From Glycomyces harbinensis (lineage in GTDB: Bacteria > Actinomycetota > Actinomycetes > Mycobacteriales > Micromonosporaceae): DNA of 64,000 nt. A program made the translations under genes and the position numbers. The DNA lies in assembly GCF_900101745.1 (NCBI RefSeq), contig NZ_FNAD01000001.1, positions 248,001 to 312,000 of the forward strand, read 5' to 3'. How positions within the stretch are numbered: position 1 is the stretch's first letter; the number at the start of each line of letters is the position of its first letter. Under the pieces are notes generated by a model. That model saw only the letters and a program-made list of their open reading frames with translations, was not told the origin of the DNA and did not search any database. Positions 1-64,000 of this stretch are shown in pieces.

Positions 1-334
1 TCCCGTAGGGGTAGAGCGTGTCGAGGACGACGAGGCGCGCGTCGTGCGCCGACGCGGCCCCGATGATCGCCTCGGTGACGCCCGGCAGGGTCGCGACCTG
101 GAGGTGGTACGCCACGTTGACGGCGTGGTAGATCACCGCGGCGCCCTCGGTGGCCGCGATGGCCCCCTCGGGCGTCGAGACGTCCGCCTTCAACCGCTCG
201 ATGCGGTCGTCGACCTGGGGGATCTCCCCGCGGGAGACGTGGCGGACGCGGTGGCCCCGCGAGGCGAGTTCGGCGGCGGTGGCGGTCCCGGCGGGTCCGG
301 CGCCGAGGACGACGTGGAGGTGCTGCTCGTTCAT
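1..334 (-). CDS. NAD(P)-binding Rossmann protein, epimerase/reductase-like (3' end cut off by window edge)
   Basis: About 111 N-terminal residues are visible, starting at ATG 334 with an AAGGAG ribosome site 8-9 bases upstream. The start reads MNEQHLHVVLGAGPAGTATA, a GxGxxG dinucleotide-binding loop on the first beta strand, followed by a typical Rossmann strand-helix pattern and a second strand ending in LVVLDTLYPYG. This fits NAD-dependent epimerase/dehydratase or NmrA-like short-chain reductases; the substrate cannot be told from the fragment. The gene lies directly downstream of a tetR gene on the same strand, and its leader carries a copy of the operator that also covers the tetR promoter, so it is probably the main target of that repressor. 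Confidence 0.75.
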   Translation of the reverse strand, partial: MNEQHLHVVLGAGPAGTATAAELASRGHRVRHVSRGEIPQVDDRIERLKADVSTPEGAIAATEGAAVIYHAVNVAYHLQVATLPGVTEAIIGAASAHDARLVVLDTLYPYG

Positions 335-355
335 GGCGGTACTCCTTCAATTGAA

Positions 356-373
356 TGAGTGGCTGTTCACTCA
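356..373. promoter_or_regulatory. TetR-type operator, copy 1
   Basis: TGAGTGGCTGTTCACTCA is an imperfect 18-bp palindrome 22 bases before the ATG of the Rossmann gene. It differs at two positions from the site at 1039-1056 in front of the tetR gene. The shared pattern TGAGTG-n-CTGT-n-CACTCA is of the length and symmetry bound by TetR dimers. Confidence 0.75.
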
Positions 374-446
374 CTATTTTGGTCAAAAGAACGCCCGCCT
401 GAGGCGGGTGCTCGTTCTCGACGTCCGCGGGGCGCGAACGCCGTGG

Positions 447-1037
447 TCAATCGGCGGGCGATCCGCTCGGCCTGGCGTCCGCGTGGCGGATGCCCTCGGT
501 CAAGAGCTTCGCCCACGGGGCGTCGACGTCGAAGGCGTCGATCGTGGTGAGCAGGTGGCACAGCTGGCCGACGGCCAGGAACTGCTGGATTCGCCACCCC
601 TCGACCCGCGTGCGGGACGCGAGGTAGTCGGTGAGTGCTGCGATGCCCCCGCGCACCGCCTCGCCGATCAACGGCTCGACCGTCGCGGCGGACTGCGCGT
701 GCACCTGGAGCATGAGGAGGTCGCGGTCCCCGATGAGGTCGGCGTACGCCTCGCCCATCGCGTCGAGCACTCCCGTCGGCGAGGCGTCCTCCGCCGAGTC
801 GCCCGCTCGCTTGAACTCCGCCATGATGCGCCGGTAGCACTCCTCGAGCGCGGCGGTGAACAACTGCGTCTTGGAGGTGAAGAGCTTGAGCACGTAGGCG
901 GGGGAGATGCCCGCGTGCTTCGCCACGTCGGCGATCGTGACGGCGTGGAAGCCGCCCTGCGCGAACGTCGCCACCGCACTGGAGACGACCTTCGCACGAC
1001 GTTCGTCGGCCGTGGAGAGCACGCGATCGGATTTCAT
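447..1037 (-). CDS. TetR-family transcriptional repressor
   Basis: 196 residues, normal for TetR proteins. The N-terminal three-helix DNA-binding domain spans about residues 13-60, with the HTH around ADVAKHAGISPAYVLKLF; the remaining residues form the helical ligand/dimer domain. The ATG at 1037 has no ribosome site. A promoter TTGACA-N18-TACAGT ends 7 bases before it, so the message is probably leaderless. An 18-bp operator overlaps the -10 hexamer, which implies autorepression, and a second copy precedes the next gene downstream (the Rossmann reductase). The ligand is unknown. A strong stem-loop upstream (1074-1100) separates it from the importer operon on the same strand. Confidence 0.92.
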   Translation of the reverse strand: MKSDRVLSTADERRAKVVSSAVATFAQGGFHAVTIADVAKHAGISPAYVLKLFTSKTQLFTAALEECYRRIMAEFKRAGDSAEDASPTGVLDAMGEAYADLIGDRDLLMLQVHAQSAATVEPLIGEAVRGGIAALTDYLASRTRVEGWRIQQFLAVGQLCHLLTTIDAFDVDAPWAKLLTEGIRHADARPSGSPAD

Positions 1038-1038
1038 G

Positions 1039-1074
1039 TGAGTGACTGTACACTCATTCTTTTCGCGATGTCAA
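1039..1074 (-). promoter_or_regulatory. tetR promoter with overlapping operator (copy 2)
   Basis: On the minus strand a -35 TTGACA (1069-1074) and a -10 TACAGT (1045-1050) are separated by 18 bases. The palindrome TGAGTGACTGTACACTCA at 1039-1056 (given as on the plus strand) covers the -10 and the start point and ends one base before the ATG. The geometry is that of a self-repressing regulator. Confidence 0.75.
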
Positions 1075-1100
1075 GCCGGGCCGCGCGAAGCGGCCCGGCT
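1074..1100 (-). terminator. Stem-loop after the CUT1 importer operon
   Basis: A perfect 11-bp GC-rich stem (1074-1084 with 1090-1100) around a five-base GCGAA loop lies 12 bases past the stop of the last permease gene. There is no clear U-run, as is usual for actinobacterial terminators. It abuts the tetR promoter and would insulate it from read-through. Confidence 0.65.
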
Positions 1101-1112
1101 CGACCTCCCGGG

Positions 1113-2003
1113 TCAGCCCTTCACGGCCCCGATGATCACGCCCTTCTTGAAGTGCTTCTGCACGAAGGGATAGATGATCAGCGCCGGCACGATCGCGATC
1201 ATCACGATCGCCATCTTCACCGCCAGCGTCGGCGGCGCGTTGCTCAGCCCCGACGCCTGCGGCAGCGGCGCCGACTCCACCACGTACGTCCGCAGCACCA
1301 GCGCCAGCGGCCACTTCGACGTGTCGTCGAGGTACAGGAACGCGTTGAACCAGTTGTTCCAGTACGCGACCGCGTAGAACAGCGTGACCACCGAGATCAC
1401 CGCCTTCGACAGCGGCGCCACGATCTGCCACAGCACGCGGAACTCCCCGGCCCCGTCGATGCGGGCCGCGTCGAACAGCTCCTGCGGGATGCTCATGAAG
1501 AACGCCCGCAGCACCACCACGTTGAACGCCGACACGGCCATCGGCAGGATGATCGCCAGGTAGTTGTCCCGCAGGCCGATCGCGCTGACCCACAGGTACA
1601 CCGGGATGAGCCCGGGGAAGACCACGAACATCATCAGCACCGAGAACAGGATCGTCTTGTGCCCGAACGAACCCGGGCGCGACAGCGAGTACGCCCCCAG
1701 GACCGAGACGACCACGCTGACGACCGTGCCGACCGCCGTGATCGCCAGCGACACGATCAGCGACCTGAGCACCACCGGGTTGCGGAACATCTGCTCGTAC
1801 GCGTCGAAGGTGATCCCGTCGCCCGGCCAGACCACGAGACCGCCCACGCGGTTCACCGTCTCCGAACTCGACAGGCTCGTCAGCGCGATCGTATAGAGCG
1901 GGAACAGGACCAGCAGCGCGATCACCACGATCGCCGCGCCCTTGGTCGCCTTCCCCGCGACGGTGGGCCGCTCCTCCCACGCCGCGCGTTTCACAGCACT
2001 CAT
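1113..2003 (-). CDS. Sugar ABC transporter permease, LplC/MalG-like
   Basis: 296 residues with six predicted membrane segments, the first at about residues 20-42. The EAA-loop, whose core reads ELFDAARIDGAGEFRVLWQI, contacts the ATPase and marks a binding-protein-dependent permease. The C-terminus (FVQKHFKKGVIIGAVKG) is characteristic of the LplC/YtcP branch of CUT1 permeases. The start codon overlaps the stop of the preceding permease by four bases (ATGA), so the two are translationally coupled. It is the last gene of a three-gene importer without an ATPase; a shared MsiK-type ATPase elsewhere probably powers it. The sugar is not evident, because no hydrolase gene sits in the operon. Confidence 0.9.
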   Translation of the reverse strand: MSAVKRAAWEERPTVAGKATKGAAIVVIALLVLFPLYTIALTSLSSSETVNRVGGLVVWPGDGITFDAYEQMFRNPVVLRSLIVSLAITAVGTVVSVVVSVLGAYSLSRPGSFGHKTILFSVLMMFVVFPGLIPVYLWVSAIGLRDNYLAIILPMAVSAFNVVVLRAFFMSIPQELFDAARIDGAGEFRVLWQIVAPLSKAVISVVTLFYAVAYWNNWFNAFLYLDDTSKWPLALVLRTYVVESAPLPQASGLSNAPPTLAVKMAIVMIAIVPALIIYPFVQKHFKKGVIIGAVKG

Positions 2004-2983
2004 GACTTGGAGTACACCCCCCGCTCGCCCATCATGTGGGCGGCCTTGTTGGCGGCGAGGATGAGCACGAGCCCCACCACGCCCTTGAACAGGCCCGCCG
2101 CGGCCCCGTAGTCGAAGTCGCCGGTGCGGATGCCGCTGTAGTACACGAAGGTGTCGAACACTTCCGACGCCTGCGAGCCGACCGCGCTGCGCTGCAGGAA
2201 GAACTGCTCGAACCCGACGTTGAGCGCGTCGCCCAGCCGCAGGATCAGCAGCAGCACGATCACCGGCCGGATGCCCGGCAGCGTGATGTGCCACAGGCGC
2301 CGCCACCGCCCCGCCCCGTCGACCGCGGCCGCCTCGTACAGGTTCGGGTCGATCGCGGCCAGCGCCGCCAGGAAGATGATCGCCCCGAAGCCCGCGTCCT
2401 TCCAGATCGCCTGCGAGGTCACCAGGAGCAGGAACGTGTCCGGATCGGTCATCCAGTCCACGCCCTCGAAGCCCCCGGCGCGCAGCAGCTGGTTGAGCAG
2501 GCCCGCCCCGCCGAGCATCTGCTGGAAGATCGCGATCACGAGCACCCAGGAGAAGAAGTACGGCAGGTACACCACGCTCTGTAGGAGCGAGCGCAGCTTC
2601 GCCGACACCAGCGAGTGCATCAGCAGCGCCAGCATGATCGGCACCGGGAAGTAGAACACCAGCTGGAACGCGGTGATCGACAGCGTGTTCACCATGGCCC
2701 GCATGAACTCCGGGTCCGAGAACAGCATCTGGAAGTGCGTGAAGCCGACCAGGCGCGAGCCGAAGATCCCGCCGGTGTAGGGCTTGTAGTCCTGGAAGGC
2801 GACCACGTTGCCCAGCGTCGGGATCCACCAGAACCCCCACACCAGGATCATCATCGGCGCGGCCATGAGGAGCAGCGGCCAGTCCCGGCGCAGCCGGGTC
2901 CTCCAGTGCACCTTCGGCTTCACCGCGCGTTTCGGAGCGTCCCCGGCCTTCGCGGCCGGGGACTCGACGGTCGGAGCGGTCAC
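2000..2983 (-). CDS. Sugar ABC transporter permease, LplB/MalF-like
   Basis: 327 residues. After a charged cytoplasmic N-terminus, the first membrane segment lies at about residues 35-55 and five more follow. The EAA-loop (NLYEAAAVDGAGRWRRLWHI) is intact. The family is the LplB/YteP group of CUT1 permeases. The GTG start at 2983 overlaps the stop of the binding-protein gene (GTGA) and its own stop overlaps the ATG of the second permease, giving a tightly coupled operon. The partner order SBP-permease-permease is the standard LplA-LplB-LplC arrangement. Confidence 0.9.
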   Translation of the reverse strand: MTAPTVESPAAKAGDAPKRAVKPKVHWRTRLRRDWPLLLMAAPMMILVWGFWWIPTLGNVVAFQDYKPYTGGIFGSRLVGFTHFQMLFSDPEFMRAMVNTLSITAFQLVFYFPVPIMLALLMHSLVSAKLRSLLQSVVYLPYFFSWVLVIAIFQQMLGGAGLLNQLLRAGGFEGVDWMTDPDTFLLLVTSQAIWKDAGFGAIIFLAALAAIDPNLYEAAAVDGAGRWRRLWHITLPGIRPVIVLLLILRLGDALNVGFEQFFLQRSAVGSQASEVFDTFVYYSGIRTGDFDYGAAAGLFKGVVGLVLILAANKAAHMMGERGVYSKS

Positions 2984-4650
2984 AGGCGGTCGTTGTCCTC
3001 GGCGACGCCGGTGTAGTACTCGCGGGCGGCGTCGCCGACCTTGGCGCGCCAGTCCTCCACGATGGTCGTCCAGGCGGCCACGTCGCGCTGGCCGCGGTAG
3101 ATCTCGTGGTGGGCGTCCTTCATCGGCTCGTTCTCGGCGGCGAGGTCGGAGGGCATCTCGACGCGCAGGCCCTGGAACGGGCTGGGGTCCAGGAACGGCG
3201 CGGCGTTGGTCTCCCACGCGTGCAGGGATTCGACCATGCCCGGGTACTGGAACTTGTTGTTGGCGTTGGACCGGCCGGAGAGGAACATGTAGGTGGGCGC
3301 GACCTCGGTCTGGCCGAGTTCGGTGCGCTGGGGCACGCCCTCGGCGTCGACGACGAAGTGGACGCCCTCGACGCCGTCGGAGACCAGGTCGGCCTCCACG
3401 GTGCCGAACGGGGTCGAGCACCAGTTGGCGACCCGCAGGCACTCCTTGACCCGCTCCTCGGAGAGGTCCTTCTTGATGAAGGTGAACATGCCGGCGGGGT
3501 CGTCGCGCCAGATCGTGGGCGTGCCTCCGGGCTCGCGTGCCATCGGGTTCACGACCTGGAGGTCGAACCCCTCCACGTTGCGGTAGGTCGCGAACATCTC
3601 GTGCCAGGCGCCGAGACCGTCCTCGTAGAACACGGCCTGGCCGGAGCCGATGATCTCCTTCGCGTTCGTGTTGCGGTCGGCCACGTAGTCGGGGTGGACC
3701 AGGCCCTTGTCGAACACGTTCCTGGTGAACTCGACGGCGGCGGCGAAGGCCTCGGTCTCGAACTTGTGGACCAGCTTCCCGTCCTCGACCTTCCAGAGCG
3801 TGGGCACGCCCATCGCCTCCTGGACCGTCTGGTCGAGGCTGGCGAACGCCCAGCGGTTGTTCGAGGGGTCGTTCACCTCTTCGGCGATCGCGAGCAGCTC
3901 GTCGAGATTGGTCGGATGCTCCAGGCCCAGCTCGTCCAGGATGTCCTGGCGGGCGAACATCGCGTTCGTGTAGGGCGACCGTTCCCAGGGGATGCCGAGG
4001 AGCTTGCCGCCGAAGACGCCCATCGCCCACGCGGCCGTCGGGTAGGAGGCGAGCAGCGGGTAGTCCGCGGCGGCCTTGTCGCCGGCGAGGTGGGGCGAGA
4101 GGTCGGCGAACAGCTCGTTCGCGGCCTCGGTGAAGTCGGAGAGGTTCACGATCTCCCAGCCCGGGATCTGGAACATGTCCGGGACGTCGCCGCCGGCGAG
4201 GGTCGTGGTGATCTTGTCGAGGTAGTTGTTGCCGTCGGCGATGTTGAACACGACGGTGCCGCCGAGGATCTCGTTGACCGCGGTGAAGTACGAGTTGTCG
4301 GGCAGGCCGGGCGGGGTCGGGTTCCACAGCGGGGTGATCGCGGTGATGTCCTCGCCGGTGGTCATCACGGGCTCGGTGACGGCGGTGACCGGCTCGGCCG
4401 GGCGCGAGAGGAAGCCGGGGGTCACGGTGCCGTCCGGCTCGCCGGGCAGATCGGGCTCGATCCCGCCCTCGTACGGCGTGTACGTGGGGAGCAGGTCGGC
4501 GAGTTCGTCGGACCCGGCGGCGGTGCCCTCGGGGCCTTCGTCGAGGTCGCCGCAGGCGGTGAGCGAGACGGTGACGGCGGCGGCGCCGCCGGCCTGGAAG
4601 AGGGTTCGGCGTTGGACGCGGTACTCGGGTCCGCTGGAGGTGTCGCCCAT
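2980..4650 (-). CDS. Extracellular sugar-binding lipoprotein, LplA-like, Tat-exported
   Basis: 556 residues, longer than the usual 420-450 of CUT1 binding proteins but normal for the LplA/YtcQ branch. The ATG at 4650 was chosen because a GAAAGG site precedes it and the peptide then starts with a clean signal: RVQRRTLF (twin arginine), a hydrophobic stretch, then the lipobox LTAC. It should therefore be exported folded by Tat and lipid-anchored outside the membrane, where it captures an oligosaccharide or related solute and delivers it to the two permeases downstream. The ligand is unknown: the operon holds no glycosidase and no local regulator other than the TetR further down. Confidence 0.88.
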   Translation of the reverse strand: MGDTSSGPEYRVQRRTLFQAGGAAAVTVSLTACGDLDEGPEGTAAGSDELADLLPTYTPYEGGIEPDLPGEPDGTVTPGFLSRPAEPVTAVTEPVMTTGEDITAITPLWNPTPPGLPDNSYFTAVNEILGGTVVFNIADGNNYLDKITTTLAGGDVPDMFQIPGWEIVNLSDFTEAANELFADLSPHLAGDKAAADYPLLASYPTAAWAMGVFGGKLLGIPWERSPYTNAMFARQDILDELGLEHPTNLDELLAIAEEVNDPSNNRWAFASLDQTVQEAMGVPTLWKVEDGKLVHKFETEAFAAAVEFTRNVFDKGLVHPDYVADRNTNAKEIIGSGQAVFYEDGLGAWHEMFATYRNVEGFDLQVVNPMAREPGGTPTIWRDDPAGMFTFIKKDLSEERVKECLRVANWCSTPFGTVEADLVSDGVEGVHFVVDAEGVPQRTELGQTEVAPTYMFLSGRSNANNKFQYPGMVESLHAWETNAAPFLDPSPFQGLRVEMPSDLAAENEPMKDAHHEIYRGQRDVAAWTTIVEDWRAKVGDAAREYYTGVAEDNDRL

Positions 4651-4766
4651 GGCGATGCCTTTCGTAGGGGGAGTCGAGGTGCTCTGCTGGTTTATGGCCG
4701 CAGGCGTCGCCAATGCCGGGTGTATGGAGTTTGCGAGGGTTCGGATTTTGTAGGGACGTACGATCA

Positions 4767-4796
4767 AATATAACTACATCGATGAGACCCGCGCAA
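4767..4796 (-). promoter_or_regulatory. Probable promoter of the LplABC-type operon
   Basis: On the minus strand TTGCGC (4791-4796), an 18-base spacer and TATATT (4767-4772) form a plausible sigma-70 promoter in an AT-rich patch of a GC-rich genome. It gives a leader of about 110 nt to the ATG at 4650. The spacer contains the palindrome CATCGATG. No regulator binding site could be assigned with confidence. Confidence 0.5.
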
Positions 4797-4935
4797 CACC
4801 CACCCCACTGAACGACTCCCGTCCAGCTCATCACGCCCACTGATAGTCCATAGTGGTCGGTATTGGTGCGGCGTGGCGAAACCGCCTCGGCCCGCCGCCC
4901 TGTTTGCGGCCCCTTCGCCGGGGTAGCCGCAGGTC

Positions 4936-5877
4936 ATGGCACCGACGAATGCGCAGACGATTCACGTGGACGGCCATGACGTCAAGGTCACGCATCCGGA
5001 CAAGGAGCTCTTTCCGGACGACGGGATCACGAAGAGCGACGTGGTCGACCACTACCGGGCGGTGTCGGCCGCGATGCTCCCGCACCTGGCCGGGCGCCCG
5101 CTGACGATGCGCCGCTACCCCGACGGGATCGACTCCGGCGGCTTCTTCCAGAAGCACGCCTCGGACTACTTCCCGGACTGGCTCCGCACCGCCGAGATGC
5201 CCATGCGCAGCGAGGAGGGCACGGTCGACCACGCGATCGCCGAGGACGAGGCCGCCCTGGTCTACCTCGCCAACCAGAACACCGTCGAGTTCCACGTCTG
5301 GCTCTCCACCGTCGAGAAGCCCGACCACCCCGACCGCCTGGTGATCGACATCGACCCGCCCGACGGCGTCACCGTCGCGACCCTGCGCGCGGTCGCGCGC
5401 CACGCCCGCGACCTCTACGCCGACGTGGGCCTGACGCCGTTCACGCAGGCCACCGGCGGGCGCGGCTTCCACGTGGTCGCGCCGCTGGACCGCTCGGCCG
5501 ACTTCGACCTCGTCCGCGACCTGGCCGACCGCCTCGCCGACCGCCTCGCGGCGAAGGAGCCCGACCTGCTGACCACCGAGCAGCGCAAGAACAAGCGCGG
5601 CGACCGGATCTTCCTGGACGTCAACCGCAACGCCTACGGCCAGACCTTCGTCGCGCCGTACTCGCTGCGCGCGCGGCCCGGCGCGGGCGTCGCGACGCCG
5701 CTGGACTGGTCCGAGCTCGGCCGCGCGACCCCGAACGGCAGCACCGTCGCGAGCATCCGCAGGCGCCTGGCACGCAAGACCGACCCGTGGGCCGGCATCG
5801 ACGACCACGCGGGCGCCGCGGGCGAGGCCCGCGAGCGCCTCGACGCGCTCGAGGACGCGCCCAGAAATCCCCGGTGA
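4936..5877 (+). CDS. Stand-alone LigD-type polymerase domain (archaeo-eukaryotic primase superfamily)
   Basis: 313 residues consisting only of the PolDom module. The metal-binding DxD is in VIDIDPP (D138, D140) and the third carboxylate is D228 in IFLDVNRN. The nucleotide-binding TGGRGFH motif is near residue 175, and RPLTMRRYPDG and FFQKHAS fit the family. In non-homologous end joining such domains add nucleotides, often ribonucleotides, and tidy broken ends before ligation. The ligase and nuclease domains of full LigD are absent and no Ku or ligase gene lies in the window, so partners must be encoded elsewhere. The ribosome site is weak. A DUF427 gene follows after about 100 bp. Confidence 0.9.
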   Translation: MAPTNAQTIHVDGHDVKVTHPDKELFPDDGITKSDVVDHYRAVSAAMLPHLAGRPLTMRRYPDGIDSGGFFQKHASDYFPDWLRTAEMPMRSEEGTVDHAIAEDEAALVYLANQNTVEFHVWLSTVEKPDHPDRLVIDIDPPDGVTVATLRAVARHARDLYADVGLTPFTQATGGRGFHVVAPLDRSADFDLVRDLADRLADRLAAKEPDLLTTEQRKNKRGDRIFLDVNRNAYGQTFVAPYSLRARPGAGVATPLDWSELGRATPNGSTVASIRRRLARKTDPWAGIDDHAGAAGEARERLDALEDAPRNPR

Positions 5878-5979
5878 GCCGGTGCCCCCGGCCCTTCCCG
5901 GAGTACGGTCGACCGTGTGATCGCCCCGGCGGCGAGGCCGGTCCGGTCAGCCCCGCAACGACGACGAAGGAGACGCCCG

Positions 5980-6378
5980 ATGTCCCGTGAGATCAGGATT
6001 CCCGGCCCGGACCACCCGATCGAGGTCCGCCGGAACCCGAATCGCCTCCGCGTGACCGCCAAGGACGGAGGCGAGGTCATCGCCGACACGACCGCCGCCC
6101 TCACCCTCAGCGAGGCCGACTACCCGCCCGTGGACTACCTCCCACTGGCCGACGTGGACCAGAACCTCCTGGCGCGCACGGACAGCCACACCTACTGCCC
6201 CTACAAGGGCGAGGCGTCCTACTACAGCCTCGTCACCGCCGGGAAGGAGATCGCCGACGCGGTGTGGGTCTACGAGCGGCCGCACGCGGCCGTGCCGGAG
6301 ATCGCGGGCCACGTCGCCTTCTACCCGCAGTACGTGGAGACCACCGTCGCCGAGTCCGAACAGGACCGCGGCGACTAG
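5980..6378 (+). CDS. DUF427 domain protein
   Basis: 132 residues from the ATG at 5980, which has GAAGGAGA about 10 bases upstream. The family hallmark is the compact beta fold with HTYCPYKGEASYYSL in the middle and VWVYERP and AFYPQYVE near the end. DUF427 proteins are common in actinobacteria and their biochemical role is not established. Its last four bases overlap the stop of the convergent ROK gene, leaving no room for a terminator. It probably shares a transcript with the polymerase-domain gene upstream, but nothing in the sequence links their functions. Confidence 0.85.
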   Translation: MSREIRIPGPDHPIEVRRNPNRLRVTAKDGGEVIADTTAALTLSEADYPPVDYLPLADVDQNLLARTDSHTYCPYKGEASYYSLVTAGKEIADAVWVYERPHAAVPEIAGHVAFYPQYVETTVAESEQDRGD

Positions 6379-7586
6379 GAGACCGCGGTCCGCAGTTCGG
6401 GGTTCGGGGACTCGAGGAGGTTGCGCAGCACCACGGCCGCGCCGCCGACCGCCGTCGCCTGCGCGACGTCCCCGGCGAGCTCGACCTCCACGGTGTGCAC
6501 GTGCCGCATGAACACCCGCCGGTTGAGCACCACCTGGAGGACGTCCCGGTAGGCCGGCCCGGACTCGGTGAACGCGTGCCCGGCGAGCACGACCCGGCCC
6601 ACGTCGAACATGTTCACCAGCGAGACCGTGGCGATCGCGAGCCGCTGCGCGGAGTCGGCGATGAGCGCGGCCGCCTCGGCGTTCCCCTCGCGCGCGGCGC
6701 GCCCGATGAGGTTGAAGTCGGTGAGCGTGTCGGCGCCCAGGCCCAGCCGGGCCGCGAGCGCCGGGTTCTCAAGGGCCCGTTCGACGACCGGGCGCGGACC
6801 CGCGATCGGGTCGAGGCACCCGCGGTTGCCGCACGGGCACTCCTCGCCGAGCGCGTCGACCGAGATGTGGCCGAGTTCCACGCCGTTCGAGGTCACCCCG
6901 CGATAGGGGTGCCCGTCGAGGATGACGCCGCCGCCGATGCCGCCGGACATGAACACGACCGCGAAGTTCGAGCCCGACCCGCCCTGGGTCTGCACGCCCA
7001 GCCCCGCGGCGGTCGCGTCGTTCTCCAGCGCCACGGGCAGTCCGGTCGCGGCGGCGAGGGTCTCGGCCAGCGGGTACCGGAGCCATTCGGGCGTCGGGTG
7101 GGGCGTGATCACCACGCCCGCTTCGCGGTCCTGGGGCCCGTAGGTGGCGAGCCCGAGGCCGAGCACCTTCTCGCGGGGCACGGCCGCTTCGTCGAGCATC
7201 GAGCGCACCTGCCCGGCGAGGTCGGCGACGACCTCGGCGATCGGCCGCTTGCCCGAGCCGGGCATGTCGTGGCGGACCACGACCCGGCCGGCCAGGTCGA
7301 CCACGACGCCGACCGCCGCGAACTGGTCGAGCTGGACGCCGACCATGTAGCAGGCGTCGGCCCTGATCCCGATGAGCCGCCTGGGGGTCCCGCGGTTCGC
7401 GGGCGCGGTGCCGACCTCGTGGACCAGGCCCAGCGCCGTGAGTTTGCGGACCGCGTGCGTCATCGTGGCCTGCGTCAGGCCGGTGGCGTCGGCCAGCTCG
7501 ACGCGGCTGACGGCCCCGCGCTCGCGGATGATGTCGAGCACCACGGCCAGCGTCGGCAGTCGGGTGTCGGCGCCGAACGAGCGCAA
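6375..7586 (-). CDS. ROK-family transcriptional regulator (copy 1)
   Basis: 403 residues. A winged-helix domain at about 10-75 (VELADATGLTQATMTHAV) is followed by an actin-like ROK domain with the zinc-binding signature CPCGNRGCLDP and a GIGGG phosphate loop. ROK repressors of this type bind a sugar and release operators of sugar genes. The start is TTG at 7586, preceded by GGAG seven bases upstream. It is the third same-strand gene after ROK copy 2 and the GH36 alpha-galactosidase, from which a strong stem-loop separates it. It is similar over its whole length to the ROK protein at 10068-11288. Confidence 0.9.
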   Translation of the reverse strand: MRSFGADTRLPTLAVVLDIIRERGAVSRVELADATGLTQATMTHAVRKLTALGLVHEVGTAPANRGTPRRLIGIRADACYMVGVQLDQFAAVGVVVDLAGRVVVRHDMPGSGKRPIAEVVADLAGQVRSMLDEAAVPREKVLGLGLATYGPQDREAGVVITPHPTPEWLRYPLAETLAAATGLPVALENDATAAGLGVQTQGGSGSNFAVVFMSGGIGGGVILDGHPYRGVTSNGVELGHISVDALGEECPCGNRGCLDPIAGPRPVVERALENPALAARLGLGADTLTDFNLIGRAAREGNAEAAALIADSAQRLAIATVSLVNMFDVGRVVLAGHAFTESGPAYRDVLQVVLNRRVFMRHVHTVEVELAGDVAQATAVGGAAVVLRNLLESPNPELRTAVS

Positions 7587-7703
7587 TGCGGTCTCCTTAC
7601 TCGGGGCGAGCGGGGTCGGTGAACCCCTGGCGGGCAGGGATCACCTTACTGGACGCGCTCGGACCGCGGCCGGGCGAAATCGGCGGCGGCCGCGCACACT
7701 GGC

Positions 7704-7737
7704 GGGGCCGCCCGCCCGTTCCCGGACGGACGGCCCC
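7704..7737 (-). terminator. Stem-loop between alpha-galactosidase and ROK 1
   Basis: Read on the minus strand, a 14-bp stem pairs fully when two G-U wobbles are allowed, around a six-base loop. It lies just past the stop of the GH36 gene. On the plus strand the same positions would be C-A mismatches, so the hairpin is specific to the minus-strand transcript. Confidence 0.6.
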
Positions 7738-7743
7738 GGACCG

Positions 7744-9879
7744 TCAGACCGCGGTCAGGTGCACCAGCATCGCCTGGACCGGCCACAGCACCGGCAGCTG
7801 CAGGCCCGCCTCGGCCAGGACGCGTCCTGAGAGGACCGTCTCACCGCCGTCGAGCCACGCCGGGGTCACCCAGCCCCACCGGGCCGCGCCGATCTCGTCG
7901 CGCACCCGGACGCGGTAGCGCCGCTCGGGATCGAGGCAGTCCAGGCGCAGGCGCTCGGCGAGCGAGTCCTCCAGCGAGGCCACCGTCGCGACGGTGAACA
8001 CCGCCTCGGACCGGTCGGGTGCGACGACGCCGCGCACCCGCAGCGCCGGGTCCAGCACGTCGGGCCGGACCACGGTCCCGGTGTGCAGCAGCCCCCGCAG
8101 CTCCTTGTAGACCGCGGCGAACGCCGTGATCCGCTCGGTCTCCTCGTCGTCGCACGACAGGAGGTCCCATTCGAAGCCCGCCGAGCCCTGGAGCGAGGTC
8201 GCGATCCGGTACGGCAGCGCCGTGGCCCGGCCGGACGAGTGCGCGGGGGAGGGGCCCACGTGCGCGCCGATCAGTTCGGGCGGGAGCACCAGCTCGGTCC
8301 AGCGCTGGATCTCCTGGCGCTCCACCGGGTCGTTGGAGTCCGAGGCCCACACGCGGTCGGTGTGCGCCAGGATGCCCAGGTCGGTGCGGGCGCCGCCCGA
8401 GGAGCACGACTCGATCTCCAGGCCCGGGTGGTCGGACTTGAGCCGCGCGATGAGCCGGTAGGCCGCGAGGGTCTGCTCGTGCGTGCCGGGCGCGCCCGCG
8501 TGCAGCGGCTCGACCAGGTCCCGGTTGTGGTCCCACTTGATGAAGTCGATGCCCAAGGCGCCCACCAGCGCCGACATCTGCGACCTGACGTGCTCGAACG
8601 CGCCCGGGTTCGCCAGGTCCAGCACGTACTGGGTCCGGAACGACAACCCCTCGGGCGCGGGCACCGAAGCCGGGTTGGCGAGCAGCCATTCGGGATGGGC
8701 GCGGGCCAGATCGGAGTCGAGGTTGACCATCTCGGGCTCGAACCACAGCCCGAACTGCATGCCGAGGGAGTGCACGAGTCCGGCCAGCGGTTCGAGCCCC
8801 TTGGGCCAGACCTCGGGGTCCACGGTCCAGTCGCCCAGGCCCGCCTTGTCGTCGCGCCGCAGGTGGAACCAGCCGTCGTCGAGCACGAACCGCTCGACGC
8901 CCACGGCCGCGGCCTTGCGCGCGAGCGCTTCGAGCCGGTCCCCGTCGTGGTCGAAGTAGACCGCCTCCCAGGTGTTGAGCACCAGCGGGCGCGGCGTCTT
9001 CGGATGCTGGGGCCGCGAGCGCATCCAGGTGTGGAACCGCGCGCTGATCCCGTCGAGTCCGTCTGCGGCCCAAGCGAAGTACGCGGTCGGCGTCGCGTAG
9101 GTCCCGCCGGGGGCGAGCCTGATCTCGCCGGGGCGCACCAGCTCTCCGGCGCCGAGCACCGACACGTGCTCGTTGACGCGGTCGACCCGGTGGCGCACGT
9201 CGGCGCTCCAGCCCAGGTGCACCGCCCACACCTCGCCGCCGCGGTTGCGCGGTGCGCCGTTGGAGGCCAGCGTGACCCACGGCGCGTCGTGGCCGCCGCG
9301 GCCCCGGCGCGACTCGCGCACCGTGGTGCCGCGCGGCATCGGCGTCGTCAGCGGCGACTTCTCCCGGACCCAGCGCCCCGCGAACTGGGTGAGGTGGTCG
9401 GCGGTCTTCGGCACCGGCAGGGTCGCCTCCAGCCATGCCACGTCCAGCTCGCCCTCGCCGGTGTTGTCGAGCTCGTGGTCGACCAGCACCAGGCCGCCCT
9501 CGCCGATCGCGATCGCGGTGCGCAGCACCAGACCCGACGCGTCGTCGGTCGCGGTCAGGCGCAGCCGCGCCTCGCCGGCCTCCTCGACGGCCGTCGTCCA
9601 CCTCGGGAAGACCGGCCGGCCCTCGCGGGTGGCGAGCAGTCCCGGCCGCCCCGACCAGCCGTCGGCGTCCTGGGGGACCAGCGGCAGGCGCCAGGCGGCG
9701 TCGAGCGTTCCGGGCGCGCTCTGGCGGCTGGTCGCCCGGTCGAACCCGGCGAGGTCGGCCTCGCCCAGGTCGCCCAGGTCGGCGCCCCAGTGCAGCACCG
9801 ACGGCAGTCCCGCCGCCGGGTGCGCGAGGATCAGCGACACGCCGTCGCGACGCAGCACGGTCCAGTTCCTTGAGTTCAC
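7744..9879 (-). CDS. GH36 alpha-galactosidase (raffinose-type), cytoplasmic
   Basis: 711 residues, typical for full-length GH36: N-terminal beta-supersandwich, a TIM barrel from about residue 295, and a C-terminal beta domain. The catalytic nucleophile is D450 in FIKWDHNR and the acid/base is D514 in WASDSNDPVER; VLDDGWFHLR and GLWFEPEM line the active site, and SCSSGGARTD is the usual conserved loop. There is no signal peptide, so it acts inside the cell on imported alpha-1,6-galactosides such as melibiose, raffinose or galactosylated mannosides. The GTG start at 9879 has AAGGAG upstream. A MITE-like hairpin lies only 41 bases upstream of the start and may carry or disturb its promoter. The two other GH36 proteins in the window belong to a different subgroup. 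Confidence 0.93.
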   Translation of the reverse strand: MNSRNWTVLRRDGVSLILAHPAAGLPSVLHWGADLGDLGEADLAGFDRATSRQSAPGTLDAAWRLPLVPQDADGWSGRPGLLATREGRPVFPRWTTAVEEAGEARLRLTATDDASGLVLRTAIAIGEGGLVLVDHELDNTGEGELDVAWLEATLPVPKTADHLTQFAGRWVREKSPLTTPMPRGTTVRESRRGRGGHDAPWVTLASNGAPRNRGGEVWAVHLGWSADVRHRVDRVNEHVSVLGAGELVRPGEIRLAPGGTYATPTAYFAWAADGLDGISARFHTWMRSRPQHPKTPRPLVLNTWEAVYFDHDGDRLEALARKAAAVGVERFVLDDGWFHLRRDDKAGLGDWTVDPEVWPKGLEPLAGLVHSLGMQFGLWFEPEMVNLDSDLARAHPEWLLANPASVPAPEGLSFRTQYVLDLANPGAFEHVRSQMSALVGALGIDFIKWDHNRDLVEPLHAGAPGTHEQTLAAYRLIARLKSDHPGLEIESCSSGGARTDLGILAHTDRVWASDSNDPVERQEIQRWTELVLPPELIGAHVGPSPAHSSGRATALPYRIATSLQGSAGFEWDLLSCDDEETERITAFAAVYKELRGLLHTGTVVRPDVLDPALRVRGVVAPDRSEAVFTVATVASLEDSLAERLRLDCLDPERRYRVRVRDEIGAARWGWVTPAWLDGGETVLSGRVLAEAGLQLPVLWPVQAMLVHLTAV

Positions 9880-9920
9880 GATGCTCCTTCGTTGGCAGGT
9901 TCAGGCTGTTGTGGGCCCTA

Positions 9921-10082
9921 GGGCCTGTCCCGTGAATCAGAACGGTCGGGGTCCGGCCCATTTGCCCGCTCGCCGCGTTGTCAGTGCCTCTGAATACAAC
10001 ACCGGTATTCGGAGGCACTTCCGCTTTGCGAGCGAACGAATGGACTCGGACCCCGCCTCGCCCTGGTTCACGGGACAGGCCC
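9921..10082. mobile_element. MITE-like element, 162 bp, with terminal inverted repeats
   Basis: The ends GGGCCTGTCCCGTGAA and its reverse complement are perfect 16-bp inverted repeats. They are flanked by TA on both sides (within CTAG), extending the symmetry to 20 bp (9917-9936 and 10067-10086). Imperfect complementarity continues inwards for about 25 bp more. In the centre, 9983-9997 and 10005-10019 form a second stem of about 15 bp with one mismatch. The whole element can fold into one long hairpin and has no room for a transposase. End sequence and TA/CTAG target resemble IS5-type elements of actinobacteria. It interrupts the junction between ROK 2 and the alpha-galactosidase gene. Confidence 0.8.
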
Positions 10083-11288
10083 TAGGCGCGGGGGCTCCCC
10101 GATGTGCATGGTGCGCAGCACGTGCAATGCGCCGCCGACCGCCGCGGCGGAGTCGACGTTGGACGACACGATCACCTTGGGGCGGCTCAGCGCCCGGCTC
10201 AGCGCCCGCCGCTCCAGCTCGGCGGCCACGTGGTCGCGGTACAGCGTCCCGGCGACCACGAACGCCGGCCCGGCGAGCACCACGGTGTCGAGGTCGAACA
10301 GGTTGACCAGGGTGACCGCGGCCTGGCCGATCCAGCGCGCCGACTGCTCCAGGATCGCGGCCGCGTCCCGATCCCCCGCGCGCCACGCCTGCGCGATGCG
10401 GTCGAAATCGGCGAGGGTGCCGTCCGGGCCGCCGCGGACCGCGAAGCGGTCGGCGAGCCCGTCGTCGGCGAGGACCCGCGCGACCACGGCCTGCGGTGCG
10501 GCCTCGGCCTGCGCGCAGCCGCTGCTGCCGCACACGCACGGCTCCCGGCCGCCGGCGAGGGCCACGTGCCCGATCTCGACCGCGTTCGAGGCCCGGCCCC
10601 GGTAGACCTCGCCGTCGACGATCACGCCGCCGCCGATCCCCGAGGCCATGTAGATCAGGCCGAACGTGTCCGTCGGCGGGGACCCGGCCCAGAACTCGCC
10701 GAACGCGGCCGCGCTCGCGTCGTTCTCCAGCAGCACCGGCAGCCCCAGCCGTTCGGCGAGCGTCCCGGTCAGCGGGTACTCGAGCCATTCGGGGCCGGGC
10801 TGGGCCGTCAGCAGCATCCCGCGCTCCAGGTCCTGCGGCCCGTGGGTCACCAGGCCCACGCCCAGGACCCGTTCGCGCGGCACGCCGGCGCGTTCGAGCA
10901 GCGAGTCCACATGCGACGCCAGGGTCCGCACGGTGTCCTCGGGGCCGCGCCCGCCGGTGCCCGGCAGGCTCTCGGCGGCGACCCGGTCGCCGGCGAAGTC
11001 GAGGACCACGATCGTGGTGGTGATCCGGTCGACCTGGACGCCCACGGCGTGCCAGGCGCCGGCGACGAGCTGGAGGAGGCGCCGCGGCTGGCCGCGGCCC
11101 GGTTGCGGGTCGCGGCCGATCTCGCGGACGAGCCCGTCCACGATGAGCGGCCGCACGGCGTTGGTGATGGTGGCGGCCGTCAGCCCGGTCCGCTCGGCGA
11201 GTTCGACGCGGCTGATGGTGCCCTCGGCCCGCAGGAGGTCGAGGACGCGTCGGGCCGCGCCGGCGCGGGACCCGCCCGGATGGCGCAT
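10068..11288 (-). CDS. ROK-family transcriptional regulator (copy 2)
   Basis: 406 residues with an N-terminal winged helix (VELAERTGLTAATITNAV) and a ROK domain carrying CVCGSSGCAQ in the zinc-binding position and SGIGGG. It stands divergently from the oligosaccharide importer operon, with only 140 bp between the starts. Both promoters overlap an AT-rich patch, so it is the likely local regulator of that operon and of the alpha-galactosidase downstream. Its last residues (GPVP) and stop codon are supplied by the inverted repeat of the MITE-like element, so the original C-terminus was probably different. A GGAGG site precedes the start, seven bases from the ATG. Confidence 0.9.
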   Translation of the reverse strand: MRHPGGSRAGAARRVLDLLRAEGTISRVELAERTGLTAATITNAVRPLIVDGLVREIGRDPQPGRGQPRRLLQLVAGAWHAVGVQVDRITTTIVVLDFAGDRVAAESLPGTGGRGPEDTVRTLASHVDSLLERAGVPRERVLGVGLVTHGPQDLERGMLLTAQPGPEWLEYPLTGTLAERLGLPVLLENDASAAAFGEFWAGSPPTDTFGLIYMASGIGGGVIVDGEVYRGRASNAVEIGHVALAGGREPCVCGSSGCAQAEAAPQAVVARVLADDGLADRFAVRGGPDGTLADFDRIAQAWRAGDRDAAAILEQSARWIGQAAVTLVNLFDLDTVVLAGPAFVVAGTLYRDHVAAELERRALSRALSRPKVIVSSNVDSAAAVGGALHVLRTMHIGEPPRLGPVP

Positions 11289-11316
11289 CTGGCGGCCTCC
11301 TTCGGAAGTTCATCGG

Positions 11317-11354
11317 ATCTTATTCTTGACACCTTAAATTTAACAGGTTAATAA
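11317..11354 (+). promoter_or_regulatory. Divergent promoters of the importer operon and ROK 2
   Basis: On the plus strand TTGACA (11326-11331), exactly 17 bases, then TAATAA (11349-11354): the best sigma-70 match in the window. The spacer is AT-rich and contains TTAAATTTAA flanked by CCT and AGG, a likely operator. On the minus strand TAAGAT (11317-11322) with TGTTAA 17 bases upstream could serve ROK 2. The two promoters interlock, so one bound repressor could control both directions. Confidence 0.7.
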
Positions 11355-11428
11355 TTGGCCGGACGCCCAAGCGGGCGTACCCCCTCCAGTTCCGCGGGCG
11401 AAGGCGCCCCGGACCCGAAAGGACGACG

Positions 11429-13108
11429 ATGTCACCCAACAACGGACTGCGGCGCCGCGCCGCGGCCGCCCTCGCGGGCACGGCCGTGCTCGGCCTCGCG
11501 CTCACCGGCTGCTCCGGAGGCTCCGCCGACAGTTCGGCGGACGCCTCCACCCTGATCGCCTACACCGGCCAGGCGGGCGACTACCAGATCAACTTCAACC
11601 CCTTCTCTCCCACGAAGATCGGCGGCCTCGGCACGATCTTCGAACCGCTCTTCTTCCACAACAAGGCCCAGGTCTCCGACCCGTTGCCGCTGCTGGGCAC
11701 CGAGCAGGCGTGGAACGAGGACGGCACCGAGCTCTCCGTGACCCTCCGCGAGGACGTCCAGTGGAGCGACGAGGAGGCGTTCACCGCCGACGACGTGGTC
11801 TTCACCTTCGACCTCATCAAGGCCAACCCCTCGATCAACAACGCCGGCTGGGACGGCGAGATCACCGCCGTCGACGACACCCACGTCGTCTTCGCCTTCG
11901 ACGCGCCCGCGTTCGTCAAGGGCCCCGACCTGCTCAGCATCCCGATCGTGCCCGAGCACCTCTGGAAGGACGTCAACCCCGTCGAAGACGTCATGGAGGA
12001 GCCTGTCGGCACCGGCGCCTACACGCTGGACGAGTTCAAGCCGCAGGCGTTCACCCTCAAGGCCAACCCCGACTACTGGGGTGGCGAGCCCGAAGTGACG
12101 CTCATCCGCTTCCTGTCGCTCTCGGGCAACCAGGCCGGCGCCGACGCGATCGCCGCGGGCACCATCGACTGGCAGACCGGCCCCATCCCGGACATCCTGA
12201 ACACGAACGAGAACTTCCCGAACTACGACGCGTACACGCAGGCGCAGAACCAGATGGTCCTGGCCTCGTGCTCCAGCGCCGACCTGGGATGCGAAGGCCC
12301 CCAGACCGACCCGGCCGTGCGCCAGGCGCTCTACTACGCGATGGACCGCACCCAGATCAACAGCCTCGCGTTCATGGACACCGCCAGCGACGAGTCGCCG
12401 ACGTTCGCCCTGACGCCGAGCCAGGACGAGTTCATCTCGGCCGACATCGCCGAGAAGACCGTCCCGATGGAGCCCGACCCGGAGAAGGCCGGCCAGATCC
12501 TCGAGGAGGCCGGCTGGACCAAGGGCGACGACGGCTTCTACGCCAAGGACGGCGAGACCCTCTCGGTGACCGTCGAGATCGTCACCGGCTGGACCGACTA
12601 CATCACCGCCGTCGACACGATCGCCTCCCAGGCGGCCACCGCCGGCATCGAGGTCAAGGCCGCGCAGTCGTCGTGGAACGAGTGGACCGAGAAGAAGGGC
12701 TCGGGCAGCTTCGAGCTCATCATCGACTCGCTCTACCAGGGCCCGACGGCCGACCCCTACTACCTGTACAACTACTTCTTCGACTCCAGCTCGGGCGCTG
12801 AGGTCGGCGGTTCGGCGGGCCTGAACTACTCCCGCTACGACAACCCGGTGGTCGACGACGCGGTGAACGCGCTGGCGAACCTCCCCCTGGACGACGCCGC
12901 GGCCCGCCAGCCGTACTTCGACACGATCCAGGCCGAGATCGTCCGCGACATGCCGTACATCCCGATCCTGACCGGCGGCACGACGAGCGTGTGGAACACC
13001 GCGAAGTTCTCCGGGTGGCCCTCCGACGACGACCTGTACGCCTTCCCGGCGGTCTGGTCGGCGCTGGACGCCGCCGAGATCTTCAAGCACCTCGAGCCGC
13101 AGGGCTGA
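11429..13108 (+). CDS. Oligopeptide-type (family 5) solute-binding lipoprotein, probably for mannan/galactomannan oligosaccharides
   Basis: 559 residues. A lipoprotein signal with lipobox ALTGCS ends near residue 30. The mature part has the family 5 architecture: an N-terminal lobe with INFNPFSP, the characteristic WSDEEAFTADDVVFTFDLIK segment, and a C-terminal lobe with YYLYNYFFDS. Family 5 proteins bind peptides, but a branch binds oligosaccharides. The operon context (beta-mannosidase, alpha-galactosidase, mannose-isomerase-like protein, sugar kinase) argues for a sugar here. It starts the operon downstream of a near-consensus promoter, with GAAAGGA before the ATG. The ligand assignment is inference from context only. 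Confidence 0.88.
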   Translation: MSPNNGLRRRAAAALAGTAVLGLALTGCSGGSADSSADASTLIAYTGQAGDYQINFNPFSPTKIGGLGTIFEPLFFHNKAQVSDPLPLLGTEQAWNEDGTELSVTLREDVQWSDEEAFTADDVVFTFDLIKANPSINNAGWDGEITAVDDTHVVFAFDAPAFVKGPDLLSIPIVPEHLWKDVNPVEDVMEEPVGTGAYTLDEFKPQAFTLKANPDYWGGEPEVTLIRFLSLSGNQAGADAIAAGTIDWQTGPIPDILNTNENFPNYDAYTQAQNQMVLASCSSADLGCEGPQTDPAVRQALYYAMDRTQINSLAFMDTASDESPTFALTPSQDEFISADIAEKTVPMEPDPEKAGQILEEAGWTKGDDGFYAKDGETLSVTVEIVTGWTDYITAVDTIASQAATAGIEVKAAQSSWNEWTEKKGSGSFELIIDSLYQGPTADPYYLYNYFFDSSSGAEVGGSAGLNYSRYDNPVVDDAVNALANLPLDDAAARQPYFDTIQAEIVRDMPYIPILTGGTTSVWNTAKFSGWPSDDDLYAFPAVWSALDAAEIFKHLEPQG

Positions 13109-13136
13109 CCCCCCTCGTCGCCCCCGAAGGAGAACC

Positions 13137-14126
13137 ATGAGCTACTTCCTGCGCAAAATCGGCTTCTACGCCGTTGCCCTGTGGGCAGCGCTGACGCTGA
13201 ACTTCGCGATCCCTCGTCTGCTCCCGGGCAATCCGGTCGACATCCTGCTGGCCAAGCTCCAGCAGCGCGGCGGCACGGTGAGCCCCGAGACCAGGGAGGC
13301 CTATGCGCTTCTCCTCGGGGGCGACAGCTCTGAACCCCTGTGGGTCCAGTACGTCGACTATCTCAAGAACCTGCTGCGCGGCGACCTCGGCGTCTCCGTC
13401 AGCTACTACCCGGCGCCGGTGAGCGAGGTGATCGGGCAGTCGCTGCCGTGGACCGTGATCCTCGTCGGCCTCGCGACGATCATCGCCGCCGTCCTCGGCG
13501 TGGGGCTCGGCGCCTTCGTCGGGTGGAAGCCGGGCACCTGGCTCGACTCGCTCATCCCCGCCACCACGCTGCTCGCCGCCGTCCCGTACTTCTGGCTGGC
13601 GCTGCTCCTGACCTACCTGCTCGCCCGCGTGCTCGGCTGGTTCCCGCTCCAGGGCGGCTACGACGTCGTCCTCACCCCCGGATGGAACGCCGAGTTCATT
13701 TTGTCGGCGATCACCTACGGCTTCCTGCCCGCGCTCACGATCGTGCTCGCCTCGATCGGCGGCTGGCTCCTGGGCATGCGCAACATGATGGTCTCCACCC
13801 TCTCCGAGGACTACATCCTGACCGCCGAGGCGAAGGGGCTCTCGCCGCGCAAGATCCTGCGCTCCTACGCCTCCCGCAACGCCGTCCTGCCGTCCGTGGC
13901 CGGCTTCGCCATCTCGCTCGGCTTCGTGGTCTCCGGCTCGGTCATCACCGAGCAGGTCTTCTCGTACCCCGGCATCGGGGGACGACTGCTGGGCGCGGTG
14001 TCGAACAACGACTACGCCCTCATGCAGGGACTCTTCCTCTTCATCACCCTCGCCGTACTGGGCGCCAACCTCGTGGTCGACCTGCTGTACGGCCTGATCG
14101 ACCCGCGCACCCGCGCCCGGTCCTGA
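13137..14126 (+). CDS. ABC transporter permease, DppB-like
   Basis: 329 residues with an N-terminal membrane anchor (residues 8-28), a periplasmic stretch and five further membrane helices. The DppB/OppB branch is recognised by LLPGNPVD near residue 30, the coupling loop with TAEAKGLSPRKILRSYASRNA, and a C-terminus ending in LIDPRTR. It forms the channel with the next permease. AGGAGA precedes the ATG and the gap to the binding-protein gene is 28 bp, so they are co-transcribed. Confidence 0.92.
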   Translation: MSYFLRKIGFYAVALWAALTLNFAIPRLLPGNPVDILLAKLQQRGGTVSPETREAYALLLGGDSSEPLWVQYVDYLKNLLRGDLGVSVSYYPAPVSEVIGQSLPWTVILVGLATIIAAVLGVGLGAFVGWKPGTWLDSLIPATTLLAAVPYFWLALLLTYLLARVLGWFPLQGGYDVVLTPGWNAEFILSAITYGFLPALTIVLASIGGWLLGMRNMMVSTLSEDYILTAEAKGLSPRKILRSYASRNAVLPSVAGFAISLGFVVSGSVITEQVFSYPGIGGRLLGAVSNNDYALMQGLFLFITLAVLGANLVVDLLYGLIDPRTRARS

Positions 14127-14141
14127 CGGGAGACCCGAACC

Positions 14142-15185
14142 ATGACGAACCTCAAACCCACGAGCGAGCCCTCGGTCGCCGACAGCGCAGAACTGCTCGC
14201 CGAGACCTCGGCCGAATCCGGCCGGCCCGTCCGCTCGGGCTGGCGGATGCTCCTGCCCACCATGACGCCCTGGCTGGCGATCGGCCTCGGCCTCATCGTC
14301 GCCATCACCCTGTTCGGCGTGATCGGGCCGTACCTGGTCGGCGACCCGCGGGCCATCCGCGACATGGGCCTGACCGGCCCGTCCGCCGACTTCTGGCTCG
14401 GCACCACCCAGACCGGGCAGGACGTGCTCGCGCAACTGGCCCACGCCACCCGCGGCTCCCTCCAGATCGGCGTCATCGTCGGCCTGCTCGCCACCGCGCT
14501 GTCCGCCTTCTTCGGCATCTACGGCGCCTACCGCGGCCGCGCCGTCGACGAGGTGTTCTCGCTGTTCACCAACGTGTTCCTGGTGATCCCGGGCCTGCCG
14601 CTGGTCATCGTCATCTCCGGATTCGTGCCGGCCGAGAGCCGCGGACTGTGGACGATCGCCGTCGTCCTCGCCGTCACCAGCTGGGCCGGCTCGGCCCGGG
14701 TGCTGCGCGCCCAGACCCTCTCGGTGCGCAACCGCGACTACGTGGCGGCCTCCCAGGTCTCCGGCGAACGGCCCTGGCGGGTCATCATCGTGGAGATCCT
14801 GCCCAACCTCCTCCCGGTGATCGCCTCCCAGTTCGTCTTCGCCGTCATCGCCGCGATCCTCGGCGAGGCGGGCCTGTCGTTCATCGGCCTGGGCGCCTCG
14901 AACTCCTCCACGCTCGGCACGATGCTCTTCTACGCCCAGAACGGGTTCGCCCTGTCCCTCGGCGCATGGTGGTGGTTCATCCCTCCGGGCCTGATCATCG
15001 CCCTGTTCGGCACCGGGCTGTCCCTCGTCAACTTCTCCATCGACGAGATCATCAACCCCAAGCTGAAGAACCTCCGCCTCCACCGCAAGCGCGCCCGCCG
15101 CGCCGCCCGCCTCGAACGCGAGCTCGCCCAGGCCGCGCGCCGGGGCGGCCCCGCCGCCACCGCATCGAAGGAGTCCGCGCGATGA
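14142..15185 (+). CDS. ABC transporter permease, DppC-like
   Basis: 347 residues. A cytoplasmic N-terminus of about 40 residues precedes the first membrane helix, and the family segment DFWLGTTQTGQDVLAQL follows. The coupling loop (NRDYVAASQVSGERPWRVII) and the end FSIDEIINPKLKN are typical of DppC/OppC. An arginine-rich tail follows. The stop overlaps the ATG of the first ATPase (ATGA). It pairs with the DppB-like permease upstream. Confidence 0.92.
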   Translation: MTNLKPTSEPSVADSAELLAETSAESGRPVRSGWRMLLPTMTPWLAIGLGLIVAITLFGVIGPYLVGDPRAIRDMGLTGPSADFWLGTTQTGQDVLAQLAHATRGSLQIGVIVGLLATALSAFFGIYGAYRGRAVDEVFSLFTNVFLVIPGLPLVIVISGFVPAESRGLWTIAVVLAVTSWAGSARVLRAQTLSVRNRDYVAASQVSGERPWRVIIVEILPNLLPVIASQFVFAVIAAILGEAGLSFIGLGASNSSTLGTMLFYAQNGFALSLGAWWWFIPPGLIIALFGTGLSLVNFSIDEIINPKLKNLRLHRKRARRAARLERELAQAARRGGPAATASKESAR

Positions 15186-16147
15186 CCGCCGCCGACAACC
15201 GCCGCGACGAAGCGGTGCTCACCGAACCGGCGCTCACAGAACCGGTGCTCACCGTCGAAGACCTCACGGTCGTCTACGAGGTCGAACAGCCCGTCACCGC
15301 CGTCAAGGACGCCAGCCTCACCCTCCACCGCGGCGAGATCCTCGGCCTCGCCGGCGAGTCCGGCTGCGGCAAGACCACGCTCGCCTACGCCGTCAACCGG
15401 CTCCACCGCCCGCCCGCGCGCATCTCCTCGGGCCGCATCACCTTCCACGACAAGGACGGCGACGACGTCGACATCCTCGCCCTGGAGGACGCCGAACTGC
15501 GGGCCTTCCGCTGGGACAAGCTCTCGATGGTGTTCCAGGGCGCGATGAACGCCCTCAACCCGGTCACGACCGTCCGCGCCCAACTCAAGGACACCCTCCT
15601 CGCGCACCGGCCCCGCATGTCCCGCAAGGAGGTCCGGGAACGCTCCGAGGAAGTGCTGCGCCGCGTCGGCGTCGACCCGGGGCGCCTGGGCTCCTACCCG
15701 CACGAGCTGTCCGGCGGCATGCGCCAGCGGGTCATGATCGCCATGGCCATGCTCCTGGAGCCGCAGATCATGATCATGGACGAGCCGACCACCGCGCTCG
15801 ACGTCGTCGTCCAGCGCGACATCCTCCGCGAGATCGTGCGCCTGCGGGACGAACTCGACTTCGCGGTCGTCTTCATCACCCACGACCTGCCGCTGCTGCT
15901 GGAGATCAGCGACCGCATCGCCGTGATGCTCGAAGGCGAGATCGTCGAACTCGAGACCGCCGAGAAGCTCTATCGTGAAGCGAGGCACCCGTACACGCGA
16001 AAGCTCCTGGGCTCCTTCCCGAGCCTCTCGGGCGAGCGCGGGGCCTTCATCCGCACCGGCGTCGACGAGACGGCGCCCGGCGAGGAGACGCCCGAGGCGA
16101 CGACCCCGACCGTGCCGGCCCAAGCCCCGACCGAGGAGCGAGCATGA
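15182..16147 (+). CDS. ABC transporter ATPase, DppD-like
   Basis: 321 residues. Walker A is GESGCGKTT, the signature is LSGGMRQRVMIAMAM, Walker B is IMIMDEPTTALD and the switch histidine is in FITHDLPL. The C-terminal extension with HPYTRKLLGSFPSL is the oligopeptide-type tail. It forms a heterodimer with the ATPase encoded next. Start and stop overlap both neighbours by four bases. This importer has dedicated ATPases, unlike the three CUT1 systems in the window. Confidence 0.93.
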   Translation: MTAADNRRDEAVLTEPALTEPVLTVEDLTVVYEVEQPVTAVKDASLTLHRGEILGLAGESGCGKTTLAYAVNRLHRPPARISSGRITFHDKDGDDVDILALEDAELRAFRWDKLSMVFQGAMNALNPVTTVRAQLKDTLLAHRPRMSRKEVRERSEEVLRRVGVDPGRLGSYPHELSGGMRQRVMIAMAMLLEPQIMIMDEPTTALDVVVQRDILREIVRLRDELDFAVVFITHDLPLLLEISDRIAVMLEGEIVELETAEKLYREARHPYTRKLLGSFPSLSGERGAFIRTGVDETAPGEETPEATTPTVPAQAPTEERA

Positions 16148-17058
16148 CCAGCGTCCACGTCACCGACCTGGTGAAGGACTACACGATCCGCAACGGCCTC
16201 AAGCGCACCCGGCTGCGGGCGGTCGACCACGTGAGCCTCGAGCTGACGCCGGGGCGCACCGTCGCCCTCGTCGGCGAGTCCGGCTCGGGCAAGTCCACCA
16301 TCGCGAAGATCCTCACCCGCATGGAGAAGCCCACCGCCGGCACCGTCGCGGTCGAGCGCGACGACGGCACGACCGTGGACCGCTCCGCCTACCGCCGCGA
16401 GGTCCAGATGGTCTTCCAGGACCCCTTCGCCTCACTCAACCCGTTCCACTCCATCGAGCACCACATCGCCCGGCCGCTGCGCATCCACAACCGCACGGCC
16501 AAAGGCGAGGAGACCCGCGAACGCGTGCTGGAGATGCTCGAGCGCGTCAACCTGACCCCGGCGGCGAACATCGCGCCGCGGCGACCCCACGAGCTGTCCG
16601 GCGGGCAGCGCCAGCGCGTCGCGATCGCCCGCGCGCTGGCCCCGGGCGCCAAGGTCCTCATCGCCGACGAGCCGGTGTCCATGCTGGACGTCTCGATCCG
16701 GCTCGGCGTGCTCAACCTCATGGGCCGCCTGCAACGCGAGGACGACCTCGCCGTCCTGTACATCACCCACGACCTCGCCACCGCGCGGCACTTCTCCGAC
16801 GAGATCACCGTGCTCTACCGCGGCCGCGTGGTCGAGCGCGGACCCGCGGACGCGGTCATCCTCGACCCGCACCACGAGTACACGAAACTGCTGGCCGCGG
16901 CCGCGCCCGACCCCGAGCGGCCCGGGCGCGTGACCGCCGCAGACCCGGTCGACCGGGACGCGATCGACAACAGCGCCTGCTACGACCACTTCGCCGGCGA
17001 ATGGCGCGAGGCCGGCGTCCCGGCCGCCGAGGCGAAGGCCGTCACCCGCGCCGACTGA
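16144..17058 (+). CDS. ABC transporter ATPase, DppF-like
   Basis: 304 residues with Walker A GESGSGKST, the DppF-typical MVFQDPFASLNP, signature LSGGQRQRVAIARAL, Walker B VLIADEPVSMLD and YITHDLAT. The C-terminal part contains DNSACYDHFAGEW, resembling the short extension of DppF/OppF proteins. The ATG overlaps the stop of the DppD-like gene. It completes a five-gene importer directly followed by a glycosidase. Confidence 0.92.
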   Translation: MTSVHVTDLVKDYTIRNGLKRTRLRAVDHVSLELTPGRTVALVGESGSGKSTIAKILTRMEKPTAGTVAVERDDGTTVDRSAYRREVQMVFQDPFASLNPFHSIEHHIARPLRIHNRTAKGEETRERVLEMLERVNLTPAANIAPRRPHELSGGQRQRVAIARALAPGAKVLIADEPVSMLDVSIRLGVLNLMGRLQREDDLAVLYITHDLATARHFSDEITVLYRGRVVERGPADAVILDPHHEYTKLLAAAAPDPERPGRVTAADPVDRDAIDNSACYDHFAGEWREAGVPAAEAKAVTRAD

Positions 17059-17115
17059 ACCGAACCGGGACCGGCGCTCCCGCGAGGCTGCACACCCACG
17101 ACCGTAAGGACCCAT

Positions 17116-19662
17116 ATGACCTACTTTCCCGAGACGTTCCGTCCGCTCCACGAGGGCTGGACCCTGACCGCCGCCGCACTGCCCCAGGACGCCCCCGTCG
17201 ACCCGGCGGCGCTGGCGGCCGGCGTCCCGGCGGCCGTGCCGGGCGAGGCGCACCTGGACCTGCACCGCGCCGGGCTCATCGAGGACCCGTTCGACGGCGA
17301 CAACGAGGCCGCGCAGCAGTGGATCGGCGACACGGCCTGGCGCTTCGCGACCACCTTCGAGTGGACCGACGACGGCGCCGCCCGCCACGACCTGGTCGCC
17401 CTCGGCCTCGACACCGTCGCGGCCGTGGAGGTCAACGGGGTCGAAGTCGGCCGCACGCAGAACATGTTCCGCTCCTACCGCTGGGACGTGCGCGAGCACC
17501 TGCGCGAAGGGTCGAACACCCTCGCGGTCGTCTTCGCCGCGCCGGTGCCCGAGGCCGCGGCCCGTGCCGAGCGCGACGGCGCGCTGCCGCACACGAACCA
17601 CCACGCGTACAACCAGCTGCGCAAGATGGCCTGCTCCTTCGGATGGGACTGGGGCATCGACGTCGCGGGCGCCGGGATCTGGAAGCCGATCGGGCTCGAC
17701 TCGTGGTCAGAGGCGCGGATCGCCTCCGTGCGGCCGCTGGTCGACGTGGTCGAGAACGCCGACGGCGGCCGTGACGGCGTCCTCACCGTGCACCTGGAGA
17801 TCGAGCGCGCGGCCGACGAGGGCGACGTGGAGGTCCTCCTGGTCGTCGCCGGCCCCGACGGCCGTCCACTGGAGACCTCCGCCACGGTCCCCGCCGGGGA
17901 GACCTCGATCGCGATCGTGTCGGACGTGCCGGACGTGCGCCGCTGGTGGCCCGTCGGCCACGGCGACCAGCCGCTGTACGACGTGACCATCGAGATGAGC
18001 CGGGCGGCCTGGCGCGGCCGGGTCGGGTTCCGCACGGTCGAACTCGACACCGCCCCGGACCCCTCCGGAGCCCCGTTCGACATCCGCGTCAACGGCGAGC
18101 TCGTCCTGGTGCGCGGCGCGAACTGGATCCCCGACCACGCCTTCCTCACCGCGATCGACCGCGACCGGTACGCCCGGCGCGTGGACGACGCCCTCGAGGC
18201 CAACGTCAACCTCCTGCGCGTGTGGGGCGGCGGGATCTACGAGTCCGACGACCTCTACGAGCTCGCCGACGAGCGGGGCCTGCTCATGTGGCAGGACTTC
18301 CTGTTCGCCTGCGCCGCATACAGCGAGGACGACCCGCTGCGATCCGAGGTCGAGGCCGAGGTCCGCGAGAACGTGACCCGCCTCAGCCCGCACCCCTCGC
18401 TCATCCTGTGGAACGGCAACAACGAGAACACCTGGGGCTCGGTCGACTGGAGCTGGGCGCACCGCCTCGACGGCCGCGGCTGGGGCGACGCCTACTACAA
18501 CGGCCTCATCCCCGAGGTGCTGTCCGAACTGGACCCGACCCGCCCGTACTCGCCCGCGAGCCCGTACTCCTTCGGCGACTACCGGTACCCCAACGACGAG
18601 CGCTACGGCTCGATGCACATCTGGGACGTCTGGAACCGGGTCGACTACAGCGTCTACGCCGACTACCGGCCGCGGTTCGTCGCCGAGTTCGGCTTCCAGG
18701 CCCCGCCCGCGTGGTCGACCCTCGCCGAGGTCGTCCACGATGAGCCGATGTACCCCTTCGGGCACCAGATGCTGGTGCACCAGAAGGCGAACCAGGGCAA
18801 CGCCAAGCTCGAGCGCGGCTGGCAGGGGCACCTGCCCGACCCCGAGTCCATCGAGGACTGGCACTGGACGACGCAGCTCAACCAGGCGCACGCGATCCGG
18901 TTCGGCGTCGAGCACTTCCGCTCGCTCACGCCCCACAACACCGGCACGGTCCTGTGGCAGCTCAACGACAACTGGCCCGTGGTCTCCTGGGCCGCGGTCG
19001 ACTTCGCCGAGCACCGCAAGCCGCTGTGGCACGCCCTGCGCGACATGTACGCCCCGCGCCTGGCGACGCTCCAGCCCCGCCCGTCCGAGCAGGCGTTTGC
19101 CGACGCCTGGGAGGGCACGGTCCCCGAGTTCGACACGCTCGCGCTCGTCCTGGTCAACGACACCGGCGAGGACTACGAGGGCGCCTTCACCGTGACCCGC
19201 GAGTCCTTCGACGGCACCGAACTCGCCAAGACCGTGCTCCGGGCGGCGGTGCCCGCTCGCGGGGCCACCACCGTCACCGTCCCCGCCGAGGTCGCCGCGT
19301 TCGGCGACCCGGCCGCCGAAGCCGTCGTGGCCGTCGCCGACGACGGCGCCTTCGCCCCGGCCTTCCGGTACGGGGCCGAAGTGGTCGCGCAGCGGCTCGA
19401 CCCGAGCCCGCTGCGCGTCGAGGCCGCCGCGGTCGACAGTGCCGGTACGGGCAGTGCCGTGGAACTGCGCCTGACCGCGACCTCGCTGGCGCGTGACGTG
19501 TTCTGCCACGCCGACACCGTGGACCCGCTCGCCCGCGCCGACGGGGGCATGATCACCCTCCGGGCCGGGCAGACGGCCGTGATCCGCGTCCAGACCCCGG
19601 CAGGGGCCGACCCGGACGCGTTCGCCGACGCCCTGCGCTGCGCCAACGACCTGCTCAAGTAG
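17116..19662 (+). CDS. GH2 beta-mannosidase, cytoplasmic
   Basis: 848 residues with a GH2 sugar-binding jelly roll, immunoglobulin-like domain, TIM barrel and C-terminal beta domains. Beta-mannosidase features are NWIPDHAFLTAI, LLRVWGGGIYESDDLYELAD, the acid/base E437 in WNGNNENTWG and the nucleophile E524 in FVAEFGFQ. It releases mannose from the non-reducing end of beta-1,4-manno-oligosaccharides. No signal peptide is present, so it works on imported substrate. TAAGGA precedes the ATG, 57 bp after the importer's last gene. A strong stem-loop follows its stop and may lower expression of the genes behind it. Confidence 0.94.
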   Translation: MTYFPETFRPLHEGWTLTAAALPQDAPVDPAALAAGVPAAVPGEAHLDLHRAGLIEDPFDGDNEAAQQWIGDTAWRFATTFEWTDDGAARHDLVALGLDTVAAVEVNGVEVGRTQNMFRSYRWDVREHLREGSNTLAVVFAAPVPEAAARAERDGALPHTNHHAYNQLRKMACSFGWDWGIDVAGAGIWKPIGLDSWSEARIASVRPLVDVVENADGGRDGVLTVHLEIERAADEGDVEVLLVVAGPDGRPLETSATVPAGETSIAIVSDVPDVRRWWPVGHGDQPLYDVTIEMSRAAWRGRVGFRTVELDTAPDPSGAPFDIRVNGELVLVRGANWIPDHAFLTAIDRDRYARRVDDALEANVNLLRVWGGGIYESDDLYELADERGLLMWQDFLFACAAYSEDDPLRSEVEAEVRENVTRLSPHPSLILWNGNNENTWGSVDWSWAHRLDGRGWGDAYYNGLIPEVLSELDPTRPYSPASPYSFGDYRYPNDERYGSMHIWDVWNRVDYSVYADYRPRFVAEFGFQAPPAWSTLAEVVHDEPMYPFGHQMLVHQKANQGNAKLERGWQGHLPDPESIEDWHWTTQLNQAHAIRFGVEHFRSLTPHNTGTVLWQLNDNWPVVSWAAVDFAEHRKPLWHALRDMYAPRLATLQPRPSEQAFADAWEGTVPEFDTLALVLVNDTGEDYEGAFTVTRESFDGTELAKTVLRAAVPARGATTVTVPAEVAAFGDPAAEAVVAVADDGAFAPAFRYGAEVVAQRLDPSPLRVEAAAVDSAGTGSAVELRLTATSLARDVFCHADTVDPLARADGGMITLRAGQTAVIRVQTPAGADPDAFADALRCANDLLK

Positions 19663-19669
19663 TTCGACA

Positions 19670-19699
19670 CGCCGCCCGGCCCGGTGGGGCCGGGCGGCG
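19670..19699 (+). terminator. Intra-operon stem-loop after beta-mannosidase
   Basis: A perfect 13-bp GC-only stem (19670-19682 with 19687-19699) with a GGTG loop begins eight bases after the stop codon; a short A-run follows. The next gene starts 29 bases later on the same strand, so it is more likely a partial terminator or 3' end stabiliser than an operon boundary. Confidence 0.6.
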
Positions 19700-19727
19700 C
19701 GGCTTGAAAAACACCTGGAGACGTGAC

Positions 19728-21827
19728 ATGACACTGCGATGGTCCACTGGGGACTTCGATTTCGAGTTCGCGACCGGCGCCGACGCGCCGGTCTCCCTCC
19801 GGTCGCTCACCCCCGCCGACGCGACGCCCGCCCCGGCCGCAGGCACCCCGCCACTGGTCGAGGTCCAGGCGCTCGGCCACGGGCGCTTCCCCGGCAGCCA
19901 CCGCTACTCCAGCACCACCGTCGGCTCGCGCCTGCGCTACACCGGCCACGAGATCACCGGCGGCGCACTGCACCTCCACCAGGCCGACCCGGTCACCGGC
20001 CTGCGGGCCACGAGCGTCCTCAGCCCCTCCGGCCGCGCCGTGCGGGCCTGGACCGTGCTGCGCGCGGGCGACCGGCCGATCACCGTCCAGGCCGTGACCT
20101 CCCTGGTCCTGGGCACCTTCGTCACCGAGGACACCACCGTCGACGACCTCGACGTCCTGTGGGGCGACAACGACTGGGTCGCCGAGTCGCGCTGGCACCG
20201 CGCCCCGCTGCGCGAGGTCGGCCTGCCCGCCATGGACCCCGCGGTGCACCACCACATGAACCGCGCCCGCATGGCCGTCACCACCCGCAGCTCCTGGTCC
20301 ACAGGGGAGCGGCTGCCGACCGGCCTCATCGTCGGCCGAGGCTGCGGCCTCGCCTTCCAGATCGAGCACAACGGCGCCTGGCACTGGGAGATCGGCGAGG
20401 ACCGCACCGGCGCCTCGCTCGCCCTCCTGGGCCCCACCGACGCCGAACACCAGTGGACCGTCGACCTCGCGCCCGGCGAGGCCTTCACGTCCGTCCCCGT
20501 GGCCGTCACGGTCGCGAACGATGCCGCCGACCCGGTCGGCGCCGCCCTCGCAGGCCTCACCGCCCACCGCCGATCCCTGGTGGCCGCCAAGGGCACCGCC
20601 GGACTCGACGGCCCCCTGCCCGTGGTCTTCAACGACTACATGAACACCCTCATGGGCGACCCGACCGCGGCCAAGATCCTCCCGCTCGCCGAGGCCGCCG
20701 CCCGCGCCGGCGCGGACTACTACTGCATCGACGCCGGCTGGTACGACGACGACGCCGGAGGCTGGTGGGACGCCGTGGGGGAGTGGGAGCCCAGCCGCTC
20801 GCGCTTCCCCGACGGCCTCGACGCCGTCCTCGCCTACATCCGCGAGCTCGGCATGGTCCCCGGCATCTGGCTCGAACCCGAAGTCGTCGGCGTCCGCTCC
20901 GAGATCTCGCGGACCCTGCCCGCCGAAGCGTTCTTCCAGCGCGGCGGACAGCGCGTGGTCGAACACGGCCGCTACCAGCTCGACTTGCGCCACCCGGCCG
21001 CCCGCGATCACCTCGACGCCGTGGTCGACCGCCTCGTCGGCATGGGCGTCGGCTTCTTCAAACTCGACTACAACATCATGCCCGGGCCCGGCACCGACGT
21101 CGGCGGCCTCGCCCCCGGCGCGGGCCTCCTGGAGCACTGCCGCGCCTACCTCGACTGGATCGACGCCGTCCTCGCCAGGCACCCGGGGCTCCTCATCGAG
21201 AACTGCGCCTCCGGCGGCATGAGGGCCGACTACGCGACCCTCTCCCGCCTCCACCTGCAATCCACATCGGACCAGCAGGATCCCGTGCTGTACCCCGCGA
21301 TCGCGGCCGCCACCCCCGCGTCGATCCTGCCCGAGCAGGCCGGCCACTGGGGCTACGCCCAACCCGAGATGAGCGCCGAGGAATCCGCGTTCACCCTCGT
21401 CGCCGGCATCACCGGCCGCCTCTACCTCAGCGGCCACCTCGCCCGCATGGACCCCGAGCAGCTCGCGCTCGTCGCCACCGCCGTCGCCGCGCACCGCGAA
21501 CTCCTGCCGCACAACGCGACCGCCGTCCCCTCCTGGCCGCTCGGCCTCGAACACCGCGGACCCTGGCAGGCCTTCGCGCTCCACACCGAGCAGGCCACGG
21601 TCCTGACCGTCTGGCGCCTCCCGGGCGCACCCGCCGACCTCGAACTCGCACTGCCCGCCCTGCGCGGCGACCACTTCGCCTGCGACCAGGTCTTCCCCGC
21701 CCCCGGCACCACCGGCATGGGCGAATGGGGCTGGACCTGGAACGCCGCCCAAGGCGTCCTGCGCATCGCGACCGACGTCCCGGCGCCGACCGCGCGCGTC
21801 CTGCGCCTGACGAAAGAGCGACCCTAA
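19728..21827 (+). CDS. GH36 alpha-galactosidase, second subgroup (copy A)
   Basis: 699 residues. The ATG at 19728 is preferred over an upstream TTG because it has CTGGAG 8-9 bases before it. The GH36 barrel carries the nucleophile D447 in FFKLDYN, the acid/base D515 in STSDQQD, and YYCIDAGWYDD and GIWLEPEVVG. It is clearly paralogous to the GH36 at 59579-61681 (shared NDYMNTL-GDPT, LDLRHPAA, LLPEQA segments) and more distant from the one at 7744-9879. Placed behind a beta-mannosidase, it is likely to strip alpha-1,6-galactose from galactomanno-oligosaccharides. It is predicted to be cytoplasmic. Confidence 0.9.
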   Translation: MTLRWSTGDFDFEFATGADAPVSLRSLTPADATPAPAAGTPPLVEVQALGHGRFPGSHRYSSTTVGSRLRYTGHEITGGALHLHQADPVTGLRATSVLSPSGRAVRAWTVLRAGDRPITVQAVTSLVLGTFVTEDTTVDDLDVLWGDNDWVAESRWHRAPLREVGLPAMDPAVHHHMNRARMAVTTRSSWSTGERLPTGLIVGRGCGLAFQIEHNGAWHWEIGEDRTGASLALLGPTDAEHQWTVDLAPGEAFTSVPVAVTVANDAADPVGAALAGLTAHRRSLVAAKGTAGLDGPLPVVFNDYMNTLMGDPTAAKILPLAEAAARAGADYYCIDAGWYDDDAGGWWDAVGEWEPSRSRFPDGLDAVLAYIRELGMVPGIWLEPEVVGVRSEISRTLPAEAFFQRGGQRVVEHGRYQLDLRHPAARDHLDAVVDRLVGMGVGFFKLDYNIMPGPGTDVGGLAPGAGLLEHCRAYLDWIDAVLARHPGLLIENCASGGMRADYATLSRLHLQSTSDQQDPVLYPAIAAATPASILPEQAGHWGYAQPEMSAEESAFTLVAGITGRLYLSGHLARMDPEQLALVATAVAAHRELLPHNATAVPSWPLGLEHRGPWQAFALHTEQATVLTVWRLPGAPADLELALPALRGDHFACDQVFPAPGTTGMGEWGWTWNAAQGVLRIATDVPAPTARVLRLTKERP

Positions 21828-23105
21828 GTGACCCCGTGGCCCGACTCCCCGCACCACCACCGCTGGCTCGACGCCGAATGCCGCCGCCTGCTCGCCTTCG
21901 GCGCGCACCTCGGCCTGCCCCGAGGCGGCGCCGCCTACCTCGATGAGACCGGCGAACCCGATGCCGCCCAAGGCGTCCGCACCTGGATCACCGCCAGGAC
22001 CGCCCACGTCTACGCCCTCGGCACCCTCCTTGGCATCCCCGGCAGCGCCCCGATCGCCGACGCCGCGCTCGCGGGCCTGACCGGGCGCCTGCGCGACGGC
22101 GGGCACGGCGGCTGGCACCACGCCCTCCTCGCCGACGGCACGCCCGACCGCGCGTCCGGCAAGTCCTGCTACGACCACGCGTTCGTCCTGCTCGCCGCCT
22201 CCTCGGCCGTCCTCGCCGAACGGCCCGGCGCCGCAGCACTGCTCGAGGAGGCCTCCTCCGTCTACCTCGAACGGTTCTGGGACGAGAAGGCCGGACTCCC
22301 CGTCGACGCCTGGGACGCCGCCTTCACCCGCCCCGAGGACTACCGGGGCCTCAACGCCACCATGCACTCGCTCGAAGCACTCCTCGCCGCCGCCGACGCC
22401 GTGTCGTCCCGCGACCCGGCCGCCGCGGCCGCGTGGCGCGAACGGGCCGGGCGCATCGCCCGCTTCGGCGCCGACCTCGCCGACCGGTACGGCGGCCGCC
22501 TCCCCGAGCACTTCGGACCCGACTGGACCCCCGACCTCGAACGCAACCGCGACCGCCCCGACGACCCGTTCAAACCCTTCGGCGCCACCCCCGGACACGG
22601 CCTCGAATGGGCCCGCCTCCTGCTCAACACCGAAGCGGCGCAGCGCGAAGCGATGCTGGAACCGGACGAGTCCCTGCTGCGGGCCGCGACCCTCCTGTTC
22701 GACACCGCCGTGGACGACGCCTGGGCCGCCGACGGCGCCGACGGCTTCGTCTACACCGTCGACTGGGACGGCCGGCCCGTCGTGCGCCAGCGGATGCACT
22801 GGGTCGCCGCCGAGGCGATCGCCGCCGCGGCCGCACTCCACCGACGCACCGGCGAGCAGCGCTTCGCCGACCGCTACGCCGCCTGGTGGGACCACGCCGA
22901 ACGCCACTTCATCGACCGCGAACACGGGTCCTGGCGCCACGAACTCGACCCGGACAACACCCCGGCCGCCTCGGTCTGGCCCGGCAAACCGGACCTGTAC
23001 CACGCCGTGCAGGCCACCCTCGTACCCCGGCTTCCGCTCGCGCCCGGCATCGCCCGGGCCCTGCGCGAAGACCGACTGTCCACCGTGCTCGAAGGAGCGG
23101 CATGA
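21828..23105 (+). CDS. AGE-family epimerase/isomerase, probable D-mannose isomerase
   Basis: 425 residues of the N-acylglucosamine 2-epimerase (alpha/alpha)6-barrel family, close in length to YihS/mannose isomerase. Conserved active-site segments visible are ARTAHVYA, CYDHAFVLLAAS, GLNATMHSLEALLA, GHGLEWARLLL, RMHWVAAEAIAA and WPGKPDLYHA; the histidines in the HSLE, GHGLEW and MHW segments are the expected catalytic and ring-opening residues. In this operon the best fit is mannose to fructose, linking the beta-mannosidase to the kinase that follows. Cellobiose/mannobiose 2-epimerase is an alternative. The GTG start directly follows the TAA of the GH36 gene, and the stop overlaps the kinase ATG. 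Confidence 0.82.
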   Translation: MTPWPDSPHHHRWLDAECRRLLAFGAHLGLPRGGAAYLDETGEPDAAQGVRTWITARTAHVYALGTLLGIPGSAPIADAALAGLTGRLRDGGHGGWHHALLADGTPDRASGKSCYDHAFVLLAASSAVLAERPGAAALLEEASSVYLERFWDEKAGLPVDAWDAAFTRPEDYRGLNATMHSLEALLAAADAVSSRDPAAAAAWRERAGRIARFGADLADRYGGRLPEHFGPDWTPDLERNRDRPDDPFKPFGATPGHGLEWARLLLNTEAAQREAMLEPDESLLRAATLLFDTAVDDAWAADGADGFVYTVDWDGRPVVRQRMHWVAAEAIAAAAALHRRTGEQRFADRYAAWWDHAERHFIDREHGSWRHELDPDNTPAASVWPGKPDLYHAVQATLVPRLPLAPGIARALREDRLSTVLEGAA

Positions 23106-24073
23106 ACCACCGCACGGCACAGCCGTCCCCGACGGTGCTCGTCATCGGCGAGACCCTCATCGACATCGTGCCCGCCGCCGACGGCGTCCGCGAACTGCCC
23201 GGCGGCAGCCCGGCCAACGTCGCGGTGGTCCTCGGCAGGCTCGGCCGCCGACCGCTGCTCGCCACGACCCTCGCCGACGACGACCGCGGCAAGACCGCCC
23301 GGCGCTGGCTCGAGGACTCCGGCGTCGACGTCCTCGCCCAGGCCCCGGCCTCGGGCCGGACCTCCACGGCTGCCGTGCGCTTCGACCGGAACGGCTCGGC
23401 CGCATACGAATTCGACCTCGCCTGGGACCTCGACACCGCCACGCTGCGACTCGCCGCCGACGAACCCGCCGCGGTGCACGCCGGCTCCATCGCCACCGTC
23501 CTCGACCCGGGCGCCTCCGCGGTCGAGGCCGCGCTCCTGGCCGCCCGCGGCCGCTCGCTCGTCACGTTCGACCCCAACGCCAGGCCCACGTTCACGCCCG
23601 ACCGCGACGACGCCCTCGCGCGCGTCGAACGCCTCGTCGCGGCGAGCGACGTCGTCAAGGTGTCCGATGAGGACCTGGCCTGGTACCACCCGGGCGCCGA
23701 CCCGGTCGACGCCGCCCGCGACTGGGCCGCAACCGGTCCGGTCCTGGTCGTCCTCACCCGCGGCGCGGACGGCGGCGTCCTGGTCCGCGACGGGCACGAA
23801 CCGGTCACCGTCCCGGGCGTCCCGGTCGCCGTCGCCGACACCATCGGCGCGGGCGACACCTTCATGGGCGCGCTGATCGACGCGCTCCTGACCCTCGGCG
23901 CGCAGGGCCCGCACGCCCGCGACGCGCTCGGCGACCTGGCGCCCGACGACCTGCGCTGGGCCGCGACCTGGGCCGCGCACGCCGCGGCGATCACGGTCTC
24001 GCGCCCGGGCGCCGACCCGCCCACCAGGGCCGAACTCGCCCTCCGCGCGCAGTCCCGGCCGATCGGAGTGTGA
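23102..24073 (+). CDS. PfkB-family sugar kinase, probable fructokinase
   Basis: 323 residues. The ribokinase-fold signatures are GGSPANVAVVLGRLG at about 37-51 and the ATP/anion-hole motif DTIGAGDTFMGAL near residue 247, which holds the catalytic aspartate. The start IGETLIDIVP and the GGSPANVA form are common in fructokinases. The ATG overlaps the stop of the epimerase gene. Its likely role is to phosphorylate fructose produced from mannose, feeding fructose 6-phosphate into glycolysis. It is the last gene of the operon that starts at 11429. Confidence 0.85.
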   Translation: MNHRTAQPSPTVLVIGETLIDIVPAADGVRELPGGSPANVAVVLGRLGRRPLLATTLADDDRGKTARRWLEDSGVDVLAQAPASGRTSTAAVRFDRNGSAAYEFDLAWDLDTATLRLAADEPAAVHAGSIATVLDPGASAVEAALLAARGRSLVTFDPNARPTFTPDRDDALARVERLVAASDVVKVSDEDLAWYHPGADPVDAARDWAATGPVLVVLTRGADGGVLVRDGHEPVTVPGVPVAVADTIGAGDTFMGALIDALLTLGAQGPHARDALGDLAPDDLRWAATWAAHAAAITVSRPGADPPTRAELALRAQSRPIGV

Positions 24074-24148
24074 GCTTCCCGTCGGACCCCGCCGCTGGAA
24101 CCGCATCGTCGGCATCATTGGGGGACCGGCGATCGAAGGAGCGAGACC

Positions 24149-25048
24149 ATGAGCGACGGCGCGGCGGTGTCGGACGAACGGGGCCGCCTCACGAACCTCG
24201 CCTACCGGCTGCTCGGCTCCCTCGCCGACGCCGAGGACGCCGTGCAGGAGACCTACCTGCGCTGGTACCGCCTGGACCCCGAAGCGCGCGCGGCCGTCCG
24301 GGTACCGGGAGCCTGGCTCACCACCGTCGCGGGCCGGGTCTGCCTGGACGTGCTCGGCTCGGCGAAGACCCGCCGCGAGCGGTACGTCGGGGCGTGGCTG
24401 CCCGAGCCGCTGCCGGACCGCTCGGTCGGCTCGTCCGGAGCCGCCGCCGACCCCGCCGACCGGGTGACGCTCGACGAATCGGTCGACATGGCGCTCCTCG
24501 TGGTCCTCGAGACGATGACCCCGGCCGAGCGCGTCGCCTTCGTCCTCCACGACGTGTTCCGCTACCCGTTCGCGGAGATCGCCGCGATCGTCGGCCGCAC
24601 CCCGGCCGCCTGCCGACAGCTCGCGACCTCCGCCCGCCGCCGCGTGCGCGAGGTCCGCGGGCCCGTCGAGCCGACCGCCGCGATCGTCCGGGACTTCAAG
24701 GAGGCCTGGCGGGCCGGGGACGTCGACGCGCTCATCGGCCTGCTCGACCCGGACGTCCGCGCGGTCGCCGACGGCGGCGGCATCGCCAGCGCGCACCCGT
24801 ACCCCGTCCAGGGCCGCGACCTCGTCGCGCGGGGCCTCGTGGCCGTCCTCGCCGTGATGGAGGGCCGGCGGTTCCTCGAACGCGCCGTCAACGGAAGGCC
24901 CGGCCTGGTCGCCGAGCGCGACGGCGTCACCGACACGGTGATCGCCTTCGACACCGCGAACGGCCGCATCACCGCCCTGTGGGTGATCCGCAACCCCGAG
25001 AAGCTCCGCGCCTGGAACCGGGCCGAGCCCGAGGCCGATATCAGATAA
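24149..25048 (+). CDS. ECF41-type RNA polymerase sigma factor with SnoaL-like C-terminus
   Basis: 299 residues. Sigma region 2 spans about 10-75 and region 4 about 110-170 (VFRYPFAEIAAIVGRTPAACRQ), followed by a SnoaL/NTF2-like domain. All three ECF41 hallmarks are present: WLPEP (83-87) in the linker, DGGG (208-211) and NPEKL (282-286) in the C-terminal domain, which controls activity in place of an anti-sigma factor. ECF41 genes normally sit beside a carboxymuconolactone-decarboxylase-like (COMD) target gene. None is here; the next gene is an aldo-keto reductase 60 bp downstream. A good GAAGGAG site precedes the ATG. No ECF41-type promoter could be recognised upstream. Confidence 0.92.
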   Translation: MSDGAAVSDERGRLTNLAYRLLGSLADAEDAVQETYLRWYRLDPEARAAVRVPGAWLTTVAGRVCLDVLGSAKTRRERYVGAWLPEPLPDRSVGSSGAAADPADRVTLDESVDMALLVVLETMTPAERVAFVLHDVFRYPFAEIAAIVGRTPAACRQLATSARRRVREVRGPVEPTAAIVRDFKEAWRAGDVDALIGLLDPDVRAVADGGGIASAHPYPVQGRDLVARGLVAVLAVMEGRRFLERAVNGRPGLVAERDGVTDTVIAFDTANGRITALWVIRNPEKLRAWNRAEPEADIR

Positions 25049-25108
25049 CGCCGATACACTGGCGCAGGACTCGACGGGGCCGTCCCGTCGCCGGACTGAG
25101 GGAGACCC

Positions 25109-26092
25109 ATGGAGCAGCGCGCATTCGGCAGGAGCGGCCAGCGGGCGTCGGTGGTCGGACTGGGCACCTGGCAGCTCGGCGCCGACTGGGGCGACGTGCA
25201 GGAAGCCGACGCCCTCGCCGTACTGGAGGCGGCCGCCGACTCCGGCGTGACCTTCTTCGACACCGCCGACGTCTACGGCGACGGCCGCTCCGAGCAGCTC
25301 ATCGGCCGGTTCCTGCGCGAGCGCCCCGACGCCGGCGTCCTCGTGGCGACCAAGATGGGCCGCCGCGCCGACCTCGACCCGGCCCTGTACACCCTCGACA
25401 ACTTCCGGGCCTGGACCGACCGCTCGCGCGCGAACCTCGGCGTCGACCGGCTCGACCTGGTCCAGCTCCACTGCCCGCCCACGCCCGTCTACTCCTCGGA
25501 CGCCGCCTTCGACGCCCTGGACACCCTCGTCGAAGAAGGCCGCATCGCCGCCTACGGCGTGAGCGTCGAGACCTGCGACGAGGCCCTGACGGCTATCGCC
25601 CGCCCCGGCACCGCCAGCGTCCAGATCATCCTGAACCCGTTCCGGCTCAAGCCGCTCGAAGCGGTCCTGCCCGCGGCCGCCGAAGCCGGCGTCGGCGTCA
25701 TCGCCCGCGTCCCGCTCGCCAGCGGCCTGCTCTCGGGCAAGTACACGAAGGACACCGTCTTCGCCGCGAACGACCACCGCGCCTACAACCGGCACGGCGA
25801 GGCCTTCGACCAGGGCGAGACCTTCTCCGGCGTCGATTACGCCACCGGTGTCGAAGCGGCCGTGGCGTTCGCGTCCCTCGCGCCCGAAGGCGCCAGCCCC
25901 GCGCAGACCGCGCTGCGCTGGATCCTCCAGCAGCCGGGCGTCTCGACCGTGATCCCCGGAGCGCGCAATCCCGAGCAGGCCCGCGCGAACGCCGAGGCCG
26001 CCGCGCTCGCGCCCCTGCCGGAGGCCACCCTCGACGCGGTGCGCGACCTCTACGACGAGAAGATCCGCGAGCAGGTCCACCACCGCTGGTAG
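25109..26092 (+). CDS. Aldo-keto reductase
   Basis: 327 residues with the AKR tetrad: D and Y in FFDTADVYGDG (residues 50-60), K in VATKMG and H in LVQLHCPP. The C-terminal NADPH-binding segment QPGVSTVIPGARNPEQARAN is intact. It reduces carbonyl substrates with NADPH in the cytoplasm; the substrate is unknown. It follows the ECF41 sigma gene by 60 bp on the same strand with GAGGGAGA before the ATG, so it may be co-transcribed and be the target-type gene of this sigma factor (inference). A convergent terminator follows. Confidence 0.92.
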   Translation: MEQRAFGRSGQRASVVGLGTWQLGADWGDVQEADALAVLEAAADSGVTFFDTADVYGDGRSEQLIGRFLRERPDAGVLVATKMGRRADLDPALYTLDNFRAWTDRSRANLGVDRLDLVQLHCPPTPVYSSDAAFDALDTLVEEGRIAAYGVSVETCDEALTAIARPGTASVQIILNPFRLKPLEAVLPAAAEAGVGVIARVPLASGLLSGKYTKDTVFAANDHRAYNRHGEAFDQGETFSGVDYATGVEAAVAFASLAPEGASPAQTALRWILQQPGVSTVIPGARNPEQARANAEAAALAPLPEATLDAVRDLYDEKIREQVHHRW

Positions 26093-26096
26093 CCCT

Positions 26097-26131
26097 GCGG
26101 GCCGGCCCGGATCCCGTCCGGGCCGGCCGCA
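26097..26131. terminator. Bidirectional terminator
   Basis: A perfect 12-bp GC-rich stem (26100-26111 with 26117-26128), loop TCCCG, sits between the convergent ends of the aldo-keto reductase and erythromycin-esterase-like genes. Confidence 0.75.
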
Positions 26132-26138
26132 AGCGCCC

Positions 26139-27266
26139 TCAGGCCCCGCTGACGTGCAGGATCGCGTCGGCGCCCTCGAGCGCCGCCCGGTCGAGCGGGA
26201 AGTAGCCCCGCGCCGCCGGCGCGTCCTCGCGGGCGGCGGCCGCCTCGACCTCGTCGGCGGCCGCGAGGCCCCAGTCGCCGAACCGTTCCTGAAGGAAGCC
26301 CTCCCCGGTGCCCGGGTCGGGCGCGCCGAGGCCCAGCCCGCTACTGCGCCCGAGGCTGCCGAGCACGCAGACGTACCGCTCCCGCAGGAGCGACGCGAGG
26401 ACCGCGCCGGTGCCGGACCAGGCGAGGTCCATGCCCGCCATGGACATCCGGCTCCGGTTCCGCTGCAAGTGGACGTTCGCGCCGTACACCAGGGTCGGAC
26501 CCCGGTGCGCTTCGAGACCGCGGATGTCGAGCAGGTTCTGCGCCATGATCGCGTCCCGCACACCCGACAGGCGCGACCACCGGTCGCCCTCCTCGGTCCG
26601 GTGCGCCGCCTGCCGGTGGTAGCGCAGCAGCGCCAGCGCGGTGGTGACGTGCACCCTGGCCCGGTCCCACTCGGACCGCGACGTGGCCCCGATCAGCCGG
26701 GGCGCATCGGTGTAGAGCCCGATGAGCAGGTCGTCGGCGATCACCCGCAGCCGCCGCGCCTCGTCCGTGCCGCCGGGCGAGCGGTCCGGATCGGTGACGG
26801 CCTCCATGCCGCCCCACCGGTCGTCGTCGCCGACCAGCGGCGCGAGGTCGAGTTCGAGGCCCAGGTAGTCGCGGCCGTGTTCGAGGTAGCGGCGCGGGCT
26901 CTCCGCGGTGAACTCGAACGGGGAGTCCATGCCGTGGAAGGCCAGGCGCTCCTCCATCGGCCGCCGCTCGTTGTACTCGCGCATCCACGCGACCAGCCGC
27001 CGGTTCGCGTCGAGGGCGCCGAACCCGTGCGAGAAGCCCTCCTCCATCGCCTCGTCGAGCGAGCCGGTCTCCTTGCGGACGTAGTCGTCCACGATGAAGG
27101 CCGCCACGCGGTCGCTCTCGTACGCGATCGACCGGAAGCCGAGGCCGGCCAGTTGGGCGAACAGCTCGTTGCGGATCCGCCCGAAGGCCGGTTCGTGATG
27201 CGTCGGCTCGCCGAGCCCCAGCAGGTCGCAGGCGCCGTTGACGAATTCGCGAATGTCCTGAGTCAT
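26139..27266 (-). CDS. Erythromycin esterase-like hydrolase
   Basis: 375 residues from the ATG at 27266; a second ATG twelve bases upstream lacks a ribosome site, while GAGG precedes this one. The Ere family is seen in GLGEPTHHEPAFGRIRNEL (catalytic-type histidine near residue 23), FRSIAYESDR, DEAMEEGFSHGFG and AFHGMDSPFEF. Characterised members hydrolyse the macrolide lactone, but many homologues are not resistance enzymes, so the substrate is open. It is divergent from a double-HTH MerR regulator, and a 12-bp inverted repeat fills the 80-bp spacer, which points to direct control, possibly by a toxic ligand. Confidence 0.85.
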   Translation of the reverse strand: MTQDIREFVNGACDLLGLGEPTHHEPAFGRIRNELFAQLAGLGFRSIAYESDRVAAFIVDDYVRKETGSLDEAMEEGFSHGFGALDANRRLVAWMREYNERRPMEERLAFHGMDSPFEFTAESPRRYLEHGRDYLGLELDLAPLVGDDDRWGGMEAVTDPDRSPGGTDEARRLRVIADDLLIGLYTDAPRLIGATSRSEWDRARVHVTTALALLRYHRQAAHRTEEGDRWSRLSGVRDAIMAQNLLDIRGLEAHRGPTLVYGANVHLQRNRSRMSMAGMDLAWSGTGAVLASLLRERYVCVLGSLGRSSGLGLGAPDPGTGEGFLQERFGDWGLAAADEVEAAAAREDAPAARGYFPLDRAALEGADAILHVSGA

Positions 27267-27291
27267 GGCCTCAAACATATCGTTGAAACAG

Positions 27292-27346
27292 CGGTTGAGA
27301 CTTGCACCGCATCCGAACTCGCATACATCCGCTAAAGTCTCAACCG
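27292..27346. promoter_or_regulatory. Inverted repeat between Ere-like and merR genes
   Basis: CGGTTGAGACTT (27292-27303) and its exact complement AAGTCTCAACCG (27335-27346) are separated by 31 bases. The right arm ends one base before the merR ATG at 27347. A related half-site CGTTGAAAC lies at 27281-27289, next to the Ere start. The arms probably form operators for the divergent MerR protein. Confidence 0.7.
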
Positions 27347-28069
27347 ATGATGCACCTTCGCCCTTCGGATCTCGCGCGCGAGCACGGCCTCTCGGCCCAG
27401 GCGGTGCGCAACTACGAGCGCGACGGGTGCCTGCCGCCCGCCGAGCGCACCCCCGGCGGCTACCGGATCTACACCGAGGTCCACGCCGCGGCGCTGCGGG
27501 CGTTCCTCGCCCTCGTCCGCGCCTATGGCCACGCCACCGCCACCGAGGTCATGCACGCGCTCGGGGAAGGCGACCTCGACGACGCCCTGATGGTCGTCGA
27601 CCGCGGCCACGAGCAGCTGCTGCGCGACCGGGCCACCCTGGAATCGGTGCGGGCGGCGGTCGCGGGCCTCACGGCCGAAGGCGCTCCTGCCTTGCGCCCC
27701 TTCAGCGTCGGGGAACTCGCCTACCGCCTGCGCCTCACCCCGGCGACCCTGCGCAACTGGGAGGACGCCGGCATCCTCACCCCCGAACGGGACCGCGCCA
27801 CCGGCCACCGCCGCTTCCGGGCCGAGGACGTCCGCGACGCCGAACTCGCCCATCTGCTGCGGCGCGGCGGCTACCCGCTCGAGCACATCGCCACCGTGAT
27901 GGGGCAGGTCCGGTCGGCTGGCGGCACCGAGGCGCTGGCCGAGGCCCTGGAGGACTGGCGGGGCAGGCTGACCCGGCGCGGACTCGCCATGCTCGAAGCC
28001 GCCGCGCGCCTCAACGACTACCTGGCCGTCGCCGACGCGCGGCACGACGCCGCGCCGCGAACGCCCTGA
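27347..28069 (+). CDS. MerR-family regulator with two MerR HTH domains (TioE-like)
   Basis: 240 residues from ATG 27347 (a second ATG follows directly). Two complete MerR winged helices are present: residues about 1-70 (SDLAREHGLSAQAVRNYERD, PGGYRIY) and about 120-190 (VGELAYRLRLTPATLRNWED, TGHRRF). Ordinary MerR proteins have one such domain plus a coiled coil, so this is the double-HTH architecture, in which the second domain may take part in DNA or ligand recognition. The start abuts an inverted repeat with no ribosome site, and TAAAGT lies eight bases upstream, suggesting a leaderless, autoregulated message. The divergent Ere-like gene is the probable target. Confidence 0.85.
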   Translation: MMHLRPSDLAREHGLSAQAVRNYERDGCLPPAERTPGGYRIYTEVHAAALRAFLALVRAYGHATATEVMHALGEGDLDDALMVVDRGHEQLLRDRATLESVRAAVAGLTAEGAPALRPFSVGELAYRLRLTPATLRNWEDAGILTPERDRATGHRRFRAEDVRDAELAHLLRRGGYPLEHIATVMGQVRSAGGTEALAEALEDWRGRLTRRGLAMLEAAARLNDYLAVADARHDAAPRTP

Positions 28070-28089
28070 GACGTCCGCGGCGCGGCGTC
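28046..28089. terminator. Bidirectional terminator overlapping merR 3' end
   Basis: A perfect 14-bp stem (28046-28059 with 28076-28089) with a 16-base loop that contains the merR stop codon. It separates merR from the convergent exporter permease gene. Confidence 0.7.
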
Positions 28090-28095
28090 CGCGCC

Positions 28096-28857
28096 TCAGG
28101 CCACCTTGCGGCGGTAGACGACCATCGCCAGCGCGTACGCGACGATGAGGATGCCGACGCACCAGGCGAGGGCGACCCAGATGTCGTCGCCCACGGGCTG
28201 CTGCGCCAGCAGCGCCCGGATCGTGTTCACGATCGAGGTCACCGGCTGGTTCTCCGCGAACGCCTCCACCGGCGCCGGCATCGTGTCGGTGGGAACGAAG
28301 GCCGAGCTGATGAACGGCAGGAAGATGATCGGGTAGGAGAAGGCGCTCGCCCCGTCGGGGGAGGAGGCCGACATCCCCGCGATCACGGCGATCCACGTCA
28401 GCGCGAGCGTGAACAGGACGAGGATTCCGGCCACGGCGAGCCAGGCCCCGATCCCCGCGGAGGAGCGGAAGCCCATGAGCAGCCCCACGAGCACGATCAC
28501 GACCACGGAGATCATGTTGGACACCAGCGAGGTCAGCACGTGGCCCCACAGCGCCGCCGAGCGCGAGATGGGCATCGAGTTGAACCGGTCGAAGATGCCG
28601 CGCTGGAGGTCCGCGTACAACCGGTAGGCGGTGTAGGCGATCCCGCTCGCGATGGCGATGAGCAGGATGCCGGGCATCAGGTAGTCGACGTAGTCGCCGG
28701 GGCCCGCCTCGATGGCGCCGCCGAAGACGTAGACGAACAGCAGCATCATCGCGATGGGCGTGATCGTGACGGTGATGATGGTGTCCACGCTGCGCGTGAC
28801 GTGGCGCATCGAGCGCCCGAGCATCACGCCGGTGTTCGAGAGGGTGTGGGCGCTCAT
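28096..28857 (-). CDS. ABC-2 type exporter permease, DrrB-like
   Basis: 253 residues with six predicted membrane helices. DrrB/ABC-2 features include MLLFVYVFGGAI in the first helix region, YVDYLMPGILL, IFDRFNSMPISR before the third helix, and FLPFISSAFVPTDTMP. The ATG at 28857 shares one base with the stop of the ATPase gene (TGATG), and GGAGG lies eight bases before it; an overlapping GTG one codon upstream is possible. With the ATPase it forms an exporter for a hydrophobic compound, by family analogy with daunorubicin export. The actual substrate is unknown. Confidence 0.9.
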   Translation of the reverse strand: MSAHTLSNTGVMLGRSMRHVTRSVDTIITVTITPIAMMLLFVYVFGGAIEAGPGDYVDYLMPGILLIAIASGIAYTAYRLYADLQRGIFDRFNSMPISRSAALWGHVLTSLVSNMISVVVIVLVGLLMGFRSSAGIGAWLAVAGILVLFTLALTWIAVIAGMSASSPDGASAFSYPIIFLPFISSAFVPTDTMPAPVEAFAENQPVTSIVNTIRALLAQQPVGDDIWVALAWCVGILIVAYALAMVVYRRKVA

Positions 28858-29657
28858 CACGGCGCCTCCTTCGCGTTCGCAGTGGTCTTGCCGTTCTTGT
28901 CCTTGCCGACGATCGACAGGAAGATCTCCTCGAGGGTGGGCTGGCGTTCGACGTACTCCGCCTTGGCGGGCGGGAGCAATTGCCGCAGCTGCGCGAGCGT
29001 GCCGTTGACGATGATGGCGCCCTCGTGGAGGATCGCGATCCCGTCGGCCAGCTTCTCGGCCTCGTCCAGGTACTGGGTGGTGAGCAGGACCGTCGTGCCG
29101 CCGTCGGAGAGGTCCTGGATCACCTGCCAGACCTCCAGGCGCGCTTCGGGGTCCAGGCCGGTCGTCGGCTCGTCGAGGAAGATGACGGCCGGTTCGCCGA
29201 TGAGGCTCATGGCGATGTCCAGTCGCCGGCGCATGCCGCCGGAGTAGGTCGCGACCCGCCGTGCGCCGGCGTCGGTGAGGCCGAAGCGCTCCAGCAGGTC
29301 GTCGGCGACCTGCTTGGGCCCCTCGACCCGCCGCAGCCTGGCGATCATGACGAGGTTCTCGCGGCCGGTCAGGATCTCGTCGACGGCCGCGAACTGCCCG
29401 GTGAGGCTGATGGACTCGCGGACCTGCGCGGCCTCGGTGGCGACGTCGTACCCGTTGACGCTCGCGGTCCCCTCATCGGACTTGAGCAGCGTGGCGAGGA
29501 TTCTGACAATCGTGGTCTTGCCGGCGCCGTTGGAGCCGAGCAGGGCGAAGATGCTCCCGGACGCGACGTCGAGGTCGACGCCCTTGAGGACCTGGAGGTC
29601 TTTGTAGGACTTGCGCAATCCTTGAATCCGGATCGCCGGGGGTTTGGCGGTGTTCAT
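28857..29657 (-). CDS. ABC exporter ATPase, DrrA-like
   Basis: 266 residues from ATG 29657, chosen because GAGGAG lies just upstream. Walker A is GSNGAGKTT, signature YSGGMRRRLDIAMSL, Walker B VIFLDEPTTGLD, and LTTQYLDEAEKLAD is the DrrA-typical switch region. The C-terminal extension with PTLEEIFLSIVGKDKNGK matches the DrrA tail needed for pairing with DrrB. The operon has no adjacent regulator gene, although the leader contains an AT-rich patch (about 29735-29750). Confidence 0.92.
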   Translation of the reverse strand: MNTAKPPAIRIQGLRKSYKDLQVLKGVDLDVASGSIFALLGSNGAGKTTIVRILATLLKSDEGTASVNGYDVATEAAQVRESISLTGQFAAVDEILTGRENLVMIARLRRVEGPKQVADDLLERFGLTDAGARRVATYSGGMRRRLDIAMSLIGEPAVIFLDEPTTGLDPEARLEVWQVIQDLSDGGTTVLLTTQYLDEAEKLADGIAILHEGAIIVNGTLAQLRQLLPPAKAEYVERQPTLEEIFLSIVGKDKNGKTTANAKEAP

Positions 29658-29778
29658 GGCTCCTCGTCTCGGTGGTGGGTAGAGGGTGAGCAGCAGCCCG
29701 AGGTCGAGCACGGCGGGATCACCCCATGTTCATTCGTCTAATATGGACAGATTCTGGGCAGGGCCGCCCCCTGTCGGC

Positions 29779-29811
29779 GCACCCGTGCCGGGTGCCGGAC
29801 CGCAGCGGTCC
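29779..29811 (-). terminator. Possible terminator after the DUF2089 cassette
   Basis: Two short adjacent stems, 29779-29784 with 29790-29795 and 29797-29802 with 29806-29811, lie 29-61 bases past the stop of the SHOCT-like gene. They are weaker than the other stem-loops called here. Confidence 0.35.
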
Positions 29812-29839
29812 CGCGAGCGGCCCGGCGGCCGCCGCGGGG

Positions 29840-30262
29840 TTACTCGCAGAAGACCTGGACCTTGTTGCGGGGGTCGTCGACGTCGACGGTGAGCTCGTCG
29901 AGCGCTTCGACGAGGTCGTCGAGGTGCTGCGGCTTGAGCTCGGAGAGGTCGATCGGGAACCCCGCCTTCTCCAGCTCCGCGTTGGCCCGGGTGATCGCCA
30001 CCGGGGGGATGAGGCTGGTGAGCCGGACCCCGGCCCGCAGCAGCTTCAGGGGCACGCGGACGTTGACCTGGGAGGGCCCGCTGGGGTCCTCTTCGGAGTG
30101 GACGATCACCCGGAGGTACCTGGCCTTGGCCTTCCGGGGCCCGGCGCCCGCAGGGGCGTCGGCCGGCTCCCTCTCGACGGCGCTGAGGAGCCGTTCGGCC
30201 TCGTCGGCGGTGATCTTGTTCTCGGCCAGCATCTGGAGGATCTGGCGGCGCTGCTCGTTCAT
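29840..30262 (-). CDS. SHOCT-like (YvlB/LiaX-N type) protein of a DUF2089 cassette
   Basis: 140 residues. The N-terminus MNEQRRQILQMLAENKITAD is the short helical SHOCT-like motif that continues EAERLLSAVE; it is followed by a domain of about 100 residues with RYLRVIVHSEED, VRVPLKLLRAGVRL and the end DDPRNKVQVFCE. Such proteins accompany DUF2089 regulators in many bacteria and their function is not established; in Firmicutes the relatives are tied to envelope stress. The ATG at 30262 has GGAGAG upstream. It is the third gene of a cassette whose first gene encodes the DUF2089 DNA-binding protein. Confidence 0.75.
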   Translation of the reverse strand: MNEQRRQILQMLAENKITADEAERLLSAVEREPADAPAGAGPRKAKARYLRVIVHSEEDPSGPSQVNVRVPLKLLRAGVRLTSLIPPVAITRANAELEKAGFPIDLSELKPQHLDDLVEALDELTVDVDDPRNKVQVFCE

Positions 30263-30294
30263 GACGGTGCTTCTCTCCTGGTTTCCCGGGTGGC

Positions 30295-30555
30295 TTATCT
30301 GACGCTGACCAGGAAGGCCGTCCGGCCCTCCACGATCTCGAACCGGGCGCCCGGCATCGCCCACATCACCCGGCCGACTCCGGCCAGCGCGCCCAGCGGG
30401 CTGATCTTGAAGATCAGGCAGGCGATCACGCCGCCGACGACGGCGAGCAGCAGCAGGGGCGACAGCAGCAGGACCACCGGCACGACCGGGATCCACCACC
30501 GCCGGAAGCGGCCGTCGCGCAGTCGGTAGCGGACCGTGACCAGTTGCGGGATCAT
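30295..30555 (-). CDS. Small membrane protein of the DUF2089 cassette
   Basis: 86 residues. A basic N-terminus (YRLRDGRFRRWW) is followed by one long or two short hydrophobic stretches (about residues 21-52), then a segment of about 30 residues ending GRTAFLVSVR. No known domain was recognised. The ATG overlaps the stop of the DUF2089 gene by four bases, so it is translationally coupled. A membrane anchor or stress sensor for the cassette is possible but unproven. Confidence 0.75.
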   Translation of the reverse strand: MIPQLVTVRYRLRDGRFRRWWIPVVPVVLLLSPLLLLAVVGGVIACLIFKISPLGALAGVGRVMWAMPGARFEIVEGRTAFLVSVR

Positions 30556-30914
30556 CGCCGCCCCTCCATCTCCGCCAGCGCCTCGTCGACGCTGATCTCT
30601 TCGCGCTGCAGGCGTTCGAGGATGTCGTGGCTGGTCGGGGCCGGGTCGGTGTCGACGAAGTCGAGGAGTCCCGCGATGCGGTTCAGCCGGGCCTTGATCG
30701 TCGGGTAGCTCACCCCGAAGATCCGCTCCATCTCCTTGATCGAGCCGTGGGCCTGGACGAACGCGGCGACGAACACCTGGTCCTCGCCGCTCAGCTGTGC
30801 CAGCTGCGGCGGCTCGAACTCGCCCTCGACCGCGATCCCGCTGTCGGCCAGGCGGACCCGCTCGACGACGAACGGCTGCCCGCGCGTCAGGTCGGTCAGC
30901 TCCTGCCAGTCCAT
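30552..30914 (-). CDS. DUF2089 family DNA-binding protein
   Basis: 120 residues. The core GEDQVFVAAFVQAHGSIKEM and VSYPTIKARLNRI form the DUF2089 helix-turn-helix; the C-terminus DILERLQREEISVDEALAEM repeats the SHOCT-like helical motif seen at the start of the third protein of the cassette. It is probably a regulator of its own operon: the promoter upstream has a perfect palindrome filling its spacer. GGAG precedes the ATG. Confidence 0.85.
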   Translation of the reverse strand: MDWQELTDLTRGQPFVVERVRLADSGIAVEGEFEPPQLAQLSGEDQVFVAAFVQAHGSIKEMERIFGVSYPTIKARLNRIAGLLDFVDTDPAPTSHDILERLQREEISVDEALAEMEGRR

Positions 30915-30954
30915 CCCGGCTCCTTCACACTCTCGGTATCTTGCGTACTCTTCA

Positions 30955-30983
30955 GTTGTACCTTGAGATTCTCAAGGAGTCAA
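30955..30983 (-). promoter_or_regulatory. Promoter of the DUF2089 cassette with palindromic spacer
   Basis: On the minus strand TTGACT (30978-30983) and TACAAC (30955-30960) are exactly 17 bases apart. The spacer, 30961-30977, is the perfect palindrome CCTTGAGATTCTCAAGG. A protein bound there would sit between the two hexamers. A further inverted pair, CTCGGTATC (30932-30940) and GATACCGAG (31005-31013), brackets the whole promoter. Confidence 0.75.
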
Positions 30984-31018
30984 CTTCAGAATATTAATTT
31001 TTCTGATACCGAGGTTGA

Positions 31019-31507
31019 TCAATTGCGATCCGAGGCGTCCGCGGGCGGCGGTTCGGGCTCGAACTGCATGAGCCGGTGCGACTTGGCGAATCCCATGCGG
31101 CGGTAGACGGGTACGGCGCGCGTGGTCGAGTGGACGGTCACGCGTTCGAGCCCGAGGGCGTCGGCGATCGCCAGGACCGCCTCCATGAGGCGGCTTCCCA
31201 GCCCCTGGCCGCGCGCTTCGGGGATCACGTAGACGCTCTGGACGTCGCCGACGGTGCGATCGAGGACCTGCGGCGTCGGCACGCGGTGCGTCAGCGCCAT
31301 CCACGCCATGCCGATGACCTCCCGGTCCCGGACGGCCACGACGCAGCGGTGCATCGCGGCCTCCTGCGCCCAGCTGGTGAAGGCCCGCTCGAACGTCTCC
31401 CGGTCGACCGTCTGCTCGTCGCCCGCCTCGATCTGCCAGCGCCACCGGAGTCCGGCGACGGCGGGCAGCTCGGCGGGCTCGACCTCGCGAACCTCGACTT
31501 CGCTCAT
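31019..31507 (-). CDS. GNAT-family N-acetyltransferase
   Basis: 162 residues from ATG 31507. The acetyl-CoA-binding motif A reads VYVIPEARGQGLGSRLMEAV at about 97-116, followed by ERVTVHSTTRAVPVYRRMGF (motif B). The substrate is unknown. No ribosome site is apparent, so the message may be leaderless. Its end lies just upstream of the DUF2089 promoter on the same strand. Confidence 0.9.
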   Translation of the reverse strand: MSEVEVREVEPAELPAVAGLRWRWQIEAGDEQTVDRETFERAFTSWAQEAAMHRCVVAVRDREVIGMAWMALTHRVPTPQVLDRTVGDVQSVYVIPEARGQGLGSRLMEAVLAIADALGLERVTVHSTTRAVPVYRRMGFAKSHRLMQFEPEPPPADASDRN

Positions 31508-31650
31508 GTGACGAGTATGCGCGCCTGGGCGGGGGAGCGGCGGGCCTGAAGCGGGCGGGTCCGGCCGCCCGTGTTCAGCGCGCGGCCGGACCCCGGAATC
31601 ACCCCACCCGAAGGACGAGGTCACGGGAGGCGATCGGCGCCTTCCGCGTC

Positions 31651-31683
31651 GGTGCCGCGGCGGGTCCGCCCGCCGCCGGCACC
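31651..31683. terminator. Terminator after prpC
   Basis: A 14-bp GC-rich stem with a single bulged base (31651-31664 with 31669-31683) lies 24 bases beyond the prpC stop codon, before the GNAT promoter region. Confidence 0.65.
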
Positions 31684-31706
31684 TTACTATTGCACATATC
31701 TTGCAA

Positions 31707-32837
31707 TTAGGTGAGCACGGGCGCCGAGGCCGGCACCTGGCGCTGCTCCAGCCCCGAGTAGGCGCTCAGCGGCCGGATGAGGGCGTTCGCGGCGAGCTGC
31801 TCGATGACGTGCGCCGACCAGCCGGTGACGCGCGACATGACGAACAGCGGCGTGAACATCGGGATGTCGAAGCCCATGAGGTAGTACGCGGGCCCGGCCG
31901 GGAAGTCGAGGTTCGGGTGGAGGCCCTTGGCCTCCAGCATCGCCGCCTCCAGGTTCGCGTACATCTCGACCCACTTCCCGCCGCCGGTGCGCTCGGCCAT
32001 GGCCGTGAAGGCGGCCTTCATGGTCGGCACGCGCGAGTCGGCGTCCTTGTATACCCGGTGCCCGAAGCCCATGACCTTCTCCTTGGCCGCCAAGCGGTCC
32101 AGGAGCCACCGCCGGGCGAGGGCCGGGTCGCCGATCTCCAGCATCATCCTCATGACGGCCTCGTTCGCGCCGCCGTGCAGCGGGCCCTTGAGCGCGCCGA
32201 TCGCGGCGGTCACGGCCGAGTAGATGTCCGACAGCGTGGAGGCGACCACGCGCGCGGTGAACGTCGAGGCGTTGAAGGAGTGCTCGGCGTACAGGATCAT
32301 TGAAATCTCGAAGCAGCGCAGCACTTCCGGCTCGGGGACCTCGCCGAAGCACATGTGGAAGAAGTTCTCCGTGAAGCCGAGCCCCGCGTCCGGCGGGATG
32401 CGGTCGAGCCCGCGGCGGCGGCGGTGGTCGTGGGCGATCACCGTGGGGAGCTTGGCGAACATCGCCTCGGCCTTGGCCTGGTTGGCGACCGGGCTGTTGT
32501 CGTCCTCGGCCGGGTCCTCGGCGCCGAGGCACGAGACGGCGGTGCGCAGCAGGTCCATCGGGTGGCAGTTGTCGGGGACGCGGTCGATGACGCCGATGGT
32601 CGAGCGCGTCACCTCCCGCTGGGCCCGTTCGCGGTCGGTGAAGCGCCGCAGGGCGATCGGGTCCGGCAGTTCGCCGTACCAGATGAGGTGCGCGACCTCC
32701 TCGAACGAGCGGGTGGCCGCGAGCTGCTGCACGGGGTAGCCGCGGTAGGTCAGCGAGTTGGTCTCGGGCACGACCTCGGAGATCGCGGTCGTGTCCACGA
32801 CCACCCCGGCCAGGCCCTTGCGGATGTCGGCGTTCAT
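31707..32837 (-). CDS. prpC: 2-methylcitrate synthase / citrate synthase
   Basis: 376 residues, the short citrate-synthase form. The active site is visible: H in LYAEHSFNASTFTARV, GPLHGGANE, H in KVMGFGHRVYK, and D/R residues near the C-terminus (FTPLFVMSRVTGW, EQLAANALIRP). Next to prpB and prpD it should condense propionyl-CoA with oxaloacetate in the methylcitrate cycle, which detoxifies and uses propionate. Its ATG overlaps the prpB stop. An inverted repeat ATTGCA-N7-TGCAAT (31689-31707) overlaps its 3' end. Confidence 0.92.
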   Translation of the reverse strand: MNADIRKGLAGVVVDTTAISEVVPETNSLTYRGYPVQQLAATRSFEEVAHLIWYGELPDPIALRRFTDRERAQREVTRSTIGVIDRVPDNCHPMDLLRTAVSCLGAEDPAEDDNSPVANQAKAEAMFAKLPTVIAHDHRRRRGLDRIPPDAGLGFTENFFHMCFGEVPEPEVLRCFEISMILYAEHSFNASTFTARVVASTLSDIYSAVTAAIGALKGPLHGGANEAVMRMMLEIGDPALARRWLLDRLAAKEKVMGFGHRVYKDADSRVPTMKAAFTAMAERTGGGKWVEMYANLEAAMLEAKGLHPNLDFPAGPAYYLMGFDIPMFTPLFVMSRVTGWSAHVIEQLAANALIRPLSAYSGLEQRQVPASAPVLT

Positions 32838-33739
32838 GCGTCCCTCCCGGGGATCTCGAAGTCGTACAGCGCCCGGTCGAACTCGGCGTAGGAGGCGTAG
32901 TCGACCAGCTCGTACAGGCGGGCCCGGGTCTGCATCCGGTCCACCACGCTCGCCTGCGTGCCCTGCTCGTGCAAGGTGCCCAGCAGCGCCTCGACCGCGC
33001 CCATGGCGGCGCGCAGGCTGCTCACCGGCCAGATGACGGCGTTGTAGCCCAGGTCCTGCAACTGATCGACGGTGAGCAGCGGCGAGGCGCCGAACTCGGT
33101 CATGTTCGCCAGCAGCGGCACGTCGACCGCCGCGCGGAACGCCGCGAACTCGGCCTCGTCGCGCATCGCCTCGGGGAACACCATGTCCGCCCCGGCGTCC
33201 ACATAGGCCTTCGCCCGGTCGATCGCGGCGTCCAGGCCCTCGACGGCCCGGGCGTCGGTGCGGGCGCAGACGACGAAGTCGGGGTCGGTCCGGGCGCGCA
33301 CGGCGGCCTGGACGCGCCTGACCATCTCCGCGGCCGGCACGACCTGCTTGCCGTCGAGGTGCCCGCAGCGCTTGGGGTTCACCTGGTCCTCCAGGTGCAG
33401 CCCGGCGAGCCCGGCGTCCTCGAACGCTGCGATCGAACGCGCCACATTGGACACCTCGCCGAAGCCGGTGTCCGCGTCGATGAGCGTCGGCAGGTCCGTG
33501 GCGCGGGCGATCTGCCCGCCGCGCCCGGCCACCTCGGTCAGCGTCGTCAGCCCGATGTCGGGCAGGGCGAGGTCGGCCGCGAGCGCGGCGCCGGAGACGT
33601 AGACGCCGTCGAAGCCGTGATCGGCGACGGCCCGCGCGGCCAGGGGCGAGAACGCCCCCGGCAGCCGCTGGAGCCTTCCTGAGGCCAGGCCCTCGCGCAG
33701 GCGCCGGCGCTTGCGGGAAGGCGAGATCCGCTGCGTCAT
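32834..33739 (-). CDS. prpB: Methylisocitrate lyase
   Basis: 301 residues of the isocitrate-lyase/PEP-mutase superfamily. The catalytic loop KRCGHLDGK is present at about 123-131, with DADTGFGEVSNVARS for Mg2+ binding and FVVCARTDA. It splits 2-methylisocitrate into pyruvate and succinate, the last step of the methylcitrate cycle. It is tightly coupled: the start shares one base with the prpD stop (TGATG), and the end overlaps the prpC start. Confidence 0.94.
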   Translation of the reverse strand: MTQRISPSRKRRRLREGLASGRLQRLPGAFSPLAARAVADHGFDGVYVSGAALAADLALPDIGLTTLTEVAGRGGQIARATDLPTLIDADTGFGEVSNVARSIAAFEDAGLAGLHLEDQVNPKRCGHLDGKQVVPAAEMVRRVQAAVRARTDPDFVVCARTDARAVEGLDAAIDRAKAYVDAGADMVFPEAMRDEAEFAAFRAAVDVPLLANMTEFGASPLLTVDQLQDLGYNAVIWPVSSLRAAMGAVEALLGTLHEQGTQASVVDRMQTRARLYELVDYASYAEFDRALYDFEIPGRDA

Positions 33740-35241
33740 CAGAACAGTCCTCCGCGAATCGGTGCGGTGAGGGCCCCGGCCGGGGCCGCCAGATGCAATC
33801 GCCGGACCTCGTCGGCGTCGAGCCGGTCGACGCGGCACGCCAGGTCCAGGAACCGGTCCTGCTCGGACGCGTCGACCACGCCCTCGGCGAGCCGGCGGAA
33901 CTTCTCGATGTACTGCTCGCGCGCGAACGGGCGCGCGCCCTTCGGGTGCGCGTCGGCCACGGCGATCTCGTCCACGACCCGCGAGCCGTCCTCGAGCGTC
34001 ACCTCCACCCGGCCGCCGAAGGCCCGCCGGTCGGGGTCCGGGTCGTGGTAGCGGTCCGTCCACTCCGGATCTTCGACCGTGCGGACCTTGTGCCACAGCG
34101 CCACCGTGGACTCCCGGTGCGCCCGTTCGGGGGTGTAGGACCGCTCGTGGTGCCAGTCCCGGTCCTCCAGCGCCACCGCGAAGATGTAGAGGATCGAGTG
34201 GTCCAGGGTCTCGCGGCTCGCGCCCGGGTCGGTCTTCTGCGGGTCGTTCGCGCCCGTCCCGATCACGTTGTGGGTGTGGTGGCTCGTGCGGATCACGACC
34301 TCGGCGACCTTCGAGAGGTCCCCGATGCGCGGCGCGAGCCGCCGCGCCAGGTCGATGAGCGCCTGGCTCTGGTACTCCGCCGAGTGCTCCTTGGTGTAGG
34401 TGTCCAGGATCGCGCGCTTGGGCTCCCCCGCTTCGGGAAGCGGCACCTCGTAGCGGGCGTCGGGGCCGCCGAGCAGCCGCGCGATCACCCCGTCCTCGCC
34501 CTCGTAGACCGGCGACGGCGCGCCCTCGCCGCGCATGGCCCGGTCGACCGCCTCGACCGCGATCTTGCCCGCGAACGCCGGCGCGTACGCCTTCCACGAC
34601 GAGATCGCGCCCTTGCGGCTCTGCCGCGTGGTCGTCGTGGTGTGCAGCGCCTGGCCCACGGCCTGGTACACCGTGGCGGCGTCCAGCCCCAGCAGCGTCC
34701 CGACGCCGGCCGCCGCCGACGGCCCGAGGTGCGCGATGTGGTCGATCCGGTGCTCGTGCAGGCAGATCCCGCGCACCAGGGCGACCTGGATCTCGTACCC
34801 GGTCGCGATGCCGCGCACCAGGTCCCGACCGTCGAGGCCGCGGTGCTGCGCGACCGCCAGAACCGGCGGGACGTTGTCGCCCGGGTGCGAGTAGTCGGCG
34901 GCCAGGAACGTGTCGTGGAAGTCCAGCTCCCGCACCGCGACCCCGTTCGCCCACGCCGCCCACTCCGGCGAGACACGGACGTCGGCCCCGGCGCCGAACA
35001 CGCCCGCGCCGGGCCGGTACGGGTGCGCCAGCGCCTGCGCCCTGGCGTTCGCCACCGGGGAGCGGCGCAGCGAAGCGGCCGCGACGGCGGCGTTGTCGAT
35101 GACCCGGTTCCCGATCATCTCGGCCACGTCGGCGTCGACCGCCACCGGATCGACCGCGACCTGAGCGAGTCTCCACGCGAGCTGGTCCTCGCGCGCCAAG
35201 TCCTCCACGGACGCGTGGGCGCGGACGGCGTGTGTCTTCAA
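33739..35241 (-). CDS. prpD: 2-methylcitrate dehydratase, MmgE/PrpD family
   Basis: 500 residues, the family's usual length. Recognisable segments are [20 protein letters not shown] (about residues 93-112), [46 protein letters not shown], and [11 protein letters not shown] followed by [13 protein letters not shown]. The start is placed at TTG 35241, with GGGAG seven bases upstream; longer frames run into the regulatory spacer. It dehydrates 2-methylcitrate. It is the first gene of prpDBC and divergent from the PrpR-type regulator. Confidence 0.92.
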
Positions 35242-35292
35242 CTGGCATCTCCCTGCACTGCTTCGACGCATCGGATCGAGGAGTAGGTTCAC

Positions 35293-35378
35293 AGTATGCA
35301 CAGATCCTGATCCGCCTGAAACAGCTGTAAATGTGGTTTCTTGTGGAAATTTTCGGGCACGATTGTGAATCTTGTGAA
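35293..35378. promoter_or_regulatory. prpD promoter and shared prp control region
   Basis: On the minus strand TTTCAG (35316-35321), 17 bases, CATACT (35293-35298) form a plausible prpD promoter. GAAAC (35318-35322) pairs with GTTTC (35336-35340). Three direct copies of TTGTGRAA-like sequence lie at 35341-35348, 35363-35369 and 35372-35378, the last two nine bases apart, just before the regulator's start. They are candidate regulator sites. Confidence 0.5.
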
Positions 35379-35389
35379 AGGACGTGGTC

Positions 35390-36814
35390 ATGGCGTTGAA
35401 GAAGGCGAAGGTCGGGCTGCGGCTCCGCCGCTTCCGCGAGGAGCAGGGCCTCACCCAGGCCGCGCTCGCCTCGGCCCTGGGCATCTCGACCAGCTACGTC
35501 AACCAGATGGAGTCGAACCAGCGGCCCATCACCGGGCCGGTCCTGCTGCGCCTCGCCGAGGTCTACGACGTGGACGTCCAGCGCTTCTCCGCCGCCGAGA
35601 GCGACCGCCTCGCCGCCCAGCTGCGCGACGCCCTCGCCGACACCGCCCACGCCGAGCAGGTGCCGCCCGCCGAGACCCGGGAGCTCGCCGAGGGCGCCCC
35701 CGAACTCGCGCGCTACGTCGTCGACCTCCACCGCCGCTACCGGCACGCCCTGGAGCGCAACGCCGCCATGAGCGCCGAACTCGACGCCGGGGCCTCGCCC
35801 ACCGCGTACGAGGAGGTCCGCGACCTGTTCTACGCCAAGCGCAACTACGTGCCCGAACTCGACGAGGCCGCCGAGCGGGTCCACGCCGAGGCCGGACTCG
35901 ACCCCGCCGACCTCCCCGGCGGCCTCACGCGGCTGCTCCGCGACCGCCACGGCACCGCCGTCGCCGCCCTGGACCCCGCCGAGCAGGCCCGCACGAAGCG
36001 CCGCTTCGACCCCGAAGGCCGCGTCCTGCGCCTCTCGGCCCTGCTCAGCCCCTCCCAGCGCGCCTTCCAGCTCGCGACCCACCTGGCCCTCGCCGAGTTC
36101 TCCGACCTCATCGAGCCGCAGGTCGCCGCGGCGGACCTGTCCGGGAACGAGGCCCGGGCGCTGGCCCGGATCGGCCTGGCGAACTACTTCGCCGGGGCCC
36201 TGATCCTGCCCTACGGCGCCTTCCACAGGGCCGCAGAGGAACTGCGCTACGACATCGACCTCCTCCAGCGCCGCTTCCACGTCGGCTACGAGACCGTCGC
36301 CCACCGCCTGAGCACCCTGCAGCGCCCCGGATCACGCGGCGTCCCGTTCTTCTTCGTGCGCGTCGACCGCGCCGGGAACATCTCGAAACGCCAGTCGGCC
36401 ACCGACTTCCACTTCTCCCGCGTCGGCGGCACCTGCCCCCTGTGGAACGTCTACGAGGCGTTCTCCCAGCCCGGCGAGATCCGCACCCAGCTGGCGCAGA
36501 TGCCGGACGGGCGCGCCTACCTGTGGGTCGCGCGCACCGTCACGAGCAGCTACGGCGGCTTCGGAACGCCGACCAAGACCTTCGCGGTGGGCCTGGGCTG
36601 CGACCTCCACCACGCCCACCGCCTGGTCTACGCCGACGGCCTCGACCTGGCGAACCCGGCGGCCCGCACGCCGATCGGCCCCGGCTGCAAGGTCTGCGAC
36701 CGCGACGGCTGCCCGCAGCGGGCCTTCCCCGCCATCGGCAAGCCCCTCGAGGTCACCGACCACCGCAGCCGCTTCACCCCCTACCCCTCCACGACCGAAC
36801 CCGACAGTCGATAA
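35390..36814 (+). CDS. PrpR/RamB-type short-chain acyl-CoA-responsive regulator (XRE HTH)
   Basis: 474 residues. The N-terminal XRE HTH ([20 protein letters not shown]) occupies about 8-65, followed by an IrrE-like/DUF2083 region ([14 protein letters not shown]) and a C-terminal domain with GCDLHHAHR and [12 protein letters not shown]. In Mycobacterium tuberculosis PrpR this region binds acyl-CoA and a 4Fe-4S cluster; the cysteines here match that arrangement. The ATG at 35390 follows GAAAGGA. Being divergent from prpDBC, it is the expected activator of the methylcitrate cycle. Confidence 0.9.
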
Positions 36815-36870
36815 AGCACCGCCCGCCTGAGAAAACCACGCCCGCAACCGAAGTCCCCGCATCCGAAATA

Positions 36871-36898
36871 TTGATTTGCGTCAATTCTTTGGGATGAT
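36871..36898 (+). promoter_or_regulatory. Probable leaderless promoter of the CopC-CopD gene
   Basis: TTGATT (36871-36876), 16 bases, GATGAT (36893-36898), then six bases to the GTG at 36905. There is no ribosome site, so transcription probably starts at the start codon. Confidence 0.5.
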
Positions 36899-36904
36899 CG
36901 GAAC

Positions 36905-38527
36905 GTGACCGTCCTCCACCGACCGGCACCGGCGGGAGCGCGACTCGCGGTCCTGGCGGCGCTGGCCGCCCTCATCCTGCTCCTCGCACCCGCCGCCCCC
37001 GCACGCGCCCACGCGGCCCTCCTCTCCACCGACCCTGAGGACCAGGCCGCCCTCGACGAGGCCCCCACCGTCATCACCCTGCACTTCAGCGAACCGGTCC
37101 AGCCCGTCCCCGACGGCGTCGAACTCATCGGCACGGACGGCACGACCTACGTCGCGGCGGCGACCGCGAACGACCGGGACGTCGTCGTCGCCACCGGCGG
37201 CCTCGGTGATGGACGGTTCTTCCTCAACTGGCGCGTCACCTCCGCCGACGGCCACCCCATCGCCGGCGTCCTCGAATTCAGCGTCGGCGACGCCCCGCCG
37301 CCCGGTGCCACCGACGACCAAGCGGCCCAACCCGTCCGGTGGCCCGTCATGGCCCTCGCCGCCCTCCACTACGCGGGACTGCTCCTGTTCGCCGGCCTCC
37401 TGTGCTTCAGGATCGCCATCGCCCGCGGCCACCGGCCGCCGCACCCGCGCCACCGGCTCCTCAGGACCGCCGCCGCCACCGCGATCGCCGCCACGGTCCT
37501 CGCCGTCCCCGTCGGCGCCCTCGACGCCGCCGGCCTCCCGCCGTCCCGCATCGCCGACGTCGCCGCCTGGAGCGACCTCGCGCGGGCCGAGACGATCCTC
37601 CTCGCCGCCGCCACGACCCTCGGCCTCCTCACCGCCTACCGGTGCTTCACCCGCGGGCTCCGGCCCGCCGCCCTCACCGCCGCGTCCCTCGCCCTCGCCG
37701 CGCCCGCCCTCACCGGCCACACGCGCACCTACGACCCCGGCTGGCTCATGACCGCCGCCGACCTCGTCCACCTCGCCGCGGGCGCGGTCTGGCTCGGCGG
37801 CCTCGCCGGGCTCGCGATCCTGCTGCGCACGGCCACCGACCCCGCCGCCACCGCCGAAGTCGTCGCCCGCTTCTCGACCTGGGCGGCAGCCACGCTCGCC
37901 GCCCTCGGCGCGAGCGGCGTCACCATGGCCCTCGTCCTCCACCGCACCTGGTCGAGCCTCCTCGAGTCCGAGCACGGCATCGCGCTCCTCGCCAAGCTCG
38001 ACCTCGTCGCCCTCGCCGTCGCCCTGGCCGCCTGGAACCGGTACCTGCTCGTCCCCGTCGTCCGCAAGGCCGCGGGGGACTGGGCGGGCCTGCGGCGCCT
38101 GCGCCGCGTCCTCCTCGGCGAGGCCGCCGCGGTCGCGCTCGCGGTCGCCGCCACCGGCGTCATGGTCAACCTCAGCCCCGCCGCCCCCGAACCCCCGCCT
38201 TCCGAACCCGTCGCCATCACCGCCGACCTCGGTCCCGGCACGGTGAACGCCGTCCTCGACCCCGGGCGCGCCGGCGAGAACACGCTCCGCTTCGCCCTCT
38301 ACGACGCCCAGGCGCTGCCGCTCGACCCGGTCGAACCGCCGATGGTCCTCGCCTCGCTTCCCGCCCAGGACTTCGGCCCGGTGCAGGCCGCCGTCGAACT
38401 CGATCCCGCCGGCGGCTACCTCGCCGTGCTCGACCTGCCCCTCGAAGGCGGGTGGGAGATCGAGTTCCACGTGCTCGCCGCCACCGACGAGCACTACATC
38501 GCCACCGCGGCAGTGCAAGTCGACTGA
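36905..38527 (+). CDS. CopC-CopD fusion, copper transport/resistance protein
   Basis: 540 residues. A signal peptide ends at ARAHAALLSTDP, leaving the copper-binding histidine near the mature N-terminus, as in CopC. The CopC beta domain continues to about residue 135 (LHFSEPVQPVPDG, WRVTSADGHPIAGV). Then eight or so CopD membrane helices follow (about 145-430) with FSTWAAATLAALGASGV, and an extracellular C-terminal beta domain. Such YcnJ-like fusions take up or store copper at the membrane. It stands alone between the PrpR-type gene and a DinB-fold gene on the same strand. Confidence 0.9.
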   Translation: MTVLHRPAPAGARLAVLAALAALILLLAPAAPARAHAALLSTDPEDQAALDEAPTVITLHFSEPVQPVPDGVELIGTDGTTYVAAATANDRDVVVATGGLGDGRFFLNWRVTSADGHPIAGVLEFSVGDAPPPGATDDQAAQPVRWPVMALAALHYAGLLLFAGLLCFRIAIARGHRPPHPRHRLLRTAAATAIAATVLAVPVGALDAAGLPPSRIADVAAWSDLARAETILLAAATTLGLLTAYRCFTRGLRPAALTAASLALAAPALTGHTRTYDPGWLMTAADLVHLAAGAVWLGGLAGLAILLRTATDPAATAEVVARFSTWAAATLAALGASGVTMALVLHRTWSSLLESEHGIALLAKLDLVALAVALAAWNRYLLVPVVRKAAGDWAGLRRLRRVLLGEAAAVALAVAATGVMVNLSPAAPEPPPSEPVAITADLGPGTVNAVLDPGRAGENTLRFALYDAQALPLDPVEPPMVLASLPAQDFGPVQAAVELDPAGGYLAVLDLPLEGGWEIEFHVLAATDEHYIATAAVQVD

Positions 38528-38552
38528 CGTCCAATCGTGACCTCGGCATCGG

Positions 38553-38558
38553 TACGAT
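38553..38558 (+). promoter_or_regulatory. -10 element of a leaderless gene
   Basis: TACGAT ends six bases before the ATG at 38565 and no ribosome site is present. A clear -35 was not found. Confidence 0.45.
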
Positions 38559-38564
38559 GTGGCC

Positions 38565-39107
38565 ATGACCACGGAGCGAGCCGAATTGCTGAATGTCCTG
38601 CGGGTGGCGACGCACCGACTGGTCGTCGCGGTCGAGCGCATGTCCCAGGAGGAGGCCGCCGCCCCGTCGCTCCTGCCCGGCTGGACCAGGGGCCACGTGA
38701 TCACCCACGTCGCCAGGAACGCCGACGCCCTGCGCAACCTCCTCGACTGGGCGAGGACCGGCGTGGAGACCCCCGCCTACCGGCGCGCGTCGGACCGCGT
38801 GGCCGACATCGAGGAAGGCGCCGGGCGCGACGTCGACGACCTGCGCGACGACCTCGCCGAGAGCGCCGAGGCCTTCGCGGCCGACGCCGAGATGCTGACC
38901 GACGCCGCCTGGCTCCACGAGGTGCGCGTCCTCGACGGCCCCCTCTTCCGCGCCGCCCTGCTGCTCCCGCGCCGCCTCACCGAGGTCGAACTCCACCACA
39001 CCGACCTCGGCATCGGCTACAAGGCCGCGGACTGGACCCCGAAGTTCGCCGCACTGCGCCTGCCCGACCCCATGGCCGCCTGGCGCGAGGAGCGCAAGTC
39101 CTGGTGA
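38565..39107 (+). CDS. DinB-fold, maleylpyruvate-isomerase-like mycothiol-dependent protein
   Basis: 180 residues. The N-terminal MDMPI/DinB four-helix domain is recognised by SLLPGWTRGHVITHVARNAD (metal-ligand histidine in the HVITH segment), ALRNLLDWARTG and LTEVELHHTDLG, which carries the second and third ligands. The family binds a divalent metal and often mycothiol, an actinobacterial thiol; the substrate here is unknown. The ATG at 38565 follows a TACGAT hexamer by six bases, consistent with a leaderless message. A bidirectional terminator follows. Confidence 0.88.
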   Translation: MTTERAELLNVLRVATHRLVVAVERMSQEEAAAPSLLPGWTRGHVITHVARNADALRNLLDWARTGVETPAYRRASDRVADIEEGAGRDVDDLRDDLAESAEAFAADAEMLTDAAWLHEVRVLDGPLFRAALLLPRRLTEVELHHTDLGIGYKAADWTPKFAALRLPDPMAAWREERKSW

Positions 39108-39115
39108 CACCGCAC

Positions 39116-39165
39116 TGACGCGAACGGCCCCGGCCATCGAGGCTGGGGCCGAACGCGTCGCGTCA
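39116..39165. terminator. Bidirectional terminator
   Basis: An inner 11-bp stem with one G-T pair (39125-39135 with 39141-39151) is enclosed by TGACGCG/CGCGTCA arms (39116-39122 and 39159-39165). It lies between convergent genes. Confidence 0.7.
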
Positions 39166-39726
39166 GCGGGCGGGGTGGCGCCACATCGGGTACAGCGCCG
39201 GACCGCCCTTCTCCAGATGGAACGGCCGCGCATGGGTCCGGTAGCCCAGGCTCCCGTACAGAGCGGCGGTCTCCGGCGACACGGCCTCCAGATACGCGGA
39301 GGTCCGCGCCCGGTCGAGCCCCGCGTGGACCTCGTCGAGCATGGCGGTCGCCAGCCCCTCGCCGCGCCGCTCCCGGCGCACCCCGACCAGCGCCACATAG
39401 ACGTGCGGCTCCGACGGGTGGTGGTGCTCCATGAGCTTGTCCAGGTGCGCGAACCTGCTCGTGTGCTCGCCGCAGGCGGCGCGCAGCCGCTCGTCGTAGT
39501 CGGGGATCGGCGCCGGCGGCGTCGTGTGGTCGAACCAGACCACGGCCCCGTCGAGGTCGCCCGCGGTGGCGATCCCGCCGTGCGCCTCGGCGTGCGCGGT
39601 CAGGATCTCGAACTGGCCCAGGACCGCCTTGCGGCGCTCGTCGACGTCGGCGACGAGCCACTGCGCGGTCGGCAGATCGAGGAACGCCTCGGTCAGCATC
39701 GCCGCGACCTCGGAGCTAGCGGCCAC
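39163..39726 (-). CDS. GNAT-family N-acetyltransferase
   Basis: 187 residues; GTG start at 39726 with GAGGTGG upstream. Motif A is VRRERRGEGLATAMLDEVHA at about 116-135, followed by SAYLEAVSPETAALYGSLGY. The N-terminal part resembles the family of uncharacterised actinobacterial acetyltransferases with a VVWFDHTTPP strand. The gene overlaps the end of the APC permease gene by 11 bases on the same strand, so the two are co-transcribed; a functional link is only suggested by that. Confidence 0.88.
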   Translation of the reverse strand: MAASSEVAAMLTEAFLDLPTAQWLVADVDERRKAVLGQFEILTAHAEAHGGIATAGDLDGAVVWFDHTTPPAPIPDYDERLRAACGEHTSRFAHLDKLMEHHHPSEPHVYVALVGVRRERRGEGLATAMLDEVHAGLDRARTSAYLEAVSPETAALYGSLGYRTHARPFHLEKGGPALYPMWRHPAR

Positions 39727-41221
39727 GGGCCACCTCCGCCGAGACCTTGACGTCCCCGGTGCCCTGGACGAGGGTCGCCTTGGCGCCGTAGCCGATCCCC
39801 GAGTACACGTCCGGCTTCGCGCGCTTGAGGTACGCGGCCCAGCCGGCGCCCAGCAGCGCGAGCGCCGCGAACACGATCGGCACCAGGCGCGGCAGCGGCG
39901 AGCCCTGCTCCACGCCCAGGAGCGTGTGGAAGTGGAGGACCGACAGGAACAGCACGCCCGCGAGGGCGACGCACGCCAGGACCGGCGCGATCCGCGTGTG
40001 CCACAGGGATTCCCCCTGCCTGTCGCGCCAGAAGTAGACGACCACGGCGAACGCGCACGCGGTGATGAGCGCGAGCAGCCCGATCCCGGCCGACGTCCCC
40101 AGGTAATAGAACAGGTGCAGCTCCGGGTCGAGCCCGAGCACCGCCCAGACGACGATCACGATGCCGCCCACAGCGGTCTGCGCGAGCGAGGCCGCCCACG
40201 GCGCGCACGCGCGCACGGAGGTGAGCCCCAGTTTCGCGGTGACGACCTGCTCGCGCCCGAGCGCGAACAGGTAGCGGGCCGTGGTGTTGTGGAACGAGAG
40301 CGCGGCGGCGGTGACCGAGGTCAGCAGCAGCACCCTGCCGATCGTGCCCCACGCGTCGCCCAGCTGGTCCCCGGCGAGGCTGAACATGAGCCCGGTCGGG
40401 TCGGCCGCGGCGGCCGCGACGACGTCGTCCTCGCCCACGGCGGTGATGATCGACCACGACGACGCGATGTAGATGAACGCCAGGATGCCGATGGTGGCGA
40501 CGGTGGCGCGGGCGACCGTGCGGCGGCGGTCGCGGGCCTCCTCGCCGTACACCGTGGGCGATTCGAAGCCGATGAACCCGACGACCGCGAGCGCCAGGAC
40601 CGCGCCGGCCGCCTCGCCGCCGAGCGCGGTGGGCGACAGGGGCGCGAGCGAGAGGCCGTCGGCCGGATTGGCGAAGTTGGACGCGCTGAACAGCAGGATC
40701 ACGGCGATCTCCACGACCAGGAGCACCGCGAGCACCTTCGCGTTGATGTCCACCGCGCGAGTGCCCAGGAGCCCGATGAGGAGCCACGCGACGAGCGCCG
40801 CGGCCCACCACGGGACGGTGAGCCCGGCGCTCGCCAGGACGCCCTCGGCGGTGACGCCGAGCAGGCCGTACAGGCTGGCCTGCATGGCGCAGTAGGAGGT
40901 CGCCGCGACCCACGCGGCCGCGACGCCGGGGATGCGGCCCAGGCCCCGGGCGATGAACGCGTACATGGCGCCCGCGTTGGTGATGTGCCGGGACATCGTC
41001 GTGTAGCCCACGCTGAACAGCCACAGGCACGCGGCGATCACGATGTAGCCCAGGGGGATGCCGATCTGGCCGGCGACGGCGAACATGACCACGACCCCGC
41101 CGGCGATGACCGTGAGCGGTGTGGCCGCGGTGAGCGAGAAGTGGAGCAGGCTGAAGGTGCCGAGCTTGTCGTGGGCGAGGGTCGATCTGACCGCGCTGGG
41201 CGGCGCTGAGGTGGCTGGCAT
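39716..41221 (-). CDS. APC-family amino acid permease
   Basis: 501 residues and about 12 membrane helices plus a cytoplasmic tail. The APC core is clear: SLTAATPLTVIAGG in helix 1, AGAMYAFIARGLGRIPG in the helix 3 region, and VVGFIGFESPTVYGEEARDR around helix 6, the usual substrate-binding bend. ATG 41221 was chosen because AAGGAG lies 11 bases before it; a GTG 12 bases upstream overlaps that site. It imports an amino acid or amine with protons. Upstream on the same strand is a GPP34 gene, and a GNAT gene overlaps its end. Confidence 0.88.
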   Translation of the reverse strand: MPATSAPPSAVRSTLAHDKLGTFSLLHFSLTAATPLTVIAGGVVVMFAVAGQIGIPLGYIVIAACLWLFSVGYTTMSRHITNAGAMYAFIARGLGRIPGVAAAWVAATSYCAMQASLYGLLGVTAEGVLASAGLTVPWWAAALVAWLLIGLLGTRAVDINAKVLAVLLVVEIAVILLFSASNFANPADGLSLAPLSPTALGGEAAGAVLALAVVGFIGFESPTVYGEEARDRRRTVARATVATIGILAFIYIASSWSIITAVGEDDVVAAAAADPTGLMFSLAGDQLGDAWGTIGRVLLLTSVTAAALSFHNTTARYLFALGREQVVTAKLGLTSVRACAPWAASLAQTAVGGIVIVVWAVLGLDPELHLFYYLGTSAGIGLLALITACAFAVVVYFWRDRQGESLWHTRIAPVLACVALAGVLFLSVLHFHTLLGVEQGSPLPRLVPIVFAALALLGAGWAAYLKRAKPDVYSGIGYGAKATLVQGTGDVKVSAEVARGR

Positions 41222-41254
41222 CGAGGTGGTCACTCCTTAAGGGATGAAGCGGAC

Positions 41255-41926
41255 TCAGAAGTTGCCGGTGATGGCGGTGTCGGCCACGGCGGCGGCGAGG
41301 TGGCCGTGGACGGACTGGAGCGGGGCCGGGAGGGAGCGCGTGTGCGAAAGGGCGTATTCGCGCGCGCCGTAGGGCGTCTGGGAGTACAGGGACTTGGACA
41401 GTCCGACGGCCTCGGTCAGGGCGACGAGGAACGCGTCCGCGAGCGGCATGCGATGCTCCATCGAGGACAGGTGTCTGCGGATGCGGGCCAAAGGGGCTTG
41501 GGCGACGAGCGCGTCGGCCGGCTCGTACGAGACCTGGGACGCCTTGCGCCAGCGTGATCGCCGCTCGGTGCGGTGCATCAGCCCGGTCGTGACCATGTGG
41601 TCGGCGGTCTTGGCATAGAGGTCGGAGACGGCGAGGAAGTCGAGCCATTCGGGCACGGGCAGGGGTTCGGGCTCGGCGCGGACCAGCTCGGTCAGCCACA
41701 GCCCCAACGAGTCCGTGGGCGGCGCGACGCCGATGTCCCGGGGCGCCAGCTTGGAGCCGTCGCTGGACCAGACCGCGAGGTGGCCCGAGAGGACGAGTTC
41801 GGCGACGAGCGCCGCGCCGAGCCCGAGTTCGGCCACCCGCGGTGCGACGGCGGGTTTGTAGAAGTCGTGGTGGGAGGTGATCAGCAGCGCGTCGTACACG
41901 AGTCTGGGGGCGGGTGCGTCGGGCAC
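41255..41926 (-). CDS. GPP34 (GOLPH3/Vps74-like) family protein
   Basis: 223 residues. Typical segments are the hydrophobic N-terminal helix (LVYDALLITSHHDF), LGAALVAELVLSGHLAV near residue 37, and LPAPLQSVHGHLAAAVADTA at the end. The eukaryotic relatives bind phosphatidylinositol-4-phosphate on Golgi membranes; the role of the many actinobacterial copies is not established. The GTG start at 41926 follows AGGAAGGA. It precedes the amino acid permease by 33 bp on the same strand. Confidence 0.82.
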   Translation of the reverse strand: MPDAPAPRLVYDALLITSHHDFYKPAVAPRVAELGLGAALVAELVLSGHLAVWSSDGSKLAPRDIGVAPPTDSLGLWLTELVRAEPEPLPVPEWLDFLAVSDLYAKTADHMVTTGLMHRTERRSRWRKASQVSYEPADALVAQAPLARIRRHLSSMEHRMPLADAFLVALTEAVGLSKSLYSQTPYGAREYALSHTRSLPAPLQSVHGHLAAAVADTAITGNF

Positions 41927-42168
41927 CGGGGGTAGTCCTTCCTATACAGGGTGATTCATCCGAGAACCATACCGTTGCCCTTTCCACCACGCCATATCGG
42001 TATTGCAGATGATTTGCAGGGATCGCTCCCGCGATGCATCCCATTACCCGAAAAGCCTGCATGTCATGGGTGAACGACCGCTCACATCACGTCGCCTCAG
42101 GACGGTGCGGACCCGGCGGCGGGACCGCGGATCCGCCCGCACCCGTATCGCTCGGCCGCGATCTTGGG

Positions 42169-42174
42169 CACAAT
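42169..42174 (+). promoter_or_regulatory. -10 element of a leaderless gene
   Basis: CACAAT ends six bases before the ATG at 42181; there is no ribosome site. The rest of the 254-bp divergent spacer (41927-42180) shows nothing else I can assign. Confidence 0.4.
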
Positions 42175-42180
42175 GCATAC

Positions 42181-43053
42181 ATGTTCGAAGGATTCACCGA
42201 ATGGGACATCGAGGTGTCCTCCGGGGTCGTGCTCCACGGGTGCTCCGGCGGCACCGGCCCCGCTCTCGTGCTGCTGCACGGGCATCCGCGCACCCACGCG
42301 ACCTGGCACAAGGTCGCGCCGGTCCTCGCCGCACAGGGCCTCACGGTCGTGTGCCCCGATCTGCGCGGCTACGGCCGCTCCAGCAAGCCCGAGCCCGACG
42401 CCGAACACCACGTGTACTCCGACCGCGCGATGGCCGACGACGTCATGAGGCTCATGACGGTCCTCGGACACGACCGGTTCGCGATCGCCGGCCACGACCG
42501 CGGCTCCTATGTGGCCTACCGTGCGGCCCTGGACCATCCCGAACGCGTGAGCGCCCTTGCCGTGTGCGACGGCGTCCCGATCCTGGAGGCGCTGGAGCGC
42601 GCCGACGGCCGCTTCGCCGCCAAGTGGTGGCACTGGTTCTTCTACGGCGCCTCGCCGCACGCCGAGCGGGTCATCACCGCCGATCCGATGGCCTGGTACG
42701 AGCCCGACGTGGCCGCGATGGGCGGGGCCAACTACAAGGACATGGTCGAGGCGGTCACCGACCCGCTCACGGTGCGGGCCATGCTGGAGGACTACCGGGC
42801 CGGGCTCACCGTCGACCGCGCCAACGACGAGGCCGACCGCGAGGCGGGCCGACGCATCGAGGCCCCGACGCTCGTCATGTGGTCCTGGCACGACGACATG
42901 GGGGAGCTGTACATCGACCCGGCTGCGATCTGGGAGTCCTGGTGCGAGCTGCCGGTGCGCCAGGCGGTCGTGGAGTCCGGCCACCACATGGCCGAGGAGG
43001 CCCCCGAGCAGGTCGCCGAGTTCCTCGCGGACTTCCTGGCCCAGGAGCGCTGA
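42181..43053 (+). CDS. Haloacetate (fluoroacetate) dehalogenase-like alpha/beta hydrolase
   Basis: 290 residues of the alpha/beta-hydrolase fold. The nucleophile elbow GHDRGSYVAYR puts Asp (D106), not Ser, in the catalytic position, with the two arginines that bind a carboxylate in fluoroacetate dehalogenase (R107, and R114 in place of the second one). The halide-binding His-Trp pair is in KWWHWFFYG (H151, W152). The general base is the His near residue 268 in ESGHHMAEE, and LHGHPRTHATW supplies the oxyanion hole. This favours haloacetate dehalogenase over epoxide hydrolase, but activity is unproven. No regulator is adjacent. Confidence 0.8.
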   Translation: MFEGFTEWDIEVSSGVVLHGCSGGTGPALVLLHGHPRTHATWHKVAPVLAAQGLTVVCPDLRGYGRSSKPEPDAEHHVYSDRAMADDVMRLMTVLGHDRFAIAGHDRGSYVAYRAALDHPERVSALAVCDGVPILEALERADGRFAAKWWHWFFYGASPHAERVITADPMAWYEPDVAAMGGANYKDMVEAVTDPLTVRAMLEDYRAGLTVDRANDEADREAGRRIEAPTLVMWSWHDDMGELYIDPAAIWESWCELPVRQAVVESGHHMAEEAPEQVAEFLADFLAQER

Positions 43054-43085
43054 CCGACCCGCGCGGCATCGACGCCGCGCCGCAC

Positions 43086-43115
43086 GCGGCCGGCGGGAGA
43101 TCCCGGCCGGGCCGC
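43086..43115 (+). terminator. Possible terminator after dehalogenase-like gene
   Basis: A 13-bp GC-rich stem with two single-base bulges and a two-base turn lies 33 bases after the stop codon. Confidence 0.4.
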
Positions 43116-43221
43116 GGCCGCCGAGGACGCCACCGGGTCGGAGGCGAACGGCATCGCGCCCCCGCCCCCTAAGATGGCGCGCATCGCCGCCGTTTCGGGA
43201 TCGGGGGCACGAAGGAGAATG

Positions 43222-43866
43222 ATGGCTTCGGGCAATGCGCGACCGGGCAGGGCCGAGCGCCAAAGGCGCCACGCGGAGCGCGAGAAGCAGCGGGCGGAGG
43301 CCGCGCGGTTCCAGAAGCGCGTGACCTGGACATCGCTGGGGCTCATCCTCGCCGGACTGGTGCTGGGCCTCGGCGCCGGCGCACTGGGCGCGGCCGAGGT
43401 CTACCCGTACGAGCAGGCGATGACCGTCTCGCTGGCCGTCATGGCGGTCTTCGTCGGACTGGGGCTGTTGGTCGCCGCGTGCGCCGGCATGTACGTGATG
43501 GGCGGCTGGAGGGCGGCCCCGTTCGGCGCGGTCCTCGTCGCGGGCATCGCCGTGCTGGCCTGGGGCGTCGCCCAAGGCGACCGGGCGTGGCGCGATGTCG
43601 GCGTCGTCCTGCTCGCGATCTCCTGCGCCTCGTTCTGGGCGGTCCCGGCGCTGCTGTCGCCGCGTGCCGCGGCGAAGCCGCGCCGGCCGGCGACGACGGC
43701 GAAGTCGGCGGGCCTCGGCGGCGTGCTTCTCGCGGGCGCGCTGATCGCCGCGGTCGGCTACGCGACCGACCTGTGGTGGGTGCTGCTGTTCGGCGCGCTG
43801 GCGGTGGGCACCGCCGCGGGCGCGGGGATCGCCATGCGGGCGGAGGACCGCCGCACGAGCCCCTAG
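43222..43866 (+). CDS. Membrane protein of unknown function
   Basis: 214 residues from ATG 43222; GAAGGAG lies five bases upstream, and an ATG one codon earlier is also possible. A basic cytoplasmic stretch (RAERQRRHAEREKQRAEAAR, probably helical) precedes about six hydrophobic helices from residue 32 to 205. No domain was recognised. The stop codon is seven bases from the convergent end of a ROK gene, without a visible terminator. Confidence 0.7.
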   Translation: MASGNARPGRAERQRRHAEREKQRAEAARFQKRVTWTSLGLILAGLVLGLGAGALGAAEVYPYEQAMTVSLAVMAVFVGLGLLVAACAGMYVMGGWRAAPFGAVLVAGIAVLAWGVAQGDRAWRDVGVVLLAISCASFWAVPALLSPRAAAKPRRPATTAKSAGLGGVLLAGALIAAVGYATDLWWVLLFGALAVGTAAGAGIAMRAEDRRTSP

Positions 43867-43873
43867 GGCGTGT

Positions 43874-45100
43874 TCACAGCGCCGTGGGAAGCCTCGTGGT
43901 CACCAGGCCGACGTCGCTGAGGAAGCGTTCGAGCGCGATCGTGGCGATGCCGGTGGCGACGGAGTTGCCGCGCACCGTGGAGACCTCGATCGCCAGGCCC
44001 GCCGCCGCGTCGCCGGGGGACTCCTCGATCACGCGGCGGCGCACGGCCGGCACGAGGTGGCCGCCCAGCGCCCACGCGGTCCATCCGGTCAGCGTGATCA
44101 TCTCGGGATTGACGATGGCGACGAGGTCGGCGATCGCGGACCCGAGGTAGCGCGCGGTGAGGTCCATCGTCTCGCTCACGGCCGGGTCGGGCGAGGGCGG
44201 CTCCAGCGCGGCGGCCAGCGCCCCGATGAACTCGCGCTGCGTGGTCTCGGCGGCGAGCGGATGCGCGGGGGCGATCCCGGCGAGGGTCTGCTGAATGCCG
44301 GAGGCGCCGACATAGGCCTCGACGCATCCCTTTCGCCCGCAACGGCACTGGCGCCCGTCGAGGGCGAGGAGGCTGTGGCCCCACTCGCCCGCGAAGTTCG
44401 TGGCCCCGCGCAGGATCGTGCCTTCGAGGACGATCCCGGCGCCCACGCCGGTGCCGAGGTTGATGGTGATCATGCTGGCGTGCCGCCGGCCCTCGCCGAA
44501 CCACAGCTCGGCGGTCGCGATCGCCTTGAGCGGGTTGTCGATGACGATCGGCAGGTCGATGCGCTCGCGCAGCCGGTCGACGTGGGGCCAGGTCGCGTCG
44601 GGCACCACCGCCGACACGCCTCCCCAGCCGGCCATCCCGCCCGGCAGCGAGATGCCGACCCCGAGGACGTCGGCGCGGGCGACGCCCGCCTGCCCGATCG
44701 CGGCGTCGAGCGCGCTGACGATGCGGTCGACCACGTAGTCGGCGTCGTCGTCGTGCTCGTCGGCGGCGACCTCGGCGGAGGCGAGCTCGTCGAGCGCCGC
44801 GTCGAACACCGTCGCCCTGATGTAGGTCTCCGCGACGTCGACGCCGACGATCCGCCCCCGGTTCCCGTTGAGCCGCAACGAGGTCGTGGGCCGGCCGACG
44901 CGACCGCCGGTGCGCCGGGCCTCGATGACGAGGCCCCCTTCGATCAGGTCGCTCACCACGGTCGCGACGGTCGCGTTGCTCAGGCCCGTCACGCCGACCA
45001 GGTCGCCCCGGCTCGCCTCGCCCGCCAGCAGCAGCGCGTGCAGGACGTCGAGTCGCGACTCGCTGCGGATGTCACGTGAGGTGCGCCGGGTGACGGCCAT
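43874..45100 (-). CDS. ROK-family transcriptional regulator (copy 3)
   Basis: 408 residues: winged helix (GDLVGVTGLSNATVATVVSD) and a ROK domain with GVDVAETYIRATVF, NLGTGVGAGIVLEG, and the zinc motif CRCGRKGCVEAY preceded by GEWGHSLL, which contains the ligand histidine. It is the last gene of the minus-strand operon of CUT1 importer and GH35 beta-galactosidase, 27 bp behind the latter, and is the probable sugar-responsive repressor of that operon. GGAG precedes the ATG. Confidence 0.92.
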   Translation of the reverse strand: MAVTRRTSRDIRSESRLDVLHALLLAGEASRGDLVGVTGLSNATVATVVSDLIEGGLVIEARRTGGRVGRPTTSLRLNGNRGRIVGVDVAETYIRATVFDAALDELASAEVAADEHDDDADYVVDRIVSALDAAIGQAGVARADVLGVGISLPGGMAGWGGVSAVVPDATWPHVDRLRERIDLPIVIDNPLKAIATAELWFGEGRRHASMITINLGTGVGAGIVLEGTILRGATNFAGEWGHSLLALDGRQCRCGRKGCVEAYVGASGIQQTLAGIAPAHPLAAETTQREFIGALAAALEPPSPDPAVSETMDLTARYLGSAIADLVAIVNPEMITLTGWTAWALGGHLVPAVRRRVIEESPGDAAAGLAIEVSTVRGNSVATGIATIALERFLSDVGLVTTRLPTAL

Positions 45101-45127
45101 GTCGGCTCCAGGGTTCGCTACAGGGGT

Positions 45128-47710
45128 CTATTCGGGGGTGGGGGCGGCGGTCATGCCCGACAGGACCGGCCTTCCGTCTCCAATGGTCCCTCGCACGAGC
45201 AGCCGCACGCCACCGGTGTTCCAGGCGCCGGGCAGCCAGAGCCGCCCGGGGTCGCCGCCGGTGAACCGCGGCCGGTTCGCGTCGTCCGTCCAGACGCGTC
45301 CCAGCAGCTCGCCGTGCGCGAACGCGCTGACGCGCACCTGCGAGCCCTCGAACCGCAGCGACCGCCCGCCCGCGGGCACCAGCACGTCGATCCAGAACTC
45401 TTCGCCCGCTTCGAGTTCGAGCGGGAACGCAACGGTATCGCCCGCGCTCTCCCGCCCGGCGAGTCCGATGAGGGCGGTGTCGGGCTGCGGCTCGACCTGC
45501 CAGTCCCGGATGGCGTCGAGGCGCAGCAGCGCGGCGGCGCCTCCCGATCCGGGCCAGTGCGGCATGGTGACCGCCACGTCCCGTCCCTCGCCGGGGGCCA
45601 GGTGCACCCACGGGTCGTTCGGGCTGACCGTCCGGGACGCGCCGTCGACCGCGACCTCGCACGGCCTCTCCAGCCCGTCCAGGTGCAGTGCATGGTGACT
45701 CGTGCCGTCCACCGGCAGCGAACGCCGATAGGTCGCGGGGCGCCCGATCCGGGTGCTGCTCCAGCCGCCGAGGCTGCGCAGCGGCGCGGGGTCGCCGGCC
45801 CACTGGTCGCCGCCCTCGACGGTCCACAGTGCGCTGACGTCCTCGCTCGCGGCCACCGACCACACGCGGCCGAGGCCGCGCAGCGACCCGATCGCCAGGC
45901 CCGGCAGCCGAGTGTCGTCGAAGTTCGCGTGGCCCCACGTCTCGACCACGGCTTCGAACGACCCGGCGCCCGCCACGGGCACGCGCACCGTGGCGCCGAA
46001 GCGCGCGAACGTCTGCGCGGCGACGCCGTCGAACGCGAGGTCGACGATGTCGCCCGCGCCCTCGATGAGCAGTTCCGCGATGCCCTCCACCGAGGTCGCG
46101 TAGTGCGTGCGCCCGCGCAGGACGCCGACCGCTTCGGAGACCGGCGCCAGCTCATGCGCTTCCGTGCTCCCCGTCCGCGTCTCCAGCGCGAGGCGCACGG
46201 CCCCGCCGAGCGCTTCCGGTTCGCCGGTGACGCCGGTCGGCTCGACCGGACCGTCCGGGGCGTGCACGTCCTCCGGGTGCATCACCACGACTTCCCAAGC
46301 GGTGGAGCCGGACTGCACCGTGTATCGCTTCGGCTCGCCCACCGCGGGCGCGTCCAATTCGGCGACGATCGGCGTCTCGCCCTCGGTCGAGAAGACGACC
46401 GTGCTCGGAACCCTTGAGGCGAACCGGAGCCCGCTCTCGTCCGCGCCGACGAGATCGGCGCTCGCGAACCGCAGCACCCCCGGCAGGCCGAAGCCCGCGA
46501 GCGGCAGGCCCTGCACGATCAGCGCACAGGAGTGCGGCGCGAGCGCGATCGCGAACTCGCCGAGCCCGGTCGCGACCGATGCCGTGCCCGCTTCCCCGGT
46601 GAGGTTCGGAACGCCGGTGACCGTGCCGCCGCCGTCGAGGACGAGCCGCGACGGCGAAGCACTGGTCGCCACCGAGACACTGTGCACGCCTTCGGCTTCG
46701 GTGGTGCGAGCCTTGGCCAGCGCCGGGCCGAGCGTGCGGGTGAACGCGGTCAGGACGCGCGCCTCGGCCGTCTCCGGCCGCGCTTCACCCACAGGGGACA
46801 GATACCCGCCGAAGTCGTAGTCGTGGGTCATGAACCCGCCCGGGTCGCCCCAGTTGCCGACCGACGGCGTGTAGCCGAGGTCGTAGCCCGACGCCTGGAG
46901 GTACGGCGCGAGCAGCGTCGCGCCGCTGACCAGCAGTCGCCGCAGCGTCGTGTGGCTGCGGTTGGTCTCGGTGACCAGCAGCGGCAGGCCGCGCTCGGCC
47001 ACGAGGTCGGCGTACCGGCGGACCTCGGGCTCGACGAACGCGGACCGGTCGTCGGGGTAGAAGTTGAACGCGGGCGCGATCCCCTCGACCCCGCCGGTCG
47101 CGCCGACCAGGTCGCCCTGGCCCGCGCACGCGATGAGCGGCACGTCGATGCCGTGCCCGACCGCCATGTCGCGCAACGCGGTCATGTACGCGTGGCGGTC
47201 CTCGGTGTCGAAGAAGTCGAGCTCGTTCTCCAGCTGCACCGCGACGACGGCGCCGCCGCGGCCCCACTGCCGCTCGGCCAGGATCGGCATGGCCCGGTCG
47301 AACCAGGCCCGCACGTGGCCGAGGAAGCGCGGTTCGGCCTGCCGCAGGCCGATCTCCGTCTCGAGTCCCAGCCACGACGGCAGCGCCCCGCCGTCCCATT
47401 CGGAGCAGATGTAGGGGCCGGGCCTGGCGACGACCGCCAGGCCGGCCTCGTGCGCGAGGTCGAGGAACGCCGCGACGTCGCGCCGCCCTGCGAAGTCCCA
47501 CTCGCCGGGGGCGGTCTCGTGGAAGTTCCACGGCAGGTAGACGTCGATCGCGTGGTAGCCGGTCGCGCGCACCTGCGCGAGACGGGCCTCCCAGACCTCC
47601 CGCGGCAGGCGGAAGTAGAACAGGGACGCGCACAGCAGGGCTTCCTCGAGCCCGTCGAGCACGAGTCCCGCGGGGCCGAGCCGGACGGTCGCGGTGGACA
47701 GATCAGTCAC
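45128..47710 (-). CDS. GH35 beta-galactosidase, cytoplasmic
   Basis: 860 residues. The GH35 barrel shows VYLPWNFHETAPGEWDF, ARPGPYICSEWDGGALPSWL, the acid/base E163 in AVQLENELDFF and the nucleophile E248 in LLVTETN. C-terminal beta-rich domains follow, with a jelly-roll near the end. It removes terminal beta-galactose from oligosaccharides brought in by the importer encoded upstream. No signal peptide. The GTG start directly follows the stop of the permease gene. Confidence 0.92.
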   Translation of the reverse strand: MTDLSTATVRLGPAGLVLDGLEEALLCASLFYFRLPREVWEARLAQVRATGYHAIDVYLPWNFHETAPGEWDFAGRRDVAAFLDLAHEAGLAVVARPGPYICSEWDGGALPSWLGLETEIGLRQAEPRFLGHVRAWFDRAMPILAERQWGRGGAVVAVQLENELDFFDTEDRHAYMTALRDMAVGHGIDVPLIACAGQGDLVGATGGVEGIAPAFNFYPDDRSAFVEPEVRRYADLVAERGLPLLVTETNRSHTTLRRLLVSGATLLAPYLQASGYDLGYTPSVGNWGDPGGFMTHDYDFGGYLSPVGEARPETAEARVLTAFTRTLGPALAKARTTEAEGVHSVSVATSASPSRLVLDGGGTVTGVPNLTGEAGTASVATGLGEFAIALAPHSCALIVQGLPLAGFGLPGVLRFASADLVGADESGLRFASRVPSTVVFSTEGETPIVAELDAPAVGEPKRYTVQSGSTAWEVVVMHPEDVHAPDGPVEPTGVTGEPEALGGAVRLALETRTGSTEAHELAPVSEAVGVLRGRTHYATSVEGIAELLIEGAGDIVDLAFDGVAAQTFARFGATVRVPVAGAGSFEAVVETWGHANFDDTRLPGLAIGSLRGLGRVWSVAASEDVSALWTVEGGDQWAGDPAPLRSLGGWSSTRIGRPATYRRSLPVDGTSHHALHLDGLERPCEVAVDGASRTVSPNDPWVHLAPGEGRDVAVTMPHWPGSGGAAALLRLDAIRDWQVEPQPDTALIGLAGRESAGDTVAFPLELEAGEEFWIDVLVPAGGRSLRFEGSQVRVSAFAHGELLGRVWTDDANRPRFTGGDPGRLWLPGAWNTGGVRLLVRGTIGDGRPVLSGMTAAPTPE

Positions 47711-48643
47711 TTACTTCACTCCTGCACTTCCGCCTTGGAGGTTCATCTCGTAGAGGTACTTCTGGCCGAGGTAGTAGATCGCGATCATCGGCAGCGTCAA
47801 TATGATCGAGCCGACCATCACGAGGTTCCACGGCGGCAGCTGCATGGCGTTGCTCGTGGAGGTCATGTACTGCAGGCCGAGCGCGAGCGGCATGGACTCC
47901 TCGGAGTTGAGGTAGATCAGCGGGCCCATGAAGTCGCCCCACGCGTGCGTGAGCGTGAAGATCGCGATCGCGGTGAGGATCGGCCACATCATCGGCAGGA
48001 TGATCTTGCGGTAGACGCCGAAGTAGCCCAGCCCGTCCATCTGCGCGGCCTCGTCGAGCTCCCCGGAGATGCGGGAGACGAACTGCCGCACCAGGAACAC
48101 GTTGAACGCGTTCGTGAAGAAGTTCGGGATGATCAGCGGCAGATAGGTGTTGACCCAGCCGAGCTCCTTGAACAGCAGGAACTGCGGGATCATCGTGATC
48201 TGCGCGGGGATCATCATCGTGGCGAGCACGATCATGAACATGACGCCCTTGCCCGGCGCCCGCAGCCGCGCGAACGCGTAGCCCACGAGCGAGGACGACA
48301 GCACCTGGCCCACCGCCGAGAGCGTGGCGATGAGGACCGAGTTGAGCACGAACCGGCCCACGGGCAGCCCGGTGGCCGTGAAGACGTCGGTGAAGTTCGA
48401 CCACTCGAACTCGGTGGGGAAGACCGTGAACGCGTTCTGCGCGCTCGTCTGGTCGCTCGCCAGCGAGATCGAGATCATGAGGATGAACGGCACGAAGAAC
48501 AGCGCCGACACGACCAGCAGCACCGCGTAGGTCGCGGGCGAGGCCTTGAACACCGACAGCGTCCGCGTGCCCTTCTCGCCCTCGGCCCTGCGGCCCTTCC
48601 TGCGCCCTGCGACGTGCTCGGGGCTTTCGGCGGCGACCGCCAT
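47711..48643 (-). CDS. Sugar ABC transporter permease, MalG/CUT1
   Basis: 310 residues with six membrane helices from about residue 37. The EAA loop reads ELDEAAQMDGLGYFGVYRKI. A basic cytoplasmic N-terminus (GRRKGRRAEGEKG) precedes the first helix. The ATG shares a base with the stop of the MalF-type gene (TGATG). Together with it and the binding protein it forms an importer probably specific for beta-galactosides, judged from the GH35 gene. The ATPase is not in the operon. Confidence 0.92.
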   Translation of the reverse strand: MAVAAESPEHVAGRRKGRRAEGEKGTRTLSVFKASPATYAVLLVVSALFFVPFILMISISLASDQTSAQNAFTVFPTEFEWSNFTDVFTATGLPVGRFVLNSVLIATLSAVGQVLSSSLVGYAFARLRAPGKGVMFMIVLATMMIPAQITMIPQFLLFKELGWVNTYLPLIIPNFFTNAFNVFLVRQFVSRISGELDEAAQMDGLGYFGVYRKIILPMMWPILTAIAIFTLTHAWGDFMGPLIYLNSEESMPLALGLQYMTSTSNAMQLPPWNLVMVGSIILTLPMIAIYYLGQKYLYEMNLQGGSAGVK

Positions 48644-49614
48644 CAGCGCACCTCCGTCTCGTAGAAGACCCATTTGCGGGAGGTCCGGAACGCGATCACG
48701 GTGAACGTCATGATCACCAGGAACAGCAGCCATGCGACCGCCGAGGCGTAACCGAAGTGGTAGAAGGAGAACGCCTCCTGGAACAGCATCGTCACCATCA
48801 TCTGGCTGGCGTTGTCGGGCCCGCCCACGTTGTTGTTGGGCGCGAGGATGTAGACCTGCGAGAAGATCTGGAACGCTCCGATGAGGCCCATGATCAGGTT
48901 GAAGAAGATGACCGGCGTGATCTGCGGGAACGTGACCGCCCAGAACTGGCGCCAGGCGCTGGCGCCGTCGATCTCGGCGGCCTCGTAGAGCTCGCGCGGG
49001 ATGCCGTTCATGGCCGACAGGAGCAGGACCGTCGCGGCGCCCGCGCCCCAGACGGACAGGATGATCAGTGCGGGCTTGATCCACGTGGCGCTGAGCAGCC
49101 ACTGCGGGCCCTCGATGCCGAACCAGCCGAGCATGTCGTTGAACGGGCCCGACGGCGCGAGGACCATCTTGAAGACCATCGCGGTCGCCACGAGCGGGAC
49201 CAGCGTCGGCAGGTAGATGAAGGTGCGGAAGAGCTTGCGCCCGCGCACGCGCTTGTTGAGCAGGTTCGCCAGCCATACGCCGATGACCAGCCCGAGCGGC
49301 ACGGAGATCGCCGCGTAGAAGAAGGTGTTCCAGAGGGCCTTCCAGAAGATCGGGTCCTCGGTGAGCGCCTTGGCGTAGTTGTCCAGGCCGACCCATTCGG
49401 GCGGCGTGAACGAGTCCCATTCCGTCAGGGAGATGTAGACGGAGGCGATCATGGGGCCGAGCAGGAATCCGACGAATCCGATCAGCCACGGCGAGATGAA
49501 GAGCCAGAAGAAGAAGGCCTCCTTCTTGCGCCGCTTGGACATCTTGGGGCGACGCCTCCCGGCGCGGCGCGCGGGGCGCACCGCACCGGGGGCTTCGTCG
49601 ACGGTGGTCGTCAT
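48643..49614 (-). CDS. Sugar ABC transporter permease, MalF/CUT1
   Basis: 323 residues; six helices after a basic N-terminus (RRAGRRRPKMSKRRKK). The EAA loop reads ELYEAAEIDGASAWRQFWAV, and the segment after it (FPQITPVIFFNL) is the usual MalF pattern. It lies ten bases behind the binding-protein gene and is coupled to the MalG-type gene. Confidence 0.92.
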   Translation of the reverse strand: MTTTVDEAPGAVRPARRAGRRRPKMSKRRKKEAFFFWLFISPWLIGFVGFLLGPMIASVYISLTEWDSFTPPEWVGLDNYAKALTEDPIFWKALWNTFFYAAISVPLGLVIGVWLANLLNKRVRGRKLFRTFIYLPTLVPLVATAMVFKMVLAPSGPFNDMLGWFGIEGPQWLLSATWIKPALIILSVWGAGAATVLLLSAMNGIPRELYEAAEIDGASAWRQFWAVTFPQITPVIFFNLIMGLIGAFQIFSQVYILAPNNNVGGPDNASQMMVTMLFQEAFSFYHFGYASAVAWLLFLVIMTFTVIAFRTSRKWVFYETEVR

Positions 49615-49624
49615 CGGGATCGCC

Positions 49625-50896
49625 CTACTCGATGATCGACTCGAGTTGCGTCTGGACCTTGTCCAGCTCGGTCTGCGCGTCGCCGCCCTCGTTCCAGAAG
49701 GTGCCGAGGTTGTCGTCGAAGGCCGCCATCATCTCGTTCCACTCGGGGATGAACGGGGCCCGGATGATGAACTCGGAGGACTCGCCGAAGGCGCCCATGT
49801 TCAGGTCCTCGGGGGCCCACTCGGGGTGCAGGAACGCGTCGGACTGCTGCACTTCGAGGTTCGCGGGCACGTCGAGTGCGTTGTCGATGAGGACCTGCTG
49901 CGCCTCGACGTCGGTGAGGAGCTCGATGGCCTCGAAGGCCTTCTCGGGGTTCTCGCTGTCGCGGGTGACGGCGAGGCCGGAGCCGAAGCCGGTCACGGCC
50001 TGCTGCTCGTTCTGCCACATGGGGGCGATGCCCCAGTTGAAGTCGGCTTCGGCGAGGCCGATGATGCCCCAGAACCCGGTGGTGTTCATGGCGACGGTCT
50101 GCGCGGCGAACGCCTGGTCGCCGCCCAGGTCGGGACCCATGTCCGCGTACTCGGCGGGGGTGGGCACGACGTGGTCGACGTGCGCGAGGTCGTTGGCCCA
50201 CTGGAGCGCCTCGGCGACCTCGGGGGAGTTGGCGGTGGGCTGGCCCTCGTCGTCGATGATCTGCCCGCCGTTCTGGTAGGCGAAGCTCCACCACTGCGCC
50301 CACCATCCGGCGCCGCCGTAGCCCCACTGCTCGCCGGGGACCGTCAGCTGCTCCATGGCGGCGTGGGCGTCGTCCTGGGTCCACGCCGCGGTCGGGTACT
50401 CGACGCCCGCGGCGTCGAAGAGGTCCTTGTTGTAGAAGACCACCATCGCGCCCGAGCGGTCCGGGACGGCGAAGGTCTGGTCCTCGAAGGAGTACAGGTC
50501 GCCGGCGGGGCCGAAGCGCTGCTCCATGTCCAGGCCGGAGGACTCGATGTACTCGTCGAGCGGGACGAGCTGGTTCTTGGACGAGTAGGAGTTGACGTTC
50601 TCGGCCACCTGCATGATGTCGGGGCCGTCGCCGCCGGAGATCATGGTCTGGACCTTCTGCTCGTACTGGTCCGAGGGGATGAGCTGGAGCTCGATCTCGA
50701 TGTCCGGGTTCTCGGCCTCGATGAGGTCGACGCGCTGCTGGTACGTCTCCTTCTCGGCGTCGCCGCCCCAGACCACCATCGAGAGGGTCCCGTCGTCGTC
50801 ACCTCCACCGGAGCCGCAGGCCGTCAGGCCTGCCACGCCGAGTAGTGCCGTCGCGGCGATGCCTGCGCGCGTGTGCCAGCGAACCTTGTCCACCAT
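49625..50896 (-). CDS. Extracellular sugar-binding lipoprotein (CUT1)
   Basis: 423 residues. A lipoprotein signal with lipobox LTACGS ends near residue 26. The mature protein is a family 1 binding protein (TYQQRVDLIEAENPDIEIEL, GPDIMQVAENVNSY, VFYNKDLFDAAGVEYP). It begins the operon with two permeases, GH35 beta-galactosidase and ROK regulator, so a beta-galactosyl oligosaccharide is the likely ligand. An AAGGAGG site precedes the ATG. Confidence 0.92.
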   Translation of the reverse strand: MVDKVRWHTRAGIAATALLGVAGLTACGSGGGDDDGTLSMVVWGGDAEKETYQQRVDLIEAENPDIEIELQLIPSDQYEQKVQTMISGGDGPDIMQVAENVNSYSSKNQLVPLDEYIESSGLDMEQRFGPAGDLYSFEDQTFAVPDRSGAMVVFYNKDLFDAAGVEYPTAAWTQDDAHAAMEQLTVPGEQWGYGGAGWWAQWWSFAYQNGGQIIDDEGQPTANSPEVAEALQWANDLAHVDHVVPTPAEYADMGPDLGGDQAFAAQTVAMNTTGFWGIIGLAEADFNWGIAPMWQNEQQAVTGFGSGLAVTRDSENPEKAFEAIELLTDVEAQQVLIDNALDVPANLEVQQSDAFLHPEWAPEDLNMGAFGESSEFIIRAPFIPEWNEMMAAFDDNLGTFWNEGGDAQTELDKVQTQLESIIE

Positions 50897-50966
50897 GTCT
50901 TCCGCCTCCTTGCGGTCGGGGGGTCGACGCCGACGGGGCGTCGGCGCCTAGTTAAGACATGGATAA

Positions 50967-51019
50967 ATCTAACCTTTAGAAAAACGGTTGGACAAGATCG
51001 AAAGACGTTTCGTTTTCGA
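50967..51019 (-). promoter_or_regulatory. Promoter and candidate operator of the GH35 operon
   Basis: On the minus strand TTGTCC (50990-50995), 17 bases, TTAGAT (50967-50972). Directly upstream, TCGAAAGACG (50998-51007) and CGTTTTCGA (51011-51019) form an imperfect inverted repeat, and CCGTT/AACGG-type half-sites recur nearby. This sits in the 306-bp gene-free stretch 50897-51202, the AT-richest part of the region; the rest of that stretch shows nothing I can assign. The ROK protein of the operon is the natural candidate to bind here. Confidence 0.6.
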
Positions 51020-51202
51020 AATGAGACCGTTAACAAACGGACTTCCGAGACTCAAGATCGTTTTCCCTTGCGTCCCACCGACATCACCGTCAACCCCTGA
51101 GGCCCCGAGCGCCCCGGGCGTCCCGCCCGTCCGCCGGGAACGCGTCACGCCGCCTCGGGCCGCCCGCCCCGCCCGTGTGAGGGAAGTGAATGATGGCGAC
51201 TC

Positions 51203-51961
51203 ATGAGCGAACTTCCCTCCGATGCGCTCGCATGGACGGCCCTGGCGGTGGCCGCCGTGCTGGCCGGATTCTCCAAGACCGGGATCAGCGGCACCTCCTC
51301 GCTGTCGATCCTGCTGTTCGCCACGATGCTCCCGGCGAAGGAGTCCACCGGGGCGCTGCTGCCGGTGCTCATCGTCGCCGACCTGTTCGCGATCCGCTTC
51401 TACTCCCGGCACGTCGAGTGGCCGGTGCTCGCCCGGCTCGCCCCCTGGATCGTGATCGGCGTCGGGGCCGGGGCGGTCGCCCTGTGGTTCGCCGACGACG
51501 CCGCGATGCGCGTGGTCATCGGCGCGATCCTCCTGGCGATGCTCGCCCTCCAGATCTGGTCGAAACTCAAACCCAAAACGGACGATCCCAAGCCGCCCAC
51601 CGGTTTCGCCCGCCGGACCGCCGCCGCCGGGACCGGCATCGCGGTCGGCTCGACCACGATGATGGCCAACGCCGCCGGTCCGGTCATGGTCCTCTACCTG
51701 ATGCTCTCGGGCTTCCCGAAACTGCGCTTCCTCGGCACCATGGCCTGGTGCTTCTTCGCGGTGAACCTCTTCAAGGTCCCCTTCAGCGTCGGCCTGGGCC
51801 TCATCACCTGGACCACGCTGCTCACGACCCTCATCCTGGTGCCGGCGGTGGCCCTGGGCGCCTTCGCCGGCAGGGCCCTCGTCCACCGCATCGACCAGAA
51901 GCAGTTCGAGATCGCCACGCTGGCCCTCTCGGCCGTCGGAGCGGCCCTCCTGATCATCTGA
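51203..51961 (+). CDS. TauE/SafE-family (sulfite exporter-like) membrane protein
   Basis: 252 residues with about eight membrane helices. The family repeat is visible in VLAGFSKTGISGTSS near the start and TGIAVGSTTMMANAAGPVM in the second half. Members export sulfite, sulfoacetate or other small organic acids; the substrate here is unknown. The ribosome site before ATG 51203 is modest. Confidence 0.88.
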   Translation: MSELPSDALAWTALAVAAVLAGFSKTGISGTSSLSILLFATMLPAKESTGALLPVLIVADLFAIRFYSRHVEWPVLARLAPWIVIGVGAGAVALWFADDAAMRVVIGAILLAMLALQIWSKLKPKTDDPKPPTGFARRTAAAGTGIAVGSTTMMANAAGPVMVLYLMLSGFPKLRFLGTMAWCFFAVNLFKVPFSVGLGLITWTTLLTTLILVPAVALGAFAGRALVHRIDQKQFEIATLALSAVGAALLII

Positions 51962-52035
51962 CCGGAACCGGAGGCACCGAGCCGACGGCCCGCGGTCCAG
52001 CAGCCTCCAACGCGACCTACCCCTGGAGACCCGCC

Positions 52036-52620
52036 GTGCCGACGCCGCGAATCGCAACACTCCTGCACGACCCCGGACGCGAGTCCGCGTACGAGCAGTG
52101 GGGCGGCTGCGGCCGCCCCGTCCTGCTGCTCAACCGCCCCGAACACGACCGCTCCGCCTGGTGGCCCGTGGCCGCCGCCCTCGGCGACACCCACGCCGTG
52201 ATGGTGGTCGACCTGCCGGAAGGCCACCCACCGCCCGCCCTCGCCGAAGACCTCGCCCACATGGTCCTCCAGATGGGCACGCGCGCACCGGTTCTGGCCG
52301 GCCACGGCTCGGCGGCCCTGGTCGCCTCGGTGTTCGCCGCCCGGTACCTCGCGCACGCCGTCGTCGCGGTCGAGCAGCGCCTCGACGTCCGGGCCGACGG
52401 CGAACCGGACGCCGCCCTGCGCGAGATCACCGGGCCGCGCAAGCCGATCGACTGCCCGTACCTGTCGGTGTTCGCCGCCGAACCCGAACCGGGCTACGCC
52501 GCATGGCTCCGCGTACGCATCCCCAAGGCCCGCTGCGAGTCCTACGGCACGCCGGGGGAGTTCCCGCACCTGACCGCCCTGGACCGCTTCGTCGCCGACG
52601 TCCGGGGCCTCGCCGCCTGA
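52036..52620 (+). CDS. Small alpha/beta-hydrolase-like protein
   Basis: 194 residues from GTG 52036 (TGGAGA upstream). The layout VLLLNRPEHDRSAWWPVAAA, VMVVDLPEGHPPP and VLAGHGSAALVASVFA resembles the oxyanion strand, second strand and nucleophile elbow of an alpha/beta hydrolase (G-H-G-S-A, serine within it), but it is shorter than usual, with no obvious lid. The His near the end (FPHLTALDRFV) could complete a triad. Function unknown. Confidence 0.6.
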   Translation: MPTPRIATLLHDPGRESAYEQWGGCGRPVLLLNRPEHDRSAWWPVAAALGDTHAVMVVDLPEGHPPPALAEDLAHMVLQMGTRAPVLAGHGSAALVASVFAARYLAHAVVAVEQRLDVRADGEPDAALREITGPRKPIDCPYLSVFAAEPEPGYAAWLRVRIPKARCESYGTPGEFPHLTALDRFVADVRGLAA

Positions 52621-52774
52621 CTCCCGCCGCCGTCCTGCCGGTCTTCCGCCTTGCGACCGATCCCCTTCGCCAACAGACTGAGTCTGCTCGAATCGATTTC
52701 CAACACCCTTCCAAGGCGGACCGATCCAGCCGGGTCGGTGCCGTCGGCATCGGCGAAAGAAGGAGTCACCCTCC

Positions 52775-53152
52775 ATGACCACCATCCTCAAGAGCGGTGC
52801 GCGGCGAGCGTCGGCACTGCTCGCCGCGCTCCTGATGACCGCATCCCTCACGGGACTCTCCGTCCTCGGCACCGCCTCGGCCGCCGCGGCCGAACCTGTG
52901 GAGGTGCAGGCGAGGCACTGCGAGACCGGCATGAGCGCGACCGGCAGCGGCGACAGCATCCGGTACTTTGGCTGGGCCCGCTGCTACAACAGCCAGCCCG
53001 CCCCCTATCGGTTCAGGCTCGCCTGGAGCTGCGTCGGCTCCAGCGACATCCGCTACAGCAATTGGCATGTCGCCGACGGAAGCAGGATCGTCGGGTACTG
53101 CTCGACGGGCGTCCGCGTCGACATCGCGAGGGCGATCACGTCCGGACCGTAA
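52775..53152 (+). CDS. Small secreted protein with four cysteines, function unknown
   Basis: 125 residues. A Sec signal peptide covers about 1-38 (ALLAALLMTASLTGLSVLG, cleavage near ASAAAAEP). The mature domain of about 85 residues has four cysteines (RHCETG, ARCYNS, WSCVGS, GYCSTG) and several Tyr/Trp, suggesting a small disulphide-bonded beta domain. No family was recognised. GAAGGAG precedes the ATG. It is a single gene ended by a strong terminator. Confidence 0.75.
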   Translation: MTTILKSGARRASALLAALLMTASLTGLSVLGTASAAAAEPVEVQARHCETGMSATGSGDSIRYFGWARCYNSQPAPYRFRLAWSCVGSSDIRYSNWHVADGSRIVGYCSTGVRVDIARAITSGP

Positions 53153-53172
53153 CCGGCGGCAACCCCACGAAC

Positions 53173-53205
53173 GCCGGTCGGTCCGCCTCACGCGGGCCGA
53201 CCGGC
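53173..53205. terminator. Bidirectional terminator
   Basis: A 14-bp stem with one wobble pair (53173-53186 with 53192-53205) and a five-base loop lies between convergent genes. Confidence 0.75.
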
Positions 53206-53211
53206 CTCCGT

Positions 53212-54144
53212 TCAGGGAACGAGCACCGTCTTCCCGGCGAGGCCGCCCGCGGCCGCCCGGTCGTGCACCGACGGCAACTCGGCCAGCGGCAGCCGCTCCG
53301 CCACGTCCACGGTCAGCTCCCCGGCGTCCACGAGCGCGGCCAGCTCGGCGAGCTTCGCCGCGTCGCTGTGCATGAACATCTGCGCCGCCCGCACCCCGCG
53401 CCCGACCCCCTCGGGAGCCGGCCCCGTGGTGGTGACGAACACGCCCCCGTCCGCGACCAGGCCTACGAGCCGCTCGACCTCTTCGGGAGTCGCGTACACC
53501 AGGTGGAACACGGCGTCGAACCGCTCGCCCTCCAGCGCCTCGGCGACCGGGACGGCGGTGTAGTCGACGATCCGGTCCGCGCCCGCGGCCTCGACCCGGT
53601 CGGCGCTGCGCGCGCTGGCGGTCGCGGTGACCTCGGCCCCGGCCCGCTTGGCGAGCTGCACGGCCAGCCCGCCGACGCCGCCGCCCGCGCCGTTGACCAG
53701 GAGTCGCTGTCCCGCTTGGAGGTTCGCGTGCTCGAACAGTCCCTGCCAGGCGGTGAGACCGGTGGCCGGCAGCGCGGAGGCGTCGGCGAGCGGGATGCTC
53801 TTGGGCGCCGCGGCCAGGGCGTCGGCGGGAGCGGCGACGTATTCGGCGGACGGTCCCGGCGCGCTCATCGGCAGGTTGGCGATCACGGCGTCGCCGAGGT
53901 TCCAGCCGGCCACGCCCTCGCCGATCTCGGTGATGACGCCGGAGGCGTCGATGCCCGGGGTGTGCGGGAAGGCGACCGGCGCGATCTGCTGGAACCCGCC
54001 GGAGCGGATGGCGGTGTCGACCGGGTTGAACGCGGCGCCGGCGACCTTGAGGACCACTCGGCCCGGGCCGGCCTTCGGCTGCTCGGCCTCCTCGAGCACG
54101 AGGACGTCGCTGTCGCCGTAGGAGTGGTAGCGCACTGCTTTCAT
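53212..54144 (-). CDS. Zinc-free MDR-family NADPH:quinone reductase-like oxidoreductase
   Basis: 310 residues. The MDR fold is seen in AAFNPVDTAIRSGGFQ, FPHTPGIDASGVITEIGEGV, SALPATGLTAWQGLFEHANL and the NADPH loop NGAGGGVGGLAVQLAKRAGA near residue 150. The structural and catalytic zinc ligands of alcohol dehydrogenases are missing, as in quinone oxidoreductases. GAAGGAG precedes the ATG. It is divergent from a MarR-family gene, and two perfect copies of an 18-bp palindrome lie in its promoter, so MarR repression relieved by electrophiles or quinones is likely (inference). Confidence 0.88.
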   Translation of the reverse strand: MKAVRYHSYGDSDVLVLEEAEQPKAGPGRVVLKVAGAAFNPVDTAIRSGGFQQIAPVAFPHTPGIDASGVITEIGEGVAGWNLGDAVIANLPMSAPGPSAEYVAAPADALAAAPKSIPLADASALPATGLTAWQGLFEHANLQAGQRLLVNGAGGGVGGLAVQLAKRAGAEVTATASARSADRVEAAGADRIVDYTAVPVAEALEGERFDAVFHLVYATPEEVERLVGLVADGGVFVTTTGPAPEGVGRGVRAAQMFMHSDAAKLAELAALVDAGELTVDVAERLPLAELPSVHDRAAAGGLAGKTVLVP

Positions 54145-54163
54145 GATGGCTCCTTCGCATAGG

Positions 54164-54181
54164 TGCTTTGAATTCGAAGCA
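54164..54181. promoter_or_regulatory. MarR operator, site 1
   Basis: TGCTTTGAATTCGAAGCA: an 18-bp near-perfect palindrome, 20 bases upstream of the oxidoreductase ATG. It is identical to site 2. Confidence 0.85.
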
Positions 54182-54188
54182 CCTCCCC

Positions 54189-54216
54189 AGTGTAAAGTGC
54201 TTTGAATTCGAAGCAA
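54189..54216 (-). promoter_or_regulatory. Oxidoreductase promoter with MarR operator, site 2
   Basis: TTGCTT (54211-54216), 16 bases, TACACT (54189-54194) on the minus strand. Site 2, TGCTTTGAATTCGAAGCA at 54198-54215, fills the spacer and overlaps the -35; site 1 lies downstream of the -10. Bound repressor would block RNA polymerase. Confidence 0.75.
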
Positions 54217-54244
54217 GTCGACGCGCGGGTGACGCTCCGCACAT

Positions 54245-54270
54245 TGCTTCGAATCCGAAGCAGGTACGGT
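54245..54270 (+). promoter_or_regulatory. marR promoter with operator, site 3
   Basis: Site 3, TGCTTCGAATCCGAAGCA (54245-54262), is followed by the -10 hexamer TACGGT (54265-54270), which ends six bases before the marR ATG. The variant differs from sites 1 and 2 at two positions and implies autoregulation of a leaderless gene. Confidence 0.75.
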
Positions 54271-54276
54271 CGACTG

Positions 54277-54798
54277 ATGACCGAGCCCGCGCCCGACGAC
54301 GCCTTCGACCCCGGACCCGGGCTCGCGCCCGAGGAGATGGCGACCTATTTCGCGCTCATGGAGGCCGTGGGCGTGCTCCAGCACCACGTCGAGCAGCAGC
54401 TGCGCGCCGACGCGGACCTGAGCACGGTCCAGTTCCAGATCCTCGCGAGCCTCGCCGCGGCCGGCGGCTGTCTGACGATGACCGAGCTGGCGGACGGCGT
54501 GGTTTACAGCCGCAGCGGCCTGACCTACCAGGCCGGACTCCTGGAGAAGGCGGGACTGGTCTCGCGCGGCCCCAGCCCCGACGACGAGCGCTCGACCCGG
54601 GTCGCGATCACCGACGCCGGCTACGCCCGCGTCAACCAGGTCATGCCCGGCCACGTCGAGGTCGCCAAGCGCCTCCTGTTCGGGCCGCTGACGGACGCCG
54701 ACGTGGCCCGTCTCGGCGACATCATGGCGCGCGTGCGCGACCACATGAGGGCCCAACCGCCTCGTTCGGCCGCGCCCCGCAAGAAGCGTGCTTCCTAA
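54277..54798 (+). CDS. MarR-family transcriptional regulator
   Basis: 173 residues from ATG 54277. An upstream in-frame ATG at 54202 would place the N-terminus inside operator sites, and the TACGGT hexamer six bases before 54277 supports a leaderless start. The winged helix is at about 55-125 (LSTVQFQILASLAAAGG, MTELADGVVYSRSGLTYQ, SRGPSPDDERSTRVAITDAG, the wing). Three operators in the divergent spacer mark it as the repressor of itself and of the oxidoreductase. Confidence 0.9.
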   Translation: MTEPAPDDAFDPGPGLAPEEMATYFALMEAVGVLQHHVEQQLRADADLSTVQFQILASLAAAGGCLTMTELADGVVYSRSGLTYQAGLLEKAGLVSRGPSPDDERSTRVAITDAGYARVNQVMPGHVEVAKRLLFGPLTDADVARLGDIMARVRDHMRAQPPRSAAPRKKRAS

Positions 54799-54977
54799 GA
54801 AGGATTGCGGCGCAACAGGTCACAAGAACATGTAAGCTGCGCTGAGCTTGACTCGCCGCTGACTGCGGGGCGGCTCATGCGAAACTGGTGCGAATCTGGT
54901 GCGGAGTCCACCCAGGATTGAGACAGCGATCACACTACCCCGTGATCGACCCTCATTCCGAACGGAGCCGCATCCCT

Positions 54978-55631
54978 ATGCCACAAAGGAATGTTTCACG
55001 GCGTGCCGCCTTGCTCGGCGCCACCGCCGGACTCGCAGCCCTGCCCTTCGCCGGCAACGCCGCGCTGGCCCAAGTCGTCAGCCCCATGGCGGGCGAAAAG
55101 GTCTACATCGACCCGGGCCACGGAGGCGACGACCGCGGTGCTTCCGCGAACGGGGTCGTCGAGAAGAACGTTACCCTCGACATCGCCAAGCGTCTCAGGG
55201 AGATTCTGGACCGCCACGGCTACAACGTCCGGATGTCCCGCAGCACGGACATCACCCGGAGCCTGAGCTACCGGGTGAACGACGCCAACAGCTGGGGCGC
55301 GTCCATCTTCGTGAGCATCCACTGCAACGCCGGCGGCGGATACGGATTCGAGAGCTACCGGGACGACGGCGCCGTGTCGGATCGCACCGTGCGGCTCCAG
55401 AACAACGTGCACGCCAGGGTGATCGCGTGGATGAACAAGGACCAGTCCGTCACGGACCGGGGGAAGAAGGCGGTGGGCTTCTACGTGGTCGAGAACACGA
55501 ACATGTCAGCGGTCCTCACCGAGAACCTCTTCGTCGACAACGTCGCCAACGCCAACCTCTTGAAGTCGGCGGCTTTCAGGCAGGACGTCGCCCTCGGGCA
55601 CTACCACGGCATCAACAACTTCTTCAATTAG
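54978..55631 (+). CDS. N-acetylmuramoyl-L-alanine amidase (Amidase_3), Tat-secreted
   Basis: 217 residues. The N-terminus MPQRNVSRRAALLGATAGLA is a twin-arginine signal with cleavage near residue 31. The zinc ligands are H48 (DPGHGG), E62 (VVEKNVTLD) and H115 (SIHCNA), with the catalytic E182 in LTENLF, so the enzyme looks active. It cuts the bond between muramic acid and the stem peptide outside the cell. There is no cell-wall-binding domain. It starts after a 179-bp spacer in which no riboswitch was recognised, and is followed 52 bp later by an NlpC/P60 gene. Confidence 0.92.
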   Translation: MPQRNVSRRAALLGATAGLAALPFAGNAALAQVVSPMAGEKVYIDPGHGGDDRGASANGVVEKNVTLDIAKRLREILDRHGYNVRMSRSTDITRSLSYRVNDANSWGASIFVSIHCNAGGGYGFESYRDDGAVSDRTVRLQNNVHARVIAWMNKDQSVTDRGKKAVGFYVVENTNMSAVLTENLFVDNVANANLLKSAAFRQDVALGHYHGINNFFN

Positions 55632-55683
55632 CGCGTCCACTCTCTCAAGCCAAGCCCATCGCCCCACGAAGGGAGACCACGCG

Positions 55684-56571
55684 ATGACACGAAGACTCAT
55701 TGCCCTGGTCGTATCCACCGCAACGACGATGCTCCTCATGATCACCGGAGCCGTTCTGGTGAACGCTCCGGCCGCCGGCGCCGTACCCCCGTTGGACAAC
55801 CCGAGCGCCGAATACAGGATCGGGTGCACCGGCGCCTGGTCGACCATCCAGGTGAACTGGACGGGAGCGAACGAGGCGACCGTTCGCTGGTCGCTCTACG
55901 ACACCACCAACGCATACGGGCTGAAGCCCGTACTGCGCCTCTCGGCCAAGGGACCCGACGGCACCTCGCCCCACGTCTTCGACAACGGCCACACCTACGT
56001 GATCCTCGAGGGAGGCATCGACAGCGGGACCAACGGCACCACGGGATCGTGGAACCCCGGCAACCTCGGGGACTTCAACCACCTCGTCGTGTCGGTCCAG
56101 AACGGCACCGCGGAGCAAGGGGTCGACTGCTCCGTGAAGAAGAACATCTTCAACTACACCCGGATCGCCTACCGCAGGGCCGTCGACAAGGAAGGCGCCC
56201 CGTACGACTACGGCGGCACCGGCCCCGGCTACGACTGCTCCGGTCTGGTCTACACCGCATACGGTCAGGTCCACAACTTCCCGGGCTGGACGGTGCGGAC
56301 CGCGAACGACATGTACAACTGGGTGCGCGGCCACGACTCACCGGGGAGGTTCTACGCCCAATCGGTGGCCTACTCGGATCTCAAGGTCGGTGACCTGATC
56401 TTCTACAACACCATCCCGGGCAACTCCCGGCTCGTCGATCACGTCGCCTTCTACGCGGGCGGCGGAGACGTCTTCGACGCGCAGCAGGACGGCGTGCCGG
56501 TCGGCTTCCACAACGACTACGTGAGCAGCCGCGTCGGGGCGTACCGCATCCTCGGCATCACCAACGCCTGA
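55684..56571 (+). CDS. Secreted NlpC/P60 peptidase
   Basis: 295 residues. A Sec signal peptide ends near residue 34. An N-terminal beta-rich domain of about 110 residues with two cysteines (residues 48 and 149) is followed by NlpC/P60 with catalytic C185 in GYDCSGLVY, H253 in VDHVAFYAG and a third polar residue near H276. The family hydrolyses D-Glu-mDAP links in peptidoglycan stem peptides. AAGGGAGA precedes the ATG, and the amidase gene upstream is on the same strand. The N-terminal domain was not recognised and may direct substrate binding. Confidence 0.9.
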   Translation: MTRRLIALVVSTATTMLLMITGAVLVNAPAAGAVPPLDNPSAEYRIGCTGAWSTIQVNWTGANEATVRWSLYDTTNAYGLKPVLRLSAKGPDGTSPHVFDNGHTYVILEGGIDSGTNGTTGSWNPGNLGDFNHLVVSVQNGTAEQGVDCSVKKNIFNYTRIAYRRAVDKEGAPYDYGGTGPGYDCSGLVYTAYGQVHNFPGWTVRTANDMYNWVRGHDSPGRFYAQSVAYSDLKVGDLIFYNTIPGNSRLVDHVAFYAGGGDVFDAQQDGVPVGFHNDYVSSRVGAYRILGITNA

Positions 56572-56616
56572 GCATCCGCCGCCTCGCAATCGCGCTCACC
56601 GCAGCGCGGGACCGAG

Positions 56617-56663
56617 ACGGCGAACGGGCCCCGAGCGCACTGCGCTCGGGGCCCGTTCGCCGT
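56617..56663. terminator. Strong bidirectional terminator
   Basis: Perfect 23-bp inverted arms (56617-56639 with 56641-56663) are separated by a single base. They lie between the convergent NlpC/P60 and glycosidase genes and form the longest perfect palindrome in the window. Confidence 0.85.
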
Positions 56664-56670
56664 GCGGCGC

Positions 56671-59379
56671 TCAGCGTCCGGCGAGCCTTTCGGTCACCGG
56701 CTCACCGAGGAGCCTCGGCGAGATCACCACGCGGTCGATGTTCGGCGCCCACGCGTCCGCGTTGCCCAGCCGCAGCGGTTCGTCCGCAGTGGACAGACTC
56801 ACGGCGATGCTCCGCTGGAAGAAGCTGTCCCACGAGTACGTGTAGCGGAAGTAGGCGTGGCCCACCTCCTCACCGCCCTCCTGGACCGAGAGCCGCCGGT
56901 CGACCACCTGCGGGTTGTAGTCGTGGTCGCCCGACAGCTCGGCGTTGGCGTAGTGGACCGTGACGTCGTAGTCGCCCGCCTCGGCGAAGCCGTCGCGGGG
57001 GATCTCGATCGCGTTCTCCTCGCCGTTGCCGATCCAGCCCACGAAGGTGCCGCCGGAGGCGTTGGTGCCGGTGCTCTCCGCGAGCGCGGTCGGCGCGGCC
57101 GAGCCGTGCAGCACGGCGTCCTCGGCCTCGATCGACACGGCGGCCTCGTCGGCCTCCCTGGCGCGCACGGTGGTCAGCGACGCGACGAGCGCGCCCTCGG
57201 GGGAGCGGACCTCGATCTCGTTGATGCCCTCGACCAGGTGGACCCTGGCCACCGAGCGCCACGTGCCCTTGCGGTCGGCTTCGAGCCGGGCGGTCGGCGA
57301 ACCGTTGACGCTCAACTCGACCGCCGAGTCCCCAGTGGAGGCCCAGTCGACGACGAGGTCGTAGTACCCGGTCTCGATCGCCGTGGCGTACAGGTCGGCC
57401 CGTGCGTCGCCCTCGATGCGGGCGCCGCCGCGCAGCGGGGACCGCTCGGCCCAGTCGAGCGCCGCGCCCGCTTCGAGGCGGAACGTCGAGGCCGGGTACT
57501 CGGTCGGCTCGCCCTCGCCCACCGAGGTGAGCGAGACCTTGTCGAGGGTGATGTCCGAGTTGGGAAGCGCGGTCGATCCGTCCTCACTGGACATGATCGA
57601 CAGCGTGTGGCCGCCCGCGGTCAGGTCCACCAGCACCTCGGCGCTGCCGCGGTACTGCCACTTGCTCGTGGCGTTGAGCCCGAGGTCGGCGGCGTACTGG
57701 ATCGTGCCCGCCGAGGCCCCGTCCACGAACAGCGCGTGCCGTCCGGGCACGCCCGGCGCCCCGCCGATGACCTGGAGCCGGTAGGTCCCGTCCCGCGGCA
57801 CCTCCACGGTCCAGTCGGCCCGCGAGGTCGCCTGGTTGAACGAGCCGACGTCCTGCCCGCCGGAGGACAGGAACTGCCAGCCCCCGTTGCCCTTCGGGTC
57901 GTGCGAGTACACCTGGGCGTCGGTCAGGGCCATGTGCTCGGCCTCGATCGAGGCGGTCCACGCCTGCGCCTCGGCCGCGGCCTCGACGTCGCGGGACTGG
58001 TCGGGGGTGATGACGATCTGGTAGGCCGCGTAGCGGTCGTACGTGTCGACGTCCAGCTCCAGCGCCCCGCCGTCGACCTTCACGTTGTCGTACGCGCCGA
58101 CCACGCGCGGCGTGCCGGCCAGGCCCTCGGCGCCGGTGAGCGCGACCTCGCGGATCTCGACGTCGACCCGTTTGCCGAACACCGACTCGTCCAGGCCCTT
58201 GAGGTCCAGTGTCACGCCGGCGTCAGTGCCTCCCCAGAGGACGGTGGCCCGCCTGTTCGCCTCGTCGACCGCGCCGATGCCCTGGAGCGTGTCCACCGTG
58301 TCCGGATTCGGCGGGGTGACCCGCACCGTCTCGGAGCCGGCGAGGTCGCCGTACCACTTGAACATCCACCAGCCGGCGTTCGCGCCGTTGGGCCTGGCGC
58401 TGTTGTCGGAGAGGTTGCCCGCGTAGTTCCAGTACGCCGTCTGCGCGTCGACCTTGGTGTCCTCGAACATCGCGAGCCACTGGACGAGCTGCCCGGGCAC
58501 GCCCATGTCGCGGAGCATCCCGTACTCGGTGATGTTGACCGGGATCGGGTCGAGCCCCAGCTCCTGTTCGAGCGCGCGGTAGTCGGCGAAGTGCTGGCGG
58601 TAGTTCGCGAGGTTGTCGATGCCCAGCTCGTGCCAGATGAAGATGTCCGGCAGCGAGCCGTGCTCCTTCGCGAACGCGAGGATGTCGGCGCTGCGCTCGG
58701 GCTGCCAGCGGGTGTCGCCGGGCCCGCCGATGCGGGCGTGCCCGAGGCCGTGGCGCTCCCAGACCTCCTGGATCTTCTCGTAACCGGCCTGCCAGTCCCC
58801 GAGGAACTGGTCCTTCTGGCCGGCCCAGTCGGGGTACCAGTTCCCGCCGTCGGGCTCGTTGAAGGGGATGAAGACGTAGTCCTGGGGGCGGTCGGAGTCG
58901 GTCGCGACGGCCTCGGCCACGAACTCGACCACCTCGAGGTAGTCCCAGACGCCGTTGGGCTCCTCGGTGTAGGTGCCGTCCTCGGGGTTGTAGGTGCGGT
59001 CGTCGCCGGGGCGCCTGCCGCCGTTGTACGCCCAGTCGGGGTAGTAGTCCTGCACGTAGATGTACATGTCCTCGCCGTGCTTGGCGAAGAAGCCGTCCTC
59101 GACCTTGACGGCGTCGCCCGACGGGTGCTGCGTCCCGTAGGGCGCCTTCTGGCTCGTGTTGGTGATGTGGGCGCCGTTGATGAGCGCCTGGGTGGGGGCG
59201 CCCTCGTCGCCGAAGCCGTAGAGCGTGCCGGTCGCGCCGCCGCGGAACTCGCCGGTGCGCTCGGCGAAGTCCACCGCGAGCACGTCGCTGTCTTGGGCGC
59301 CTGCGGGAGCGCCGCCCAGGCCGGTCACGGCCGTGGCGGCGACCGCGGCGGCAGCGGCAGTGGCCATCAGTCTCCTCAT
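56671..59379 (-). CDS. Large secreted glycoside hydrolase (clan A, GH39-like) with carbohydrate-binding modules
   Basis: 902 residues. A Sec signal peptide ends at about residue 28 (GGAPAGAQDS). The catalytic part (about 30-400) looks like a clan-A barrel, with FIPFNEPDGGNW (acid/base E near 173), WHELGIDNLANY and VNITEYGML (nucleophile E near 283), followed by a small beta domain (to about 460). Three beta-sandwich stretches beginning near residues 475 (IEAEHMALTD), 632 (FRLEAGAALD) and 748 (SIEAEDAVLHG) look like CBM6/CBM35 modules. I could not place the catalytic domain in a named family with certainty; GH39 is the nearest impression. It probably attacks a plant polysaccharide outside the cell. 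It is divergent from the GH36/importer operon, under shared LacI-type operators. Confidence 0.72.
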   Translation of the reverse strand: MRRLMATAAAAAVAATAVTGLGGAPAGAQDSDVLAVDFAERTGEFRGGATGTLYGFGDEGAPTQALINGAHITNTSQKAPYGTQHPSGDAVKVEDGFFAKHGEDMYIYVQDYYPDWAYNGGRRPGDDRTYNPEDGTYTEEPNGVWDYLEVVEFVAEAVATDSDRPQDYVFIPFNEPDGGNWYPDWAGQKDQFLGDWQAGYEKIQEVWERHGLGHARIGGPGDTRWQPERSADILAFAKEHGSLPDIFIWHELGIDNLANYRQHFADYRALEQELGLDPIPVNITEYGMLRDMGVPGQLVQWLAMFEDTKVDAQTAYWNYAGNLSDNSARPNGANAGWWMFKWYGDLAGSETVRVTPPNPDTVDTLQGIGAVDEANRRATVLWGGTDAGVTLDLKGLDESVFGKRVDVEIREVALTGAEGLAGTPRVVGAYDNVKVDGGALELDVDTYDRYAAYQIVITPDQSRDVEAAAEAQAWTASIEAEHMALTDAQVYSHDPKGNGGWQFLSSGGQDVGSFNQATSRADWTVEVPRDGTYRLQVIGGAPGVPGRHALFVDGASAGTIQYAADLGLNATSKWQYRGSAEVLVDLTAGGHTLSIMSSEDGSTALPNSDITLDKVSLTSVGEGEPTEYPASTFRLEAGAALDWAERSPLRGGARIEGDARADLYATAIETGYYDLVVDWASTGDSAVELSVNGSPTARLEADRKGTWRSVARVHLVEGINEIEVRSPEGALVASLTTVRAREADEAAVSIEAEDAVLHGSAAPTALAESTGTNASGGTFVGWIGNGEENAIEIPRDGFAEAGDYDVTVHYANAELSGDHDYNPQVVDRRLSVQEGGEEVGHAYFRYTYSWDSFFQRSIAVSLSTADEPLRLGNADAWAPNIDRVVISPRLLGEPVTERLAGR

Positions 59380-59432
59380 GTGGTGGGGGTCCTCTCGTCA
59401 TTGACAGGGGTCGATCCGAGGATCGGAGCCTG

Positions 59433-59461
59433 ACCGTACCCAATTTTGATAACGATTTCAA
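59433..59461 (-). promoter_or_regulatory. Promoter of secreted glycosidase with LacI-type operator 1
   Basis: On the minus strand TTGAAA (59456-59461), 17 bases, TACGGT (59433-59438). The operator TGATAACGATTTCA (59447-59460) covers the spacer and -35. Confidence 0.75.
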
Positions 59462-59469
59462 GACACAAC

Positions 59470-59499
59470 TTGAAATCGATTTCAGAAATGCGTTACGGT
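59470..59499 (+). promoter_or_regulatory. Promoter of GH36/importer operon with LacI-type operator 2
   Basis: TTGAAA (59470-59475), 18 bases, TACGGT (59494-59499) on the plus strand: the same hexamers as the divergent promoter. The perfect 14-bp palindrome TGAAATCGATTTCA (59471-59484) covers the -35. Confidence 0.78.
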
Positions 59500-59505
59500 T
59501 GCGCC

Positions 59506-59519
59506 TGAAATCGCTACCA
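59506..59519. promoter_or_regulatory. LacI-type operator 3
   Basis: TGAAATCGCTACCA keeps one half of operator 2 and a degenerate second half. It lies at or just past the transcription start of the GH36/importer operon. Confidence 0.6.
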
Positions 59520-59578
59520 GGCGTACCGCCTGGCAGCGGTCGCCGGAAGCATGAGTCGCAGTACGTACAAGGGGTGTC

Positions 59579-61681
59579 GTGGTCGATCAGTTGTCTTGGG
59601 GCAGGCCCGAATTCGAGCTCGGATTCGCGTGGGGCGCCGACTCGCCGGTGCGCGTCGCGAGCCTCTCGCGCGGCGGCGGGGCCCACCCGGTCCACGCCGT
59701 GCCGCTCGTGGAGATCCTGACCGCGGACCGGGGCCACCTGCCCTCATCCGACCGCCTGGCCCACACCGAAATCGGCTCTGAACTAAGGTATATCGACCAC
59801 GAGGTACGCGACCTCGGCGGCCGACGCACCCTCGCGATCCGACAAGGCGCCGACGGCGTCGAAGCGACCCTCACCCTGGAGGCCTTCGACCGCGCCCCCG
59901 CCGCGATCCGCTCCACCGTCGAAGTCCGCGCGACCGGCACGAGCACACTCGTGCTCCGCTCCGTCGCCTCCCTGACCTTCGGATTCACCGCCGCCGACCC
60001 CTCGGCCGCCGACCATCTCGACGGCTGGGAACGCCTCTGGGGCACCAGCGACTGGCTCGGCGAAGGCCGCTGGACCCGCGAGCCCCTGCGCGGCGACGAC
60101 TTCGTGCCCCTCGCCTCCGAACTCACCCTCCAGAACCCCCGCGGCTCCTGGACCCGCACCTCCGACGGCACCTGGTCCACCGGATACCACCTCCCGACCG
60201 GCGCCCTCGCCTCCCCGGACCTCGCCCTCGCCTTCCAGATCGAGCACAACGGCGCCTGGCGCTGGGAGATCGGCGAGGACGTCGACGGCGGCTACCTCAG
60301 CCTCTCCGGCCCCACCGACCCCGACTCGGCCTGGACCAAGACCCTCGAACCCGGCCAGACCTTCACGACCGTCCCCGCGACACTCGCCGCTGGAGCGGAC
60401 ACCGAAGACGCCCTCGCCGCCCTCACCGACTTCCGCCGCGCCGCCCGCCGCCCCCACCCCGACAACGCCGCCATGCCCGTGGTCTTCAACGACTACATGA
60501 ACACCCTCAACGGCGACCCCACCACCGCGAAACTCCTCCCGCTCATCAGCGCCGCAAGCGAAGTCGGCGCCGAGATCTTCTGCATCGACGCCGGCTGGTA
60601 CGACGACAGCGGCGACTGGTGGCCCACCGTGGGGGAGTGGCGGCCGTCGACCACCCGCTTCCCCGGCGGCCTCGGCGAAGTCATCGACGCCATCCGCGAC
60701 GCCGGCATGGTCCCCGGCCTCTGGCTCGAACCCGAGGTCATCGGCGTCCGCAGCCCCATGGCCGACACCCTCCCCCCAGAGGCCTTCCTCCAACGCCACG
60801 GCCAGCGCCTCGTGGAGCACCACCGCTACCACCTCGACCTGCGCCACCCGGCCGCCGTGGCCCACCTCGACGGCGTCGTCGACCGCCTCGTCCACGACTT
60901 CGGCATCGGCTTCTTCAAGTTCGACTACAACGTCAACCCCGGGCCCGGCACCGACCTCGCCGCCGACTCCGTCGGCGACGGCCTCCTCGGCCACAACCGC
61001 GCCCACCTCGCCTGGATCGACGGCCTCCTCGACCGCCACCCCGACCTCGTGATCGAGAACTGCTCCTCCGGCGCCATGCGCATGGACTACGCGATCCTCT
61101 CGCGCCTGGCCATGCAGTCCACCTCCGACCAGCAGGACTTCACGAAATTCCCGCCGATCGCCGCCGCCGCCCCGATCTCCCTGCTCCCCGAGCAGGCCGC
61201 GAACTGGGCCTACCCGCAGCCGGGCATGAACGACGAGGAGGCCGCGTTCTGCCTCGTCACCGGACTCCTCGGCCGCTTCTACGTCTCCGGCCACCTCAAC
61301 GAGATGACCGCCGCCCAGCGCGCCGTCGTCGCCGAGGCGATCGGCGCCGCCAAGACCCTCCGCACCACGATCGCGAACGGCCACGCGCACTGGCCCGCGG
61401 GACTGCCCCGCTGGACCGACCCGTGGACCGCCCTCGCCCTGCGCACCGAAGACGCCGACCACGTCTCGGTCTGGCGCCGCGGCGGCCCCGACAGCACCGA
61501 ACTGCGCTTCCCCCACCTCGCAGGCGGCGACGTCACCGTCGCGACCGTGTTCCCGACCGGCCTCCCCGAGTGGAAGACCTCGTGGAACGCCCAGACCGGC
61601 ACCCTCACCGTGCACGCGGGCGACGCCGACACCGCCGCCCGCACCCTGCGCCTCACCGCCCAATCCTCGAAGAAGAACTAG
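59579..61681 (+). CDS. GH36 alpha-galactosidase, second subgroup (copy B)
   Basis: 700 residues, GTG start at 59579 with AAGGGG upstream. The nucleophile is D449 in FFKFDYN, the acid/base D517 in STSDQQD; FCIDAGWYDD and GLWLEPEVIG line the site. It closely resembles the GH36 at 19728-21827 along its whole length. With no signal peptide it acts on sugar imported by the CUT1 system encoded next. It is the first gene of an operon that leaves the window and is divergent from the secreted glycosidase, suggesting outside depolymerisation followed by inside trimming. Confidence 0.92.
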   Translation: MVDQLSWGRPEFELGFAWGADSPVRVASLSRGGGAHPVHAVPLVEILTADRGHLPSSDRLAHTEIGSELRYIDHEVRDLGGRRTLAIRQGADGVEATLTLEAFDRAPAAIRSTVEVRATGTSTLVLRSVASLTFGFTAADPSAADHLDGWERLWGTSDWLGEGRWTREPLRGDDFVPLASELTLQNPRGSWTRTSDGTWSTGYHLPTGALASPDLALAFQIEHNGAWRWEIGEDVDGGYLSLSGPTDPDSAWTKTLEPGQTFTTVPATLAAGADTEDALAALTDFRRAARRPHPDNAAMPVVFNDYMNTLNGDPTTAKLLPLISAASEVGAEIFCIDAGWYDDSGDWWPTVGEWRPSTTRFPGGLGEVIDAIRDAGMVPGLWLEPEVIGVRSPMADTLPPEAFLQRHGQRLVEHHRYHLDLRHPAAVAHLDGVVDRLVHDFGIGFFKFDYNVNPGPGTDLAADSVGDGLLGHNRAHLAWIDGLLDRHPDLVIENCSSGAMRMDYAILSRLAMQSTSDQQDFTKFPPIAAAAPISLLPEQAANWAYPQPGMNDEEAAFCLVTGLLGRFYVSGHLNEMTAAQRAVVAEAIGAAKTLRTTIANGHAHWPAGLPRWTDPWTALALRTEDADHVSVWRRGGPDSTELRFPHLAGGDVTVATVFPTGLPEWKTSWNAQTGTLTVHAGDADTAARTLRLTAQSSKKN

Positions 61682-61690
61682 GAGCATTCA

Positions 61691-63004
61691 ATGAAGAAGC
61701 CGTTCCGCTACGCGCTGGCGCTCGCCGCCGCCGGAGCACTGACCCTCACCGCCTGCTCGGACCCCGGAGCCGGCACCGACGACGCCGGCCCCGTCGACTG
61801 GCCCGCCCAAGACGCCGACCTCTCCGGCACCACCCTCACCATCTGGGCCGCCCAGAATTCGAACACCGTGCCCGACAGCGTCATCGCGGGCTTCGAGGAC
61901 CTCACCGGCGCCGAGGTCGAGGTCGTCACCATCCCCGACCCCTACGAGCAGGGCGTGCAGACGAAGGTCGCCACCGGCGACATGCCCGACCTCGCGTTCT
62001 GGCAGCCGACCGCCTCGCAGCTGACCGCGCTCAACGCGAGCCAGAACCTCCAGCCGCTCGACGACGCCCCCTGGCTCGACGCGTACAAGCCCGAACTGCG
62101 CGACATCACCGGCGTCCTCGACGACACCCGCTACGCCACCCTCATCACCACCCCCGCGGTCGAGGGCGTCTACTACAACAAGGAAGTGTTCGCGGCCAAC
62201 GGGATCACCGAGACCCCGACCGACTGGGACTCCTTCCTCCAGACCGCCCGCGACCTCAAGGGCGCCGGCGTGACCCCGTTCCACGAGATGGCCGCCGACC
62301 GCTGGGGCACCCAGTGGTGGGTCCAGGTCCAGCTCGCCGACGCCGCGGCCGACGGCCTGTGGGACCGCGTGAACACCCGCGAGGAGCTGTTCACCGACCC
62401 GACCATCCAGGGCGCGATCGACACCTACCAGGGATTGATCGAAGAGGGCCTGTTCAACGAGGACATCAAGACCGCGACCTTCGAGGACCAGGGCGCCGCC
62501 CTCCTCGCCGGCGACGCCGCGATGGCCGTCCAGGTCAACTCGTTCTTCGGCCAGCTCCAGTCGCTCGCCGACACCGAGGAGCTGAACGAGAAGATCGGCT
62601 TCTTCCCCATCTCCCCGTCCGGCAACGTCGGCACCTTCATCCCCGACCAGTCGAACGCGCTGGTGGCCTTCAAGACCGGCGACGCCGACCAGGAGTCCGC
62701 GGCCCGCCAACTGCTCTCGTACTGGATGGGCGACGGCTACGAGGACTTCGTGAACGCGCAGTCCACCGTCTCGCTCCAGACCGATGTGGAGACGCCCGCG
62801 ACCGTCCCCGAGGCGCTGCTCTCGGTCAGCGACTCGCTCGGCACCTCCGTGGGCTCCATGCAGGCCTCCGCGATCGCCAACCCGGACCTGTACATCTACC
62901 TGGCCGACATGATCCAGGGCACGAAGACCCCGGCCGAGGTCGCCGAGGCCACCCAGAGCCAGTTCGACGAACTGGCCAAGGCCCAAGGCGCCGAGGGCTT
63001 CTAA
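61691..63004 (+). CDS. Extracellular sugar-binding lipoprotein (CUT1)
   Basis: 437 residues; lipoprotein signal with lipobox LTACSD at about residue 22. Family 1 binding-protein features are LSGTTLTIWAAQNSN, PDPYEQGVQTKVATGDMPDL, VEGVYYNKEVFAANGI and LYIYLADMIQGTKTPAEVAE near the end. The gene is nine bases behind GH36 (GGAG precedes the ATG), so an alpha-galactoside-containing oligosaccharide is the likely ligand. A strong stem-loop follows its stop. Confidence 0.92.
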   Translation: MKKPFRYALALAAAGALTLTACSDPGAGTDDAGPVDWPAQDADLSGTTLTIWAAQNSNTVPDSVIAGFEDLTGAEVEVVTIPDPYEQGVQTKVATGDMPDLAFWQPTASQLTALNASQNLQPLDDAPWLDAYKPELRDITGVLDDTRYATLITTPAVEGVYYNKEVFAANGITETPTDWDSFLQTARDLKGAGVTPFHEMAADRWGTQWWVQVQLADAAADGLWDRVNTREELFTDPTIQGAIDTYQGLIEEGLFNEDIKTATFEDQGAALLAGDAAMAVQVNSFFGQLQSLADTEELNEKIGFFPISPSGNVGTFIPDQSNALVAFKTGDADQESAARQLLSYWMGDGYEDFVNAQSTVSLQTDVETPATVPEALLSVSDSLGTSVGSMQASAIANPDLYIYLADMIQGTKTPAEVAEATQSQFDELAKAQGAEGF

Positions 63005-63010
63005 CGCGAA

Positions 63011-63041
63011 GCGGGGGCGCCGATCCCTCCGGCGCCCCCGC
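63011..63041 (+). terminator. Intra-operon stem-loop after binding-protein gene
   Basis: A perfect 12-bp GC-rich stem (63011-63022 with 63030-63041) with a seven-base loop. As often seen after binding-protein genes, it may stabilise the upstream message and keep the permeases at a lower level. Confidence 0.6.
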
Positions 63042-63080
63042 CACCACCAGGCCCCGCAACGAAAGGCAAAGGCCGCAATC

Positions 63081-63986
63081 GTGTCAACGAACACCATGCT
63101 CCCGAAGGGCGCGGCGCGCCCCCGGCAGAAGGACCATCCGCTGTGGTTCCTCGTCCCGGCGCTCGTGGTCCTGGTCGTGTTCTTCTTCGTCCCGACCCTG
63201 TTCAACTTCGTCTACGCGTTCACCGACTGGTCGAGCTTCAAGAGCGCCATCAACTTCGCCGGGATCGACAACTTCACGTCGCTGTTCACCAACGGCACGC
63301 TCCTGAACTCCCTCAAGGTCACCCTGGTCTACGCCGTGCTCGTGGCGCTCTTCCAGAACGCCTTCGGCCTCGGCCTCGCGCTCCTCCTCGAACGCGACAC
63401 CCGCGTCAACCGCGCCGTCCGCGTCGCCTTCTTCATCCCGGTCATCATGTCCGCGCTGGCGGTCGGCTACATCTTCCAGGCGCTCCTCAAGCCCGACGGC
63501 GCGCTCAACGGCATCCTCGGCGCCCTCACCGGCGCGGACGTCTCGATCCCGTGGCTCGGGAACACGACCTGGACGATCGTGGTCGTCGCGATCGTCCACG
63601 CCTGGAAGTGGATGGGCCTGTCGATGCTCATCTACCTCGCCGGGCTCAAGACCATCAACGAGGACGTGCTCGAAGCGGCCCGCCTCGACGGCGCGAACCG
63701 CTGGACCATGTTCCGCTCCATCCGCTTCCCGCTCCTGGCGCCCGCGGTGACCTTCAACGTCGCCACCGCCCTGCTCGGCTCCATGAACGGCTTCGACATC
63801 GTCCAGGCCACCACCGAGGGCGGCCCCGGCGGCACCACCGAGCTGCTGAACATCTTCATCTTCCGGACCTTCGGGCAGGGCCTGTTCGCCCAGGCCACCA
63901 CCATGAGCCTCGTGCTGTTCCTGCTCGTGACCATCCTGGCCTTCCCCGTGATCCGGTACCTGCGCAAGCGAGAGGACGTCCTGTGA
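63081..63986 (+). CDS. Sugar ABC transporter permease, MalF/CUT1
   Basis: 301 residues, GTG start at 63081. Six membrane helices start near residue 22. The EAA loop reads VLEAARLDGANRWTMFRSI with FPLLAPAVTFNV after it. It is the second component of the importer that follows GH36 copy B. Its stop overlaps the start of the next permease by four bases. Confidence 0.92.
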   Translation: MSTNTMLPKGAARPRQKDHPLWFLVPALVVLVVFFFVPTLFNFVYAFTDWSSFKSAINFAGIDNFTSLFTNGTLLNSLKVTLVYAVLVALFQNAFGLGLALLLERDTRVNRAVRVAFFIPVIMSALAVGYIFQALLKPDGALNGILGALTGADVSIPWLGNTTWTIVVVAIVHAWKWMGLSMLIYLAGLKTINEDVLEAARLDGANRWTMFRSIRFPLLAPAVTFNVATALLGSMNGFDIVQATTEGGPGGTTELLNIFIFRTFGQGLFAQATTMSLVLFLLVTILAFPVIRYLRKREDVL

Positions 63987-64000
63987 GCATCACCGCCACC
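63983..64000 (+). CDS. Start of second CUT1 permease (cut off by window edge)
   Basis: Only six codons (MSITAT) are visible, from a GTG that overlaps the preceding stop (GTGA). Position and coupling match the MalG-type partner expected here. Confidence 0.6.

Follow-up and report, generated by a model that had tools for sequence, protein, structure and literature searches.

Miniature inverted-repeat transposable elements (MITEs) are usually regarded as dead deletion products that are defined by their ends. The element analyzed here lies in a 64,000-nucleotide stretch of the Glycomyces harbinensis genome (contig NZ_FNAD01000001.1, positions 248,001 to 312,000; hereafter the window, with position 1 as its first letter), and resembles the MITEs moved by IS5-family transposases in being short, bounded by terminal inverted repeats (TIRs), inserted at a TA target, present in multiple copies and matched by an insertion sequence (IS) elsewhere. 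It differs from them in that its family has ends that vary within one genome, a structured core that is kept across classes and a length near 165 bp, and in that the core is absent from the 16 IS loci examined. Another system that invites comparison is the integron attC site. Like the present family, it is a hairpin of imperfect pairing in which unpaired bases are conserved, the terminal stem varies and one strand is favored, whereas the TIRs and TA duplications of the present family indicate a DDE transposase and its loop is alike within lineages; no attC boxes were seen by eye in the element family. Enterobacterial repeats of the RU/ERIC type are mobile sequences of 100-170 bp with structure motifs (PMC2229807, PMC2759123); compared by description only, they occur in other hosts, and the portions of these sources consulted mention neither a strand-specific fold shared across phyla nor exchangeable ends. 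Coxiella MITEs have been connected to small RNA evolution (PMC5896051) and, as far as the part of that source at hand describes them, are likewise a bacterial MITE family discussed together with small RNAs, but in another phylum. Judged from titles and abstract openings, the literature retrieved by topic and by core strings does not describe the present family.

The element occupies positions 9921-10082 (162 bp, without assigned strand) and is bounded by perfect 16-bp terminal repeats at 9921-9936 (plus strand) and 10067-10082 (minus strand), with the two TA copies of the target duplication at 9919-9920 (inside CCTAG) and 10083-10084 (inside CTAGG). Its length, its ends and its TA (CTAG) flanks are, on direct reading, exactly those given in a preliminary description made from the sequence alone. 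That description had also pointed to imperfect complementarity along the element and to a second, central stem, both of which are borne out: the 24-nt arms, flanks included, are 96% complementary, and a stem-loop at 9984-10018 (no strand assigned) consists of a 14-bp stem (9984-9997 with 10005-10018) closed by the loop AACACCG (9998-10004). The fold of 170 bases reaches -125.3 kcal/mol, compared to -62.6 +/- 4.1 kcal/mol in 200 shuffles, none of which reached that value, and the fold energy of the element region is therefore 15 standard deviations under the shuffles. A conserved core at 9967-10035 (plus strand) was matched by the covariance model R1 with 80.8 bits (E 1.2e-20), and the minus strand of this core folds better. 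Considering that the element has TIRs and a TA target duplication, is multi-copy, is only 162 bp long without a transposase gene, folds on itself and is absent from relatives, its identity as a non-autonomous IS5-type element, that is, a MITE, is secure. Flanks of TA or TNA are seen again at other copies, some of them mutated.

The insertion lies between a GH36 alpha-galactosidase gene (7744-9879, minus strand), whose start codon is 41 nt from the element, exactly the distance reported earlier, and a gene for an ROK-family regulator (ROK 2, 10068-11288, minus strand); Pfam models recognized an ROK protein with a winged-helix domain and a GH36/melibiase domain, respectively. The minus-strand ROK frame ends in ...PPR-CTA-GGG-CCT-GTC-CCG-TGA, so that the right repeat supplies the last four residues (GPVP) and the stop codon, as the preliminary description had stated. 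The junction was compared across 17 orthologue loci, of which 10 had GH36 in the fetched stretch and seven did not. None of these 10 readable junctions carries the element, which is the outcome of the empty-site comparison that had been proposed for it, and because of this absence the insertion between ROK and GH36 is, as far as the compared junctions tell, specific to this lineage. The idea that the element separates two otherwise coupled genes also held up, since the pair is normally tight: the ROK and GH36 open reading frames (ORFs) overlap by 4 nt in eight of the 10 relatives and have gaps of 31 and 100 nt in the other two, compared to 188 nt in the window. The claim that the end of the ROK gene is rewritten is true as far as it goes, but the effect on the protein is small. 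When the element and one TA are removed by eye, ROK ends in ...EPPRLGPTTA*, 21 nt before the GH36 start, and the C-terminal tail of ROK is different in each of the 10 relatives anyway. In the wider neighborhood (6375-13108 of the window), GH36 is flanked by two ROK regulators, with a solute-binding-protein-like ORF divergent from ROK 2; a second ROK match also lies a few kb away in several relatives.

A search of the genome and its relatives, as the preliminary description had suggested, revealed a widely distributed family. By BLASTN, nine places with at least 80% identity and one 35-nt fragment were found in the own genome, and matches were present in 23 of 41 genomes, namely the own genome, 20 of the 21 other Glycomyces and two more. 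Model R1 matched 21 of 22 Glycomyces genomes (10 matches in the own genome, nine of them listed), 25 of the 59 genomes searched in a second genus and, across the phylum, 11 of 296 genomes, six of which, the own one included, look convincing. Four IMG/VR records (L333, L339, L342 and L448) were matched as well, with E-values of 6.5e-10 to 7.4e-7. In these virus-labelled contigs the core-bearing hairpins have unlike ends, and one of them (L339, IMG/VR 2886804071) also holds phage-like structural genes according to our own reading of its ORFs; most other pattern hits in viral contigs look like coding sequence matched by chance. No match to a Rhodococcus copy was found among plasmid records. A pattern for the center of the element, in which 21 letters are fixed, recovered at least 115 stretches from a collection of species genomes. 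Among the matches listed are Glycomyces, Micromonospora, Stackebrandtia, Actinocatenispora, Longispora, Rugosimonospora, Pseudonocardia, Rhodococcus, Nocardia and relatives, the clostridial genus Anaerovirgula and a few false hits; L158, L163, L196 and L244 were left out as false, either by eye or for having no fitting ends. In Clostridia, 12 of 391 genomes had pattern hits and only some of these resemble elements, most clearly in G334 and G518; the AT-rich G518 has three elements of approximately 160 bp that keep CGTTGTCGTC...TCCGCCTTGC, letters in part required by the search pattern. As delimited by these searches, a core of approximately 68 nt recurs in many Actinobacteria and in some Clostridia.

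The ends of this family are far less uniform than its center. Glycomyces copies have positions 36-147 in common at roughly 77-88%, and their ends are of several types. In a first set of 91 elements, drawn from the matches listed and passing a 150-180 bp length filter, 89 measure 160-170 bp, and the distance from the core to either end is 56-62 nt in 89. Looser limits gave a second set of 134 elements, of which 118 measure 160-170 bp and 14 exceed 180 bp; the constancy of length is partly set by the filters used for both sets. There are 88 different end 12-mers among the 134 elements, a few of them merely out of register. Ends and flanks divide into TA types and TNA types, which would correspond to IS5 subgroups (IS427-like and IS1031-like). 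On this comparison, the ends are the variable part of the family and the structured core is its constant part. Some copies deviate in their overall build: L115, L117-L119, L121 and L122 (genomes G016, G015, G004 and G012) are variants of approximately 198-253 bp with an extra CGGCGAAGCTTGCGAGCC-like stretch in one arm, L117 has an insert in the second arm too, and the core model still matches all of these longer variants. Two copies of approximately 58 bp (L123) and 52 bp (L125) are internal deletions, collapsed end to end into near-perfect palindromes. Two half elements in G017 (L127 and L128) are cut short at one shared position, the 3' foot of the central hairpin, where unlike sequence takes over.

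Candidate helper transposases were sought through the ends. A 20-base end pattern, with one mismatch allowed, was found in 12 of 41 genomes. TAGGGCYTGTCCTGTGAAT ends bound a 910-bp IS in G018 and ISs of 966 and 969 bp in G036 (a sister species and another family of the order), whose ends are the same 19-20 bp as those of the element but for a base or two, so that full-length autonomous relatives with matching ends, for which a search had been advised, do exist. The ORFs of the G018 IS and of one G036 copy match DUF4096 or DDE_Tnp_1, and all three ORFs tested exceed the 110-bit cut-off of the NCBIfam IS5-family model NF033580 (125.3 and 162.6 bits for the two ORFs of one G036 copy; 157.6 bits for G018), which places the helper candidates in the IS5 family. 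The preliminary description had attributed IS5-type ends to the element and its movement to a transposase elsewhere in the same genome. The former assignment stands; as for the latter, the own genome has a broken IS copy with the same ends (contig C17), and an intact IS having exactly these ends did not turn up among the 35 contigs of its assembly. Intact-looking IS5-type ISs with other ends, TAGGCAGCGTYTGAGAAC, are present there, including three copies of a 959-bp IS (contigs C6, C30 and C33 of G000; L415, L403 and L404); since these copies lie at or near contig ends, assembly gaps may hide further ISs. Among 40 DUF4096 regions fetched, 22 had a candidate end pair and nine, the ones used further, had a pair matching in at least 16 of 18 bases. 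G017 repeatedly shows a second end type, TAGGGCGTGTTTGGGAAT; several of the places there are MITE copies, and an IS with precisely this end was not observed in G017, the closest IS end, one base different, being in G015.

The core was then considered as a structure. Among 31 cores picked for diversity (less than 88% alike), 30 were analyzed, L203 being excluded for its Ns. Both sides change in 18 of the 23 core pairs, 85.5% of the core cells are paired compared to 65.5% in shuffles, and the covariation score is 0.458, compared to 0.142 when shuffled and at most 0.106 when slid. Invariance at the 21 letters fixed by the collection pattern proves nothing, part of the invariance being built in. 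As aligned, the core shows strong compensatory change. Two possible identities of the core were rejected: Rfam gave no match at E-values up to 0.1 for five loci on both strands, which speaks against a known Rfam family, and the 16 IS loci examined, several copies of one IS among them, gave no match to the core model, which speaks against a part of the helper IS.

The two strands of the element do not fold equally well. The top strand is here the one reading GTTGTC...TCCGCC, and the bottom strand corresponds to the minus strand of the window (GCAAGGCGGAGGA-hairpin-GACGACAACGC). In the ends of the top strand, non-Watson-Crick cells are A.C in 113 cases and G.T in 21, or 60 and 20 if repeats of a position and pair type within a group are counted only once; Glycomyces copies alone have 13 and 10 distinct changes, respectively. 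An A.C cell on the top strand is G.T or G.U on the bottom strand, and therefore the bottom strand pairs where the top strand cannot. RNAfold gave a more stable bottom strand in 117 of 119 elements. The bias is inherited within a lineage and only arm clusters count as cases, and for this reason 148 elements were reduced to 18 arm clusters; the bottom strand is better in 16 of these (p = 0.0013), both for whole elements and for arms folded on their own, with a gain of about 8-29 kcal/mol and more G-U pairs. The biggest cluster comprises 100 of the 148 elements (98 of them bottom-better), and the two opposing clusters (L467 and L458) are doubtful clostridial pattern hits. The picture is less regular in the central stem, where A.C and G.T number 19 and 15 over 10 bp, and 45 and 18 over 12 bp; the latter excess is driven by one genus and the groups disagree, with Rhodococcus and its kin reversed (1 and 7). 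In Micromonosporaceae arms, a symmetric alignment has little excess (116 vs 94) and the bottom strand folds better in 27 of 27; in the window copy the strand difference is small (-120.2 and -124.2 kcal/mol). Because the same strand folds better, with more G-U pairs, in 16 of the 18 arm clusters, one single strand, either RNA or single-stranded DNA (ssDNA), seems to be under selection for its fold.

The positions of the copies were read against genes called with a simple codon-based gene finder made for this analysis. Of the 91 elements in the first set, 84 could be placed, 29 between convergent, 43 between tandem and 12 between divergent genes; convergent gaps make up 15,627 of the 110,255 bases of intergenic DNA in these loci, counting the gaps that hold the elements. 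Neighboring 3' ends lie within 10 nt of an element in 55 of 101 cases and overlap it by 2-3 nt, which amounts to the stop codon, in 41 of 101, whereas neighboring 5' ends are that close in five of 67. TA-containing targets in a GC-rich genome are often TAG, TGA or TAA stop codons, which would explain a harmless insertion at gene ends. The strand of the core has no bias relative to the neighboring genes (25 and 18 among tandem positions; 64 of 112, p = 0.16), and its orientation to neighbors in Micromonosporaceae is opposite to that in the remaining groups. Orientation relative to replication was followed in one genus, using six genomes that are complete or nearly so, where 45 of the 61 copies listed follow the replichore (p = 0.0003, shared ancestry of the insertions being included in the count), with 14/16, 9/9, 5/5, 4/9, 6/11 and 7/11 copies per genome. 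The bias is present in G326 (L305-L332), G759 and G744, and not in G737 or G748. Origins were set by a DnaA motif found where the record begins (G326, G759, G744 and G737) or by a few GC-skew samples (G748 and G754), and the count leaves out one G748 copy, G761 and G731 (seven and three copies listed; no DnaA motif in the first 3 kb) and G774 and G768 (one copy listed each). Where such a bias exists, it is the leading-strand template that folds better. Local GC skew was discarded as a sign of replication direction in Glycomyces, where third-position skew seemed to track gene orientation.

From these comparisons we consider it probable that the element is a trans-mobilized, IS5-type MITE belonging to a family with changing ends and a core fold selected on one strand. 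An IS5-family DDE transposase would recognize the ends of the miniature transposon and move it in trans into TA targets, often CTAG or TTAG, which in GC-rich genomes would often be stop codons, leaving copies at gene ends; in the window, as the comparison of junctions shows, the target was a CTAG close to where the ROK gene ends, and the insertion widened the gap to GH36. By keeping approximately 165 bp and a structured core while the ends change, the family could be moved by different resident transposases, and the selected property would be the fold of one strand, which uses G-U or G-T pairs impossible for the other strand. A simpler account, according to which the element is an ordinary MITE, an internal-deletion derivative of an IS5 element that functions only through its ends and whose palindromic body arose as a by-product, would have textbook TIRs, a TA target, multiple copies and a matching IS in its favor, along with the internally collapsed copies of 52-58 bp. 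It is nevertheless unlikely, considering that the core model matches none of the IS loci examined, that the core sequence and its covarying pairs are kept in elements ranging from Actinobacteria to Clostridia whose ends and arms differ, and that the strand-specific pairing of the arm clusters is unexpected of a passive palindrome. Least probable of all is the proposal in the preliminary description that the element may terminate or initiate transcription in the ROK-GH36 gap. Although its position separates two otherwise coupled genes and a transcript of it would be very stable (-124.1 kcal/mol), neither a sigma-70-like promoter nor a terminator-like site (a GC stem followed by a T-run) is found within 9800-10200 of the window, and the copies have no fixed orientation relative to genes.

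Selection on a single-strand fold is thus well supported by the comparison, and the question becomes what form the folded strand would take. The most likely carrier is RNA from the minus strand, with ssDNA as its rival. On the latter reading, the folded strand acts as ssDNA at replication or transposition, similar to integron attC sites, whose folded bottom strand is what recombines, and orientation along the replichore as well as the fact that G.T is the best-tolerated mismatch in DNA too would speak for it. However, three of the six genomes have only 4/9, 6/11 and 7/11 copies so oriented, the better-folding strand of the biased genomes is the leading-strand template and hence less often single-stranded, DDE transposition requires no ssDNA, and no link to an attC-type recombinase is among the observations; we regard this reading as rather unlikely, if somewhat less so than a passive by-product. 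RNA is somewhat favored over ssDNA as the probable working form because of the wobble pairing and the orientation relative to replication. Such an RNA would probably not be simple read-through from the host, against which the lack of bias relative to neighboring genes speaks. That the folded strand aids the persistence of the element itself rather than a host function is our guess. More tentatively still than the reading as a whole, and with some doubt, the family might consist of SINE-like bacterial satellites of approximately 165 bases, which would combine a strand-specific RNA core with changing ends, range from Actinobacteria to Clostridia and be moved by resident IS-type transposases.

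For the organism, the insertion accounts for a lineage-specific split of the tight ROK-GH36 gene pair in the window. For the family, it is the ends that would be disposable and the folded core that would be heritable, a core that persists across phylum-scale distances and clearly prefers one strand. What such a passive-looking repeat is selected for, and how satellites may switch their helper transposases, become testable, and it may be asked whether a single mobile RNA family underlies many of the hairpin repeats that GC-rich bacteria carry at gene ends.
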